From Bacteroidales bacterium (GTDB lineage: Bacteria > Bacteroidota > Bacteroidia > Bacteroidales > UBA932), in assembly GCA_016287875.1 (NCBI GenBank), contig JAEEXQ010000003.1, forward strand, positions 1 through 64,000: a stretch of DNA of 64,000 nt, read 5' to 3'. Position 1 is the first letter of the stretch. Each line of letters starts with the position of its first letter. Positions 1-64,000 of the stretch are shown piece by piece. Both the position numbers and the translations under genes were made by a program. The notes under the pieces are model-generated. The model was not told the origin of the DNA, did no database searches, and saw only the letters and a program-made list of their open reading frames with translations.

Positions 1-1
1 A

Positions 2-325
2 ATTTTCGTATCGAACAGCTTGACTGTCGAGTCGGAAATACGCACTCACGCACCCCAGATTGCAGGGGTGATGGACAAGCTCGAAAAGGCCTTTTATACC
101 CCTGACGAGGAGGCGGAATTGGAGCGGCTTTTCCCCACCTGCGAGAAGATATCCATCGACTACGCCGTCATGGAAAAATCCCCCAATGTCTGGTGCATTC
201 CATCGGACTGGCCCTGGGACGATCTGGGCAGTTTCGCCGCCATAGAAAAAGTAACCGGGCGCCCGGTCCCTCAGGAACTCAAAGACGCCCAGTTGGAATA
301 TCAACGCTCTAAATCCGGTCGGTAA
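2..325 (+). CDS. Mannose-1-phosphate guanylyltransferase, C-terminal part (5' truncated by window edge)
   Basis: Frame is open from the window edge; ISIDYAVMEKSPNVWCIPSDWPWDDLGSF matches the GMP/manC nucleotidyltransferase C-terminal region. Confidence 0.85.
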   Translation: MFVSNSLTVESEIRTHAPQIAGVMDKLEKAFYTPDEEAELERLFPTCEKISIDYAVMEKSPNVWCIPSDWPWDDLGSFAAIEKVTGRPVPQELKDAQLEYQRSKSGR

Positions 326-333
326 TTTATACT

Positions 334-394
334 AAAGACGACAATGCCCGTCCTAAGCCTTTTTTTTGGCGTGGACGGGCCTTTTGTCGTCTTT
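334..394. terminator. Long nested inverted repeat between convergent genes, probable bidirectional terminator
   Basis: AAAGACGACAA/TTGTCGTCTTT outer stem (11 bp), GCCCGTCC/GGACGGGC inner stem (8 bp), T-run in the loop. Confidence 0.7.
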
Positions 395-402
395 GGGATA
401 TG

Positions 403-1809
403 CTATAGTTTATGGGCATGCAGCATGGCAACCGGATCCAGAGCCTTGTCCAGATCCTCCTTACTCATAAGCCCCTTCTCCAGAACGATATCATACACGC
501 TTCCGCCGGTCTCCAAGGCCTCCTTGGCAACCTTGGTACTGTTCTTATATCCGATATAAGGATTGAGGGCGGTAACTATGCCTATGGAATTCTTGACCAT
601 CTCGTAGCAGTGCTCCTTGTTGACGGTGATGCCCACGATGCACTTCTCGCGCAGGGTGTTTATGGCATTGGTCAGCCAGGTGATGCTCTCCAGTATGGAC
701 TGGGCGATGACGGGTTCCATAACGTTCAGCTGCAGCTGGCCTGCCTCTGCGGCGAAAGCCACGGTGGTGTCGTTGCCTATCACCTTGAAGCAAACCTGGT
801 TGGTAACCTCGGGGATGACAGGATTGACCTTTCCGGGCATGATGGATGAACCGGGGGCCATAGGGGGCAGGTTGATCTCGTGCAGGCCGCAACGGGGGCC
901 GGAAGCCATAAGGCGGAGGTCGTTGCAGGTCTTGCTGAGCTTGATGGCAAGGCGCTTGAGGGCAGCGGAATAGCTCACATAGGCTCCGGTATCGGGTGTG
1001 GCCTCCACGAGGTCGGGGGCGGAGATGAGCTCGTCGCCGCAAAGCTCGCTCATACGGCGGGTGCATAGTTCGGCGAAGCCGGGAACAGCGTTAAGGCCGG
1101 TTCCGATGGCGGTTCCGCCCATATTTATCTCCTTGAGCAGCACTACGTTACGTTCGAGGTTCGCAAGTTCTTCTTCAAGGTTGTTGGCGAAGGCGTTGAA
1201 CTCCTGTCCGGAGGTCATAGGCACGGCATCCTGGAGCTGGGTGCGGCCCATCTTGAGTATGTCCTTGAATTCTTCGCCTTTGGCGCGGAAGGCGGCGATC
1301 AGCTCGCCCAGGGCGCGGACCAGCTTCTTGTTCATACGCACGAAGGTGTAGCGGAATGCGGTAGGGTAGGCGTCATTGGTGGACTGGGCGCAGTTCACGT
1401 GGTCGTTGGGGGAGCAGTACTGGTATTCTCCTTTCTTGTGTCCCATTATCTCGAGGGCGCGGTTGGCGATGACCTCGTTCGCATTCATATTGACCGAGGT
1501 ACCGGCACCTCCCTGCATCATATCGACGGGGAACTGGTCGTGCAGGGCTCCGTCCACGATTTCCTTGCAGGCCTTGCAGATGGCATCCGCAATCTTGGGA
1601 TCCAGGGCACCGAGTTCTGCGTTGGCGGAAGCGGCGGCCCATTTCACATAGGCGATCGCGATGATGTACTCGGGGTAGTCACTCATATGAGTGGTGGAGA
1701 TCTTGTAATTGTTGATAGCCCGCTGGGTCTGGACACCGTAGTAGGCATCGATAGGAACCTCAAGTTCGCCGATGAGGTCCGATTCGATTCTGAATTGTTT
1801 CTGACTCAT
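403..1809 (-). CDS. aspA: Aspartate ammonia-lyase
   Basis: Full-length fumarase/aspartase superfamily protein with [15 protein letters not shown] signature; MSQKQF start preferred. Confidence 0.93.
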
Positions 1810-1813
1810 AGTG

Positions 1814-4744
1814 TTATTCAAAATATTTCAATGACTTATCTAAAATTATCTCAATATCTTCTTTAGGTGTAATAGCCTCCAGCGGCACGCTCCAGGCCAT
1901 CACCTTGTATCCTTCGAAAGGATGGAAGACGGCGGCTCCCGTGCGGTTGGAGAAGGTGGCTACGGCCTTTCCTCCCTCCTCGGCCCTGATGCCTCCGGCC
2001 GTCTCGACGCAGTAGCCTTCTTCGTCGGGGGAATTGCGGAAGCGGAAGTTCAGCCCGTCCATATTCAACCGGCCGTTTACGGAGCCGCGGGAGGTGCTCC
2101 AACGGTATCCCAGGGTGTCGCGTATGAACGAGCGGGCTTCTCCCTGATATCCGTCATCGGCGATAGGGTAGATCTCGTCCCAGGCGTCGGTACCTATGTA
2201 GGCCCCTGAAATCAGCAGGTTGCAGCCCTCTGCGGCGGAAGCGCCCAGGGCCTTGCGCAGAGGGGCAGGGAAGACGCGGAAACGGGGCGCCTTGCGAGTG
2301 TTTCCGACCAGGGTGCTTATCTGCTTGCCACAGATGAGGTCTATGGCGAAATACGGCTCGGCAGGGGCCTTCTCGTAGGCTTTGCGGCTGCTCGAGCAGA
2401 AACTGTATCCCAGAGCCAGCAGGGCCTGGCCGTGCACGTAGGGATAGTCGAAGCTGTTGCCCGCCTGCTGGAATCCGGCCTGGTCAACATCGGTGGCTCC
2501 GAATCCGGGGGCGGTGTTGTTGATGTATTTCTTCTCCCGGCGGAACTCATAGCTCTCTCCGCCGTAGGATATATCCTTGATGTAGGGGACTCCGCCGTCG
2601 CGCCTGGCATCGAATCCGGCATACTCGCCATAATCGAACCAGGAAGGTGCGCTGATGCGGTCGAAGTTATTGACTATCAGTATCTTTTTGGATTCTTCGG
2701 AGGACAGGCCCAGGCTCAGGACCTCGGAGGGGAAGGATCTTCCCCCGCGGTTGCAGGCCTCCACCATATAGGAATAGATGTGCCCGGCTTCTACCGGTAG
2801 TTCCACCGAGCAGCCCTTTACGCTGCGTCCGTTGTCGAAGGCTCCGTCGTCCACGCGGGTATATACCAGATACTCGTCCGGCACTGCGGTAGGCTCTTTG
2901 CCGTCGGGAGTGGGCTCCCAGCTCAGCCGGGCCTTTCCCTCAGTGCTGAATACCACGGAGAAGGCGCTGACGGGCAGGGGAGCAACTGCATAGCTCACCC
3001 CGTAGTAGGTGCTAAGGAACTTCAGTATGCCCTTGTAGATGGCCCGGCAGACATCGAAACGGTATCCTGGGTCGAGCCCGAAGCGCATATCGGCGAAGTT
3101 CTGATGGGCCAGCAGTTCCAGCAGCATGGCAGGAACGTCGGTGGTGCGGGATTCGGAGTAGGAACGGTTCCAGATCTGCCTGCGGGTCCAAAGGGAATCA
3201 TAATCGCTGCGCAGGTCCTCCACTATCTGGGTCTGCACGAAATCGGTGAGCAGGCGGCAGGCGGCACGGTCGTTACCGTTCTTGAACTTCCTGCTGCCGT
3301 CGGCCTTGAGGGTATAGATGGCCAGGGTGCCTACTATCGAATCATTAGGGGTGACTCCGGCGTCGGTATGGAAGGCCAGGGAGAGGTCGAAGGGGATATC
3401 CTTGTCGTCCTTGAGCATCTTCACCCATTCTCCACGGGAGGCGAAGTCGCAGGTATAGTCGGTATCCCACTGGTGGATGCGCTTGTAGGGCATTCCGGCC
3501 CATTGTTCCCAGTACATTGCCCCTTCCAGATAGGAGGGCAGGCCGGAGGTTTCCCAGAGGGATGTGTCCTTGCCCTTCCCGCGGGCGATCTTTCCCATTC
3601 CTCCGCCTATCTTGACCGCATCGGCGCTCACCACGCTGCCTTTTTCCAGGCTGCGGCCGGTGGGAGTGCCGTTATCCAGCATTATGTAGGAATCGGGCCC
3701 CAGGTCGAATTCCCCCAGGAAGATCCAGGTGCCTCCGCCCATCTTCTGGTTCACCGTGAACTCGCTCTTGCCTCCGCGATGGAATACGCTGTAGTGGGCG
3801 GCGCTGCTGCTGTTGGGCAGGGTCTTGTAGGAAATGTACACGCAGTGGCGGCCATTCTGCTCCAGGCCGGGTTCCCAGCGCACGCTGGCATTCCCCTTGC
3901 CGGCCACGCAGGCTATCTGCCTGGCGGAACCCATAGTGAAGGGATTGTCGTCCTTCAAATAAATTTCTTTCTTGTCGGCGAAACCCTCGCCGGCATCCTT
4001 CCACAGGCCTTTTTCCTTGTAGAGGCCGTGGCTGCGCACGGGAAAGCCGGGGCTGCGGAAGTGGGCGTCGTTGTCGCAGATAATCTCCAGCGAACCGGTG
4101 TCCCTTTCGCGCGGGGTGAGAACGTAGGCGCCCGCCCTCTCAAGCATAGGGATGAGGAAGGGGATGACATAGCTCTGGGTGTAGAGGTCTTCGGTGGTGG
4201 TCCAGTTCGGAGAGCGTTGCCAGCTCCATACTCCGGCCCCGTTGTCGAAGAAGCGCCCGTGGCTCTGCCAGAGGGCTATATGGCGGCCGTAAAGGCCTCC
4301 GTCGTATCTGCGTCCGCCAAGCCTCTCGATGAAGGCTCTGCGGGGCTTTGCGTCCACTTTGAACTTGTAGGGGCGGGGCTGCCCGTCCCTGCCTATCGCG
4401 GGCTGGGCCAGTTCTTCCAGATCCACGCTCTCGCACCATATACCTCCCAGGGTGTAGTTGCTGACTTCTTCCGGCCACAGCTCCTGAAGCAGGCCGCGGA
4501 ACCATCTGATGTCCTGCCTGCGCCAGGGATAGTCCCCCAGTTCCTTGGTGAAGTAGAGGTCCAGGATGGTCCCTCGTTTCATTGCCTTGTTGAGCTTAAG
4601 GCTCGAGCGCACGCGGAAATGCTCTTTCGCAAGTACGGTGATCGAATCCACCCTGGGTTTGAAGGCCTCGAGAATGGCTTTCTGGGCATTCGCGGAAAGG
4701 CTCAGCAACAATAGGGCGGAAAAGGTCAGAATCTTACGGAGCAT
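1814..4744 (-). CDS. Secreted N-acetylmuramoyl-L-alanine amidase-like protein with golvesin-like and FnIII-like regions (often annotated xanthan lyase)
   Basis: Signal peptide; amidase_3-like motifs ([32 protein letters not shown]) with a golvesin-like beta domain between them. Confidence 0.7.
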
Positions 4745-4746
4745 AA

Positions 4747-5157
4747 TCAGTTTTGCTTTCGGACTTTAAGATGCGTTATATCCACTATGAAGACTGCGGC
4801 GGTGCTCAGCGCTATGGCCAGGGCATCGGCCTTGAAGTCCCTTATGTCCATCGACCGGTAGGGGAGTTTCCCCTGTATGTATTCCGTGCCATAAGCGAGC
4901 AGCAGGCCGAATATCAAGGTGCCCAGCGCAAAAAGGAAGGCGTGGCTCAGCTTGTTGGTAAGATGGTCGTAGGCCAGATATGCAAGTATCGGGAAGGGCA
5001 GGAACATCAGGAAATGCGCTATCTTGTCGGTCGGTATGCCGAAGATGAACTTCTGCACGTCCGGGAGCTTGTCCACGTGCATGAAGCAGAGGAAGGCCAC
5101 GGCTGCAAGATAGAGGAAGAAGAGTATCCTCGCCAGGAAGGTCTTGGGAGTTATCAT
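4747..5157 (-). CDS. VanZ family membrane protein
   Basis: FGIPTDKIAHFLMFLPFPILAYLAY...EYIQGKLPYRSMDIRDFKADALAI. Confidence 0.85.
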   Translation of the reverse strand: MITPKTFLARILFFLYLAAVAFLCFMHVDKLPDVQKFIFGIPTDKIAHFLMFLPFPILAYLAYDHLTNKLSHAFLFALGTLIFGLLLAYGTEYIQGKLPYRSMDIRDFKADALAIALSTAAVFIVDITHLKVRKQN

Positions 5158-6986
5158 AGGGCCTGCATGTCGTGAAGTTTACGGTAATACCCGCCGAGGG
5201 CGATCAGCTCGTCGTGGCGGCCACGCTCCACTATACGGCCCTCGTCCACCACGATGATCTCGTCGGCATCCTTGATGGTGCTCAGTCGGTGGGCTATGGC
5301 TATGGTGGTACGGTTGCTCATAAGGCGCTCCAGAGCCTCCTGGACGGCACGTTCGCTCTCGGTGTCGAGGGCGGCGGTAGCCTCGTCCAGAATGAGTATG
5401 GGAGGGTTCTTGAGCAGGGCGCGGGCAATGCTGATGCGCTGGCGCTGGCCGCCGCTTAGCTTGCAGCCACGGTCGCCTACGTTAGTCTGGTAGCCCTCTT
5501 CCTTCTCGAGGATGAACTCGTGGGCGTTGGCTATTTTGGCGGCCTCGATTACCTGCTCCTCGGTGGCTCCTTCCACTCCGAAGGCTATGTTGTTGAAGAT
5601 GGTATCGTTGAAGAGTATGGGCTCCTGGTTGACGTTGCCCATCAGCGAACGCAGGCTGGCGAGCTTATAGTCGCGTATGTCCTTGCCGTCGATGGTGATC
5701 CTGCCGGACTCCACGTCGTAGAAGCGGGGAATGAGGTCCACCATGGTGGATTTTCCGCCTCCCGAAGCGCCTACGATGGCGATGGTCTTACCCTTGGGGA
5801 TTTCGAAGTCGATGTCGGAAAGGATCTGCCGGCCGTCCTTCTCGTATTTGAAGTTGACGTGCTCGAAGCGTATGGAATCGTTGAATTCCTTGATCTCGAC
5901 GGCACCCTCGCTCTCGCGGATGTCGTTGCGGGCGGTGAGTATCCTGTCAATCCTCTCCATCGATGCAAGGCCCTTGGGGATGTTGTAGGCGGCCTTGGAA
6001 AGGTCCTTTATAGGCTGGATGACGCTGTACAGTATCACCATATAGAAGATGAAGGTAGGAGCGTCGATGAAGGACTCGTCCTTGATGATGAGGAAACCGC
6101 CGAAGCAGAGCACTATGGCTATCATGGCGGTTCCCAGGAACTCGCTCACGGGGTGGGCCAGGGCCTGGCGCGTGGCGACGCGGGTATTCTTGGCGCGCAT
6201 GGCACCGGTAACCTTGTCGAAACGGGCGGACATGGTCTTCTCGGCAAGGAAGGCCTTTATTACGCGGAGGCCGCCCAAAGTCTCTTCCACCATGCTCATA
6301 GTGTCGCTCCACAGGGCCTGGGCCTCGGTAGAACGCTTCTTGAGGTTACGCCCTATGACTCCCATCAGCCACATCATCAGCGGCGCGAACACCAGCACGA
6401 AGAGGGTGAGTTTCCAGGAGATGAACACAAGGGTGCCGATGTAGAATATGATGAGGATGGGATTCTTGAGTATCATTTCCAGGGAGCCGGTTATAGAATT
6501 CTCGACCTCCTGCACGTCACCGCTCATACGGGCTATGATGTCGCCCTTGCGCTCCTGGGAGAAGAACCCGAGGGGCAGGGAGAGTATCTTGTCGTATATC
6601 TGCAGCCTCATATCCTTCACGATGCCGGTGCGGAGGGGCACCATAACCGCGGTGGAACCGAAGTAGCAGGAAGTTTTCAGGGCCGTCATCAGTATGAGCA
6701 CGCCCGCAAGCACGAGCAGGGTGACAACGGGCCCGTGGCTGCCCATATAGCTGGATACGAACCAGTAGAAGTTGTTAACCAGGGTTTCCTTGAAATCGCC
6801 CGTTCCCCAGGGGATGAAACTGTATGTATTCTCTTCCATCTGGAAGATTATCTTCAGCACGGGGATTATCAGGGTGAAGGAAAAGATATTGAAGACGGCG
6901 CTCAGGATATTCATCAGCACCGAACCAGCCAGGTATTTCTTGTACGGGCTTACATAGCGCCGTATCATCGACCAGAACGCTTTCAT
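5154..6986 (-). CDS. ABC transporter, fused permease/ATPase (MsbA/lipid exporter-like)
   Basis: TM domain plus Walker A GASGGGKST, LSGGQRQRISIARALL, ILDEATAALD. Start at MKAFWSMIRRYV; the longer ORF start overlaps the promoter and upstream gene. Confidence 0.92.
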   Translation of the reverse strand: MKAFWSMIRRYVSPYKKYLAGSVLMNILSAVFNIFSFTLIIPVLKIIFQMEENTYSFIPWGTGDFKETLVNNFYWFVSSYMGSHGPVVTLLVLAGVLILMTALKTSCYFGSTAVMVPLRTGIVKDMRLQIYDKILSLPLGFFSQERKGDIIARMSGDVQEVENSITGSLEMILKNPILIIFYIGTLVFISWKLTLFVLVFAPLMMWLMGVIGRNLKKRSTEAQALWSDTMSMVEETLGGLRVIKAFLAEKTMSARFDKVTGAMRAKNTRVATRQALAHPVSEFLGTAMIAIVLCFGGFLIIKDESFIDAPTFIFYMVILYSVIQPIKDLSKAAYNIPKGLASMERIDRILTARNDIRESEGAVEIKEFNDSIRFEHVNFKYEKDGRQILSDIDFEIPKGKTIAIVGASGGGKSTMVDLIPRFYDVESGRITIDGKDIRDYKLASLRSLMGNVNQEPILFNDTIFNNIAFGVEGATEEQVIEAAKIANAHEFILEKEEGYQTNVGDRGCKLSGGQRQRISIARALLKNPPILILDEATAALDTESERAVQEALERLMSNRTTIAIAHRLSTIKDADEIIVVDEGRIVERGRHDELIALGGYYRKLHDMQAL

Positions 6987-6990
6987 AATA

Positions 6991-6998
6991 CAAAAATA
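6991..6998 (-). promoter_or_regulatory. -7 box TATTTTTG, 4 nt upstream of the ABC transporter ATG
   Basis: Matches Bacteroidetes TAnnTTTG. Confidence 0.6.
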
Positions 6999-7005
6999 AT
7001 CAAAA

Positions 7006-7815
7006 TCACAATATGAACATCGGCGACGCACTCTGGCGGGGAAGTGCCAGCAGGCGTATTCCGGTGCCCTCGACGGCCGGAGAACAGGCATCCAATGCCT
7101 TCTTCGGCGTGTTGTTGTGTTCGCTCAGATGGCACAGGAAGATGTTCTCCAGGCCAAGATGCATGAAGTCCCGTATCGCATCGGCGCACTCGGCATTGGA
7201 AAGATGCCCGTGGCCTCCGCAGATCCTGTCCTGGAGCTCAAGCGGATACGGCCCGGCCTTGAGCATATCCAGGTCGTAGTTAGCCTCTATCACCACCGTG
7301 GAAGCCTTGGACGCATATCCCAGGGCCTCGTCCGTCATACGGCCTATGTCGGTCATTATTACGAACACGTAATCTTCCAATTCGATGCAGTAACCTACCG
7401 TCTGCGTTGCATCGTGGGGGACTATGAAATACTTCGCACGTATCTTCCCGGGCACTATCTCCGACCAGGCGCCATCGTTGAGGGTGCGCACCACTGGGCC
7501 GAGGTATTCTCCCGTCATCCAATGGGTTGCGAGGGAGCCCCTGAGCTTGCGCGTCATCCAGACAGGCTTGAGCAGGCGTTTGCAGTAAGGCCCGAGGTTG
7601 TGTATGTGGTCCATATGGTCGTGGGTTATCAGTACGGCATCCACGTCGTCATATGTGAATCCATTCTTGGTAAGTTCCTGCTTCAGTCTCCTCAGGCTGA
7701 CTCCGGCATCTATCACTATTCCTGCTCCGCCGTCCTCTCCGTCGATGTGGAGGAAATAGCAGTTGCCGCAACTGCCGCTGGAAAGGGACTGGAACACTAT
7801 CTTGTTGCTAATCAT
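7006..7815 (-). CDS. MBL-fold metallohydrolase (YycJ/WalJ-like)
   Basis: LITHDHMDHIHNL metal motif and SSGSCGNCYFL N-terminus. Confidence 0.9.
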   Translation of the reverse strand: MISNKIVFQSLSSGSCGNCYFLHIDGEDGGAGIVIDAGVSLRRLKQELTKNGFTYDDVDAVLITHDHMDHIHNLGPYCKRLLKPVWMTRKLRGSLATHWMTGEYLGPVVRTLNDGAWSEIVPGKIRAKYFIVPHDATQTVGYCIELEDYVFVIMTDIGRMTDEALGYASKASTVVIEANYDLDMLKAGPYPLELQDRICGGHGHLSNAECADAIRDFMHLGLENIFLCHLSEHNNTPKKALDACSPAVEGTGIRLLALPRQSASPMFIL

Positions 7816-9853
7816 TTTCTTTACAGTATTTCGAGATCACCCCGTAGGCATCCGTGATACCCAGTTCTCCCGCACGGGAAAGGTCTATGCAACCCTTCTC
7901 CTTGTCCTTTATGAAGATTAGGGCCAGGGCCCTGTTGAAATAGGCGTCACCCAGTTCGGGGCAGATGCTGATGGCCCTGTCGTAGTTCTCTATGGCTTCG
8001 ACCATATTTCCGGACAGGCACTGCAGGTTGCCCATATTGAAGTACAGGTACGGTATGTCGGGGAGGATGCGCATAGCCTCCTGTATGTCGGCTATAGCTT
8101 CGGAGTAGTCGTAGGTGCGGTCGACCCTGTCGTTGACGCGGGCGCGTATCGTGCCCTGGTCGTCCATCGTGAGGGTCTGCACGTTACGTTCCATGCTGGC
8201 GATGAAGTCTATCATCTCCGCCCGCAGAACGCCGCGGTTCATAAGATAGAAAGCCTTGTAGAAGTGGGAGAAACGGTCCCTCAGGGCATCGGAGTCGGCC
8301 AGCTTGACTGCCTGGTCGAAGCAGTTCAGGGCTGAGTTGTACTGCTTGTTCTGCACTTCGTGTATGCCCTTTATGAAACTGACGACGGAAGGAGTGAGCT
8401 GGTTCTTGCCGGCACCGGCGCTGGTGTCTCCCGAAAGAATGCTCTCGATGCTTCTGGTGAGCCTGACGTTCTTGGTGTCCTCGTTAGCAACGCTGACGAG
8501 CAGGGGAGACAGGGCGGTGAAGCGGTCGATGAGAGGATTCTCGTAAACCCTCCGCACAAGGGGCCTGTCTCCTTGGCCGTCGTTGGCTATCTTGAAGCGG
8601 AAGAGCGGGCGCAGGCGCACGTCTATGTCGCGGTGCTGCAGCAGTTCGTTGTCGAAGTCTTTCTTTGCGAAATCCGCATCCAGGGCAAGCAGGGAGCTGT
8701 ATTTCCGGGTGGTGTCGGCAAAGTCGGCCTTGCCGGAAGCACTCTTGCTATTGTACTCGGCAACCTTCTTCCGGGCTATGTCGTAGTCGGCCTTGGAAGC
8801 CTTGTTGCGCCCCATCATCTTCTCCACGAAGGAACGGTTCATATAGGCCTTGGCGAAGTCCGGATACAGGGCTATTGCCATATTGTAGTCCTCGAGGGCA
8901 TCCTGCCAGCGTTGCATCTCGATGAAATAACCTGCCCTGTTGAAGTAGGCGAGCACGTTTCCAGGATTGATGCCTATCACCCTGTCCATATCGTCCAGGG
9001 CCCCCTCGAAATCGCCGACCTGCGCCCTGAGCAGGCTGCGGTTGTAGAGGGTGAGGGCGTTGCCGGGTTCGTCCTTGAGCACTCGGTCCAAGTCGGCCAT
9101 GGCTTCCTTGGGCTGGTTGCGGTCGGCATACATCAGCGCCCTGTTGAAATAGGCGAAGGTGTTCGTCGTGTCCAGCTGTATGGCGTGGTCTATGTCTCCG
9201 ATGGCTTTTTCGTAGTCCTGGCTGGAGGCATATACGCGGGCGCGGCGGATATAGGCCTCGGGGTCGTAGCGGTCAAGGCGTATGGCGCGGTTATAATCCT
9301 CCAGGGCCTTGAGCGTGTCCTTGCTGAAGAGGTAGCAGGCCCCGCGGTTGAGGAAGGCTCCGGGATCCTTGGGCTCTTTCTTGATATAGCGGTCGAAGTC
9401 GGCGATGGCATCTTCGAAGCGCTGGGCGAGGAAATAGGTGACACCGCGGCTATAGTACAGCCCGGCGAATCCGGGACGGAGGGCTATGGCCTTGTTGATG
9501 TCTTCCAGGCCTTCTTCATACATTCCCTGACGGCTCTTGGTGATGCCGCGGTAGTGATATCCGTTGGTGAATATGGGGTTGAGCCTTACCGAACGGTCGA
9601 AGTCCTGCTGAGCCCCGCGCACGTCGCCGAGGTTGTATTTGGAAATGCCGCGATAGAAAAAGTTCCAGTAGTCGGCCGTGTCCAGCCTGGCCAGGACATT
9701 GAAGTTCTCGATGGCCAGGGCGTACTTCCCGTCGGAGAAGGCCTGCCGGCCCCGGAGGAAGAACACGTCCTTGTCGTACTGGGCAAAGGCCTGCCCTGCA
9801 GGCCAGAGAACCTGCCAGAGTAAAAAGATTATTGCCAGCCCGAACTTTTTCAT
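7808..9853 (-). CDS. Secreted tetratricopeptide repeat protein
   Basis: Many TPR units (e.g. AYFNRALMYADRNQPKEAMADLDRVL); start MKKFGLAI. Confidence 0.9.
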   Translation of the reverse strand: MKKFGLAIIFLLWQVLWPAGQAFAQYDKDVFFLRGRQAFSDGKYALAIENFNVLARLDTADYWNFFYRGISKYNLGDVRGAQQDFDRSVRLNPIFTNGYHYRGITKSRQGMYEEGLEDINKAIALRPGFAGLYYSRGVTYFLAQRFEDAIADFDRYIKKEPKDPGAFLNRGACYLFSKDTLKALEDYNRAIRLDRYDPEAYIRRARVYASSQDYEKAIGDIDHAIQLDTTNTFAYFNRALMYADRNQPKEAMADLDRVLKDEPGNALTLYNRSLLRAQVGDFEGALDDMDRVIGINPGNVLAYFNRAGYFIEMQRWQDALEDYNMAIALYPDFAKAYMNRSFVEKMMGRNKASKADYDIARKKVAEYNSKSASGKADFADTTRKYSSLLALDADFAKKDFDNELLQHRDIDVRLRPLFRFKIANDGQGDRPLVRRVYENPLIDRFTALSPLLVSVANEDTKNVRLTRSIESILSGDTSAGAGKNQLTPSVVSFIKGIHEVQNKQYNSALNCFDQAVKLADSDALRDRFSHFYKAFYLMNRGVLRAEMIDFIASMERNVQTLTMDDQGTIRARVNDRVDRTYDYSEAIADIQEAMRILPDIPYLYFNMGNLQCLSGNMVEAIENYDRAISICPELGDAYFNRALALIFIKDKEKGCIDLSRAGELGITDAYGVISKYCKEND

Positions 9854-9861
9854 TAATTTTG
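9854..9861 (+). promoter_or_regulatory. -7 box TAATTTTG for the M28-like gene
   Basis: TAnnTTTG, 39 nt before ATG 9901; divergent to the TPR promoter. Confidence 0.55.
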
Positions 9862-9883
9862 TGCTGTTTTGCTTATAAGCAAG

Positions 9884-9891
9884 CAAAGATA
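9884..9891 (-). promoter_or_regulatory. -7 box TATCTTTG for the TPR gene
   Basis: CAAAGATA on + strand. Confidence 0.55.
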
Positions 9892-9900
9892 ACATTTATT

Positions 9901-10770
9901 ATGCCGTTTTCCGCCCGTCTGGCAAAAATAATTCTCATTCTCTGCTTTCTGCCGGCGGCGGCCGTCACGGGCGCTATGGCCCAATCCGGGCCGGACGAGG
10001 GCTTGCGCCGCGATGTGGAGTTTCTCTCCGACAGCCTTTGCACCGGAAGGAAGACGGGTACGGCAGGTTCCTCCGCGGCATCATTCTACATAATCCACCA
10101 TCTGCGCAGCCTGGGCTACGAAGTCAGGGTGGAAGCCTTCGGCACTTCTTCAGGCGCCGTGGGGCACAATATAATAGGCTTCAAGCCCGGTTTCACCGGC
10201 AGGGCGCTCTTGCTTATGGCCTCTTATGACGGACTGGGTAAGATAGGAGGGAGATTCTATCCAGGAGCGGACAGCAATGCCTCGGGAACTGCGGCCCTGC
10301 TGTCGCTCGCGGAGCGCTTTAAGGACCGTTCCGACCTGGTGCTGGCCTTCGTGGACGGGCACAACGCCAATCTTTCCGGGGCGGAAGCCCTGAAGTTGTC
10401 CCTAGGGAAAGTGAAACTCAGGATGGTGGCAAGCCTGGACATTCTGGGCAGCACGCTGGCCCCACCGGACGAGTTCTGGAAGAACTATCTGATAGTCCTG
10501 GGCGGAGCTCCCTTCCGGATTAGCCTGGAAAAGGCGGGAGCGGGCCTGCATCTCTATTACGACTACTACGGGAGCCGGTCTTTCACCGATCTATTCTACC
10601 GCAAGGTCAGCGACCACAAGGTCTTCCTGGACCGCGGCATACCCGTGCTGATGTTCACATCCGGCATCACCCTCAATACTAACAGGGAGGGGGACACCTG
10701 GCGGACCCTGGATTTCCCGGTATTCGCCAAGCGCGTAGAAGCTATAGGAAACTGGCTTGAGAACCAGTAG
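9901..10770 (+). CDS. M28-fold peptidase homolog, probably catalytically inactive
   Basis: Signal peptide; GHNIIGFKPGFTGRALLLMASYDGLG...PGADSNASGTAALLSLAERF...VASLDILG aligns with M28 but metal ligands are substituted. Confidence 0.75.
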   Translation: MPFSARLAKIILILCFLPAAAVTGAMAQSGPDEGLRRDVEFLSDSLCTGRKTGTAGSSAASFYIIHHLRSLGYEVRVEAFGTSSGAVGHNIIGFKPGFTGRALLLMASYDGLGKIGGRFYPGADSNASGTAALLSLAERFKDRSDLVLAFVDGHNANLSGAEALKLSLGKVKLRMVASLDILGSTLAPPDEFWKNYLIVLGGAPFRISLEKAGAGLHLYYDYYGSRSFTDLFYRKVSDHKVFLDRGIPVLMFTSGITLNTNREGDTWRTLDFPVFAKRVEAIGNWLENQ

Positions 10771-10775
10771 GGGGG

Positions 10776-13589
10776 CTATTCTTCGCTGTAAACCTGCACT
10801 ATCACAGTTCCTTTGGCTATGTGCTTTGCCATCGCCTTGATATGGGCGGGCTTTATGCTGCGCACCAGCTTGGCATAGTCGTAGCCGTAAGGCGTGCCCC
10901 AGCGGACGGATGAGAGCATACGGTCCTGCTGGGAGATGACGGAACGCGCTATCCTTGCTTCTTTCTCGCCCCGGGCCTTGACCAGATACTTGACCGCCAG
11001 TTCCATTTCTTCGGCCGTAGGGCCTTCTGCGCACATCCTGGCCATCCCGTCTTCCACGTCCTTGAGGACTATGTCCTTCATCTCGGGGCGTGTCCTGAAG
11101 TCCACGAACGAATGTGAAGGCTGGCCGGGTTTCTCTTCGACCTCGGTGCGGAAAGATACGCTGTAGGCCCCTCCGCGCTCTTCGCGTATAAGGGCGAGGT
11201 AGCGGGCGGACATAATGTAGTTGAGTATGTCCAGGATTGCCCTTTCCTCCTTGGTACAGCCGCCTTTGAAGAAGTAGTTGTAGCTGATGTCGGTGTAGGG
11301 GGCTGCTACGGGTTCGTTGGTCTCGATGAAATCCTTCCTGCCCTTCACGGCTATCTTCAGGGGGATGTTCTTGCCCTTTCCGTAGGCGTAAGGCAGTTCG
11401 AGGGAAGCGATGTACTTCCTTACCAGGCTTTCTATTTCTTCGCGGGGAAGGTCGCTGCAGATTATCACTTTCATCCCCTCGATCTTGCCATAGTAGCGCT
11501 TGAATACGTCTTCTACCAGGGCCAGGTCGGTGGCATTCACCGCGGTGCTGTCTATATCCCTCAGCCAGGGATGGTTGTCGGAGATGACATCCTGGCACTT
11601 CCTTTCGTAGATTTCCCTGGCGCTCTTCTTCTTGCCGAGGCTCTTCAGCTGGGCCGCTTTCTGATGCTCCAGTTCGCGTTCCGTTCCGAAGTAAGGGTCG
11701 GTAAGCTGCAGGTAGGCGGCCTTGAACGCGGTCTCGGCCTTGTCGGCGCGGGAATTGATCTCCATTCGCGCTGCATCCATTCCGCTGGAGAGCATTATGC
11801 TGACGCCGTTCAATTCGGGGTAATTGCGGAATTTGTCTTTATCGCAGTTGCGGAAGCCGGCGTTGCGCTTGATATATCCCAGGGCGAAGCGGCTGGCGTC
11901 GATATTGCCCGGGTCCAGGGCCTTGTAGCCCGTATCGAAAAGAAGGGTCATGCAGAGACGGGGCCCGCTCTTTATGTCCGTGGCCTTCTTGTAGAATACC
12001 TGCACGTTGTTGGAAATGAACCATTTCTCCATATCCGAACCCTTCACCGCGACGCTCCTGCCTATGGCGCCGGGCCTGGCATCCACCTTCAGGTCGAGCT
12101 CGGGATAATCCAGGAAGGCGGGGGAGATGCTCTCGGCATCTACCTTCGCCAGGGCCTCCTTCATCTGTTCCGGAGCGGGAGCTATGCCTTCGTCGTTCTT
12201 ACTGTTGTAGCTATTGGTGTAGATCTTTTCGCTGGTCTCGAACATCATCGCCGGGTAGGGGGCCACATCTTCCGGGGAAATGGCCTCCAGTATGCTCTTG
12301 CGCACTTCCTTGAGGGTTTCGGGCAGGACCAGGGGAGCGCCTTGCAGGAAGGCACCAAGGGCCATTTGCACTATCTCCGAGTTCTTCGTGTCTTCCCTGG
12401 CCGAGTCCCGGTCGAGGTGGAATCTGGATGCTATGTTGATCTTGGCAACCTCTATCTCCTCGGGGGTTATTCCGTGGAGGAGAAGGCGTCTGACCTCGCG
12501 CTCCGAGAACTCCAGGCATCCCAGCAGATTCTCTTTTTTCTTGGGGACGACCGTGATGAGGGATACATAGAGCTCGGGCCTGTAGACGCTGGTCACCAGG
12601 GTGGCGCTCTGGGCGGGGGAGTCCTTGAGCTTGCTGCGCTTCTTGAGCCTGTCGGAGAGCACGGAAGATACTATCTGACGGCAGAAATGATCCTTGTAGA
12701 AGGCTTCTTCCCTCTGGTCGGAGATGGGGAAGCGCTGCTTGTAGATGGCCTTATATGCCTGATATTTGATCTCCGGGTCGGTCATGTCCGCGAACATAGG
12801 TCCGTCGTTTACCGGAGGAATGCATTCGTCTTTGGGCGTGGGATCCACGGCTGCGGGTATGTCGGAGAAAAGGCTCCTCACCCTCGCCTCCATCTTGTCC
12901 ACGTCGAAATCGCCCACGACAATTATGGCCTGCAGGTCGGGGCGGTACCATTTATGGTAGAAATCCAGTATTTCGTGACGCTCGAAGCCGTTTATGACCT
13001 CCAGCTTGCCTATTACGTCGCGCAGGGCGTACTTGGATCCCTTGTACACCAGTTCGTTCTGGCGTTTGGCCATACGGCTGCGGGGATCGTTGCGGAAGCG
13101 CCACTCCTCGCTGATGACTCCGCGTTCATCGTCCAGGGCCTGCTGCTCGCAGGAGATGTCGCAGGACCAGTCGTGCAGCACCATAAGCACGGAATCCACG
13201 AAAGAATCCCTCACCAGAGGCACTTCCGAGAGGTTATAGACGGTCTCGGTCCTGGTGGTGAAGGCATTCACGTTATAACCGAAACGCACGCCTTCCTTGG
13301 CCAGGAAATCGAGTATCCCCTTGCCGGGATAATGCCTGGTGCCGTTGAAGGCCATATGTTCCAGGAAATGGGCCAGACCGTCCTGATTGTCCTCTTCCTG
13401 GAGAGCGCCCACATTGTGCGCGATATAGAACTCCGCGCAGCCCTCGGGCTTCTCGTTATGGCAGAGATAGTAGCTCAGCCCGTTGTCGAGCCTGCCGGTG
13501 CGGAAATCGGGGTCGTCAGGTATGGTCTGGGCAAATACAAAGTGGGCCGCACATAGCATTGCAGCAAATATCAGGAGTGTTCTTTTCAT
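10776..13589 (-). CDS. M16 family (insulinase/pitrilysin) zinc peptidase, secreted
   Basis: HFLEHMAFNGT (HxxEH), two M16 halves, signal peptide. Confidence 0.93.
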   Translation of the reverse strand: MKRTLLIFAAMLCAAHFVFAQTIPDDPDFRTGRLDNGLSYYLCHNEKPEGCAEFYIAHNVGALQEEDNQDGLAHFLEHMAFNGTRHYPGKGILDFLAKEGVRFGYNVNAFTTRTETVYNLSEVPLVRDSFVDSVLMVLHDWSCDISCEQQALDDERGVISEEWRFRNDPRSRMAKRQNELVYKGSKYALRDVIGKLEVINGFERHEILDFYHKWYRPDLQAIIVVGDFDVDKMEARVRSLFSDIPAAVDPTPKDECIPPVNDGPMFADMTDPEIKYQAYKAIYKQRFPISDQREEAFYKDHFCRQIVSSVLSDRLKKRSKLKDSPAQSATLVTSVYRPELYVSLITVVPKKKENLLGCLEFSEREVRRLLLHGITPEEIEVAKINIASRFHLDRDSAREDTKNSEIVQMALGAFLQGAPLVLPETLKEVRKSILEAISPEDVAPYPAMMFETSEKIYTNSYNSKNDEGIAPAPEQMKEALAKVDAESISPAFLDYPELDLKVDARPGAIGRSVAVKGSDMEKWFISNNVQVFYKKATDIKSGPRLCMTLLFDTGYKALDPGNIDASRFALGYIKRNAGFRNCDKDKFRNYPELNGVSIMLSSGMDAARMEINSRADKAETAFKAAYLQLTDPYFGTERELEHQKAAQLKSLGKKKSAREIYERKCQDVISDNHPWLRDIDSTAVNATDLALVEDVFKRYYGKIEGMKVIICSDLPREEIESLVRKYIASLELPYAYGKGKNIPLKIAVKGRKDFIETNEPVAAPYTDISYNYFFKGGCTKEERAILDILNYIMSARYLALIREERGGAYSVSFRTEVEEKPGQPSHSFVDFRTRPEMKDIVLKDVEDGMARMCAEGPTAEEMELAVKYLVKARGEKEARIARSVISQQDRMLSSVRWGTPYGYDYAKLVRSIKPAHIKAMAKHIAKGTVIVQVYSEE

Positions 13590-13605
13590 GGTCTGGTAAT
13601 GATTT

Positions 13606-15195
13606 TCAGAAATTGCAGCCGAGCACTATCGCGGCTGCATTGCGTGTCTTTCCGTCCAGGTACTCGTTGTCCTTGGTGAGCGTGGTGAAACGGTCGGAGA
13701 GCTTGAGGTAGGGGGCTATGCCCTTGAAAGATAGCAGATGCCAAGTAAACTCCAAGGAAGCACCTGCGCGGGGAGCCGTCTCATACTGGAATTGACGGTT
13801 CAGCCAATTGTCGAAAGATTTGGCTTTGCTGGTGCCAGCTCCATAACTGCCGTCGGACTTTGCATTGCCGCTACCGGCTGTCATTTGCACCGACACGGCG
13901 ATAGAGAAGCAGTCGGCGGGCTTGTTTATATTCCTTTCCGCTTTCAGACCCAGGGTCGCAGATGACAAGTTTTGGTCTCTGTATGTGGGATAAACAGTAG
14001 TATGCTGGTTGCGCAGATGCCCCTCCGCCGATGCGGTGAATATCCAATTTGGCCTGAAGCCGTAAATGCCTTTGTGCATTTCCCAAGTCAGTCGTACATC
14101 TGCTTCCGTACGGTCAAGGACCCTATTGGAACCTATGTAGATGACTTTGGAGGTCATCCCGCTTTCATTCTCGAACTTGTAACTGTTGACATCGTTGGCA
14201 AGGCTGCGGTAGCTGGCTTTCAGATGGATGCGATGCTTCCCGGCTGAAGAAGGGACGTTAACGATGCCTTCGTAAGAAGCTTCCGGGCCACCAAATTCAC
14301 AGAACACGACCGATGAAGATGTCTTGCTGCCGAAATGGCCATTTTTCCAAGATGCGGACAGCTGCTGGAAAGAAGAAACAGTGCCGTTTGTAAATAGTTG
14401 AATTGCGGCTCCGAAACTGTTCCCCGGCATGGGACGGGCATTGGAACGGGAAACATAGCCCAGGTCTCCCACGAAGTCCTCCTTCAAGCCGTAGAAGCTG
14501 CCAAAATCAACCAAGATGTCATACTCCCGGTCTACCGTGCCGAACAAGTCGGCGCTCAGCTGTTCCTGGCGGTGGTTCCAGAACAGATTGCCGCCGGCGG
14601 ATATCCTGTCCGAAAACTTGTACATTGTTCCTGTGTTCAGGGTGAAATCCACCAGCACGTTCAGGAAACGGGGGTCTTTGTATTTTGTCTGGTCTGCCGC
14701 AGTGTAGTCAAAACCTAAGCCTGCGGACAATCTGTCGTTGAAAGACCAGGACAAGGTGCCGTTCAGCGAGTATGTCTCGCGTTTCTTGGTACCTGTGGTG
14801 TTGAGGTCTTCCTCCAGGAAGTTTATGGGATTAAGGGAGGGCTCCATCAAAATCTGCCCACCCATATCGTGACCTCTGAAACAGGAATAGGACAAGCCGC
14901 CGTGAAAGACGAGCTTGTCCGACATCCTGGTATATGATTCGGTTCCGGCTTCGAAGGTCCAGCAGTCGGGCGAGGCTTCAATGGATACAAGCTCTCCGTT
15001 TTCTTTGGAATAGCCTGCATGCATCTCGGAGAAACGCTCGTTACCGAGAATGGATATGGTAGCTGCATTGCTGGAGGACAGCGGAAGCTTCCCATCCTTT
15101 ATCAGTTGGAAATCGCGCACCGGGCCCTGCCCTGCAGTATTGACTGCAAGGCAGAACATCAGTGTGCAGATAATTAGTCCGGAACGCTCCGCCAT
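13606..15195 (-). CDS. DUF6850-type outer-membrane beta-barrel protein
   Basis: Alternating beta-strand pattern ending in an aromatic (LGCNF); position downstream of TonB receptor and DUF4876. Confidence 0.7.
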   Translation of the reverse strand: MAERSGLIICTLMFCLAVNTAGQGPVRDFQLIKDGKLPLSSSNAATISILGNERFSEMHAGYSKENGELVSIEASPDCWTFEAGTESYTRMSDKLVFHGGLSYSCFRGHDMGGQILMEPSLNPINFLEEDLNTTGTKKRETYSLNGTLSWSFNDRLSAGLGFDYTAADQTKYKDPRFLNVLVDFTLNTGTMYKFSDRISAGGNLFWNHRQEQLSADLFGTVDREYDILVDFGSFYGLKEDFVGDLGYVSRSNARPMPGNSFGAAIQLFTNGTVSSFQQLSASWKNGHFGSKTSSSVVFCEFGGPEASYEGIVNVPSSAGKHRIHLKASYRSLANDVNSYKFENESGMTSKVIYIGSNRVLDRTEADVRLTWEMHKGIYGFRPNWIFTASAEGHLRNQHTTVYPTYRDQNLSSATLGLKAERNINKPADCFSIAVSVQMTAGSGNAKSDGSYGAGTSKAKSFDNWLNRQFQYETAPRAGASLEFTWHLLSFKGIAPYLKLSDRFTTLTKDNEYLDGKTRNAAAIVLGCNF

Positions 15196-15196
15196 A

Positions 15197-16516
15197 TTAC
15201 TTCTTGATGGAGGCAACCTTCCTCAGGTGGAAGTCGTTGGCAGAATTGTTGGTGTCCATATAGACAATTTTTGCCCCATTGGCGATGGATGCTTCAGCAT
15301 CGATTCCGGAAGGGTCTCCATCCTTTTCGTTATCGACTGCTCCGGCATAGTTGTAAACCAGCTTGCCTTCGTTCTCGGCAATAGCTTCGGTGGCTTCTTT
15401 ATCGACGTTGCGGTAGGTGGTGTAACCGAGCTTCTGGGTAAACACCTGGTATCCGGTATTCACGGCTGCAGGGAAGCGGGAGAAGAATTTGGTCTCATCG
15501 GCGGCCGACCAGAGGTCGAGGGCATCAAGAACCCATTCGGTAGGGATTTTTGCATAATTGCCGGATTTGTTCGTGCTCTTGTTGTCGAAATTGGCCTCGT
15601 TCTTTACGAAAGCCTGGATGTCGGTATCGGGCATAATGAGGAAAGGAGACGCTGTCTGGATAGGGAAAGGCCAGGCTGTTCCTTGTCCGAAGCAGTAAGT
15701 CTTCATGTAATGGCTTTCAGAGATGGTGGAGGAGGGCGCCGGATAGGCAGAAGCCAGATTGAAACCGGACTCCTTGTCATACATTACAAAGTCGGCGTTG
15801 CTGAGATTCACGGAATTGTTGTAAGTTGCCGTGTGATCGATGGCACCGTTAATAGAGACGACAATCTGTCCGTAAGGAGCAATCTCAACTTCTACACCAT
15901 CCTGGAACCACCAGATGCCAAAGGATGCAGGAGTCCATCCCTCTGCTTCATAAGTGTTTGCTCCATTTTCGTCGGCATATTTGTTGGTCGACTTGCTGTT
16001 CGCGATTTGAGCCATTGCGATGCACATCTTGCTGGCATCGACCTTGATATCGGAGTTGTTGTAGATGATGATATACTTGTCGTACTGGTAGTTCTTGGCA
16101 TTCTCATTGTCCATGCAACCTCCGTTATAGACTTCCTTGATAATGAGCTGGCTGCTCTTGGAAGCTGTCAGGGGCAGTTCGAATGTGTTCTCTGCATCCT
16201 TGGCTACGGTAATGTTGGCGTTGCCGTTGTAGTTGAAGACCTGGCCGGCTTCGGACTTCTTGAAAGAAGCAGTGGCAGAATAGGCACCGGCAGCGACAGT
16301 GAACTGTGCGGCACCGTTTTCATCGGTGCTTGCATCGAAGGAAGAAGTTCCGTCGGAAACCGTTACGGTGACACCTTCCTGGGCGAATGCCTGGTTGTCG
16401 GCGGTGAGCTGGACCGTGATGTCATAAGTGACAGGCCCTTTGTTTTTGTTCTCTTTTTCGCAAGATACTGCAGTGATTGCGAGTACTGATGCGAGAATCA
16501 AAAATAACTTTTTCAT
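15197..16516 (-). CDS. DUF4876-type lipoprotein
   Basis: Lipobox AVSC, N-terminal Ig/carboxypeptidase-regulatory-like domain, QLIIKEVYNGGCMDNENAKNYQYDKYIIIYNNSD. Confidence 0.8.
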   Translation of the reverse strand: MKKLFLILASVLAITAVSCEKENKNKGPVTYDITVQLTADNQAFAQEGVTVTVSDGTSSFDASTDENGAAQFTVAAGAYSATASFKKSEAGQVFNYNGNANITVAKDAENTFELPLTASKSSQLIIKEVYNGGCMDNENAKNYQYDKYIIIYNNSDIKVDASKMCIAMAQIANSKSTNKYADENGANTYEAEGWTPASFGIWWFQDGVEVEIAPYGQIVVSINGAIDHTATYNNSVNLSNADFVMYDKESGFNLASAYPAPSSTISESHYMKTYCFGQGTAWPFPIQTASPFLIMPDTDIQAFVKNEANFDNKSTNKSGNYAKIPTEWVLDALDLWSAADETKFFSRFPAAVNTGYQVFTQKLGYTTYRNVDKEATEAIAENEGKLVYNYAGAVDNEKDGDPSGIDAEASIANGAKIVYMDTNNSANDFHLRKVASIKK

Positions 16517-16534
16517 AACATCGGTATTTAATGA

Positions 16535-19519
16535 TTAAAACTTGATTCTGAGTGTAAGTCCGTAATAGAACTTGGGAATGTATTGGGACGTGGACAGGTA
16601 CGAGGCTGTCTTGCTGCTCCATATCTGTGCCCTGTTGTTGAAGAAATTATTAGCGTAGAATGATACCGAGGCCCTGTCTCCTATTTCTTTGGTCACACTG
16701 AAATTAGCTGAAAAATAAGGGGAAATGAAATCCTTGCAGAAGGAATAGAGGTATGCGGATTTTGAAGTCAACTGTACCAGATCCATCTTTAAGGCTCCGG
16801 AAGCGGTCTGCAGGTCTTCGAGGAAATTCCTGGGCGTAGGGTCGTCGTAAGTCGTATAATACTCCGGGTAACGCACGACGTAGTTTCTGCCCGAATAGAT
16901 TGATTCGCCCGTAGTCGACAGTACGTCGTTCAGGTTGCTGATGACATTGGATAATTCGGCCCCATCGGCGTCTTCGCTGAGTGCCCGGGAATATTTGAGC
17001 AGGCTGGCCTCCAACTTCATCGAGATTATGAGCCTTATCCTAGGAATGTGGGTGGTAACGGTGATGTTGTTGCGGAGGGACCTGGTCTCGGAACCATTCG
17101 AATAGCTATCTCCACCACGATACCATCCTATGTATTGATAAGGGAGATTGTCCTGTGCAGATTTGAGGGTATAAGGACAGACAGCCCGGATGTCGGTGCT
17201 CAGTGAGCGGTAAGCATATAGGGTGCCGTCAAGCCTTATGGTGGTATTGATAGGGTTGATTTTAGCAAAATCTATTACCCATTCCAGGCCGTACCGGTCG
17301 GTATGACCGGATTCATTGTCGGCATAGTATCTGGGGACCAACTCCCGCCAAATGCTGCCTGCAAGAATTTGGGGAGCTATATTACCATTCCTGTCGGATA
17401 CGGTGACAAGACCTGTGCCCTGATCGATGGAAAACACCCTGTCCTCTTCAGGAATAGGCAGGGTTCCCTGTTCCGTACCAGGAGTGTAGAAATATGACGA
17501 CCTCTCATAGTCACACCCGATACGGTAAGAATCGATGGTGCGGTTCCAGAACGCGGCGAGGGAAATCTTATTACCGGCTATGTCCGTCTCAACACCAAGT
17601 TCGAGAAGACGGTTACGCTGCTTGCGCAGGTCCGGATTGAAGTCGACACTTCGAGGTTGGATATAGTAAGCAGAAAAATACTGGTTTAGGCTGTCGGACT
17701 TTGATGTGAATACGTTGATGTCGCGATACGTGGGAATAGGGTAGAGTACCCCGAGCGAAGGCAGTTTGAAAGCCAGGCCCCAACTGGCCCTGAAGGAAAG
17801 TTCCCGTACAGTCTTGTTCCTCCTGCCCTTGGATGTAAATACCGTGTATTTGACATTGAACCTTGGAGAAAGGCTGGAACTGATACCGTAGGCGGAACCT
17901 TTGATGGCAGTATTGTCCTGACGCAAGCCGGCTATGATATTGAGCTTGCCATTCCCAACGGGGGCCAATAGGTTATCCTCGATATATAGTCCTAAATTGT
18001 TTATGGTGGGGACGTCGCAATACTTGTATTCCCTGAAGGTGGGTGCGGTGGCCATGTCTTCGGAATACTTTCCTATGCCAAAGTTGCGGTCAGTACTCCA
18101 GTCAGCACCAGCTTTTACCTTATTGTTGACCTTTCCTATATGTTTGGCAAGATTGGCTTTCAGGGAAAGCTTGGTCGTGAGAGGACGGTCGTCGTCGCAC
18201 ATAACATTGTACCAGTATCCGGGAGGAATGCTCTTCACGGCTGGAATTCCGGCTCCATCGACATATGCTTCCTCTATGAAATAACCTTTTTCGCGGCCGT
18301 GGAAGACGGTTTTGTTAGAAGGACTGGAGTTATGTGTCCTCTCGCTTGTAGATTTGTCGGAATAAGCGGCGGATGCGTTGAACTCAATGTTCGTGATCCA
18401 GTTCTTGCTGAGCAGCCAGTTTGCACTTAGGTTGACACGTATGGCGTTGTCCCTGCCCTTCGACCAAGTGCCTTGCACCGCATCCGGGTCGGCTGTGGTG
18501 TTCATTCCGCCGAGGTTTCCGGTAATGCCAGCGTTTATACGAATGGGAGCGGACGAAAAAATGCCCGTGTTGAAAAGGTTCATATAAGACAGCGATACCT
18601 GCTTGCGGTTGTATGCGGTATAAGGCGACATCGCTTTCGAAAAAGACTCCGTGTATTCCATGCTAGCGTTGATCACGCCCTTGGCGGCTCCGGAAGAGCT
18701 TACTCCCAAACCAAAACCCTTCGAAATGGAGGTCTGTTTGGTGTTCGGACTGGTGGACATTGTGAGCATCCACGGTGTCTTGCCTTTTTTTGTGTTGATT
18801 TTGACCACACCGGACCCCATATCGCCATATTCCACGGATGGCACGCCAGTAATCACTTCGACCGATTCCACATTGGTTGAAGCGATATTGTTTACCGATA
18901 CACCCTTGTACGAATTAAGTGTAGAAGCTTCGGAGAAGGAGGCGTTGTTGGAAAGCCTCACTCCGTCCACCTCGACGGCTGTTCCGAAGGAGGAATTACC
19001 ATTTTCGGCGCTGCCTGCACGTATGTTGAACTGCCGGTCGGCGGTTAGATCGTTGCTGTTTGTCGCCCCGCCGGGCAGCAGGCTGCTGATGTCTGCGAGG
19101 TTCATAAGCTGGACGTGGTCCAGGGCGGTCTTGTCTATGGTGCGGGAAGTGGTGGCGGAGTTGCCGTCTTCCTTGGCGGTGACCACGGCTCCCTCGAGGG
19201 CGAGGTTGTCCGGTTTGAGGGATATCTTGAAATTGGTGATGTCTTTGCTGATGATGATTTCCTTCGACCAGGTGGCGTAGCCCAGGCAGGCGATGGTGAC
19301 GACGGTCTTTCCGGAAGGAACGTTGCTGATGGAGAAACGGCCTTGCAGGTCGGCCACGGCCCATTGTTCGGTGCCTTCGAGCATCACCGTGGCGAATTCT
19401 ACTGGTTTGCCGGTGGAGTTGTCCAGGACCGAACCTGCGAAGACGCAGGCTTTCTGTGCAGAAAGGTAAGCGCACGACAGGAAAATCCCGGTCAGAATTA
19501 TGGACAGTTTCCTAAACAT
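16535..19519 (-). CDS. TonB-dependent receptor with carboxypeptidase-regulatory-like N-terminal domain
   Basis: N-terminal CarboxypepD_reg-like domain, plug (VEVITGVPSVEYGDMGSGVVKINTKKG), C-terminal barrel ending RIKF; start at MFRKLSIIL. Confidence 0.92.
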   Translation of the reverse strand: MFRKLSIILTGIFLSCAYLSAQKACVFAGSVLDNSTGKPVEFATVMLEGTEQWAVADLQGRFSISNVPSGKTVVTIACLGYATWSKEIIISKDITNFKISLKPDNLALEGAVVTAKEDGNSATTSRTIDKTALDHVQLMNLADISSLLPGGATNSNDLTADRQFNIRAGSAENGNSSFGTAVEVDGVRLSNNASFSEASTLNSYKGVSVNNIASTNVESVEVITGVPSVEYGDMGSGVVKINTKKGKTPWMLTMSTSPNTKQTSISKGFGLGVSSSGAAKGVINASMEYTESFSKAMSPYTAYNRKQVSLSYMNLFNTGIFSSAPIRINAGITGNLGGMNTTADPDAVQGTWSKGRDNAIRVNLSANWLLSKNWITNIEFNASAAYSDKSTSERTHNSSPSNKTVFHGREKGYFIEEAYVDGAGIPAVKSIPPGYWYNVMCDDDRPLTTKLSLKANLAKHIGKVNNKVKAGADWSTDRNFGIGKYSEDMATAPTFREYKYCDVPTINNLGLYIEDNLLAPVGNGKLNIIAGLRQDNTAIKGSAYGISSSLSPRFNVKYTVFTSKGRRNKTVRELSFRASWGLAFKLPSLGVLYPIPTYRDINVFTSKSDSLNQYFSAYYIQPRSVDFNPDLRKQRNRLLELGVETDIAGNKISLAAFWNRTIDSYRIGCDYERSSYFYTPGTEQGTLPIPEEDRVFSIDQGTGLVTVSDRNGNIAPQILAGSIWRELVPRYYADNESGHTDRYGLEWVIDFAKINPINTTIRLDGTLYAYRSLSTDIRAVCPYTLKSAQDNLPYQYIGWYRGGDSYSNGSETRSLRNNITVTTHIPRIRLIISMKLEASLLKYSRALSEDADGAELSNVISNLNDVLSTTGESIYSGRNYVVRYPEYYTTYDDPTPRNFLEDLQTASGALKMDLVQLTSKSAYLYSFCKDFISPYFSANFSVTKEIGDRASVSFYANNFFNNRAQIWSSKTASYLSTSQYIPKFYYGLTLRIKF

Positions 19520-19548
19520 CAGGTAATGAATACTAACACCGTAAGTCA

Positions 19549-19556
19549 CAAATATA
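19549..19556 (-). promoter_or_regulatory. -7 box TATATTTG for the TonB receptor operon
   Basis: CAAATATA on + strand, 29 nt from the start. Confidence 0.6.
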
Positions 19557-19624
19557 TAAGAATAATCGAAAAAAAACAAAGAAGTCGGTGCAAAATACTC
19601 ACAAATAATGACTATTATTGTAGA

Positions 19625-21682
19625 ATGAAAAGATTATTCTCCCTATTTGTATTGATTGTCGGCCTGTGTCTTCCTTCCGTCCTAAGTGCGGATGAAGGTA
19701 TGTGGCTGATACACACCGCAAAACCTTCCGTGCAGGCTATGTCGCGCGCGGTTGTTTCCATAGATTTTATGGGCACCGGCAGTTTCGTGTCTGACGACGG
19801 CCTGGTGATAACCAACCACCACGTGGCCTATGCCGACGTGTTTGCGCTCGGCACCAAGGAACACAACTGGCTGGAGGAGGGGTTCTGGGCAAGAAGCCGC
19901 GAAGAGGAGCTTCCTGTCCCGGGGCGCCAGGTCCAGATCCTGAAGGAGACTATTGACGTCACGGCCGAAGTCGAGGCCCTGATTGCCGAAGGTGCCGTGA
20001 AGCCCGGCGGGATGATGATGCGCAAGCTTTCCTGGATAATGGAGAAGCGTTATTCCGAGAAAACCGGCCTGGAGGCCATACTGAGCAGTATGTGGAGGGG
20101 AACCAAGTACTATATCTCCCTATACGAACAGTACAGCGACGTACGTCTGGTGGCGGCTCCTCCTGTTAGCCTGGCGGCTTTCGGAGGCGACGTGGACAAC
20201 TGGGAATGGCCCCAGCACAAGGGCGATTTCGCCATCTACCGCGTATATACCGCTCCCGACGGCAAGAGCGCAAAGTATTCTCCCGAGAACATCCCCCTCA
20301 AATCCCCTGCGAAGTTCAAGATATGCACCAAGGGTATCAAGGAAGGGGAGAAGACCATACTGCTGGGATTCCCCGGCAGGACCAGCCGCTATGCTCCGTC
20401 CGCCAGGGTGAACTATCTCACGGAAACAGAACTCCCTATAGTCAGCGGGCTGCGCAGCAAGCAGATGGAGATAATCTCCTCCTGGATGGACAGGGACCCG
20501 GAGGTGCGCCGCAAGTACGCCGACTACTATTTCGGCCTGTCGAACTTCCAGGAGCTGGCCCTCGGGCAGATGCAGTGCAACAGGCGTTTTTCCGTCGTGG
20601 AGAAAAAGCGCGCCGAGGAAGCCCGTATGCAGGAATGGATAGATGCCGACCCTGCCAGGAAGGAGAAGTGGGGGAGCATGCTGTCGGATCTCGACTCCAA
20701 GTACCAGGCCGTACGCAAGGCCCAGGAGGATGTGATATGGTTCAGGGAGTGCATAGCCAGGGGAACCCGCCTGCATTCCGTGGCATCGCGCACCGCCGCC
20801 CTCAAGAGAAAGAAGGATTCCACCCGTATCGCCGGTAACATACGCGCCGACAAGCGCAACTTCGCCGAGGTGGACCTGCGCGTGGAAAGGGACCTTTTCC
20901 GCCTCGCGCTGGAGAACTACTACGAACATATGAGTCCGGAGATGCTGGGGGACTACCAGAAGGCCCTCCGGGAGAAGTACGGGAAGGACTATGACGCAAT
21001 GTGCGCGGCCCTCTGGGATGCCAGCTGGATAGCGGATCCCGCGCGCACTGAAAAGTTCCTCACCATCGATGAGCATATGAACAACCTGGAAAGCTATCTG
21101 GAGGATCCGCTGGTGCGCTTCTTCGAGGACGGCAAGATGGGGGATTTCAACAGCCGGCTCAGCAAGCTCCAGGGAAAACCCTCCATCAACGACCTTAGCG
21201 GGGAATACACGCACGCACTGTACGGCTTTCGCGAGGCCTCCGGCATAGCCCAGTATCCCGACGCGAACTCCACGATGAGGGCCAATTTCGGCCGCGTTAT
21301 GGGTTATTCCCGGGAGGACGGACTGGATTGCAGATGGTACACCACGGCGGCAGGGATGCTTGCCAAGCACAGGCCGGACGTACACGATTTCTGTATGATT
21401 CCCGGATGGAAGGCCGTGGCTGATACCGCGGATCCCTCGATGAAGATAGATTTCCTTACCGACAACGACAGCACCGGTGGCAACTCGGGCTCGCCGCTCC
21501 TTAACAGGAAAGGCCAGCTGATAGGCCTGCTGTTCGACGGGGTGAAGGAATCACTCGCCACCGACTTCTACTTCATCCCCGAATTCAACCGCAGCGTGAA
21601 CGTGGACATACGCTACGTTCTCTGGGTGCTACGCAATTATGGTAAAATGGATTCCGTACTATCGGAAATGGGTGTAAAATAA
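19625..21682 (+). CDS. S46 family dipeptidyl-peptidase (DPP7/DPP11 type)
   Basis: GTGSFVSDDGLVITNHHVAY, GGDVDNWEWPQHKGDFAIYRVY, GGNSGSPLLNRKGQLIGLLFDG. Confidence 0.93.
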   Translation: MKRLFSLFVLIVGLCLPSVLSADEGMWLIHTAKPSVQAMSRAVVSIDFMGTGSFVSDDGLVITNHHVAYADVFALGTKEHNWLEEGFWARSREEELPVPGRQVQILKETIDVTAEVEALIAEGAVKPGGMMMRKLSWIMEKRYSEKTGLEAILSSMWRGTKYYISLYEQYSDVRLVAAPPVSLAAFGGDVDNWEWPQHKGDFAIYRVYTAPDGKSAKYSPENIPLKSPAKFKICTKGIKEGEKTILLGFPGRTSRYAPSARVNYLTETELPIVSGLRSKQMEIISSWMDRDPEVRRKYADYYFGLSNFQELALGQMQCNRRFSVVEKKRAEEARMQEWIDADPARKEKWGSMLSDLDSKYQAVRKAQEDVIWFRECIARGTRLHSVASRTAALKRKKDSTRIAGNIRADKRNFAEVDLRVERDLFRLALENYYEHMSPEMLGDYQKALREKYGKDYDAMCAALWDASWIADPARTEKFLTIDEHMNNLESYLEDPLVRFFEDGKMGDFNSRLSKLQGKPSINDLSGEYTHALYGFREASGIAQYPDANSTMRANFGRVMGYSREDGLDCRWYTTAAGMLAKHRPDVHDFCMIPGWKAVADTADPSMKIDFLTDNDSTGGNSGSPLLNRKGQLIGLLFDGVKESLATDFYFIPEFNRSVNVDIRYVLWVLRNYGKMDSVLSEMGVK

Positions 21683-21693
21683 TTCTATCAGAT

Positions 21694-23688
21694 ATGGCAA
21701 AAAAATCAACTGTCCGCGGCAACTGGCCTAAATACCTGCTCCAGTGGGGAACCCTTGCCGCGTTGGTATTCTTCCTTAGCGGACTGGCTTCCAAGCTCTT
21801 TACCAAGATGGAGCCGGTCAACCCCGAGGCCTATTGCCCCTTCGGCGGCCTGGAGGCTCTAGCTACCTACCTTCAGAGAGGCTCCCTGCCTTGCTCCATG
21901 ACCACTATGCAGATACTTATGGGTATCTTGCTTGCAGCCGTGGTCATCTTCCTCAGCAAACTCTTCTGCGCATATCTCTGCCCCATCGGCACCGTGGAAG
22001 ACCTTCTTATGAAGGCGCGCAAGGCTATGGGCTTCAACGCGGTCAACATCCCCGACGGCAGCATAGCCGACAAGATTCTGCGTATAGTGAAGTACGGCCT
22101 GCTCTTCGTCGTGGTATATTTTACCGTGAGCTCCAGCGAACTCTTCTGCAAGAATATCGACCCTTATTATGCGGTTGCGACCGGGTTCAAGGGGGAAATC
22201 ACCCTGTGGATGAGCCTGACGGCCCTGGCGCTGGTTATCCTGCTGGGCTTCGTCATCAACCGCTTCTGGTGCAAGTATATCTGCCCTCTGGGAGCCATCT
22301 CCAATACCCTTAAGTTCTGGACCTGGCTGGTGGCCCTCGGCCTTCTCTGGTGGGCTGTATCGCTCGTGGGGATCAAGTTCAGCTGGGTATGGCTGCTGGG
22401 GAGCTTCTGCCTCGCGGGGTATCTTCTCGAGATATTCAACCGCAGGCCCCGCCTGCAGCTGATGCACGTGCTGGTGGACCAGGACAACTGCGGCCGCAAG
22501 TGCTACTCCTGCCAGAAAAATTGCCCTTACAACATCGACGTGCCTTCCTTCGGCAGCGTGGTGAACTCCGTGGACTGTGTGCTCTGCGGCGAATGTGTGG
22601 CAGCCTGCCCCACCAAGGCCCTGCGCATCGGCGTGGCTCCTTCCTGCAAGGGATGGAAGTATTCCCGATTCATTCCTCCGTTCATTTCCGTGCTGCTGGT
22701 GGCCCTGGCCCTGATATTCGGTGGCAAGTTCGAAATCCCTACCATCAGCGAAACTTGGGGTGTCGAGGAAGGAATGTCCCTCAAGACTGTCAAGGTATCC
22801 GGCCTCAAGAGCGTCAAGTGCTTCGGCAGTTCTATGGCATTCAAGGCAAGGATGGAGAAGGTCCCTGGCGTACACGGAGTCAAGACCTATGTCGGCAGCC
22901 ACACCGTCGTGGTGTCCTACGATCCCAAGGTGACCGACGCCGAAAAGATCCAGTCCAAGATATTCGTCCCTTCCCGTTTCAAGGTTGCCAGCCCCGATCC
23001 CGAGGCCTTGCCCGAGCTCAAGATAGTTACGCTGCGCGTGGAGAAGATGTACGACAAGATGGACCTGAACTACCTGGGACTTCAGTTCCGCGGCGAGGAC
23101 AAGGGTATCTACGGAGTGGAATCCGAGTATGACTGCCCCGTTGTGGTGCGCGTATATATGGATCCCGCCCAGGAAGCCGACGAAGCCTGGTTCAAGGAGA
23201 TAGTGAACCGCAAGGTGCTCCAGATGCCCGTACACGGCGGCGGCATCAAGGAAACTCCTATGAGCCTCAAGTTCGTAAAGATGGAGAAGGAGGTCGGAAG
23301 CATCTCCACTCCCGAATTCCTGCACAGGATGTTCAATCCTTTCAAGGCCGAGTACAAGCGTCTGCCCGAATATGAGGGCAAGCCCCAGTACATACTCGAA
23401 TTCGAGGACGCCCGCTACGAGAAGCCCATCATCACCCGTTCCCTGCCTTTCCTGAGCAACCATATCTCCAAGGAAGAAGGCGTGCTCGGCACCTATCTGG
23501 TGCTGAACGGCAATCTGCAGCCTGCGCTTCAGATACGCTTCGCGGCCCCCGCTACCGCCGAAAGCATTTGGAAGAGGATGACCATGGACAAATGGACTAT
23601 CACCTACAAGGGCGAAGACAAAATAGAAGACGCCCGCTTGTCTTTCGACAAACCGGGCGTCGTAAAGGCCTATGTGCCTGAGCCTTAG
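21694..23688 (+). CDS. Polytopic 4Fe-4S protein (NapH/CcoG-like) with C-terminal HMA-like domain
   Basis: CPFGGLEA, CAYLCPIGT, CKYICPLGA, CVLCGECVAACP; then VSGLKSVKCFGSSMAFKARMEKVPGVHGVKTYVGSHTVVVSYDP. Confidence 0.85.
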   Translation: MAKKSTVRGNWPKYLLQWGTLAALVFFLSGLASKLFTKMEPVNPEAYCPFGGLEALATYLQRGSLPCSMTTMQILMGILLAAVVIFLSKLFCAYLCPIGTVEDLLMKARKAMGFNAVNIPDGSIADKILRIVKYGLLFVVVYFTVSSSELFCKNIDPYYAVATGFKGEITLWMSLTALALVILLGFVINRFWCKYICPLGAISNTLKFWTWLVALGLLWWAVSLVGIKFSWVWLLGSFCLAGYLLEIFNRRPRLQLMHVLVDQDNCGRKCYSCQKNCPYNIDVPSFGSVVNSVDCVLCGECVAACPTKALRIGVAPSCKGWKYSRFIPPFISVLLVALALIFGGKFEIPTISETWGVEEGMSLKTVKVSGLKSVKCFGSSMAFKARMEKVPGVHGVKTYVGSHTVVVSYDPKVTDAEKIQSKIFVPSRFKVASPDPEALPELKIVTLRVEKMYDKMDLNYLGLQFRGEDKGIYGVESEYDCPVVVRVYMDPAQEADEAWFKEIVNRKVLQMPVHGGGIKETPMSLKFVKMEKEVGSISTPEFLHRMFNPFKAEYKRLPEYEGKPQYILEFEDARYEKPIITRSLPFLSNHISKEEGVLGTYLVLNGNLQPALQIRFAAPATAESIWKRMTMDKWTITYKGEDKIEDARLSFDKPGVVKAYVPEP

Positions 23689-24512
23689 TTCTTGAATTCC
23701 TTATCGCCGAGCAGCTCACGCAGGACCAGCGGTTCGTTGGTGGTGATTGCTCCGATGCCGAAAGAAACGAATCTCTTCATTTTCTCGGGATCGTTGACCG
23801 TCCAGACGTTGGTCGACATCCCGAGATTTTTTGCGCGCTCCACTATGGTGCTGTCTTTCAGGATGTCCTTGTCGTGATAGTCGAAACCGTTGATGCCGTA
23901 ATCGGCAAGTTCCTCGGGAGTATAGTCCCCGTTGAGGTACTGGTTGACGAATTCGGGGAATTCTGCGGCGATGCGGTCGCAGATATGCTTGCTGAACGAG
24001 ATGAACAGGACCTTGCCGGGATCGAGCAGACCGTGGGCCTCGAGGGTTTCGATGGTAAGGTCGACCAGGGCATCCTCACGCTCCATCGTGATTTCGGGCT
24101 TGAGCTCGATGATCAGTTTGGTCTTGTCGGACTTTTCGCCTTGGGCGAGGTATTCGTCGAGGGTAGGGATCTTTTCGCCGTTGGCAAGGCGGTGCTCCGC
24201 GAAGCGCGCGGAGGCGCAGGTGTCGATGCGGGCGCCGTCGATCTCGTCATTGTGGAAAACCAGCAGGACGTCGTCGGTGGTAATGTGCACGTCGAACTCA
24301 CTGCCCCAGAAAGCATTGTCCTGGGCAGCCTTGAGCGATGCGATGGAGTTTTCGGCAAAACCCGCGGCTTCGCAGTTCCAGAAACCTCTGTGGGCTACGA
24401 TGGCCGTTTTGCCTTTCTGGTCAATTTTAGGGAAGCCGGTTTTTGCTCCGGCGCACGATGTCAGGGCAAGCAGCGCCGCCGCTGCGATGACGGTTATGTT
24501 TTTCAGTGTCAT
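23685..24512 (-). CDS. Glycerophosphodiester phosphodiesterase family lipoprotein
   Basis: VAHRGFWNCEAAGFAENSIASLKAA...SEFDVHITTDDVLLVFHND. Confidence 0.92.
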   Translation of the reverse strand: MTLKNITVIAAAALLALTSCAGAKTGFPKIDQKGKTAIVAHRGFWNCEAAGFAENSIASLKAAQDNAFWGSEFDVHITTDDVLLVFHNDEIDGARIDTCASARFAEHRLANGEKIPTLDEYLAQGEKSDKTKLIIELKPEITMEREDALVDLTIETLEAHGLLDPGKVLFISFSKHICDRIAAEFPEFVNQYLNGDYTPEELADYGINGFDYHDKDILKDSTIVERAKNLGMSTNVWTVNDPEKMKRFVSFGIGAITTNEPLVLRELLGDKEFKN

Positions 24513-24516
24513 AGCA

Positions 24517-24524
24517 CAAAAGTA
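24517..24524 (-). promoter_or_regulatory. -7 box TACTTTTG, 4 nt upstream of the GDPD ATG
   Basis: TAnnTTTG; back-to-back with the pgi promoter. Confidence 0.6.
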
Positions 24525-24537
24525 AGAAGAAATTTAG

Positions 24538-24545
24538 TAATTTTG
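24538..24545 (+). promoter_or_regulatory. -7 box TAATTTTG for pgi
   Basis: TAnnTTTG, 33 nt before ATG. Confidence 0.6.
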
Positions 24546-24578
24546 TGCCCGTTCGTTGAAAAGTAAACACAGGATTTT

Positions 24579-25907
24579 ATGGTAAAAGTTGAATTAGGGG
24601 GCTGCAGCTCCTTCGTAAAAGAATCTCAGTACAAAGAATATGTAGCTAAAGCACTCGATGCTTTCGACGTGCTCGACAGCGAAAAAGGTGCCGGCAACGA
24701 CTTCCTCGGCTGGAAGACTCTTCCTGTCGACACTCCCGACAGCCTTATCGCCGATTGCGAGGCCATCAAGGCCGACTGGATCGCGCGAGGAGTCAACCTT
24801 GCCGTCGTCATCGGCATCGGAGGCAGCTACCTCGGAGCCCGCTGCGCCATCGAGGCCCTTTCCCACCAGTTCGTCCGTCCTGAGGGCGGAATACGCGTGG
24901 TATTCGCCGGCAACAACCTCAGCGAGGATTATCTTGCCGAACTTATGGACCTCGTCAAGGAGAGCAACGCAGCCTGCGTGGTGATCTCCAAGTCCGGAAC
25001 CACCACCGAACCCGCCGTGGCATTCCGCATCGTAAAGGATTATCTCGAGAATAAATATGGCAAGGAAGAGGCTGCAGTGCGCACCGTGGCCATCACCGAT
25101 GCCAAGAAGGGCGCCCTCAAGACCCTCGCGACCCAGGAAGGCTACCGTACCTTCGTGGTTCCCGACAATGTGGGCGGACGTTTCTCCGTGCTTACTCCGG
25201 TAGGCCTCCTGCCTATCGTGCTGGCCGGTTTCGACGTGCGTGCCATGCTCAAGGGTGCTGCCGACGAGCGCGCAGAGCTCCTCAAGAAAGGGGAGAAGAA
25301 CGCAGCCGTGGAGTACGCCGCCATGCGTAATCTCCTCTACAGCGAGTCCGGAAAGAAGGTCGAGGTCCTTGTGAACTACAATCCCAAGTTCCAGTATCTC
25401 GGCGAATGGTGGAAGCAGCTCTACGGCGAGTCCGAGGGCAAGGACCTGAAGGGTATCTTCCCTGCATCCGTCAACTTCACCACCGACCTCCATTCCGTCG
25501 GCCAGTTCATCCAGGAAGGCGACCGCGTGATGTTCGAGACCGTTGTCAAGGTCGAGAAGGCTCAGCGCAGCGTGGTGATCGGTAACGACCCCCAGAACCT
25601 GGACCAGCTCAACTATCTCGCAGGCCAGCACGTCGAGCATTGCAATGCCATGGCAGCCCTTGGTACCAAGCTCGCCCACATCGACGGCGGAGTCCCTCAG
25701 ATCGAGGTCGCGGTCGAGAAGATAGACGAGTACAACCTTGGCGCAATCTTCTACTTCTTCGAATTTGCCTGCGGCATCTCCGCTTATCTGCTGGGAGTCA
25801 ATCCTTTCAACCAGCCCGGAGTCGAGGCCTACAAGAAGAATATGTTCGCGCTTCTGCGCAAACCCGGATACGAAGCACAGACAGAGGAGATCCTGAAGAG
25901 GATCTGA
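24579..25907 (+). CDS. pgi: Glucose-6-phosphate isomerase
   Basis: IGIGGSYLGARCAIEAL, SKSGTTTEPAVAFR, GGRFSVLTPVGLLP. Confidence 0.96.
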   Translation: MVKVELGGCSSFVKESQYKEYVAKALDAFDVLDSEKGAGNDFLGWKTLPVDTPDSLIADCEAIKADWIARGVNLAVVIGIGGSYLGARCAIEALSHQFVRPEGGIRVVFAGNNLSEDYLAELMDLVKESNAACVVISKSGTTTEPAVAFRIVKDYLENKYGKEEAAVRTVAITDAKKGALKTLATQEGYRTFVVPDNVGGRFSVLTPVGLLPIVLAGFDVRAMLKGAADERAELLKKGEKNAAVEYAAMRNLLYSESGKKVEVLVNYNPKFQYLGEWWKQLYGESEGKDLKGIFPASVNFTTDLHSVGQFIQEGDRVMFETVVKVEKAQRSVVIGNDPQNLDQLNYLAGQHVEHCNAMAALGTKLAHIDGGVPQIEVAVEKIDEYNLGAIFYFFEFACGISAYLLGVNPFNQPGVEAYKKNMFALLRKPGYEAQTEEILKRI

Positions 25908-25921
25908 CAATCGTCCGAGCT

Positions 25922-28183
25922 ATGAGAAGGCTCCTTCCGATACTCTGCATTACGCTCCTTCTATCGGCATCGTGCGATGGCGGCCCATCGTCCGGTGCCG
26001 ATGTCGTTGATTATGTCAACCCCCTCATAGGTACCGATTCCTCGTACCAACTGTCGGCGGGCAACACCTATCCTGCCATAGGAATGCCCTGGGGAATGAA
26101 TTACTGGACCCCGCAGACCGGCCGCAACGGCAGCGGATGGATCTATACCTACGACAGCCCCAGGATACGCGGTTTTCGTCAGACACATCAGCCCAGCCCG
26201 TGGATAAACGATTTCTGCCCCTATTCCATAATGCCGGTCACTACCGGTCCCTTCTGGGAAGAAGATGCCCGTCAGAGCTGGTTCTCGCATAAGAGCGAGA
26301 CTGCCAAGCCCTATTACTACGGGGTTTATCTGGCAGACCACGACGTGCTGGCCGAAATAGTCCCTACCAGGACGGCGGCCCAGTTCAGGCTGACCTATCC
26401 CGAAAGGGAGATGTCTTATCTGGTGGTAGATGCCTACCACGGTGGCTCATCCCTCAGGGTGGATGCTGCCGACGGCACCGTTTACGGCTACACTCCCTAC
26501 AACAGCGGGGGAGCGGCCGAGGGCTTTGCCAGCTGGTTCGTAATCAGGACCGATACCCCCATCGACAGCGTACGGATCATTTCGGAAGATGGCCACAGCC
26601 TGGCCCTGCTGGGCTTCCGCACGGCCAAAGGCCAGCAGGTGGTTCTGCGTACCGCTTCTTCCTTCATCTCCGAAGAACAGGCTCTTAGGAACCTGGAGGA
26701 GGTGGAAGGAAAGGACTTCGGACAGCTTAAGGAGGAAGGCCGCCGGGTATGGAACGAGACTCTGGGCCGCATAAGGGTGGAAGGAGGCAGCACGGACGAG
26801 CTGCGCACCTTCTACTCCTGCCTGTATCGTGCCGTGCTGTTTCCTATGGATCTGTCGGAGCTGGATGCGGAGGGAAGGAGACTGCACCGCAGCCCCCACG
26901 ACGGCCAGCTGCACCCGGGCCACTTCTTCACCAATACAGGCTTCTGGGATACCTTCCGCGCACTTTTCCCCCTTATGAACCTGGTGTATCCCGACGTGGC
27001 CGCACAGGTCCAGGAGGGGCTGGTCGCCGACTGGCAGCAAAGCGGATTCCTGCCCGAATGGGCATCTCCCGGGCACCGCAGATGCATGGTGGGGAACAAC
27101 TCCGCATCCGTCGTGGCGGATGCCTATCTGAGCGGAATACGCGGATATGATGCCGAGGAGCTCTGGAAGGCAGTCGTCTACGGTGCCCATTCCGTACTGG
27201 AAAGCGCCAATTCCACGGGGCGCCTGGGGCACGAGGCTTATGACAGCCTTGGCTATGTCCCCTGCGACATAGGCATAAACGAGAGCGCCGCCCGCACGCT
27301 GGAGTATTCCTACGACGACTGGTGCATCTACCGCTTCGGTCAGGCCCTGGGCAAGGATGAAAACGAACTCAGGCCCTACAAGGAGGCTGCCCTGAACTAC
27401 CGCAAGCTCTTCGACAAGGAAACGGGACTTATGAACGGCAGGGCCTCCGACGGCAGTTTCCGCCGTCCTTTCAACCCCTTGAAATGGGGCGGGGACTTCA
27501 CCGAAGGGAACAGTCTGCATTATACCTGGTCGGTGTTCCACGATCCTTGCGGGCTGATAGAACTGATGGGCGGCAGGGATGCCTTCAATGCTTCGATGGA
27601 TACCGTCTTTACTATGCCTCCTCTCTACGATGACAGCTACTACGGCCGCACCATACACGAGATTCGCGAGATGCAGGTGATGGATATGGGCAATTATGCC
27701 CACGGCAACCAGCCCGTCCAGCATATGCTCTATCTCTACGATTGGAGCGGACAGCCTTGGAAGACACAGAAATATGTCCGCGAGGTGATGCGCCGTTTCT
27801 ATTCCGCGACGCCTGACGGCTATTGCGGCGACGAGGACAACGGCCAGACCTCTGCCTGGTATGTCTTCTCCGCTATGGGTTTCTATCCCGTATGCCCCGG
27901 ATCAGGGCAGTATGCGCTGGGCTCGCCTCTGTTCAGGAAAATGGAAGTAAGGAGCCCTGACGGCAGGCACTTCGTGATAGAGGCTGAAGACAATGCCCCG
28001 GACAAGGTATATGTGCAGTCTTTCAGTATCGACGGACGCAGGCAGAGCCGGAACTACGTCACCTTCGACGAGCTCGTAAAAGGAGCCAGACTCCGCTTCC
28101 GTATGGGGCCCGAGCCTGAGCTCAAGCGTGGGACGGCGGAGTCTGACGCACCTTATTCTTATTCCGTAAACTATTCGAAATAG
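25922..28183 (+). CDS. GH92 family alpha-mannosidase lipoprotein
   Basis: VDYVNPLIGTDSSYQLSAGNTYPAIGMPWGM, TEGNSLHYTW, DEDNGQTSAWYVFSAMGFYPVCPG. Confidence 0.93.
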   Translation: MRRLLPILCITLLLSASCDGGPSSGADVVDYVNPLIGTDSSYQLSAGNTYPAIGMPWGMNYWTPQTGRNGSGWIYTYDSPRIRGFRQTHQPSPWINDFCPYSIMPVTTGPFWEEDARQSWFSHKSETAKPYYYGVYLADHDVLAEIVPTRTAAQFRLTYPEREMSYLVVDAYHGGSSLRVDAADGTVYGYTPYNSGGAAEGFASWFVIRTDTPIDSVRIISEDGHSLALLGFRTAKGQQVVLRTASSFISEEQALRNLEEVEGKDFGQLKEEGRRVWNETLGRIRVEGGSTDELRTFYSCLYRAVLFPMDLSELDAEGRRLHRSPHDGQLHPGHFFTNTGFWDTFRALFPLMNLVYPDVAAQVQEGLVADWQQSGFLPEWASPGHRRCMVGNNSASVVADAYLSGIRGYDAEELWKAVVYGAHSVLESANSTGRLGHEAYDSLGYVPCDIGINESAARTLEYSYDDWCIYRFGQALGKDENELRPYKEAALNYRKLFDKETGLMNGRASDGSFRRPFNPLKWGGDFTEGNSLHYTWSVFHDPCGLIELMGGRDAFNASMDTVFTMPPLYDDSYYGRTIHEIREMQVMDMGNYAHGNQPVQHMLYLYDWSGQPWKTQKYVREVMRRFYSATPDGYCGDEDNGQTSAWYVFSAMGFYPVCPGSGQYALGSPLFRKMEVRSPDGRHFVIEAEDNAPDKVYVQSFSIDGRRQSRNYVTFDELVKGARLRFRMGPEPELKRGTAESDAPYSYSVNYSK

Positions 28184-29538
28184 CCGTAGAACCTGGCGAT
28201 GGATTCCATCCCTGCGAAGAACTGGCTGAGAAGATAGCTCTCGTTAGGGGAGTGGATGGTGTCGCGCTCCAGGCCGAAGCCCATCAGCAGCGGGTCGATT
28301 CCAAGTATCTTTTGCATTTCTGCAAGGACAGCGATGCTGCCGCCTCCGCGGGCGGGGACGGGCTCGACGCCATATACGTCCGCCATCGCCTTCGAGGCCG
28401 CCTTGTAGGCCTTGGAACTGATAGGGATCAGGAAGCCGTCGCCTCCCTCGCATTCCTTGACCTCCACCTTGACGTACTTGGGCGCGATCTTCTTGAAATG
28501 CCTGGCGAAGAGCTTGGTGATCTCGGCGCTGCGCTGGTCGGGAACCAGGCGCATCGATATCTTGGCGTGAGCCTCGGAAGGCAGCACTGTCTTGGCGCCT
28601 TCGCCGGTATAGCCTCCCCAGATGCCGCATACGTCCAGACAGGGGCGGATTCCGGTGCGCTCCAGGGTGGTGTATCCCTTTTCTCCCTTTACCTCGGCGA
28701 TGTCCAGGAATTCTTTGTATTCCTTAAGGTCGAAGGGCGCCCTGGCAAGCTGGGCCCTGTCGGCCTTGGAAAGCTCCACAACCTTGTCGTAGAAGCCGGG
28801 CACAGCCACACGGCCGTCGGCATCGTGCAGGCTGGCTATCATCTCGCAGAGCGTAGTGATGGGGTTGGCCACGGCGCCGCCGTAATGCCCTGAGTGCAGG
28901 TCCTTGTTGGGCCCAGTGACTTTAACTTCCAGGTAGCTCAGACCCCTCATTCCGCAGTTGATTGAAGGAACCTTGTCGGATATCATCGTGGTATCGGATA
29001 CCAGGCAGATATCAGCCTTGAGCAGGGCCTTGTTCTCCTTCATCCATTTGGGAAGGGAGGGGGAACCGATTTCTTCCTCTCCTTCGAAGAGGAACTTGAC
29101 ATTATGCTTGAGCTTGCCCGTGGCTACCAGATACTCGAAAGCCTTGATGTGCATGAATAGCTGGCCTTTGTCGTCGTTGGCACCGCGGCACCAGATGGCG
29201 TCCGCGCCGGTGGCCGGATCGGGGCCGATTACCGGCTCGAAGGGATCCGTACGCCAGAGCTCCAGAGGCTCCGGGGGCTGCACGTCGTAGTGGCCGTAGA
29301 TCAGCACCGTCTTTGCCTTGGGGTCGATTATCTTGCTGCCGAACACTACGGGATTACCGTCGGTGGAAAGCACCTGGGCCTCGTCGGCACCGGCTTCCAC
29401 CAGCAGCACTGCCAGCCTTTCGGCGCAGCGGCGCATATCGGGTTTATGTGCGGCTTTCGCGCTGATGGAAGGAATCCTCAGCAGGGAAAAGAGTTCGTCG
29501 AAGAACCTCTCTTTGTTTTCTTCAATGTATGTTTTCAT
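28171..29538 (-). CDS. M20 family dipeptidase
   Basis: LIYGHYDVQPPEP, GANDDKGQLFMHIKA, FEGEEEIGSPSL. Confidence 0.93.
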   Translation of the reverse strand: MKTYIEENKERFFDELFSLLRIPSISAKAAHKPDMRRCAERLAVLLVEAGADEAQVLSTDGNPVVFGSKIIDPKAKTVLIYGHYDVQPPEPLELWRTDPFEPVIGPDPATGADAIWCRGANDDKGQLFMHIKAFEYLVATGKLKHNVKFLFEGEEEIGSPSLPKWMKENKALLKADICLVSDTTMISDKVPSINCGMRGLSYLEVKVTGPNKDLHSGHYGGAVANPITTLCEMIASLHDADGRVAVPGFYDKVVELSKADRAQLARAPFDLKEYKEFLDIAEVKGEKGYTTLERTGIRPCLDVCGIWGGYTGEGAKTVLPSEAHAKISMRLVPDQRSAEITKLFARHFKKIAPKYVKVEVKECEGGDGFLIPISSKAYKAASKAMADVYGVEPVPARGGGSIAVLAEMQKILGIDPLLMGFGLERDTIHSPNESYLLSQFFAGMESIARFYGYFE

Positions 29539-31382
29539 AAGAATAGATCGAAATAGTCGGTCACTTTGTCCATCAGATGTACCCTCCATATACCGCGTAC
29601 GTTATGCTCGGTGCGGGGGTAGGGGAAGTAGTCCAGCTGTACGCCCTTGACTATGCATTCCTGCACGAAACTGAGGCTGTTCTGCCACAGGACCGTATTG
29701 TCGATGGCGCCCTGGCATATCAGCAGCTTACCTTTCAGGTCCCCGGCCTTGTTCATAAGGGACGTCCGTGCAAAGCCTTCGGGATTGGTTTCTGGGGTGT
29801 CCATATAGCGCTCGCCGTACATTACTTCGTACCATTTCCAGTCTATGACCGGGCCGCCGGCCACGCCCACCTTGAATATCTCAGGATAATTGGTCATAAG
29901 GGAGATGGTCATGAATCCGCCGTAGCTCCATCCGTGCACTCCTATGCGGTCAGTATCGACCCAGGGCTGCTTCATCAGCTCGCGCAGGCCTGCCATCTGG
30001 TCGTCCATCTCGGCCTGCCCGCAGCGGCGGTTGATGGCCTTCTCGAAGGCGGCTCCGCGGTTGGAAGTGCCGCGGTTGTCCTGCACGTACACTATGTATC
30101 CTTTCTGTGCCATCAGGGCTTCCCAGAGACTTATGCCGCCACGCCAGGTGTCGGTGACCATCTGGGAGTGGGGCCCTCCATATACATACACCACGACGGG
30201 GTATTTCTTGGAAGGATCGAAGCCCAGAGGCTTGTAGAGCCTGTAGTAATTGTCGAACTTGCCGTCGGCGGAAGGAACCTTGCCAATCTCGATTTCGCCC
30301 AGCGCCACCTCTGCGAGCGGGTCGGGGGCCTCGTAAAGCAGTTCGGAACTCTTTCCATCGGAGGAACGGACCGCTATCTTGAAGGGCACGTCGAAGGAAC
30401 TCCAGCGGTCGATGAATCTGGTGCAGGACTCGTTCAGGCTGACGTTGTGCCAGCCTTCCTCGAAGGTCAGTCTCTGGGGCTTGCCGAACTTTGCGCGCTT
30501 GGCAGGCCTCTTGCCTATATCTATACGGAACAGGTGGTTCTCGATGGGGGAGACCTCTGCCGAAGTATAGTACACCCAGCGGCCATCGTCGGCTACATAC
30601 TGCACGTCGGCATCCACGGCCGTAAGACGGCGCACCGTGCCGAGGGTATCGCAGAGATAGAGATTCCTGTAGCCGTCGCGGTTGTCGGTGCGGTAGATGA
30701 AATCGTACCTCCCTTTGATGAAATGCAGGGGATCCTGCGGCTCCACCCAGGCGTCGTTTTCCTCCGAAAGAATGGTGCGCACGAAGGAACCGTCCGCGGC
30801 CCGGTACTGGTTGAGCACCATATGATGCTGCTCGCGGTCGAGGACCTGGATGAAGATGTTCTTGTCGTCCGGGCCCCAGCTGACGCAGGTGAGGTACCTT
30901 TCGTCGGTGAATTCAGTGGGGACGATGGTGCTGAGCACGTTGCCGAGGGTATCGCAGACAAGCAGGCTGATATGCTCCGAGGCCATACCTATCATAGGAT
31001 AGCGTATCTGCCTGAGGCTGCCCGTGCGGGTGGTGATGTCCAGGAGCGGGAACTGGTTTACCGCGGATTCATCCTTGCGGTACACCGCCAGCAACTTTCC
31101 GGAAGGGGAGGGGAAGACTCCTCCGTTTATGCCGAATTCATTGCGTGATACGCTCTCGCCTATGACTATGCCTTCACCTTCTTCCTTGGGGAGGGTGTAG
31201 GTCTTGCCTTTCGGCCAGCTGTAACCTTCTTTGAGTTCGTTTCCCTTCCAATGCCAGTACTTTGCCTGCGGGCGCAGGCCCCTGCCCATCACGGCATCTT
31301 GCATTGTGAGCAGCTTGCCGTCGGGATTGGCCTGGTGGACGGCAAGGGATTGCAGTAAAACTGCTAAAACCATCATTATCAT
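29535..31382 (-). CDS. S9 family prolyl oligopeptidase/DPP-IV-like peptidase
   Basis: GWSYGGFMT nucleophile elbow, GAIDNTV, RTEHN; beta-propeller N-terminus. Confidence 0.92.
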   Translation of the reverse strand: MIMMVLAVLLQSLAVHQANPDGKLLTMQDAVMGRGLRPQAKYWHWKGNELKEGYSWPKGKTYTLPKEEGEGIVIGESVSRNEFGINGGVFPSPSGKLLAVYRKDESAVNQFPLLDITTRTGSLRQIRYPMIGMASEHISLLVCDTLGNVLSTIVPTEFTDERYLTCVSWGPDDKNIFIQVLDREQHHMVLNQYRAADGSFVRTILSEENDAWVEPQDPLHFIKGRYDFIYRTDNRDGYRNLYLCDTLGTVRRLTAVDADVQYVADDGRWVYYTSAEVSPIENHLFRIDIGKRPAKRAKFGKPQRLTFEEGWHNVSLNESCTRFIDRWSSFDVPFKIAVRSSDGKSSELLYEAPDPLAEVALGEIEIGKVPSADGKFDNYYRLYKPLGFDPSKKYPVVVYVYGGPHSQMVTDTWRGGISLWEALMAQKGYIVYVQDNRGTSNRGAAFEKAINRRCGQAEMDDQMAGLRELMKQPWVDTDRIGVHGWSYGGFMTISLMTNYPEIFKVGVAGGPVIDWKWYEVMYGERYMDTPETNPEGFARTSLMNKAGDLKGKLLICQGAIDNTVLWQNSLSFVQECIVKGVQLDYFPYPRTEHNVRGIWRVHLMDKVTDYFDLFL

Positions 31383-31387
31383 ATCTA

Positions 31388-31395
31388 CAAATTTA
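31388..31395 (-). promoter_or_regulatory. -7 box TAAATTTG, 5 nt upstream of the S9 peptidase ATG
   Basis: CAAATTTA on + strand. Confidence 0.55.
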
Positions 31396-31404
31396 ACAAA
31401 AAAA

Positions 31405-31435
31405 TTTGCAGGTATCTCAAAAATGTCTATCTTTG
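31405..31435 (+). promoter_or_regulatory. tRNA-Glu promoter: TTTG -N19- TATCTTTG
   Basis: Exact -33/-7 consensus with 19-nt spacer. Confidence 0.85.
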
Positions 31436-31453
31436 CAGTCCCAAACGCAAAAT

Positions 31454-31525
31454 GGTGGGTTCGTATAACGGTTAGTACTCGAGATTCTCAATCTCGCAAT
31501 AGGAGTTCGATTCTCCTACCCACTA
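31454..31525 (+). tRNA. tRNA-Glu (anticodon CTC)
   Basis: Cloverleaf GGTGGGT/ACCCACT, anticodon arm CGAGA-TTCTCAA-TCTCG, T-arm AGGAG-TTCGATT-CTCCT; CCA not encoded. Confidence 0.93.
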
Positions 31526-31550
31526 CAAGATTTCTAAATTACTAGTAAAA

Positions 31551-31802
31551 ATGAAACAAGGAATCCATCCCGAATCCTACCGTCTTGTAGTTTTCAAGGA
31601 TATGTCAAACGAGGACATCTTCATCACCAGGAGCTGCGCCACCACCAAGGAGACCATCACTGTTGACGGAGTCGAATATCCCCTCGTAAAGGTTGAGATC
31701 TCGAACACTTCTCATCCGTTCTACACCGGCAAGACCAAGATCGTCGACACCGCCGGCCGTGTTGATATGTTCTATCAGAGATACAAGGCTAGAAAGAAAT
31801 AA
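31551..31802 (+). CDS. rpmE2: 50S ribosomal protein L31 type B
   Basis: [20 protein letters not shown]...[30 protein letters not shown]. Confidence 0.96.
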
Positions 31803-31824
31803 TTTTCTTTACAGGATACAAGAA

Positions 31825-31852
31825 AGCAGCGACAAGGTCGTTGCTTTTTTTC
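31825..31852 (+). terminator. Rho-independent terminator after L31
   Basis: AGCAGCGAC-AAG-GTCGTTGCT then T-tract. Confidence 0.8.
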
Positions 31853-31853
31853 T

Positions 31854-31861
31854 TATCTTTG
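31854..31861 (+). promoter_or_regulatory. -7 box TATCTTTG, 6 nt upstream of the phosphohexomutase ATG
   Basis: TAnnTTTG directly after the L31 terminator. Confidence 0.65.
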
Positions 31862-31867
31862 TGCGCT

Positions 31868-33280
31868 ATGACACTTATCAAATCCATCTCAGGTATCAGG
31901 GGAACCATTGGAGGAACGCCGGGAGAGGCTCTCACCCCTGTTGACATCGTAAAATTCACTTATGCTTATTGCAGCGAACTGCGCAAGCGCAAGGCTCCTA
32001 ACGGGGCCAAGTACAAGGTCGTCGTCGGCCGCGATGCGCGTATCAGCGGACTGATGGTCGAGAACCTGGTCTGCGGTACCCTGGTCGCCTGCGGCGTCGA
32101 CGTCGTGAAATGCGGATTCGCATCCACGCCTACCACCGAGCTTGCCGTTCGCTTCGCCGGTGCCGACGGAGGAATCATCCTCACTGCATCCCACAATCCC
32201 CGCCAGTGGAACGCCCTCAAGCTCCTTAACGAGCACGGAGAGTTCCTTACTGCCGCACAGGGCCAGGCCATCCTGGACTGCGCCGAGAAGGGAGAATTCG
32301 ATTTTGCGGACGTAGATTCCCTCGGAAAGATCACCGAGCACGATTATACTGACGAACACATAGACGCAGTACTGGCTCTCGAGACCGTGGATGCCGAAGC
32401 CATACGCAAGGCCGGTTTCAAGGTAGTCCTGGATTCCATCAACTCCGTTGGCGGCATCATAATGCCCCGCCTGCTGGAGCGCCTGGGCGTCGAATGCATA
32501 ACCCTGAACGGCGAGCCTACCGGCGATTTCGCCCATAATCCCGAACCTCTTCCCGCCAACCTCGTCGAGCTCAGCGAGACCGTGGTCCGCGAGAAGGCCG
32601 ACCTCGGCGTGAGCGTGGATCCGGACGTGGACCGTCTGGCATTCATCTGCGAGGATGGCAAACCCTTCGTGGAAGAATATACCTTGGTGGCCGTCGCCGA
32701 CTATCTGCTGGACGAGGCAGTGAAAGCCGGCCGCAAGAACCTTGCTACCGTTTCCAACCTTTCTTCCAGCAGGGCCCTCAGGGATGTCACCGAGGCTCAC
32801 GGAGGCACTTACTACGCATCTGCCGTGGGTGAGGTCAACGTCACTACCAAGATGCACGAGGTGGACGCCCTGATAGGCGGAGAAGGCAACGGAGGAGTCA
32901 TCTATCCTGCCAGCCACTGCGGCCGCGACGCTATGGTGGGCGTGGCCCTCTTCCTCAGCAAACTCGCCCATAACGGAATGAAGGTCAGCGAGTACAAGAA
33001 GACCCTTCCTCAGTACTTCATCGCCAAGAACCGCATAGATCTTTCCGACAGCGCCCTCATCGACAAGATCCTGGGTGCCATGAAGGAGACCTTCAAGAAT
33101 GAAAGGGTGAACACCATCGACGGTGTCAAGGTCGATTTCGAGGCCGCCCGCGAATGGGTGCACCTCCGCAGGTCGAACACCGAACCCATCATCCGCGTGT
33201 ATTCCGAGGCTCCTACCGAGGAGCGTGCGGTCGCGCTCGGAAACGAGGTCGTAGCCCTTGCCAAAAGTATCATAGGCTGA
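31868..33280 (+). CDS. glmM: Phosphoglucosamine mutase/phosphomannomutase family
   Basis: ISGIRGTIGGTPGEALTP, ILTASHNPRQWNALKLL, DPDVDRLAFI, RRSNTEPIIRVYSEA. Confidence 0.85.
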   Translation: MTLIKSISGIRGTIGGTPGEALTPVDIVKFTYAYCSELRKRKAPNGAKYKVVVGRDARISGLMVENLVCGTLVACGVDVVKCGFASTPTTELAVRFAGADGGIILTASHNPRQWNALKLLNEHGEFLTAAQGQAILDCAEKGEFDFADVDSLGKITEHDYTDEHIDAVLALETVDAEAIRKAGFKVVLDSINSVGGIIMPRLLERLGVECITLNGEPTGDFAHNPEPLPANLVELSETVVREKADLGVSVDPDVDRLAFICEDGKPFVEEYTLVAVADYLLDEAVKAGRKNLATVSNLSSSRALRDVTEAHGGTYYASAVGEVNVTTKMHEVDALIGGEGNGGVIYPASHCGRDAMVGVALFLSKLAHNGMKVSEYKKTLPQYFIAKNRIDLSDSALIDKILGAMKETFKNERVNTIDGVKVDFEAAREWVHLRRSNTEPIIRVYSEAPTEERAVALGNEVVALAKSIIG

Positions 33281-34338
33281 TGTTTTCGTTCCGCACCACT
33301 CCAATCGCCGACCAGCTCGACAAGGCCCTTCTCAAGGGGAAGGTAGGTGTGTTCTGCACGCCCGCCTGCTGGGATGCCCGTACCGGTGAATACCTTTACG
33401 ATCTTTTCCGCCGCAGGGGCAACCTGGCCGCCATCTTCCTGCCCGGCGAAGAGGCCGTTCCCGGCACCGCCCACATATCCTTCGAACCCGAAGAGATTGC
33501 CGCCCTGGATGCCGTGGTGGTGGAGATTCAGGATGCGGGATCGAGATATTTCCCTTTCACAATCGACGTACTCCGCCTGATTTCCCTGCTCGGGAAGATG
33601 GAGAACGCTCCTGCCCTTTACATCGTGGACCATCCCAACCCGGCCGGCCGCGAGGTGGAGGGTACCCTGCCGGCGGGGGAGACCGACGTCTGGACCCCGG
33701 CCGCCGCTCACAGGCACGCCCTCACGCTGGGAGAACTGGCGCAGATGTATGCTAGCGAAAACGGGGCGCAGATATCCCTGCATGTGATTTCGGCGGATAC
33801 CGCCGCCACTGCCCGCACGCTTCTTCCCTGGGCCATCCCTCCGGCCTCGGATTTCGCCGGCGTCTTCACCCCGTATTTCTATTGCGGAGGGAAGCTCTGG
33901 ACCGATACCAACGTTACCCCGGGAATAGGCACGGTGAGGCCTTACGAGATGATCGGAGCCCCCTTTATCAAGGCCGAAGGCAATATGCCGCCCCTTCCTC
34001 AGGGAGTGCTGGCACGCCCTTGCACCTTCACGCCTGTAGCAGGCATGTACGAAGGGGAGCAGTGCTTCGGATGGCAGTTCATACTTACTCCGGGCACCCG
34101 CTACCATTCCCTGCTGCATACGGTCCAGGTCATGAAATACCTGTCCGAACGCTATTCGCAGTTCCACATCTCGGACGCCTTCTACGGGCGCCTGGCGGAT
34201 CCGGTGATAGCGGAGTACCTGCGCGGAGGCATAACCTTCGACATAGTGGAGGAGCACGTAAAGAGCGAGGAGCAGAAGTGGATACGCAAGGCAAAGCGTT
34301 TCCTGCTCTACGACGACCAGCCGGTCAGGATCAAATAG
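33280..34338 (+). CDS. DUF1343 (NamZ-like exo-beta-N-acetylmuramidase) family protein, divergent and short
   Basis: VVVEIQDAGSRYFPFTIDVLRLI, IVDHPNPAGREVEGTLP, HALTLGELAQMY; start overlaps upstream stop (TGATG). Confidence 0.75.
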   Translation: MFSFRTTPIADQLDKALLKGKVGVFCTPACWDARTGEYLYDLFRRRGNLAAIFLPGEEAVPGTAHISFEPEEIAALDAVVVEIQDAGSRYFPFTIDVLRLISLLGKMENAPALYIVDHPNPAGREVEGTLPAGETDVWTPAAAHRHALTLGELAQMYASENGAQISLHVISADTAATARTLLPWAIPPASDFAGVFTPYFYCGGKLWTDTNVTPGIGTVRPYEMIGAPFIKAEGNMPPLPQGVLARPCTFTPVAGMYEGEQCFGWQFILTPGTRYHSLLHTVQVMKYLSERYSQFHISDAFYGRLADPVIAEYLRGGITFDIVEEHVKSEEQKWIRKAKRFLLYDDQPVRIK

Positions 34339-36112
34339 GATCGACGTCGACTACGAAAGTAGCTTTAGATGAGCTCCGGAATGCTTCCAGGCATCTCCGG
34401 AGTTCTTTTTTACGCTCGAGAAGCTGTCTGTCGCGGGGGAGGGTTACGCGTACGGTATCCCAAAGTGCCACGGTGGAAAAGCCCCCGGCCGTGAGCTTTT
34501 GCGCCAGTCCGGATGCTGCCGCGGCATCTTTGAACCTGATATCCACCAGCCTGGTATAGGGCGGAAGGCCGAAGCGGCGGCGTTCTTCCAGCAGAGGCTC
34601 GGCGCCGGGCAGCGAGTAGGCTTGATGGCTGGCCTGGGAACTCTGTATCATAAGCTGGGGGCAGCAAGCTTTGAGGCGCTCCAGGAACTGGAACGCGTGT
34701 TCGTCGGAACGGAAATCCGACGGGTCGAAGAGGGCGTCCGCGCTTAGCATCGCCACCAGGGAATAGTTGCTGAGGTCGCTTCTGGCTGCCTGGGGGATGG
34801 TATAGATGTCGGCCTGCACGCCGTCAAGCTCTTCCTCTTTCTCGAAGCCTCTGATCAGGGCGGTGCTGCCGCTGAAATGCATAGCCTTCAGAAGTTTGCG
34901 GGAGAAGGGGCCTTCCATTCCGTTCTTGCGCTTCTCGGCCTGGACGTCTATCAAGGTAAAACGGCATCCGGGATGGTTCTGACGCCCTTCGGGATTCATG
35001 TCCAGCAGGGAATAACGGCCGCTGCGGGCATTCAGCAGGCTCTCCAGAGAGGGGGAGCACGAGCCAAGTATCAGGTTGCATCCGTGGATGCGGGCCAGCT
35101 GCACGGCACAGTCGCGGGCGTTGTAGCGGGGGGCGGTGTCGCTCTGCTTGTAGAAGGGGGATTCTTCGTTCTCCACTATTATCAGGCCCAGGTCCCTGTG
35201 GGGGACGAAGAGGGATGATCGGGTGCCTATCAGCACATATGGCCTGCCGGAGCGGACGCTGTCGTTGATCCTGCGCCTGGCGGCGTGGGTCTGCTGCGAA
35301 TGATGGACCAGCAGCAGGGAGCCGAAGGCATCTTCCAGCCTCTCCTGCAGCCGAGTCGCCAAGGCCGTCTCGTTGACCATTATGAACACGTTCCTGCCTT
35401 TCCGCAGGCTCTGTGCGGCAGCGCATATATAACTTTCCTCCCTGTCGGCGGATTTAAGCAGCAGGGGCTTGCCTGTGGAGAGGGAGTCCTTGAGGACCTT
35501 GGGCGGGTCCGGAGCCTTGATGCGGGAGATGAGGGAGGAATAGTCCATCTCTGCAATGCCCAGCTCGGGGCTGAGGGCGGCGAGCTTGTCTTCCGCTGCC
35601 CGGATTTCGGCTATGATGGCATCCCGCTGCCCTTCCAGGCGCAGTCGGACGGTTTCGTTGTGCCGGCCTTCCAGGGCCTTCTGCCTGGCTTCCAGGCGCG
35701 CCTGAAGCTTGTGCAACCTGTCCTGCCAGCGCCGGAGGGTGAGTTCTTCCAGGGCCTCCTTGCGCTGCTGCGCACGGGCGCTGCTTTCTTCGGAATGGGT
35801 CTTCAGGCTGGGATAGGCGGCCTTGTACACCTCTCCTATGGAGCAGAGGTAGTATTCGGCCATAAAGCGCCAGAGGCTGATCTCCTCGGGGGAAATCTTT
35901 TCCAATCCGGTTTCAACTCCCAGTACGGAATGAATCCTGGACGGGTCGATGTCCGGAGTGACATCCGTCTCGGAAACCACCCCGATAACCCTTTTATGGG
36001 CAAAAACTACCGCCACTCTCTCACCTATGGCAAGCTCTGCGGCGGTAGAATAACAAGGCTCCCACTCCAGGCGGAGTGGGAGTATAAGCTTTATGTAGCG
36101 CTGGGGCTGCAC
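34331..36112 (-). CDS. PriA-like (primosomal N') protein lacking helicase motifs
   Basis: GTRSSLFVPHRDLGLIIVENEESPFYKQSDTAPRYNARDCAVQLARIHGCNLILGSCSPSLESL and C-terminal RRRFGLPPYTRLVDIRFKD...VVDVDPI align with PriA. Confidence 0.8.
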   Translation of the reverse strand: MQPQRYIKLILPLRLEWEPCYSTAAELAIGERVAVVFAHKRVIGVVSETDVTPDIDPSRIHSVLGVETGLEKISPEEISLWRFMAEYYLCSIGEVYKAAYPSLKTHSEESSARAQQRKEALEELTLRRWQDRLHKLQARLEARQKALEGRHNETVRLRLEGQRDAIIAEIRAAEDKLAALSPELGIAEMDYSSLISRIKAPDPPKVLKDSLSTGKPLLLKSADREESYICAAAQSLRKGRNVFIMVNETALATRLQERLEDAFGSLLLVHHSQQTHAARRRINDSVRSGRPYVLIGTRSSLFVPHRDLGLIIVENEESPFYKQSDTAPRYNARDCAVQLARIHGCNLILGSCSPSLESLLNARSGRYSLLDMNPEGRQNHPGCRFTLIDVQAEKRKNGMEGPFSRKLLKAMHFSGSTALIRGFEKEEELDGVQADIYTIPQAARSDLSNYSLVAMLSADALFDPSDFRSDEHAFQFLERLKACCPQLMIQSSQASHQAYSLPGAEPLLEERRRFGLPPYTRLVDIRFKDAAAASGLAQKLTAGGFSTVALWDTVRVTLPRDRQLLERKKELRRCLEAFRSSSKATFVVDVDPI

Positions 36113-36789
36113 TATTTGAGGGTGCCTGCCTCGGCGGCGGCGATCATAGCCTCGTTGGCGGTCACATAAACCTCCACGCGGCGGTTCTGTGCACGGCCTT
36201 CGGCGGTGTCGTTGCTTGCGACAGGAAGATCGTAGGACTTACCTTCGGCGATCATCTTGTTCTTGAGCCCGGCGTCTGCAAGGCATTTCTCGACTGCGGC
36301 TGCGCGCTGCTTGGAGATGCGCTTGTTGACGGCCTCTGAACCGGTATTGTCGGTGTGGCCCCAGATGGTGATGTCAGTGTCGGGAAGGTCGGCCATGGCG
36401 GCTGCGAAGTTCTGGAGGGACTTCTGGGCTTCGGCATTGAGGACTACTTCGTTGGTCTTGAAGAGGATACCGTTGTCGAAGGTGATTCGGATAGCTTCCA
36501 GACCGTTGATTTCGAAGGTCTCGACCTTGGCATTGAGGGCAGCGAGTTCAGCGGCCTTCTTGTCCATCTTCTGGCCGATGACGGCGCCTGTGGTGGCACC
36601 GACTGCAGTGCCTGCGGTTGCACCGATGGCAGCGGATTTAAGGTCGCCACCGATAAGATAACCAAGTGCTGCTCCGGCGATAGCACCGCCGCCGGCTCCC
36701 CAAAGGGTGCCCTTACCAGCCTTGTTCATGGATGAGCAGCTCGAGAAGATGAGTGCTCCGCAAAGTGCAAATGCAAGAATCTTTTTCAT
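36112..36789 (-). CDS. OmpA-family lipoprotein with glycine-zipper region
   Basis: Lipobox FSSC, glycine zipper GGGAIAGAALGYLIGG, IWGHTDNTGSEAVNKRISKQRAAAVEKCL. Confidence 0.93.
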   Translation of the reverse strand: MKKILAFALCGALIFSSCSSMNKAGKGTLWGAGGGAIAGAALGYLIGGDLKSAAIGATAGTAVGATTGAVIGQKMDKKAAELAALNAKVETFEINGLEAIRITFDNGILFKTNEVVLNAEAQKSLQNFAAAMADLPDTDITIWGHTDNTGSEAVNKRISKQRAAAVEKCLADAGLKNKMIAEGKSYDLPVASNDTAEGRAQNRRVEVYVTANEAMIAAAEAGTLK

Positions 36790-36890
36790 AATAGTGTGGT
36801 TTGGTTATTATGTAATGAAGCTATTTTCCAAATGCAATAATAATCATATTTGCTTTATTTTGCAAGATGAGGAAGAAAGATGAAAAAATT

Positions 36891-36921
36891 TTTGTGACTT
36901 CCGCATTTTTATCTATCTTTG
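36891..36921 (+). promoter_or_regulatory. tRNA-Phe promoter: TTTG -N19- TATCTTTG
   Basis: Exact -33/-7 consensus with 19-nt spacer. Confidence 0.85.
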
Positions 36922-36939
36922 CAATCCCAAAAGCAAAAT

Positions 36940-37012
36940 GGTGCTGTAGCTCAGATGGTAGAGCAAAGGACTGAAAATCCTTGTGTCGGCAGTTCGATTC
37001 TTCCCAGCACCA
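36940..37012 (+). tRNA. tRNA-Phe (anticodon GAA)
   Basis: GGTGCTG/CAGCACC acceptor, AAGGA-CTGAAAA-TCCTT anticodon arm; T-stem GGCAG/CTTCC has one mismatch. Confidence 0.92.
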
Positions 37013-37016
37013 CTTT

Positions 37017-37046
37017 AACCCGCTCAGACAGAGCGGGTTTTCTTTT
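37017..37046 (+). terminator. Rho-independent terminator after tRNA-Phe
   Basis: AACCCGCTC-AGACA-GAGCGGGTT followed by TTCTTTT. Confidence 0.88.
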
Positions 37047-37088
37047 AATGTCGTGACGGCCATAATTGGGTACTCCAAATATTTTTTT

Positions 37089-37096
37089 TATATTTG
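37089..37096 (+). promoter_or_regulatory. -7 box TATATTTG for the GH105 gene
   Basis: TAnnTTTG, 78 nt before ATG. Confidence 0.5.
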
Positions 37097-37174
37097 TCCT
37101 TGCCTGCCCGCCCAAGCCGCAGGTCGAGACTTCTTAGTACAAAAACTTGCAAAATTCAGATTAATCAAGTAGTC

Positions 37175-38365
37175 ATGAAAATTAAAGTCGCCCTCCTGGC
37201 CGTTGTTTCGTTGCTGTGCGCTTCCTGCGGCCCTAAAGTGGCCCTCAGCTGTTTTAAAGACCTTCCCAACGTAATCAGCGTGGAAACCATTGGAAATCGT
37301 GTTGCAGAGCAGCTCCTTGCCTCAGACCCGCTGGACTATGGTAATAATCTTCCCGGTTATCAGGCACCCTATAATTATGGACGAGGTGGCAAGGAAATGA
37401 ATTATTCCGTGGTAAGCCTTTGGGTTAACGCCATCGAGTTTGCCCACCGTTCCCACAACAAGAAGTTGGAGAAGCGCTTGATTGATTTCTTTGAGCCGTT
37501 CTATGGAGAGAAAAAGGACAAGTGTAATCGCGACAATCATGTGGATTTCTCCATCTTCGGAGCCATTCCTCTGGAGATCTATCTGATGAATGGTGACAAG
37601 CGGGCACTGGAACTGGGACTTCGATATGCTGATCATCAGTGGGAAGATCCCACAGGGGAGCCCGGCAAGAAGGTAGGTGGCAATGGCAATTTCCCTATTG
37701 AGGAGCAGCGGGAGTTCCTTGCAAACGGATATTCTCCCCAGACGCGCCTGTGGATTGACGATATGTACATGATTACAGTCCTCCAGACCCAGGCTTACCG
37801 GGCCACCGGTGACCGCAAGTATATCGACCGTGCGGCCCGTGAGATGAAAATGTATATGGACTCGCTCCAGCGTGACAATGGTCTATTCTATCATGCCCCC
37901 GATGTCCCCTTTTTCTGGGGACGGGGAAATGGCTGGATGGCGGCAGGTCTGCCTATGATTCTGTCTTATCTCTCCGAAGATAGCGAGTATCGTGCTCCGC
38001 TGATGGAAGCATATATGAAGATGATGCCGACCCTTCTTAAATACCAGCGCGAGAACGGCATGTGGGGTCAGGTTATTGATGATGCGGAGTTTTGGGACGA
38101 GACTTCCGGCTCGGCCATGTTCGCCTATGCTTTTATCGAAGGTGTGCGCCAAGGCTGGCTGGACGAGGCAACATACGGTGTTGCCGCACGTAAGGCCTGG
38201 GTTTCCTTGTGCGGGAAACTGGATGAGCATGCCAATCTTGCAGATGTCTGCATCGGAACCGATCGCCGGAACAGCCGCGAGTGGTATATGGACCGCCCCC
38301 GCTCTAACGGTGACCCTCACGGGCAAATGGCCATGATGTGGCTTTGCAGCACGCTGCTGCAATAA
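37175..38365 (+). CDS. GH88/GH105 family unsaturated glucuronyl/rhamnogalacturonyl hydrolase, lipoprotein
   Basis: Lipobox CASC; WIDDMYMITVLQ, FFWGRGNGWMAAGLPMIL, ETSGSAMFAYAFIEGVRQGWL. Confidence 0.85.
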   Translation: MKIKVALLAVVSLLCASCGPKVALSCFKDLPNVISVETIGNRVAEQLLASDPLDYGNNLPGYQAPYNYGRGGKEMNYSVVSLWVNAIEFAHRSHNKKLEKRLIDFFEPFYGEKKDKCNRDNHVDFSIFGAIPLEIYLMNGDKRALELGLRYADHQWEDPTGEPGKKVGGNGNFPIEEQREFLANGYSPQTRLWIDDMYMITVLQTQAYRATGDRKYIDRAAREMKMYMDSLQRDNGLFYHAPDVPFFWGRGNGWMAAGLPMILSYLSEDSEYRAPLMEAYMKMMPTLLKYQRENGMWGQVIDDAEFWDETSGSAMFAYAFIEGVRQGWLDEATYGVAARKAWVSLCGKLDEHANLADVCIGTDRRNSREWYMDRPRSNGDPHGQMAMMWLCSTLLQ

Positions 38366-38371
38366 ACACGG

Positions 38372-41266
38372 CTATCTCGATATCGTTACTGTGTAATCAC
38401 TGAACTTCTTGGGCTCCTGGCTTATTTCCAGGGGCTTGCCACTGGCTACTTCAACGTTCCGGATGTTGATGACGCCCTTTCCGTAATTGCGCTTGAATTT
38501 TCCAAGGACCATGGGACCCTGGTAGTCTTTTTCGCTGACGCGGCTGTCGTCAATGACAAGGTTCTCGATATCAATTATTTCCGGGAGGTAACAGGCGTAA
38601 CCGAAGTCGTGCTCCCCGGCGTTGGATCCTCTCAGTATAGATACGTTTTTGACCCTTTCGGGAACGATGAGCTTGCAGTTCCTGACAATGACTTCGCCTT
38701 CCCAGGAACTGCCATAATCCTCCCTGAGGGTGATGAGGGACTTGCGACGGACGGTGCAGCCATCAAGCAGCAATGTTCCGTAACCTACGACATTGACGCC
38801 CGTGTGTCCGAACTCGCAGCCTGTAAGGGTGACGTTCCTCACCCCCTGGTGGGCATCGAAGCGGGATAAGATGCAGTGGTCCAGGGTGAGGGCCTTGCAG
38901 AAGTTGGAAACGAAGATTCCCCAGTAATGGGTGTCGTTTATATCGGTGGTCTGGGTGCAGTTCTCCCATTTGACGGCCACGCAGCCATGGGCGGAGATGT
39001 CGTATGTTCCCATACTGACGCCCACGCCGGCAGATCCTATGGTCCTGTAAGTCTTATGTGCTGTGAAAAGGCAGTCGCTGACCACGATGTCGGCGGCCGT
39101 GTCCAATGACAGGAAGCCGTCGTACGGGGCGCCGTGGTCGAGTTCTCCTTCGATATAGTGGGATATGCCCTCAATCCTGACGTTGGACCTCTCGACGGCT
39201 ATTCCGCGGCCGAAGTAAGTGTACTTGGAAGGAGCCTGATTGGCGATGGTGGTGAAAATGCCGCCCTTGATTGTCAGAGGCTTATCGTCAATGGGGTGGG
39301 CAGTCATCCGGGTGATCTCGTCGTAATCCCAGATAAGCGAAGAGGAGGGCTCGATGTTGCCGTCGCCGTCGACGATGAAGAATTCTTTCTGGCTGACCCC
39401 GCTATTCTGGTTAGCGCCCAGGCGTATATACACTTTACGATTGTCATTGACCACTTCCACCAGGCAGCGGCCGGGAAGGGACTTGCCTATGTTGGTCTGC
39501 TCCCGCTTCAGGCTTCCGATTCCATCGATGGCAATGGGCTCGAGAGAGGATTCAACCCGGAAGATATAGTTCTCGCGGTCTTCGAGGCTGACACGGCTGT
39601 CGTCGATTATGAACTTGGCGGTACCGAAGTCGACATCGGTGCGGATTACGGCTGTCCCGGCCGTGTTGCCTATGTAATAAGTCTTTCCGTCGGCGGCCTT
39701 GACAGGGAGTCCCTTCTCATTGGCGGCCGCGTGGGTCGCAATGATGGCGGGGAGGTCGTCGGTGACGCCATCTCCCTTGGCTCCGAATTGCTCATAGCTG
39801 AGGTATTTCTGTGAAGCGCACGGGAATTCTATGAGTGCGATTGAATTATTGCATAATTTGACGCTCACGGTTCCGTCTTCGGCAGGGAAGAGAGGAATCT
39901 CGGTGTAATTGTGCCGATCGTCGGTAAGGTGGCAGTATACCATCTCGCCCGGATTGTAGCCCTTGACCGAAATGTTTACCGTCGCGATATTGCAAGCATT
40001 GTTGTCTCCGTTGTAACGGGTCAGCATGAGCGTGGTTTTGCCGTCCTTGACGGCTGCCATGGCATAAATATCCCCCTCGCCGCCTTCCAGGGTGCATTCG
40101 CACTGATTCCCGCGAAGTTTGTTCCAGGCGTAGAATACATAGTACGTAGGCATATGTTTCCGTGTCTGGGGATCGTAGAAACCGCAGAAGGAATCCACGT
40201 TCACGCGGAAATCATAATACATCAACATATCCACCGGAGCATCTTGCATCGCACACATGACGGCCCCCACGAAGGCAGCACCCTTGATGTTGAGGCGGGT
40301 TTCAAAGTTGTAGTATTCGTACGAAGATTCAGCGCCGCGCTTTTTCAGTTGCCAGTAATTCCACTCGGTCAGGAAGAGTTCTGCATCTTCATACCCGTAT
40401 TCCTTCATCCATTCCCTGAGCATATAGGCTTCCTTCACATATAACGAAGGCTCGACATCGTATTTATGCCAGGAGATGAAGTCGATAGGGACATTGTGGG
40501 CATGCATGTATTTGAAGAACTCCGGGAAATACAGATACGTCTTGTCGTGCAGGATCCTGCAGAATGAGGGGCCGCCTATCTTCAGGTCCGGGAAACGCTT
40601 TTTCAGGTGTTTCGCAGCAACTTCGTAGAACTTGAAGAACTCTTCCAGTGGGCCTCCCCAGGTACGGGGGTCGGTTTTCCATCGGCCGGAATCCTGGTCA
40701 AGATCGGCCTCGTTCCACATTTCCCAGTAGCGGATGTCGTAATGGAAACCGTCCGCCCAGCCTTCGTTGTAGTGCATTATCACATGCTCGCATATCCTTG
40801 CCCATTTCTTATAATCTTTCGGCGGATAGATGTTGTATTTGGCCTCCTGGTGGGTTTCGATGGACTGCCCGAGCCTGTACATCACCTTTGCGCCGGAATC
40901 CAGCAGAGTCTTGATAAAGGCATCGGTTTCGCGGAAATCATAGGAGGATTCCTTGTCGGGATCCTTGCTGAAATCCGGGAAAATGTCGGAAATATCCACC
41001 AGATGATAGCCGTAATAATCATCTACGGTTGAATCGTGGGTCCGGCAGAACGGGATATTCAAAATGCGGAAATCCTCCATCTGCTGCGGATCGTCTTCGG
41101 GGTTGGGCCCGTTGTTTACGGCGTTCATGGGCTTGATAGGTCCCTTGACCGTCGATGGATCGACGGTGGCCTTCACCAGCACGGAAGAAATATCCGGATG
41201 TGTTTTCTGGGCCTGCACGCCTGCCGCAACGAGAAGCGAAACGAATGCGAAGAGTATCTTTTTCAT
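38372..41266 (-). CDS. Two-domain secreted CAZyme: GH39-like (clan A) domain fused to a right-handed beta-helix (pectate lyase/GH28-like) domain
   Basis: YWEMWNEADL and LFLTEWNYW catalytic Glu motifs; then YEQFGAKGDGVTDDLPAI and beta-helix repeats. Confidence 0.78.
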   Translation of the reverse strand: MKKILFAFVSLLVAAGVQAQKTHPDISSVLVKATVDPSTVKGPIKPMNAVNNGPNPEDDPQQMEDFRILNIPFCRTHDSTVDDYYGYHLVDISDIFPDFSKDPDKESSYDFRETDAFIKTLLDSGAKVMYRLGQSIETHQEAKYNIYPPKDYKKWARICEHVIMHYNEGWADGFHYDIRYWEMWNEADLDQDSGRWKTDPRTWGGPLEEFFKFYEVAAKHLKKRFPDLKIGGPSFCRILHDKTYLYFPEFFKYMHAHNVPIDFISWHKYDVEPSLYVKEAYMLREWMKEYGYEDAELFLTEWNYWQLKKRGAESSYEYYNFETRLNIKGAAFVGAVMCAMQDAPVDMLMYYDFRVNVDSFCGFYDPQTRKHMPTYYVFYAWNKLRGNQCECTLEGGEGDIYAMAAVKDGKTTLMLTRYNGDNNACNIATVNISVKGYNPGEMVYCHLTDDRHNYTEIPLFPAEDGTVSVKLCNNSIALIEFPCASQKYLSYEQFGAKGDGVTDDLPAIIATHAAANEKGLPVKAADGKTYYIGNTAGTAVIRTDVDFGTAKFIIDDSRVSLEDRENYIFRVESSLEPIAIDGIGSLKREQTNIGKSLPGRCLVEVVNDNRKVYIRLGANQNSGVSQKEFFIVDGDGNIEPSSSLIWDYDEITRMTAHPIDDKPLTIKGGIFTTIANQAPSKYTYFGRGIAVERSNVRIEGISHYIEGELDHGAPYDGFLSLDTAADIVVSDCLFTAHKTYRTIGSAGVGVSMGTYDISAHGCVAVKWENCTQTTDINDTHYWGIFVSNFCKALTLDHCILSRFDAHQGVRNVTLTGCEFGHTGVNVVGYGTLLLDGCTVRRKSLITLREDYGSSWEGEVIVRNCKLIVPERVKNVSILRGSNAGEHDFGYACYLPEIIDIENLVIDDSRVSEKDYQGPMVLGKFKRNYGKGVINIRNVEVASGKPLEISQEPKKFSDYTVTISR

Positions 41267-41287
41267 GCTGTCTATTAATAGAATATG

Positions 41288-41295
41288 CAAACATA
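41288..41295 (-). promoter_or_regulatory. -7 box TATGTTTG for the GH39/beta-helix gene
   Basis: CAAACATA on + strand. Confidence 0.5.
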
Positions 41296-41355
41296 CTTTA
41301 TTTTCGACATTAATTCAACACCCTTGCCATAATACCCATTGCGATAGCACGTGAT

Positions 41356-42255
41356 TCAGAACCGTTCCATCGCTTTTTCGAAGGCATTGTTCTCGGTCAG
41401 GATGCGCAGGAATTCCCCTGCGCTTTTTTTTCTGTAGCTGCCTTTCAGATAATGGTAGCACCCGTCCATCCTGGCATCGGGATGGTCGATGGGAACGGCC
41501 TCGAATCCTTGGATGTGGTGTATGGCCTCCTCCGAAACGGTAGTAACCAGAGGACTGTTCTCCACTATGTCCAGCAGCACCCTTACGCTGTTGATTTCCA
41601 AGCGTATATCCAAGTTGACGTGCTCTGCATAAATTATGGATTCCAGCGTGTCGCGGGCCTGCAAGCCTTTAGCCGGCAGGGCGAGGGGAAATTTGGAGAG
41701 TTCCTCCACCGAGACGGTGGGTCCGCATCCTGTCAGTTCCCCTATGCGGCCCACAAGGCACAGCCGGCTGTGGAACAGCAGGCTGGAATCGATGTGTTCG
41801 TCTCCGATGGGGGATTTGTAGGTCAGGGCCAGGTCCAGTTCCCGGTTCAGGAGCTTCTGCCTGAGGACTTCCTTGGTGGTGATGGTAAGATTCAGCTTTA
41901 TATGCGGATACTGCCTGTAAAAGGGGAGTACCGTGCGCATCATCATCGGCGAGAATGAATAGGTACATCCCACGCTCAATTCTCCGACCTGAAGGTTCTT
42001 TACGTCCATTATCCTTTCGGCTCCGGCTTTGGCTTCCTCCAGCACGCGTACGGCGCTGGGATAGAACTGCTTGCCATAGTCGCTGAGGGCGACGTGACGG
42101 GTGTCGCGAGTGAGCAGTTCCACGCCCAGTTCCTCCTCCAGCTTGCGTATCTGCTGGGAGATGGTGCTCTGGGTGATGAAAAGGTTTTTGGAAGCAAGGG
42201 AATAACTCTGTAGCTTGCCCACTTCCACGAAATATTTCAGCTGGCGTAATTCCAT
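41356..42255 (-). CDS. LysR family transcriptional regulator
   Basis: MELRQLKYFVEVGKLQSYSLASKNLFITQSTISQQIRKLEEELGVELLTR. Confidence 0.94.
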   Translation of the reverse strand: MELRQLKYFVEVGKLQSYSLASKNLFITQSTISQQIRKLEEELGVELLTRDTRHVALSDYGKQFYPSAVRVLEEAKAGAERIMDVKNLQVGELSVGCTYSFSPMMMRTVLPFYRQYPHIKLNLTITTKEVLRQKLLNRELDLALTYKSPIGDEHIDSSLLFHSRLCLVGRIGELTGCGPTVSVEELSKFPLALPAKGLQARDTLESIIYAEHVNLDIRLEINSVRVLLDIVENSPLVTTVSEEAIHHIQGFEAVPIDHPDARMDGCYHYLKGSYRKKSAGEFLRILTENNAFEKAMERF

Positions 42256-42274
42256 ATCAGACAGTATTTTGGGA

Positions 42275-42282
42275 CAAAAATA
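42275..42282 (-). promoter_or_regulatory. -7 box TATTTTTG for the LysR gene
   Basis: CAAAAATA on + strand. Confidence 0.5.
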
Positions 42283-42413
42283 GATATATTTATCGTTTTT
42301 GCCTAATAATTCTATCGAAAAAAACCTTGTCAATCGATAAAATAATCGGTTTTTCGTGCCTAAATTCGCGTCCCCCTAACTAGATAAGTTTTTGCTATAA
42401 CAGACAAGACACA

Positions 42414-43919
42414 ATGTTCAAGATTTTTACAGGATTCCATCTCGTCGAGCAGATGCACAAGCTGGGCCAGTCGAACAGGCTCAACCCCGGTTTGCTGAAG
42501 AAGAAAAGCATAGGCCTCATTTTCGTCGCAATAATTTTCCTCGTACTCTGGTTCCTGCCGACAGAATCCTTCGGGATGGACGGACTGACCCGTATCCAGC
42601 AGAGGATCATCGCCATTTTCGTCTATGCCACCCTGATGTGGGTGATGGAGCTTGTCCCCGCCTGGGCTACCTCGGTTTCGATAATGGTACTGCTGCTGCT
42701 ATTTGCATCCGATTCCGGCATCCGGTGGATATGCAATCCGGAGATCGTGGGACAGCTCCTCAGCCACAAACAGGTTATGGCCAGTTTCGCGGATCCCGTG
42801 ATCATGCTGTTCATCGGCGGATTCGTGCTTGCGATCGCAACCACTAAAACCGGCCTGGACGTCCATCTGGCCCGTGTCCTGCTTACTCCTTTCGGCAAGA
42901 AGAGCGAGAATATACTCCTGGGATTCATGCTGGTCACGGCCCTGTTCTCGATGTTCATCAGCAACACCGCGACCACCGCTATGATGCTGACCTTCCTTGC
43001 ACCGGTTTTCAAACAGCTTCCCGAGGCGGGAAAGGGACGCATCGCAATGGCCCTGAGCGTTCCTATCGCAGCCAACCTGGGCGGAATGGGAACCCCCATC
43101 GGCACGCCTCCCAACACCATCGCCCTCAAGTATCTTAACGATCCCGAAGGCCTGAACATGGGCCTGGGTTTCGGCCAGTGGATGCTTTTCATGGTCCCGC
43201 TGGTAATACTGCTGATACTGATTGCCTGGACCCTGCTCATCAAGATATTCCCCTTCTCCCAGAAGACCATCGAACTTAAGATTGAAGGTGAGATGAAGCG
43301 CGGCAGGACCACCGTCCTGGTAATCGTTACCTTGATAGTTACCATACTCCTCTGGATGATGGACAATGTCACCGGCATCAACCCTAACACCGTCGCGCTT
43401 ATTCCATTCGCGGTATTTGCGATGGCAGGGATAATAACCAAATACGACCTCGAGGAAATCAACTGGTCGGTTATCTGGATGGTTGCAGGAGGTTTCGCCC
43501 TTGGATATGCAATGAACGGTTCCGGACTGGCATCGCTGGTGGTGCGCGCAATTCCTTTCGGAGATTTCTCGCCTATACTGATAGTAATCCTTTCCGGCCT
43601 GCTTTGCTACGGGCTCTCCAATCTCATCTCCCACTCTGCTACGGCTGCCCTCCTTATGCCTATACTCGTCGTGGTCTGCACCGCAATGGGCGATAAACTG
43701 AGCGACGTGGGTGGTACTTCCACATTGCTGATAGGTGTTGCCATAGCCTCCAGCAGCGCTATGATACTGCCTATTTCCACTCCTCCGAATGCCCTTGCCT
43801 ATGCTACCAATCTGATCCAGCAGAAGGATATGATCAAGATGGGCATCATCGTAGGTGTCATCAGCGTAGTGCTGGGCTATGCAGTCCTGTTCGCTGCCGG
43901 GTCGCTGAATATTATCTGA
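42414..43919 (+). CDS. SLC13/DASS family sodium:dicarboxylate symporter
   Basis: Multi-TM; SNTATTAMMLTFLAPV, GGMGTPIGTPPNTIAL, ILPISTPPNALAYAT. Confidence 0.9.
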   Translation: MFKIFTGFHLVEQMHKLGQSNRLNPGLLKKKSIGLIFVAIIFLVLWFLPTESFGMDGLTRIQQRIIAIFVYATLMWVMELVPAWATSVSIMVLLLLFASDSGIRWICNPEIVGQLLSHKQVMASFADPVIMLFIGGFVLAIATTKTGLDVHLARVLLTPFGKKSENILLGFMLVTALFSMFISNTATTAMMLTFLAPVFKQLPEAGKGRIAMALSVPIAANLGGMGTPIGTPPNTIALKYLNDPEGLNMGLGFGQWMLFMVPLVILLILIAWTLLIKIFPFSQKTIELKIEGEMKRGRTTVLVIVTLIVTILLWMMDNVTGINPNTVALIPFAVFAMAGIITKYDLEEINWSVIWMVAGGFALGYAMNGSGLASLVVRAIPFGDFSPILIVILSGLLCYGLSNLISHSATAALLMPILVVVCTAMGDKLSDVGGTSTLLIGVAIASSSAMILPISTPPNALAYATNLIQQKDMIKMGIIVGVISVVLGYAVLFAAGSLNII

Positions 43920-43939
43920 TAATCAAAAAAATATATAAA

Positions 43940-45535
43940 ATGAAAAAAGTATTCATCCTTACAGTCCTGGTGCTGAGCCTGGCTGTGTCCTGCAAAGAAA
44001 AGAAGTCTCCTTTCGAAAGGAACTTAGCTGAATATGCAGTGGTGAAGATCCCTGCACCCGACCTGAGCGGCATTACCGACAACGGAAAGGAAGTTCTCAA
44101 CCTGTACCGTTTCGCCGCCAAGGAAATCGACGCCATCTACTGGGAACAGTATTTCGGCGACAAGTCCCAGCTGGATACCATTTCGGATCCCGCACAGAGA
44201 AACTACGCCCTTATCAATTACGGCCCTTGGGACCGCTTTACCGGGAAGTCCTTCGTCGCCGGTTATGACGACCGCCGCCCCGGAGCCGGCTTCTATCCGG
44301 AGGATATGAGCGTCGCCCAGTTCGAAGCCTGGGAGAATCCCGACAAGAACAGCCCCTACACCCTTGTGCGCCGTGCAGCCGACGGCAGCCTGGAGACCGT
44401 GTGGTATCACGACGCATACAAGGAGCACATCGAGAAGATTGCCAGCTGCCTGACTGCTGCCGCCGACATCACCATAAAGCCCAGCGTGAAAGATTATCTC
44501 CTCAAGAAAGTGGAGGCCCTCAAGACGGATGACTACTATGCCAGCGAAATCGCCTGGCTGGATATGGACGACAGCAAGATGGACCTCGTGATAGGTCCTG
44601 ACGAGGCCGTCGATGACCAGCTCCTGGGCATCAAACGTTCTTACGAGGCATTCGTGCTTCTGAAGAACGCCTCCAGCACCGAAGAACTTACCCAGTATGT
44701 CTCCAGGATAGGCGAGTTCCAGCAGGAACTCCCCGGAGATCCCGCGTACAAGCAGTTCCAGCCCGGTTCCGGCTCGAATATCTTCTCTTGCGATGCTCTC
44801 TACTATGCCGGAAAGGCCAATGCCGGAGTCAAGGTGATAGCCCTGAACCTCCCCTTCGACCCCAAGGTGCAGGAGGAGAGGGGAACCCGTACCATACTCC
44901 TCGAGAATATCATCAGGGCCAAATACAACGCCATCATCTTCCCTGCCGGAGAGGTGCTTCTGGAGACCGGTGAGGACGTGCAGACATCTTCCGACGCCTT
45001 CTTTTGGAACATAGCCCTCCGCGAGGTTTCCCACGGTCTTGGCGTGAAAGAGACGGTGAACGGGAAGGGGAGCGTGGAGAGCGCCCTGGGCAACATGGCA
45101 CAGACTTTCGAGGAGATGAAGGCCAATGTGGCCGGCGTGCTGCAGGTTTGCAAGCTGCAGGACCACTACGACATCCACCATATCTTCACGAAGAAAGATG
45201 CCCTTACCACCTTCTTCGTCTCCCTGGTGCGTTCCGAGCGCTTCGGAGAGGGTTCCGCCCTGGGCCGTGCCAACATCGCCATCTACAATTACCTGCAGGA
45301 AGCCGGAGCATTCAGCCGCAAGGCCTCGGGAAAGTACACCCTGGATTACAAGAAGATGGAGGAAGCCCTTTCGGATCTTACCGCCCTCATACTCAAGACC
45401 CAGGCTACCGGAGATTACGAGTTCGCCTGCGAGTTCGAAAAGAAATACTCGAAGCGCAACGAGAACTACGCTGCCGACAGGCTGAACCTCGGCATTGAAG
45501 GAATTCCTGCCGATATCCGCTTCGAATTCGAATAA
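43940..45535 (+). CDS. M49 (DPP III)-related lipoprotein, copy 1; first HExxH His replaced by Arg
   Basis: REVSHGLGVKETVNGKGSVESALGNMAQTFEEMKANVAGV, lipobox AVSC. Confidence 0.75.
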   Translation: MKKVFILTVLVLSLAVSCKEKKSPFERNLAEYAVVKIPAPDLSGITDNGKEVLNLYRFAAKEIDAIYWEQYFGDKSQLDTISDPAQRNYALINYGPWDRFTGKSFVAGYDDRRPGAGFYPEDMSVAQFEAWENPDKNSPYTLVRRAADGSLETVWYHDAYKEHIEKIASCLTAAADITIKPSVKDYLLKKVEALKTDDYYASEIAWLDMDDSKMDLVIGPDEAVDDQLLGIKRSYEAFVLLKNASSTEELTQYVSRIGEFQQELPGDPAYKQFQPGSGSNIFSCDALYYAGKANAGVKVIALNLPFDPKVQEERGTRTILLENIIRAKYNAIIFPAGEVLLETGEDVQTSSDAFFWNIALREVSHGLGVKETVNGKGSVESALGNMAQTFEEMKANVAGVLQVCKLQDHYDIHHIFTKKDALTTFFVSLVRSERFGEGSALGRANIAIYNYLQEAGAFSRKASGKYTLDYKKMEEALSDLTALILKTQATGDYEFACEFEKKYSKRNENYAADRLNLGIEGIPADIRFEFE

Positions 45536-45551
45536 GCAGGAAAACTTTTGC

Positions 45552-45559
45552 TAAATTTG
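45552..45559 (+). promoter_or_regulatory. -7 box TAAATTTG upstream of M49-like copy 2
   Basis: TAnnTTTG, 18 nt before ATG. Confidence 0.5.
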
Positions 45560-45577
45560 TAGAAACTGTAACCAATT

Positions 45578-47176
45578 ATGAAGAATCTGATAGTTGTATG
45601 TTCGGTCCTGGCCCTGGCCGCCGTTTCCTGTAAGGAGGAAAAGGTCGATGTGGGCAGGCTGGTGGATGATTATGCCCTGGTGGAGATACCGGCCCCGGAT
45701 CTGACGGGCATTACCGACAATGGCAAGGAGGTCCTCAGGCTTTACCGACTGGCCGCCGACGAGGTGGACAAGATATACTGGCAGCAGTATTTCGGCGACG
45801 GAGCCGCCTTCCTGGATTCCCTCGAGGATAAGTCCGAAAAGCTTTATGCCGGAATCAACTACGGCCCTTGGGACCGCATCACCGGAAAGCCTTTCCTTCC
45901 CGGTTTCGGGCAGAAGCCTGCCGGTGCGCGTTTCTATCCCGAAGATATGACTGCAGAGGAATTCCGTAATTGGGACAACCCCGACAAGAGTTCTCCTTAT
46001 ACCCTCGTGCGCCGTGCCGACGACGGCAGCCTGGAGACCGTATGGTACCACGATGCATATAAGGAATCCATAGGCAAGATAGAAGGGTTGCTGCAGCGTG
46101 CGGCCGATGTTACCATAAAAGAAAGCGTACGCAAGTATCTGCTCAAGATGATCGAAGGCCTCAAGACCGACGATTATTACGAGAGCGACAAGGCCTGGCT
46201 GGAGATGAACGACAGCAAGATGGACCTCGTCATCGGCCCCATAGAGGCCGTGGACGATGGTCTTTACGGCACCAAGGCTTCCTACGGGGCATATGTGCTG
46301 CTGAAGAATCTCCGCCGCACCGAGGAGCTCAACGCCCTTTCGGCCCGTATGCAGGAGTTCCAGGCAATGCTCCCCGGCGATGCCGCCTTCCACAGCTTCG
46401 TGCCCGGCTCCGAGTCGGATATCTTCTCCTGCAACGTGCTATACTGCAGCGGTTACACCAATGCCGGCTTCAAGGTCATAGGCATCAACTTCCCTTATGA
46501 TGCCAAGGCCCAGCAGGAGTACGGCACCCGCACTATAATCTTCGACAACATCATACGCGAGAAGTTCAACCGTACCGTCCATCCCGTGGGCAGCGCCCTG
46601 CTGGAGGATGTTTATCAGCCCCACGTGGATGCGAGCGCTTTCTACTGGCTGATAGTATTCCGCGAGATAGCCAAGGGACTGGGTGTCAAGGAGACTGTAA
46701 ACGGCAGGGGAACTGTCGCAGAGGCCCTCTCGAGCGAGGCCCTGGTGATGGAAAAAGCCAAATCCAATGTGCTGGGTGCCTGGCTATGCGCACAGGAGGC
46801 TGCCGCGTACAATATCTCCACCCTTTTCCAGAAGGAGGATGTACTTACTACCTTCGTGACAAACATAATCCGTTCTACCCGCTTCGGCGCCGCGGATCCT
46901 ACCGGCATAGCCAATATAGTGGTCTATAATTATCTTCTCGAAAGCAACGCTATCGACTGGAAACCTTCCGGCCGCTATAGCATCGACTACGACAGGACCT
47001 GGAAGGCCCTCGAAACCCTTGGCTCGGAAATACTCCGCATCCAGGCCTACGGCGACGTGGAAGCCGCCCGCAGCTGGATTGCCAAGTACGGCATCGCCGG
47101 CCCCGAGAGCCTATCCGACAAGCGGCTCCTGGAGAAGTCCGGTATCCCCGTGGATATCCGTTTCAGCTACGAGTAG
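45578..47176 (+). CDS. M49 (DPP III)-related lipoprotein, copy 2; both HExxH His replaced
   Basis: REIAKGLGVKETVNGRGTVAEALSSEALVMEKAKSNVLGA; tandem paralog of the preceding gene. Confidence 0.75.
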   Translation: MKNLIVVCSVLALAAVSCKEEKVDVGRLVDDYALVEIPAPDLTGITDNGKEVLRLYRLAADEVDKIYWQQYFGDGAAFLDSLEDKSEKLYAGINYGPWDRITGKPFLPGFGQKPAGARFYPEDMTAEEFRNWDNPDKSSPYTLVRRADDGSLETVWYHDAYKESIGKIEGLLQRAADVTIKESVRKYLLKMIEGLKTDDYYESDKAWLEMNDSKMDLVIGPIEAVDDGLYGTKASYGAYVLLKNLRRTEELNALSARMQEFQAMLPGDAAFHSFVPGSESDIFSCNVLYCSGYTNAGFKVIGINFPYDAKAQQEYGTRTIIFDNIIREKFNRTVHPVGSALLEDVYQPHVDASAFYWLIVFREIAKGLGVKETVNGRGTVAEALSSEALVMEKAKSNVLGAWLCAQEAAAYNISTLFQKEDVLTTFVTNIIRSTRFGAADPTGIANIVVYNYLLESNAIDWKPSGRYSIDYDRTWKALETLGSEILRIQAYGDVEAARSWIAKYGIAGPESLSDKRLLEKSGIPVDIRFSYE

Positions 47177-47178
47177 TA

Positions 47179-48327
47179 TCAGTCACTGAAAAAACAGGAA
47201 GGCAGAGGTCGGCCATTGTAGGTCGATGCCATAGATTCGCCATATGCTCCGGCCGAGCGTATGGCGATATAGTCTCCGCGTCGGCACTCGTTCAGCACTA
47301 CGTCCTTCCCGAATACATCCGAGCTCTCGCAGATGGGGCCGACCACGTCGTAGGGGAGTTCGGGGCCTTCGGAAGACAGGTTCTCTATGCGGTGGAAGGC
47401 GTGGTACATCGCCGGGCGTACCAGGTCGTTCATCCCGGCATCCAGTATGGCGAACTTGCGGGACAGCCCGTCCTTTACATAAAGCACGCGGGAAATCAGT
47501 GTGCCGCAGGGGGCCACTATGCTGCGGCCCAGTTCGAAGTGCACCACCGTTTCCGCCGGGAGCATCCTCTTGAAAGTGCCGAAATACGCATCGAAATCTG
47601 CAATGGGCAGATGGTTGGGATGCCCGTATTCTATCCCCAGACCCCCACCGACATTGATGTCGCCCGTGGGCAGCCCCTTCCTCCGAAGCATCTCGCGGAG
47701 GTCGGTTATGCGGTTGCATAGGGCGGCGAAATCCGACATATCCAGTATCTGGGATCCTATATGGAAATGCAGGCCGCAGAACTGCACGTTTGGCAGTTCC
47801 AGAGCCCTGCGTATAACCGGTTCCAACTGGCCGTGGAAGATGCCGAACTTGTTCTCTGCCAGGCCGGTGGTGATGCCAGCGTGGGTGTGCGCGCCTATGT
47901 CCGGATTGACCCTGAGGCTTATGGGCGCCGTCTTTCCCATTTCCGCGGCCTTGGCGGCTATCACCTCCAATTCAGCCTCGGATTCCACGTTGAAACGCTG
48001 TATGCCTTGTTCCAGGCCCAGGGCTATCTCCCAATCGGCCTTTCCGACTCCGGCATAGACTATGGAAGAGGCAGGGAATCCGGCATCCAGCGCAGAAAGT
48101 ATCTCTCCGCCGCTCACGCAGTCGGCACCCATCCCGGCAGCGGCGATGCGGCGCAGGATGACAGGATTGGCATTGGCTTTGACGGCATAGTGGACCTGCC
48201 ACGACGGCCTGTCCTGCAGTGCTGCACGGACGGTTTCCAAAGTCTTCTGCAGCAGAGGGATGTCGTAGTAGTAGAAGGGCGTGCGGAGCTCTCCGAAGCG
48301 CTCCAGAGGGTAGGTGCCTTTGATCAT
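47179..48327 (-). CDS. lysA: Diaminopimelate decarboxylase
   Basis: YYYDIPLLQKTLE, VHYAVKANANPVILRRIAAAGMGADCVSGGEI, CGLHFHIGSQI, VVGPICESSDVF. Confidence 0.95.
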   Translation of the reverse strand: MIKGTYPLERFGELRTPFYYYDIPLLQKTLETVRAALQDRPSWQVHYAVKANANPVILRRIAAAGMGADCVSGGEILSALDAGFPASSIVYAGVGKADWEIALGLEQGIQRFNVESEAELEVIAAKAAEMGKTAPISLRVNPDIGAHTHAGITTGLAENKFGIFHGQLEPVIRRALELPNVQFCGLHFHIGSQILDMSDFAALCNRITDLREMLRRKGLPTGDINVGGGLGIEYGHPNHLPIADFDAYFGTFKRMLPAETVVHFELGRSIVAPCGTLISRVLYVKDGLSRKFAILDAGMNDLVRPAMYHAFHRIENLSSEGPELPYDVVGPICESSDVFGKDVVLNECRRGDYIAIRSAGAYGESMASTYNGRPLPSCFFSD

Positions 48328-49622
48328 CAGCCGAACAGTTGGCGGCTCAACGCCTGCAGCGTACGGGCCTTGTCTTCTTCCTTGACCAGAAGGGAGATGT
48401 TATAGTTGCTCCCTCCGTAGCCTACCATACGCACGGGGATGTCCTTCATTGCTGCGAGCACGCGGGATTCGAATCCCAGGTTCTCCCAGTCCATATCTCC
48501 CACGACGCAGACTATGCACATGTCGAGGTCCACGCTGACGGTGCCGTACTTCTTGAGGTCGTGCACTATCTCGCTGAGGAAGCGGGTGTTGTCGATGGTG
48601 ACGGATACGCCCACCTCGGAGGTGCAGATCATATCAATGGAAGTGCGGTAGCTCTCGAATATCTCGAATACCTTGCGCAGGAAACCGTGCGCAAGGAGCA
48701 TACGGGAGCTCTTGATACGGATGGCGGTGATATTGTCTTTGGCAGCTACTGCCTTGATCTTTCCTGTTTCGGGGGAATTGTCGATGAGGGTGCCGGGAGC
48801 CTCGGGCTCCATGGTATTCAGCAGGCGCACGGGTATGCCCGCGAACTTGGCCGGCTGTATGCAGGTGGGGTGGAGTATCTTGGCCCCGAAATAAGCAAGC
48901 TCGGCGGCTTCGTCGAAGTTGAGATGCCGCACGGCCTTGGTCTTTTCCACCACTCGGGGGTCGTTGTCGTGCATGCCGTCTATGTCGGTCCATATCTGTA
49001 TCTCCTCCGCACCCAGGGCGGCACCTATCAGCGAAGCGGTATAATCGCTGCCGCCGCGCTGCAGGTTGTCCACCTCCCCGTGGGCATTGCGGCAGATATA
49101 GCCTTGGGTTAGATAGATGTCGGCCGAAGCATCCATCAGGGGTTGCAGATGCTCCTGGATGTAGGCCAGGTCGGGCTCGCCCTGATTGTCCAGTTTCATG
49201 AAATCCAGGGCCGGCAGCAGCTGTGCTTTCACCCCCTGCTTAAGCAGGTATTGCTCCATCAGTTTGGTGGAGAGAAGCTCTCCCTGGGCCATGATTATCC
49301 TCTCCTGGACGGATCCGAAGAAGTCCCGGGTAAGGGCGGTCATAGCTTCGAAAGCTTCGTGTATGAAGGCATCGAGGGAGGCGTCGCCGAGGAGTTCCTT
49401 GGCCGTGCTTATATGCTTGGCTTCCAGACGCCTGAGTGTCTCTTTCGCTCCGTCCTGGTTGCGGTTGAACATATAGCCGACCACCTCGGCCAGCGTGTTG
49501 GTCACGCCCGACATTGCGGAAAGCACGACGAAACTGCCCTTGCGGGCCGTCACCAGCTTTGCCACGTCCTTGATCCTGGCAGCGGAACCTACCGAGGTGC
49601 CGCCGAATTTCATGATAATCAT
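48327..49622 (-). CDS. lysC: Aspartate kinase
   Basis: KFGGTSVGSAARI, GGSDYTASLIGAALGAEEIQIWTDIDG, C-terminal ACT domains; stop/start overlap with lysA. Confidence 0.94.
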   Translation of the reverse strand: MIIMKFGGTSVGSAARIKDVAKLVTARKGSFVVLSAMSGVTNTLAEVVGYMFNRNQDGAKETLRRLEAKHISTAKELLGDASLDAFIHEAFEAMTALTRDFFGSVQERIIMAQGELLSTKLMEQYLLKQGVKAQLLPALDFMKLDNQGEPDLAYIQEHLQPLMDASADIYLTQGYICRNAHGEVDNLQRGGSDYTASLIGAALGAEEIQIWTDIDGMHDNDPRVVEKTKAVRHLNFDEAAELAYFGAKILHPTCIQPAKFAGIPVRLLNTMEPEAPGTLIDNSPETGKIKAVAAKDNITAIRIKSSRMLLAHGFLRKVFEIFESYRTSIDMICTSEVGVSVTIDNTRFLSEIVHDLKKYGTVSVDLDMCIVCVVGDMDWENLGFESRVLAAMKDIPVRMVGYGGSNYNISLLVKEEDKARTLQALSRQLFG

Positions 49623-49643
49623 AGGTAATACTTCTTACTTCCG

Positions 49644-49651
49644 CAAACATA
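49644..49651 (-). promoter_or_regulatory. -7 box TATGTTTG for lysC-lysA
   Basis: CAAACATA on + strand. Confidence 0.5.
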
Positions 49652-49743
49652 ATGATAATTCTTAAAAAATCATCATTTATTGGCATTTTGAGGCCTCTTG
49701 AAAATCACAAGCGATTGGGATTGCGGCCGTTACATTTCTGTAA

Positions 49744-49751
49744 TACTTTTG
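49744..49751 (+). promoter_or_regulatory. -7 box TACTTTTG for the RND operon
   Basis: TAnnTTTG, 41 nt before ATG. Confidence 0.5.
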
Positions 49752-49792
49752 TGACCTGCTTAAGTTAGTAATGTTTTATTGGTTATAGAATT

Positions 49793-52141
49793 ATGAACTC
49801 CACAAAAATCAATCAGTTCTTCGGCAAATATGCTGCCTTCCTGCTGAAATGGCGTTGGGCGGCCCTCGGCCTGTTTGCCGTGATAATGGTCATCTCGTTC
49901 ATAGGGATGTCCAAAATGGTCACTCAGACATCGTTTGACGACTATTTCATAGAGGGCGATCCGATGTTGGTCAAGACCAACGATTTCAAAGCGACCTTCG
50001 GTAACGACTACTTCGTAGGCGTGCTTACCGAATGCGACGACCACTTTACCAAGGAGAACCTGACCCTGCTCCGCGAACTCGCGACAGAGCTGCAGGATTC
50101 CCTTTCTTATGCCGACAAGATCACATCCCTCGTGGATGTCGAGTTCATGGTGGGCGACGAGGATGGTATGACCATCACCCAGATAGTTCCGGAAGAGATT
50201 CCCGAGGACGGCAGCGTAGAGATGGCCAGCCTCAGGGAGCGTGCCTACAGCAAGCCGCAGATGGCCGGAAAACTGGTGTCCAAGGACGGCAAGCTCGCCT
50301 GGACCCTTGTCAAGCTCCGCGCGTTCCCGGCAGATTCCGTCTGGAAGAAGCAGTCCAGCGTATCTCCCGACATCATCACCGGCGAGGAGGTCTCCAAGGT
50401 ACTTGCCAACCCCAGATATGCCAAGCTGAATCCCCGCGCAACCGGAATGCCCTATGTCAGCCAGCAGAAGACGGTGTACATTGGTCAGGAGATGGGCCGT
50501 CTGGTGGTGCTCGCAATAATAATCTGTGTACTCGTGATGTTGATAATGACCCGGTCTCTCCGTGGCATCGTCTCACCCTTGCTGTCGGTCCTGGGCGGTC
50601 TGTTCATCACCTTCGGCATAGCCGGATACACGGGTATGTATGTTGACAGTACGGTACTGATGGTCCCTGCCATCCTGGCGTTCGCGGTGGCCATAGCTTA
50701 CAACATCCACCTTCATTCCTACTTCCAGGGGCTTATCCGCACCGACGGCAAGCGCAAGGAAGCAGTTATCGAGACGGTCTCCGAGATCGGCTGGTCGGTG
50801 GTGTTCTGCGGCCTTACCACGGTGGTATCTTTGCTGTCCTTCCTGGTAATAGCCATCAAGCCTATGCAGAGCATCGGCGTGGTGAGCTCCCTTACCATAT
50901 TCTTCGTACTTTTCACGACCTTGCTGGTCACTCCCGTCCTGCTCTCGTTCGGTAAAGACAAGAAAGTTCGCACCACCGCCGACGGCGACAACTCGACCCG
51001 TCTGTCCCGCATGATGGTGCGCCTGAACGACTTCACCTTCAAGCATTCCAAGGCCATCGTGGCCGTTTTCGTGGCCGTGTGCCTCTTCCTCGCCGGCGGT
51101 ATCTTCAAGATAGAGCCCGCATTCGACGTGGAGCGCACAATGGGTGTAAATGTCCCTTATGTCAAGGACATACTCGCAGTCGGCCGCAGCGAGCTCGGTG
51201 CCCTGTACTCCTACGATCTCGTGATGGAGTTCGACAACGAAGACGAAGCGAAGCAGCCGGAGAATCTACGCAAGCTCGAGCAGCTCGAGCAACTCGTGAT
51301 GAAGTACCCTCTGACCAAGCGCACGAATTCCATCCTCGACGTGCTCAAAGATCTCAATCAGACGCTGAACGGGGGAGACGCGGCATATTACCGCATCCCC
51401 GCTTCGGAGGCCGAAGTCGCCCAGATGCTGATGCTCTATGAGAATGCCGGTGGTTCCGAAGCGGAATACTGGATGGATTACGAATACCGTAAGCTGCGCT
51501 TGATGGTGGAACTGTCCGATTATAACTCCGGTGAGGTCGAAAAAGAACTCAACGATATAGCAAAGCAGGTAGAGGAAATCTTCCCCGACGTTACCATTAC
51601 CGCCGTGGGCAACATTCCCCAGTACACCTGTATGATGCAGTATCTGGTACGCGGCCAGGTGCAATCGTTCCTGATCTCCGCCCTTATCATCGCCATCATC
51701 CTTATGATTGCCTTCCAGAGCATAAGGGTCGGCCTCATCGGTCTTATACCTAACCTGATGCCCGCCATCTTCGTGGGCGGATATATGGGCTGGGCCGGAA
51801 TTCCGCTCGATATGATGACCGCGACCCTGATACCTATGATGCTGGGTATGGCAGTGGACGATACCATCCACTTCATCAATCACTGTAAGCTCGAATTCGA
51901 CAGGAAGCCGAAGTACTCCTCTGCCATCAGCAATACCTTCAAGGTCGTGGGCGTGGCCATCGTAACCACCTCCATCATCACCTCCGCCGTGTTCGCCTGC
52001 TTTGCCACTTCCAAGTGCGCAATGTGCATCAGCTTCGGCGTGCTGGCCGTGATCGGTATTCTCTCCGCACTTGCAGCCGACCTCTTCATCACTCCGCTGC
52101 TCGTCAACAAATACAAAGTTTACGGTAAAGAAAGCAACTAA
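49793..52141 (+). CDS. MMPL/HAE3-type RND superfamily transporter
   Basis: About 12 TM, two periplasmic domains; [18 protein letters not shown]. Confidence 0.9.
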
Positions 52142-52143
52142 TC

Positions 52144-52911
52144 ATGAAACGTATTCTAATTGCGGTCCTTGCTCTTGCAGCAGCCGCACAACTCGACGCC
52201 CAGAGCGGGCGTGACATAATACAGCGCGTCAAGAACCGCGCCGACGGCGATACCCGCTATGCCGAGATGCAGCTTACGCTGGTCAAGGCCAACGGAAATG
52301 TCCGCGAACGCAAACTGCAGTCCTGGGCCATGGACGAGGGAAAGGACGTGAAGAAGATAATGTTCTTCACTTATCCCGGTGACGTCAAGGGGACGGGTTT
52401 CCTTACCTGGGATTACGACCAGGCCGGGAAGGAAGATGACAAATGGCTCTATCTTCCCGCAATGAAGAAGACCCGCCGTATCAGCGGAGCTTCTTCCAAG
52501 ACCGATTTCTTTATGGGAACCGATTTCACCTACGACGATATGGGCGGACGCAGCGTGGATGATGATACCCACACCCTGCTCCGCGAAGAGACACGCGATG
52601 GCCACAAATGTTGGGTAATCGAATCCAAACCAGTGGACAAACGCGAAATCTACAGCCGCAAGCTGACCTGGATACGCCAGGACTGCGACGTGGCGGTGTA
52701 TTGTGAATACTACGATAAACTCGACAAACTTCACAGGGTGCTCTCCGTTTCCGAAATCAGCAAGGTTCAGGGTTTCTGGACCGTGCATAAGATGGAAATG
52801 AAGAACGTTCAGACCGGACACAAGACCCAGATAGCAGTGAGCAATCCCAAGTACGACATCAAGATCGACAAAACATTGTTCACAGTTGCAAAATTGGAAA
52901 AGGGTATATGA
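52144..52911 (+). CDS. LolA-like outer membrane lipoprotein-sorting protein
   Basis: [32 protein letters not shown], typical of RND-associated LolA-like family. Confidence 0.9.
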
Positions 52912-54047
52912 GAAAGCCACTGCTATCGATCATCATAATTCTTCTTCAAGCAGCGATACTCCGTCCTGCATTTGCGCAGGACGGGGTTGAGCTGTCGGTC
53001 AAGGGTTTCGTGGACAGCTACCACGCCTTGCGCACTGAAAGCCCGGGCGACTGGATGTCTTCCCGCACCAGGCTCCGTACCGAAGCCACCCTGGAGAAGG
53101 GCGGGGCCGGCATCTTCGCCTCGGCAAACCTCGTCTACAACGCCGTCCTCAAGGATATGTCCGGTCTGCAGCTCAGGGAGGCCTATTCTTTCTGGGGATC
53201 CGAACACTGGGACATCCGTGCCGGAAAGCAGATAATCACCTGGGGAGTGGCCGACGGACTCCGTGTCACCGACGTCATTTCCCCTATGGACTATACGGAA
53301 TTCCTTGCCCAGGACTACGACGATATCCGTATTCCTGTCGGAGCCGTCCGCGTGCGCTATTCACGCGACAAATGGAGCCTGGATGCCGTCGCCGTGCCCG
53401 TGCCTGAATTCTTCAGGATTCCAATGGATGCCAGGAATCCCTGGTCGGTGGGGGCCGCTCCCCTGGGGGACGAACCCCTCCGCCGGGCCTGCAACATGGA
53501 ATATGGGGCAAGGCTCAGCTTCTTCCTAAGCGGCGTGGACTTCTCGCTGACGGCCCTGCATACCTGGAACAAGATGCCCGAGCTTCGCGGTGCGATGTTC
53601 GTCTATCACAGGCTGGGCGTGTTCGGCGGGGACGTTTCCATACCTCTGGGCAAGTTCGTAATCCGTGCCGAAGCGGCCGATTACCTCGACGACCTGGACG
53701 TTAATACCGCTAACGGACTCATAGGGATAGACTGGTATCCGGGGAACGATTGGAACGTATCGGCCCAGTACAACCACAACTATCGTATGAGCGGTTCCGA
53801 AAGGAATACCGCGCTAGCGACTTTCCGCTTGTCCAAGGCCCTGCTGGGAAATACTCTCAATCTTTCCACTTTCGCCTATGTGGATGTCACCGACGGCGGC
53901 GTGTTCAACAGGCTGAGCGCAGATTATGCGGTGTCGGACCAAGTGCACGCCATCCTCGGCTACGATTATTTCCACGCCGACAAGGGGATGTTCAAACTAT
54001 ACGCCCATAACAGCGAAATTTGGATGAAACTTAAATACAGTTTCTGA
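52908..54047 (+). CDS. DUF1302-like outer-membrane beta-barrel protein
   Basis: [33 protein letters not shown]-terminal LKYSF; ATGA overlap with the LolA-like gene. Confidence 0.75.
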
Positions 54048-54056
54048 AAATAAACT

Positions 54057-54064
54057 TATATTTG
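54057..54064 (+). promoter_or_regulatory. -7 box TATATTTG, 5 nt upstream of the S41 peptidase ATG
   Basis: TAnnTTTG. Confidence 0.6.
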
Positions 54065-54069
54065 TTCTC

Positions 54070-55533
54070 ATGATGAGAACAAGCAAATTCTTGATGGCAA
54101 TGCTGCTGGGTGCGGCATTGCTTTCTTGTGCAAAGGAAGAGAAGACGCCCTGGAAATCCCTTTCCGAAAAGGAACAGGAGCTCTACTTCGTGAACACCTT
54201 CGGATACAATATGATGTCCACCTACTATCTCTGGTCCGCCGAGGTTGCGTCAGATCTGAGGAAATGGTCCGCCAAGTCCGACCCCATCGCCACCGTGCGT
54301 TCCCTGCGCTACAAGGATGCATCCGGCAAGGACATCGACAGGTGGAGCATGATGACCGACGACTACGAAGCTCTCACCGATATGGTGCAGGGCAACGCCA
54401 AGTCCATAGGAATGGAGTTCTCCGTCTATTATTCCGACGAGAGCAAGCAGAACGTGGTGCTGGTCGTGAACTGCGTGTATGCCGACAGCCCCGCATCCCT
54501 TGCCGGATATAAGAGGGGGGATAAGATAGTGGCCGTGGACGGCCAGCTGCTGACCCCTGACAATTATGCGGAACTGCTGGAAGGCCACGTCCTCGGTGCC
54601 GACAGCGTGACCCTTACCAATGCCGACGGCAGCGACGTAACCCTCCGGGCGGCGGATATGTATCAGGATCCCATCATCTGCCACAAGGTCCTGGACCAGG
54701 GCGGAAGGAAGATAGGATATCTGCACTACACTTCCTTCACCCTCAAGTCCTGCGCCCCTCTGGTGGAGGTTTTCAAGGAATTCAAGGAAGCAGGAATCAC
54801 CGAAATGGTGCTCGACCTCCGCTACAACGGCGGCGGTTATGCAATGGTTTCCGCCCTCCTTGGCTCTATGTTGGCCCCCGAAGTGGAAGTGCGCAGGGGA
54901 AGCGTCTTCCTTACCGAAGTCTTCAACAGGACACTTTCCGAAGCCTGGGATGATACCCGCAAGGAGACCCGTTTCGAGACGGTTTTCAATATCGATGAAG
55001 ATGGCGTTTCCGAGGTGGTCAGGACGGATGGTGCCAATGTGCAGATAAGCAAGCTCTATGTGATCATGACCGGGCAGACCGCATCCGCTTCCGAGAGCAC
55101 GGTATGCGGGCTCAGTCCCTACCTGGACATTGTTCTGGCAGGGGAGCGCAGCCACGGGAAATACTGTGCTGGCATAATAGTGGACGGCCCCACCTGGTAC
55201 AGCTGGAACAGGAATGCCTTCGGAGAGAAGACCTTGGAAGCCGCCTTGCGTAAAAGCGAAAACTGGGGAATCTACGTGATGATTTCCCGCTTTGCCGACA
55301 AGAACGGGGACACTCTCTGTATGCCTGACGGCCTGGAGCCTTCCATCAACGTGTCCGACAACCCTCTGGACGGATACCAGCTGGGCGATCCCGAGGAGAC
55401 CATGCTTGCCGCCGTGCTCGCAGGACATACTCCTTCCCAGTCCCGCAGGTCGCTTTCCCACGCTCCCTTGAAGATTGAGCGCCCGAGCGTAAGGCCTTCC
55501 TTCATGATTCTGGACAAAAGCATCGTAGAATAA
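54070..55533 (+). CDS. S41 family (C-terminal processing-like) peptidase, lipoprotein, PDZ domain
   Basis: Lipobox LLSC, PDZ-like GYKRGDKIVAVDGQ, LDLRYNGGGY, TGQTASASESTVCGL. Confidence 0.92.
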   Translation: MMRTSKFLMAMLLGAALLSCAKEEKTPWKSLSEKEQELYFVNTFGYNMMSTYYLWSAEVASDLRKWSAKSDPIATVRSLRYKDASGKDIDRWSMMTDDYEALTDMVQGNAKSIGMEFSVYYSDESKQNVVLVVNCVYADSPASLAGYKRGDKIVAVDGQLLTPDNYAELLEGHVLGADSVTLTNADGSDVTLRAADMYQDPIICHKVLDQGGRKIGYLHYTSFTLKSCAPLVEVFKEFKEAGITEMVLDLRYNGGGYAMVSALLGSMLAPEVEVRRGSVFLTEVFNRTLSEAWDDTRKETRFETVFNIDEDGVSEVVRTDGANVQISKLYVIMTGQTASASESTVCGLSPYLDIVLAGERSHGKYCAGIIVDGPTWYSWNRNAFGEKTLEAALRKSENWGIYVMISRFADKNGDTLCMPDGLEPSINVSDNPLDGYQLGDPEETMLAAVLAGHTPSQSRRSLSHAPLKIERPSVRPSFMILDKSIVE

Positions 55534-57719
55534 TGAGATCCTACCTTCTTGCCATACTTGCCATAGTTTCGGCTATGGCCCTGACCTGCTCGGTGCCGCG
55601 CGACTATCCGTCCGACAAGGTGGATCCTCTCATAGGATCCGGATTCCACGGCCACGTTTTCGTGGGGGCCAACGTGCCTTTCGGCTTCGTGCAGGCGGGC
55701 CCTACCAATGTCTCCCAAGGCTGGGACTGGTGCTCCGGCTATCACGAATCCGATTCTACCGTCATAGGTTTTTCCCACACCCACCTCAGCGGAACGGGCT
55801 GCGGGGACCTTCTGGACATCACCCTGATGCCGGTAGTGGGAGAGGACCTGAGCTATGCGCGTGGCAGGAAGGATGATCCCGGGAGCGGGCTCTGGTCCTA
55901 TGCCGACCGCAGCAGGGAAATCGCCGAACCCGGGTATTACAGCGTGCCCCTGACCCGTTATGGGATAGTGGCGGAAATGAGCGCCACCGAACGCTGCGCC
56001 ATCCACAGGTTCAGCTTCCCGGCATCCGACGAGTCCGCCTTCGTGTTCGACCTAAAGAACGGCGGCAACTGGGACCATACCACCGAGGCCTATGCCGAGG
56101 CCGTCGGCAGCAATGCCATCCGCGGCTGGCGCTTCTCGAAGGGCTGGGCAAAGAACCAGCGCATCTACTTCTATGCCGAGTTCTCGAAGCCCGTGGAAGT
56201 GGAATACGTCAAGGCGACGGACGATTATGGCAAAGAGCAGGAGAGGATGTTCACGAGGGCGGGTTTCAGCACCGCCGAAGGTGAGCAGGTGCTTGTCAAG
56301 GTCGGTCTTTCCGCCGTCAGTACGGATGGAGCCAGGATGAACCTCGAGACCGAGATTCCCGGCTGGGATTTCGACAAGGTCCGCGGCTCCGCCCGCGATG
56401 CCTGGAACAAGGAACTCTCCCGCATACGCATCAAGGCCGATCCTGTTACCGAAAAGAAGTTCTACACCGCTCTCTTCCACTCGATGATAGCCCCGTCGCT
56501 CTTCAACGATGTGGATGGCAGCTACCGCGGTTCCGACGACAAGATATACCCGAAAGCGGATTTCGACAATTACACCACTTTCTCGCTCTGGGATACCTAC
56601 AGGGCTGAAATGCCCCTGCTCTGCATAATAGAGCCCTCCAGGATGGACGATATGGTGGAGACTATGCTCAAGATTTACGAGCAGCAGGGATTCCTCCCCA
56701 TATGGCACCTGATGGCCAACGAGACTTATTGCATGCCTGGCGAAGCCGGCGTGATAGCCGTCGCGGATGCCATAGTGAAGGGCTTCTCCGGTTTTGACAG
56801 GGAGGCCGCTTTCGAGGCTATGGTCAAATCCCTCGAGAATGTGGGGTGCGGCAACGAGTTCCGCCTCCAATATGGCTTCGCCCCCTCCGACCTTTGCAGC
56901 CAGTCCCTGGGCGTCGATATGGAATTCGCCATCGCGGATGCGGCCGTCGCCAATGCCGCCCGTGCCCTTGGCAAGGATGCCGGAGCCTTCGATCTGCGCA
57001 GCCACAGCTACAGGACTTATATGGACCCTGAAACCGGTTTTGCAAGGGGCCGTATGTCGGATGGCAGCTGGCGCACGCCCTTCAATCCTTACGGGCATAT
57101 CAACACCGATTACACCGAAGGGAATGCCTGGCAGTACAGCTGGCTCGCTCCCCACGACGTCGACTGGCTGATAGGTTTCTGCGGAGGCAAGGATGGCTTC
57201 GTAAAGAGGCTGGATTCCCTTTTCACCGCACCTTCTTCCCTGGAGGAAGGCGCCGCTCCCGACATAAGCGGTATGATAGGACAGTATGTCCACGGCAACG
57301 AGCCGAGCCATCATATTATCTACCTCTACACTATGGCAGGCGCTCCCTGGAAGACAGCCGACAAGGTGCGCGAGGTGCTTACCGGGCTTTACGGTACCAC
57401 CCGTGACGGCCTCTGCGGCAACGAGGACGTCGGGCAGATGTCCGCCTGGTACATACTTTCCGCCCTTGGCTTCTATCAGGTCGAGCCCGCCTCCACCCGC
57501 TTCTGGTTCGGAAGCCCTGTAGTGGATGAGGCCAGAATAGATGCCGGCGGCAGGACCTTCACCGTGGTGGCCCGCAACAACAGCCCCGAAAACAAGTACA
57601 TCCAGTCCATAACGCTGAATGGCAAGCCTTACGACCTGCCATTCATAGATTATCACGATATCACTTCCGGCGGAAAACTGGTCTTCGAAATGGGACCTGA
57701 GCCGGCTTTGTGGTATTAA
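55533..57719 (+). CDS. GH92 family alpha-mannosidase
   Basis: VDPLIGSGFHGHVFVGANVPFGFVQAGP, TEGNAWQYSWLAPHDVDWLI, HGNEPSHHIIYLY, GNEDVGQMSAWY. Confidence 0.95.
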   Translation: MRSYLLAILAIVSAMALTCSVPRDYPSDKVDPLIGSGFHGHVFVGANVPFGFVQAGPTNVSQGWDWCSGYHESDSTVIGFSHTHLSGTGCGDLLDITLMPVVGEDLSYARGRKDDPGSGLWSYADRSREIAEPGYYSVPLTRYGIVAEMSATERCAIHRFSFPASDESAFVFDLKNGGNWDHTTEAYAEAVGSNAIRGWRFSKGWAKNQRIYFYAEFSKPVEVEYVKATDDYGKEQERMFTRAGFSTAEGEQVLVKVGLSAVSTDGARMNLETEIPGWDFDKVRGSARDAWNKELSRIRIKADPVTEKKFYTALFHSMIAPSLFNDVDGSYRGSDDKIYPKADFDNYTTFSLWDTYRAEMPLLCIIEPSRMDDMVETMLKIYEQQGFLPIWHLMANETYCMPGEAGVIAVADAIVKGFSGFDREAAFEAMVKSLENVGCGNEFRLQYGFAPSDLCSQSLGVDMEFAIADAAVANAARALGKDAGAFDLRSHSYRTYMDPETGFARGRMSDGSWRTPFNPYGHINTDYTEGNAWQYSWLAPHDVDWLIGFCGGKDGFVKRLDSLFTAPSSLEEGAAPDISGMIGQYVHGNEPSHHIIYLYTMAGAPWKTADKVREVLTGLYGTTRDGLCGNEDVGQMSAWYILSALGFYQVEPASTRFWFGSPVVDEARIDAGGRTFTVVARNNSPENKYIQSITLNGKPYDLPFIDYHDITSGGKLVFEMGPEPALWY

Positions 57720-58459
57720 GCTTTATTAGGAGCCAGCAATCTGAACAGGGCATTTTCCAGGATATAAACCAGGAAGATGCCCAAAATTATTGCGGGCCAG
57801 GGGAGAGCGAAGAGTATTACCAGCACCATGATGATGAACGATATGCTCAGAAGCGCATAACGCAGCATCTTGGTGGCGGTGTCGGCTTCGATATCTTTCC
57901 CGAACTTGAAGGAAAACATAGGCAGCTCGCACACCAGCAATACGCAGAGGACCAGGGAGACCCCTATCAGTATCCAGGGAATGGCTGTGTCGAACGAATC
58001 CGGAAGATAGCCCAGCAGGCAGCAGAGAGAACCGCAGATAAGGGCCGAAGCCGGTGTCGGAAGGCCGATGAAGGAGGAATGCTGGCGTTCGTCAAGATTG
58101 AACTTCGCAAGCCTGACGGCGCTGAATACTGCGATCAGAAGCGGAATCCAGGCGAAAAACACGGCGATGCCACCGGCCGCCCAGAGGCTGCAGTTGAAAT
58201 ACATCATCAGCGCCGGAAGCACGCCGAAACTCACCATATCCGCAAGGGAGTCCAGTTCCTTTCCCAAGGGGGAATAAGCCCCGAGCAAACGTGCTGCCAG
58301 GCCATCGCAGAAATCGAACAGCACGGCTGTCAGCATACATAAGAACGGGAAATAGGCTACTGCGTGCAGCTCCGGTTCGAACAATGCTATTATGCCTATC
58401 ACCCCGAAGATAAGGTTCAGCGAGGTGATGGCATTGGGGATATGTTTCTTTATGGACAT
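57716..58459 (-). CDS. pssA: CDP-diacylglycerol--serine O-phosphatidyltransferase
   Basis: DFCDGLAARLLGAYSPLGKELDSLADMVSFGVLPA (CDP-alcohol phosphotransferase motif). Confidence 0.95.
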   Translation of the reverse strand: MSIKKHIPNAITSLNLIFGVIGIIALFEPELHAVAYFPFLCMLTAVLFDFCDGLAARLLGAYSPLGKELDSLADMVSFGVLPALMMYFNCSLWAAGGIAVFFAWIPLLIAVFSAVRLAKFNLDERQHSSFIGLPTPASALICGSLCCLLGYLPDSFDTAIPWILIGVSLVLCVLLVCELPMFSFKFGKDIEADTATKMLRYALLSISFIIMVLVILFALPWPAIILGIFLVYILENALFRLLAPNKA

Positions 58460-59653
58460 TTATTTGACACCCATTTTCTTCTTGAGCTCCTTGGGGAGGG
58501 CATCCTTGTGGAGGATGATATCAAGGCTCTGGCCCTTGACGTAATTCTCGGACACATACCAGATACCATTGTACTTGCTCTTGGTTCCCCAGGAGTTCTT
58601 AACCTTGTAGTACTTGTTGCCGAACTGATCGTGGGCGATGCCGTAGATCTGCATTCCATGGTCGTCGGTGATGGTCTTGTTGTCAAAACCCTTCTGGCGG
58701 TACTCCTGGTCGGGAACAATCTCGGCAGGTGCTTCCACGGGGGCGGGCTTGCCTTCTTCCTTGCCTACCCAGTGCTCCTGGTCGGAGCCGCCCTGCTTGC
58801 TCACAGCTTTAGGGTCGATCAGCACACCAATACCGTTGCGGGTGAAACCGGGCTCGCTGACGTCCGCACCCCAGGCCACGGTGTAACCGGCACGGATGGC
58901 ATCGTCGAGGACCTTCATGAATTCGTCGATGGGAACGTTGAATGCGGTATCCCAGCGCCAGTTGTCATTGACCTCGATGGCGAAATAGGTGTAGAAGGGA
59001 TGATGGGTGAAGGAGGTGAGGCTCACATAGTCCTCGGGATTGAACTTGAAATGGTCGCGGTAACTGGCGGGAGTATAGCTGACGCCGTCCACGGTGAAGG
59101 TCTCGGGAATCTCTCCCAGATAGCTCTTGAGTATGCCCTCGACGCCGTTTTTCCAGCTAGGAGTGAGTTTGCGGTTGGGATTCTTGACAATGGCGCTCAC
59201 ATAAGACTTGAGGGCTGCGTCCATCTCGGCCTGCTCGGGCAGCTCGGTGCCGTAGTTCATTCCGCTGAAGACGCTCTGGGGGATGAGACCGTAGTCTTTG
59301 ATGATATGAAGGACGTCATCTCCCTCGCTGCCTGCGGAGAAATTGAGGCAACCATCCAGACGGACATACTTCTCGGCCCTTTCAAGATAGGACTTGTAGA
59401 TCACGAACATCTCGGAGAAGTCCGGATATGCGGCCTCGTCCTTGATGCCGTTGATACGGATGATTTCGGACTCCACGAAACCGATGGTGGAAAATGCCCA
59501 GCAGGTGCCGCTGCGATACTGGTCCTTGACTGAGGTTATGGTGTTCTCCACATCGGTGGTAAACTCATACTCGGGCCATTTGATGTTGGCTTTCTGGCCG
59601 AAGGCATAGGCGCTCAGCAGCAGGAAAGCCGCGATGACGGTGATTCTTTTCAT
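58460..59653 (-). CDS. C1 family cysteine aminopeptidase (bleomycin hydrolase/PepC-like), secreted
   Basis: KDQYRSGTCWAFST, TDDHGMQIYG, YKVKNSWGTKS. Confidence 0.93.
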   Translation of the reverse strand: MKRITVIAAFLLLSAYAFGQKANIKWPEYEFTTDVENTITSVKDQYRSGTCWAFSTIGFVESEIIRINGIKDEAAYPDFSEMFVIYKSYLERAEKYVRLDGCLNFSAGSEGDDVLHIIKDYGLIPQSVFSGMNYGTELPEQAEMDAALKSYVSAIVKNPNRKLTPSWKNGVEGILKSYLGEIPETFTVDGVSYTPASYRDHFKFNPEDYVSLTSFTHHPFYTYFAIEVNDNWRWDTAFNVPIDEFMKVLDDAIRAGYTVAWGADVSEPGFTRNGIGVLIDPKAVSKQGGSDQEHWVGKEEGKPAPVEAPAEIVPDQEYRQKGFDNKTITDDHGMQIYGIAHDQFGNKYYKVKNSWGTKSKYNGIWYVSENYVKGQSLDIILHKDALPKELKKKMGVK

Positions 59654-59655
59654 AA

Positions 59656-60852
59656 TTAATCCTTTTTATAAATTACTAACGCTTTTTCGAGTATCTTCAT
59701 TGCCTCCTTCAAGGCAGGGACTTCCAGCACATAGGCTACCCTGACCTGGTTGCGGCCCAGGCCCGGAGTGCTGTAGAAAGGCTCCGCAGGGGTGAGCATC
59801 ACCGTCTTTCCGTCCAGACGGAAATCGGTGAGCAGCCATCTGCAGAAGTCGGTGGCATCTTCCACCGGCAGCTCTGCCACTGTGTAGAAGGCTCCGTCCG
59901 GCTTGGGAGAGAATACTCCCGGGATGGAGTTGAGTGCGGCGATTGTATAGTCCCTCCTGGCTATGTATTCGTCCCGCACGGCCTTGAAGTAGTCCGGCGT
60001 GGCATCCAGGGCCCCGCGTGCGGCTATCTGGCCGAGTACGGGAGGGCAGAGACGCGCCTGGGCGAACTTGGTCACCAGTTCCATCAGTTCCTTGTTCTTG
60101 GAAATCAGGCATCCGATACGCGCTCCGCAGAGGTTGTAGCGCTTCGAGGCGGAGTCTATCAATATGACGTTATCCTCCATTCCGCTGACCTGCATAGCCG
60201 AGAAATAAGGCTCGTCGGTGTAGCAGAACTCGCGGTAGGCCTCGTCTGAAATCAGGAATAGGTCGTGCTTGCGGCAGATGTTAGCTATGGCCAGCACATC
60301 CGCCTTGCTGTAGAGCACGCCCGTGGGATTGGCGGGATTGCAGACCAGTATGGCCTTGGTCCTGGGGCTGATATGCTTTTCTATCTCCCCGGCATCGGGA
60401 AGGGCGAAGGCATTGCGTATGTCGGTATGCACCGCCACGACGTTCACGCCGTTCATCCTTGCCAGGGTGTTGTAATTGCAATAGTAGGGCTCCATAACCA
60501 GCACCTCGTCCCCGGGGTCGAAGGCTGCGTGGAATATGAAACTGAGGGATTCGCTGCCTGCGGTGGTGACAAGTATGTCCTCCGTATCCAGCTGTATTCC
60601 TACTTTGCTGTAGTATTTCTCCACTATGTCCTGCCTGAACGCAAGGGTCCCGGCGGAATTGGAGTAGGGAAGATGGTCGAAGCGGAAGTCCGCAACGGCC
60701 TTGATGGCTGAAGCGGGGGATTTGATATCCGGCGCACCTATGTTCAGATGAAACACTTTGACCCCGTCGGCCTTGGCTTTGTCGGCAAATGGGGTCAGCA
60801 TCCGTATTGCGGAAGCGGGAACGGATCCCGCAGTCTTGGAAATATGCGGCAT
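59656..60852 (-). CDS. PLP-dependent aminotransferase class I/II (aspartate aminotransferase-like)
   Basis: LVCNPANPTGVLYSKADV, SDEAYREF, DSASKRYNLCGARIG; start at MPHISKTAG. Confidence 0.93.
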   Translation of the reverse strand: MPHISKTAGSVPASAIRMLTPFADKAKADGVKVFHLNIGAPDIKSPASAIKAVADFRFDHLPYSNSAGTLAFRQDIVEKYYSKVGIQLDTEDILVTTAGSESLSFIFHAAFDPGDEVLVMEPYYCNYNTLARMNGVNVVAVHTDIRNAFALPDAGEIEKHISPRTKAILVCNPANPTGVLYSKADVLAIANICRKHDLFLISDEAYREFCYTDEPYFSAMQVSGMEDNVILIDSASKRYNLCGARIGCLISKNKELMELVTKFAQARLCPPVLGQIAARGALDATPDYFKAVRDEYIARRDYTIAALNSIPGVFSPKPDGAFYTVAELPVEDATDFCRWLLTDFRLDGKTVMLTPAEPFYSTPGLGRNQVRVAYVLEVPALKEAMKILEKALVIYKKD

Positions 60853-60870
60853 ATCGTCACTTCTTTCCCA

Positions 60871-60878
60871 CAAATATA
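60871..60878 (-). promoter_or_regulatory. -7 box TATATTTG for the aminotransferase-C1-pssA unit
   Basis: CAAATATA on + strand, 18 nt from the ATG. Confidence 0.55.
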
Positions 60879-60904
60879 GGAAATCTTATCTTTCCTGCAA
60901 AAGG

Positions 60905-61699
60905 TCAGACCTTGTAATAAAGGGAAAGGATGGCGGCAAAGCATTTGCCCGGAAGCAGCCATTTGGCGAATACGGCGAGTTTCTGCAGGGGAGAGGCTAT
61001 CACATAGTGATGGGCCGGATTCTTCCTGGGGATGATCCTTGCGATCTTGGCGGCGAGATACTCAGGCTTGAGGCCAGTGGTTTCGTCCTTCTCGATGCCG
61101 GCCAGGGAGGCTGCATATTTGGGATAGGCGGCGTGCACCTCGGCCCCGTCGGAACTCTTGCGCATTGCGGTGAAGCCCGTAGCGAAATCCCCGGGCTCTA
61201 TTACCACCACTTTGATTCCGAAGTCCTTTACTTCCAGGCGCAGAGCCTCGCAATAACCCTCGATGGCGAATTTGCTGGCGGAGTAGAGACCCTGGAAGGG
61301 CAGGCCCATCAGTCCTCCTATAGAGCTGAAACAGAGTATCTTGCCGCTGCGCTGGGCACGCATCACGGGAAGTATGTGGTGGAGGAAACGGACCATTCCC
61401 ATCCAGTTTACATCCATCTGGCGGCGGGCGTCGTCGAGGGAGCTGAATTCCAAGGGGCCGCCAATGCCCATTCCGGCATTGCTGATGAAAACGTCGATGC
61501 GCCCCTCGGCATCCATCACCTCCCGCACGGCAGCCTCGACGGAAGCATCGTCCGTGACCTCTGCCTGGATGTAATGCACTCCGGGAATCCTTTCGCAGTC
61601 CCTGCGGTGCGTGCCGTAGACACTGTGGCCTGCGCGGGAGAGAGTCTCCGCCATAGCCTTGCCGAATCCGGAAGTGATGCCTGTGATGAGAATGACCAT
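60905..61699 (-). CDS. SDR family oxidoreductase; candidate 3-ketosphinganine reductase by context
   Basis: LITGITSGFGKAMAE, NAGMGIGGPLE, YSASKFAIEGYCEALRLE. Confidence 0.9.
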   Translation of the reverse strand: MVILITGITSGFGKAMAETLSRAGHSVYGTHRRDCERIPGVHYIQAEVTDDASVEAAVREVMDAEGRIDVFISNAGMGIGGPLEFSSLDDARRQMDVNWMGMVRFLHHILPVMRAQRSGKILCFSSIGGLMGLPFQGLYSASKFAIEGYCEALRLEVKDFGIKVVVIEPGDFATGFTAMRKSSDGAEVHAAYPKYAASLAGIEKDETTGLKPEYLAAKIARIIPRKNPAHHYVIASPLQKLAVFAKWLLPGKCFAAILSLYYKV

Positions 61700-61701
61700 A
61701 T

Positions 61702-62895
61702 CTATCCTTTTATGATTTCAAGCTTGCGGAAGATGCCCTCGAGTATGTCCATCGCGGTTTCCAGCTGTTCGAAACTGTGGGTGGCCATAAGCGCGAAGCG
61801 TATGATGACGGAATCTTCCGGAACTGCGGGAGGAATGACCGGAGTTATGAACACACCCTCGTCCAGGGCCAGTTTCACGGCCGTCAGGCACTTCTCCATG
61901 TCCCTTACGAAGAGAGGGATGATGGGGGATTGGGTATGCCCTATGTCGAATCCTCTCGCACGGAAGCCCTCGTGGGCACGGCGGGTAAGGTCCCAGAGAT
62001 GATCCAGGCGCTCGGGCTCCGACTGCATGATGTCGAGGGCCGCGCTGACGGCTGCCACATTTGCCGGCGGCATGCTGGCGCTGAATATCAGGGAACGGGA
62101 ATTATGCTTGAGATAATTGATTACGGTGTGGTCGCCCGCGATGAATCCTCCCAGGGAACCGAAGGATTTGGAGAAGGTTCCCATTATGAGGTCGGTCTTG
62201 TCGGTAAGCCCGAAATGGTCCGCAGTTCCGCGTCCCTGCCTGCCGAAAACCCCAAGTCCGTGGGCATCGTCCACCATAATGGCGGCATTGTACTTTTCGC
62301 AGAGTTCCACTATAGTCGGCAGGTCGGCCAGGTCTCCCTCCATAGAGTAAACCCCGTCCACGACTATCAGCTTGGGGGCTTCCACGGGCACGGCGCGGAG
62401 CTTCTTCTCCAGCGCCCCCATATCGTTGTGCTGGAATTTGAAGACCTTGCTGAAACCCAGGCGGCTGCCGTCGATGATGCAGGCGTGGTCGAGGGCATCC
62501 AGGAAGATGAATCCGTCCCTGAATCCCAGGCACGAAACCACTCCCAGATTGACCTGGAAACCGGTGCTATATGTAACTGCTTCGTCCTTGCCTACGAAGG
62601 CAGCAAGCTTCTCTTCGAGTTCGAGATGTATGTCGAGGGTGCCGTTCAGGAACCTGGAACCGGAGCAGGAGGTGCCGTATTTGCGTATAGCGGCAATGGC
62701 GGCTTCCTTGAGCCTGGGGTCGTCGGAAAGCCCCAGATAGGAATTGGAACCGAACATCATCACGTCCTTCCCGGCCATCTTGACCACCGGATCCTGTCCG
62801 GAAGATATAGGTCTATAATAGGGGTAAATGCCCAAGGCTTTTACCTCGTCCGCCAGCGTGAAACCGGCGCAGATATTATCAAGGTTAAGGTTCAT
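61702..62895 (-). CDS. spt: Serine palmitoyltransferase (alpha-oxoamine synthase family)
   Basis: GSNSYLGLSDDPRL, YGTSCSGSRFLNGTLDIHLELE, DDAHGLGVFGRQGRGTADHFG, GTFSKSFGSLGGFIAG. Confidence 0.85.
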   Translation of the reverse strand: MNLNLDNICAGFTLADEVKALGIYPYYRPISSGQDPVVKMAGKDVMMFGSNSYLGLSDDPRLKEAAIAAIRKYGTSCSGSRFLNGTLDIHLELEEKLAAFVGKDEAVTYSTGFQVNLGVVSCLGFRDGFIFLDALDHACIIDGSRLGFSKVFKFQHNDMGALEKKLRAVPVEAPKLIVVDGVYSMEGDLADLPTIVELCEKYNAAIMVDDAHGLGVFGRQGRGTADHFGLTDKTDLIMGTFSKSFGSLGGFIAGDHTVINYLKHNSRSLIFSASMPPANVAAVSAALDIMQSEPERLDHLWDLTRRAHEGFRARGFDIGHTQSPIIPLFVRDMEKCLTAVKLALDEGVFITPVIPPAVPEDSVIIRFALMATHSFEQLETAMDILEGIFRKLEIIKG

Positions 62896-62965
62896 ACACA
62901 AACAATCTAACCCCGAAAATTAGTCAAAAAAGTTTGGAATGCCAACACTTTTGCTCGGAAATAAG

Positions 62966-62973
62966 TAATTTTG
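62966..62973 (+). promoter_or_regulatory. -7 box TAATTTTG, 8 nt upstream of the mntP ATG
   Basis: TAnnTTTG. Confidence 0.6.
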
Positions 62974-62981
62974 CCCCCGAA

Positions 62982-63557
62982 ATGACAATTCTGGATATTC
63001 TTTTGATTGCAGTGGCACTGGCGATGGATTGCTTTACGGTATCCATCGTGAGCGGGGTAATTACGCGGAAACTGTTCTGGGGGCGCAATCTGCGTATGGC
63101 CTTCCTCTTTGGTTTCTTCCAGGCTGCGATGCCTTTTATCGGATGGATTGCAATTCATTATTTTCAGTCCAGCGTTGAGGCCTACGACCATTGGATTGCC
63201 TTCGGGCTGCTTCTGCTGATAGGTGGCAAGATGATACTGGATGCTTTCAATGAGGAGGATGAAGCCACTATCAACCCTCTGAATCTCGGAACTCAGCTTA
63301 CGCTTGCCGTGGCGACAAGCATAGACGCTCTTGCGGTAGGTATCTCCTTCTCCTGTTCGGGATACGGCACCGTGCAGAGCCTGATTCTCCCGCTGGCAGT
63401 CATAGGGCTGGTGTCATTTTTCTTCAGCATCGCGGGGCTGCTGCTGGGCGTGCGCTTCGGGGGCGCCGTGGCCAGACGCTTCAAACCCGAAATAATAGGG
63501 GGCGTAATCCTGATCGCCATCGGCGTCAAGATCCTTCTGGAACATCTTTTAGGCTGA
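62982..63557 (+). CDS. mntP: Manganese efflux pump MntP family
   Basis: LLIAVALAMDCFTVSIVSG, LAVATSIDALAVGISFS; start at MTILDI. Confidence 0.93.
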   Translation: MTILDILLIAVALAMDCFTVSIVSGVITRKLFWGRNLRMAFLFGFFQAAMPFIGWIAIHYFQSSVEAYDHWIAFGLLLLIGGKMILDAFNEEDEATINPLNLGTQLTLAVATSIDALAVGISFSCSGYGTVQSLILPLAVIGLVSFFFSIAGLLLGVRFGGAVARRFKPEIIGGVILIAIGVKILLEHLLG

Positions 63558-63558
63558 T

Positions 63559-63882
63559 TTACAGATTGCCGGCCTCTTTGCGCCGAGCCTCGTAATAATC
63601 ATGTCGTGCGGGATTCTCGGGGAACCAGCCGCGCAATACGCGTTTTTCCTGGGTGATGACTTCGTGTATGCCCCAGAAGCAGGAGAATGCCGCAGCGCCG
63701 ATAATGGTGGAGATGACGATATCTGTAACGAACAGGGACCATACCGAGAAAGCGAGACCGGCCAGAAACAGAAGCCACCAGCTCTTCTTTCCCCAGTAAT
63801 ACTCCATCTTGATGACTATGGGATGACATATCCCTATGATGAGGAACACAGCGGTTCCGACAATGATGCCGTTGAAATTCAT
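63559..63882 (-). CDS. DUF4491 family membrane protein
   Basis: MNFNGIIVGTAVFLIIGICHPIVIKMEYYWGKKSWWLFLAG...FSCFWGIHEVITQEKRV. Confidence 0.85.
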   Translation of the reverse strand: MNFNGIIVGTAVFLIIGICHPIVIKMEYYWGKKSWWLLFLAGLAFSVWSLFVTDIVISTIIGAAAFSCFWGIHEVITQEKRVLRGWFPENPARHDYYEARRKEAGNL

Positions 63883-63888
63883 AGGCCG

Positions 63889-63896
63889 CAAAGGTA
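63889..63896 (-). promoter_or_regulatory. -7 box TACCTTTG, 6 nt upstream of the DUF4491 ATG
   Basis: CAAAGGTA on + strand. Confidence 0.55.
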
Positions 63897-63933
63897 CGCT
63901 TTTTTTGTCGCTTATTCTATCATTATTTATTGT

Positions 63934-63941
63934 TATATTTG
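63934..63941 (+). promoter_or_regulatory. -7 box TATATTTG for the gene starting at 63963
   Basis: TAnnTTTG. Confidence 0.5.
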
Positions 63942-63962
63942 TTGGATAAGCCGTATGTCCCT

Positions 63963-64000
63963 ATGAGAAAGATCCGTATCGCTATTGCCATCCTATTTTT
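63963..64000 (+). CDS. Start of a truncated CDS, MRKIRIAIAILF..., likely exported (signal peptide start)
   Basis: ATG downstream of a TATATTTG box; truncated by window end. Confidence 0.45.
   Translation, partial: MRKIRIAIAILF

Follow-up and report, generated by a model that had tools for sequence, protein, structure and literature searches.

What role is left to a pair of peptidase-like lipoproteins whose zinc ligands have been partly or wholly replaced? The question is raised by two tandem genes in the window, by which we mean the whole stretch of 64,000 nucleotides of the Bacteroidales contig JAEEXQ010000003.1 that was analysed. As the earlier note had reported, two open reading frames lie on the forward strand at 43940-45535 (copy 1, 531 amino acids) and 45578-47176 (copy 2, 532 amino acids). 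They share 54% identity, and in a motif scan both carry a lipobox with Cys18 (LAVSC in copy 1, AAVSC in copy 2), a motif also detected in 72 of 79 copy-1 type and 59 of 69 copy-2 type sequences. The first gene of the operon encodes a DASS-family sodium:anion symporter of 501 amino acids (42414-43919, forward strand), with gaps of 20 bp between it and copy 1 and 42 bp between the two copies. A divergent LysR-family regulator (41356-42333, reverse strand; Pfam HTH_1 and LysR_substrate) precedes the operon, a convergent lysA follows it, and no tandem repeats were found. The window also holds a long reverse-strand open reading frame at 38375-41266 (about 964-972 amino acids), in which a glycoside hydrolase-like domain followed by a pectate-lyase-like repeat domain can be recognised by eye; at another locus (L073) a copy-1 orthologue is followed by a lyase-like gene resembling it.

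Both proteins belong to the M49 family, exceeding the curated cut-off of 21 for Pfam PF03571 (30.7 and 32.1 bits), and the nearest solved structures by sequence are the short bacterial dipeptidyl peptidases III (DPP III) of Caldithrix abyssi (6eom; E = 7e-79; HEISH/EECKAD) and Corallococcus (5zum; E = 7e-66; HELMH/EEAKAD). With a 61-row family alignment as input, AlphaFold2 returned confident models of copy 1 (pLDDT 91.5, pTM 0.90) and copy 2 (pLDDT 93.3, pTM 0.90), the latter matching 5zum with a TM score of 0.90 and 6eom with 0.82, which places it in the DPP III fold. The relationship to M49 and DPP III that had been proposed from the sequence is thus borne out, and the window proteins have in common with these enzymes full-length homology, the fold, its two lobes, the sequence blocks and the position of the catalytic Glu.

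They differ from them at the metal site. In 6eom, the zinc ligands are H379, H383 and the second Glu of EECKAD (PMC5805324, in which this Glu is printed as both 412 and 442; 412 matches the 6eom chain). The HExxH of 6eom and 5zum aligns exactly onto REVSH of copy 1, where the first His is replaced by Arg361 (CGC, 45020-45022; Arg stands here in 184 of the 238 aligned sequences), while His365 (CAC, 45032-45034) and Glu392 (GAG, 45113-45115) are retained, leaving two of the three ligands. Copy 2 has none of the three, the positions being occupied by Arg362 (CGC, 46661-46663), Lys366 (AAG, 46673-46675) and Lys393 (AAA, 46754-46756). The active-peptidase motif HExxH or HExxGH is therefore absent from both, with RExxH in copy 1 and RExxK (REIAK) in copy 2, as is the second motif EExK/RAE/D, which reads EEMKAN in copy 1 (Glu kept, Asp lost) and EKAKSN, within MEKAKSN, in copy 2 (Glu lost), the Asp of EExKAD being Asn in both. 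The codons confirm what the earlier note had said of Arg361 and His365; its account of copy 2 was right about Arg362, Lys366 and the loss of both His, but had overlooked the replacement of the third ligand. The active motif that it had given, HEVAHGLGIK...EEGKADILG, is close to that of intact relatives within the genus (HEVAHGLGVK...EEAKADILG at locus L021). We infer that both proteins are without zinc-peptidase activity, and copy 1, with His365 and Glu392 retained, might still bind metal.

Could copy 1 at least be a metal enzyme with an altered Arg, His and Glu site? There is a precedent in PolE (DUF6421), an Fe- and pterin-dependent enzyme without the DPP III motif (PMC12614342), which shares with the window proteins a DPP III fold devoid of the peptidase metal motif and is a distant structural match to the copy 2 model; in addition, His365, Glu392 and the catalytic Glu362 are invariant in the copy-1 clade. 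An Arg nevertheless occupies a ligand position, and PolE has a different metal site, whereas copy 2, which has lost every ligand, shows no replacement: no conserved His cluster is found in its clade alignment, and the clade-conserved His and Cys lie only at 157, 348, 284 and 403 (copy-1 numbering, here and below). An alternative metal site in copy 2 was accordingly dropped, and we regard an altered metal enzyme as very unlikely. As a separate observation, Cys284 of copy 1 (44789-44791) and its equivalent in copy 2 represent a Tyr-to-Cys change (IFSC) present in 94% and 100% of the respective Arg-type clades, with Tyr in intact relatives; the conserved Cys403 is a further feature of the copy-2 types.

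To place these losses in the family, we assembled 236 unique homologues from fetched loci, mostly from metagenome assemblies, together with the two PDB sequences, and coded each by first His, catalytic Glu and second His, then the EE pair, then the Asp. The set comprises 52 HEH-EE-D sequences (including the two PDB sequences), 11 REH-EE-D, 87 unique sequences in the copy 1 state (REH-EE-N) and 66 in the copy 2 state (REK-EK-N), besides small in-between states (REH-EK-N, 3; REQ-EK-N, 3; REH-ED-N, 4), Arg-types being enriched since the loci were gathered partly through the patterns of the two copies. The numbers of sequences sharing the copy 1 and copy 2 states indicate that the loss of the zinc site is not due to chance, and the catalytic Glu is present in every Arg-type sequence. 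Trees were built from alignments excluding both motif regions. In the careful tree of 64 rows, all 49 Arg-type rows form a single clade (100/100) nested among intact HExxH sequences, within which the REH-EE-D group splits off first (100/98 for the remainder) and the REK/REQ group (100/100) lies inside a 100/99 clade; a quick tree of 92 rows agrees. A single nested clade supports one His-to-Arg change before the duplication, followed in the copy-2 line by loss of the second His and of the Glu that forms the third ligand; the earlier note had likewise suggested inactivation before duplication and further loss in copy 2. How the later steps and the Asp-to-Asn change followed one another is less certain, since several small states recur. 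M49 lipoprotein homologues of other families at two further loci (L150:2033-3688 and L149:659-2374, both reverse strand) have independently degenerate motifs, HEMAV...NEVKAE in the former and FEISE without a clear second motif in the latter, so that loss of the site outside the genus may have occurred more than once.

These genes are not decaying. Using the Nei-Gojobori method on pairs of at least 80% identity, dN/dS against the orthologues at locus L033 is 0.088 for window copy 1 and 0.059 for window copy 2, and the medians are 0.083 in the copy-1 clade, 0.085 in the copy-2 clade and 0.064 among intact sequences. Purifying selection acts strongly on both copies and keeps the Arg-type proteins across more than 100 gut bacterial species; open frames in nearly all species together with dN/dS of about 0.08 rule out pseudogene decay and agree with the retained non-catalytic role proposed earlier. 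Many pseudoenzymes regulate an intact paralogue, and a long M49 protein of about 690 amino acids does occur in many other species of the genus. However, no other M49 match, intact or otherwise, was found in this genome, which is 97.5% complete, and on manual inspection of the tables each of the 53 genomes with an intact type lacked Arg-type copies. We therefore reject control of a peptidase paralogue for this genome and consider it extremely improbable as an explanation of the pair. Within this large genus, 198 of 300 genomes encode an M49 homologue, and the named records with a match are assemblies of Bacteroidales from rumen and gut.

What distinguishes the Arg-type genes is their neighbourhood. 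Same-strand neighbours were identified by profile searches of all reading frames and counted wherever a locus extended at least 1.5 kb to each side. A transporter adjoins 118 of 139 Arg-type loci versus 0 of 29 intact or HEV loci (Fisher p = 2e-19, uncorrected for shared ancestry; as all Arg-types form one clade, the counts are not independent). DASS directly adjoins 50 of 52 copy-2 orthologues, while in this window and at L033 the link runs through the tandem copy 1, and every copy-2 orthologue sits in a DASS operon; the corresponding figures are 31 of 63 for copy-1 orthologues, 0 of 28 for intact genes and 0 of 1 for the HEV gene. A PF06826 carrier adjoins 19 of the 63 copy-1 orthologues and all six REH-EE-D genes. 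This family, named for the aspartate:alanine exchanger AspT, includes aspartate, succinate and glutamate carriers (PMC9527358); it is an alternative neighbour of Arg-type genes but is not found beside the window genes, the PF06826 gene of this genome being on another contig. Several gene orders and two transporter families are thus associated with Arg-type M49, and at 18 flanked Arg-type loci neither a transporter nor a tandem M49 gene lies beside them on the same strand. DASS homologues themselves are present in 277 of the 300 genomes, including those with the intact type, and adjacency alone differs. Within 4.5 kb, a LysR gene accompanies 25 of 86 REH and 10 of 50 REK genes, compared with 0 of 27 intact (HEH) genes. 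At L173 and L237, DASS lies upstream of and divergent to the Arg-type M49 gene, with gaps of 81 and 115 bp, an arrangement that makes the same-strand counts an underestimate of the linkage. At L091 (3519-4928, reverse strand), an aspartase/fumarase-type lyase is encoded divergently from a copy-1 orthologue without an adjacent transporter.

The two proteins are also found joined. At L243, L172 and L275, DASS and M49 form one open frame of about 1000 amino acids, in which a short linker joins the two parts and a lipoprotein signal is lacking, and L242 carries a partial fourth fusion; their common zinc-site state and similarity suggest a single event, and all four may derive from it. The C-terminus of VcINDY lies on the periplasmic surface (PMC9098524), so a fused M49 domain would be on the same side of the membrane as a periplasmic lipoprotein. 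Adjacency and fusion attest to a functional link of the pseudo-M49 proteins with the transporter rather than to solute capture, and a genetically linked extracytoplasmic protein, fused in some species, is one of the features of a binding-protein-dependent secondary transporter. In other species some operons include a porin, and a glutamate dehydrogenase or aspartase/fumarase-type gene lies nearby. At L152, L039, L112 and similar loci, a porin-like gene follows the M49-DASS operon; one group of these genes matches Porin_4 and Porin_O_P, and the other, without a Pfam match, is porin-like by eye only. Such a gene would provide an uptake route from the outer to the inner membrane.

The symporter in the window matches the DASS model TIGR00785 with 245 bits (cut-off 198.6; E = 1.3e-72) as well as Pfam Na_sulph_symp. 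It shares motif 1 (SNT) with the family, to which VcINDY, LaINDY and SLC13 belong, while its second substrate/sodium motif is SHS instead of SNT; among related DASS proteins, this motif is SHS in 44 and SNS in 57. In the LaINDY exchanger, a His has been proposed as a sodium surrogate, which makes the sodium coupling of the window protein uncertain. Its nearest solved relative is the phosphate transporter PHO90, followed by human SLC13 proteins (NaCT) and VcINDY, so that a carboxylate is not the only candidate solute, phosphate being another. To our knowledge, the DASS proteins characterised so far need neither a binding protein nor any other extracytoplasmic subunit, a difference from the arrangement proposed here.

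The cleft itself has also changed. Positions were taken from the paper on C. abyssi DPP III (CaDPP III, 6eom) and include the zinc ligands. Glu222, Asn303, Lys328, Glu362, Glu391 and Arg431 are invariant in the clades of both copies, and Arg434 nearly so. S1/S2 residues, on the other hand, are replaced relative to short bacterial DPP III, and the following changes are fixed by clade: the S1 Asp (CaDPP III D310; position 292) is Lys in copy 1 and Tyr in copy 2, the second Asn anchoring the peptide N-terminus (N324; position 306) is Phe or Tyr, and the conserved His460 (position 441) is Leu or Thr. Tyr224 of intact relatives is also replaced, and Glu236 has become Gly in copy 2 only. Using formal side-chain charges, with metal and His excluded, the mean net charge over 24 cleft positions moves from -4.0 in intact sequences to -0.5 in REH-EE-D, 0.0 in the copy-1 clade and +1.9 in the copy-2 clade.

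The earlier note had suggested peptide binding as the retained function, with the lipoproteins holding short peptides uncut in the DPP III cleft while the symporter takes up related amino or organic acids. Glu222 and Asn303, the counterparts of residues that anchor the peptide N-terminus in CaDPP III, are indeed kept, as are Lys328 and Arg431, whose 6eom counterparts held an Ala-Lys dipeptide, and the inactive human DPP III variant E451A still binds peptides with micromolar affinity (PMC4824452). Against this stand the clade-fixed replacements at N324, D310 and His460 and the shift of the cleft from negative to neutral or positive. We also know of no DASS or AspT-type carrier that transports peptides, and we regard peptide binding as possible though doubtful. 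The proteins might instead not bind a solute at all and act on the symporter as a regulator, chaperone or scaffold, for instance by gating or stabilising it, since operon linkage and C-terminal fusion suit any permanent partner. Yet the clade-specific, nearly invariant changes, which a pure scaffold would not need, concentrate in the cleft: of the positions that intact sequences conserve, 11 of 20 in the cleft are changed versus 33 of 178 elsewhere (Fisher p = 0.0007, with the zinc ligands counted in the cleft), and such a role appears unlikely.

We lean, with modest confidence, towards former DPP III-type lipoproteins that have given up zinc-peptidase activity and become binding or accessory subunits, in the periplasm, of a secondary transporter, which in the window is the upstream DASS protein, and we favour this role as subunit of an anion transporter over that of a retained peptide binder. 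The two-lobed, closing DPP III cleft would be retained, and in copy 2 the Arg, Lys and Lys that took the place of the zinc ligands, with the conserved Lys328, Arg431 and Arg434, would form a cationic pocket. Judging from cleft charge and partner family, this pocket may capture an anion, with a dicarboxylate or an acidic amino acid the likeliest candidates and phosphate or another anion possible, and would hand it over to the transporter in the inner membrane; the symporter partnership and the fusions speak for transport of anions or acidic amino acids. The ligands of copy 1 and copy 2 may differ.

The closest parallel is TAXI-GltS of Bordetella, where a binding protein works with an unrelated symporter, fusions included, and glutamate binding has been measured (PMC12344293). 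Both systems place a lipoprotein beside a sodium symporter of a family without a previously known need for a binding protein, and both have fused versions elsewhere; the GltS partner, however, is a genuine TRAP-type binding protein whose binding of glutamate has been measured, whereas the window partner has a peptidase-derived fold and its binding is putative.

Current M49 annotation calls these proteins peptidases, and the literature searched contained no paper joining dipeptidyl peptidase III with the term pseudoenzyme. The family preserves an unusually ordered record of an enzyme passing to another role, in living sequences with an intact site and then with one, two and three ligands lost, the catalytic Glu always being kept, and the transporter link gives these pseudoenzymes a testable job. 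Such gene pairs are common among uncultured Bacteroidales of rumen and gut, for whose ecology the uptake of organic and amino acids is important. If the proposed role is true, DASS would be another kind of symporter using a capture protein, after TRAP/TTT and GltS, and a digestive enzyme would have been turned into the capture subunit of a nutrient pump.
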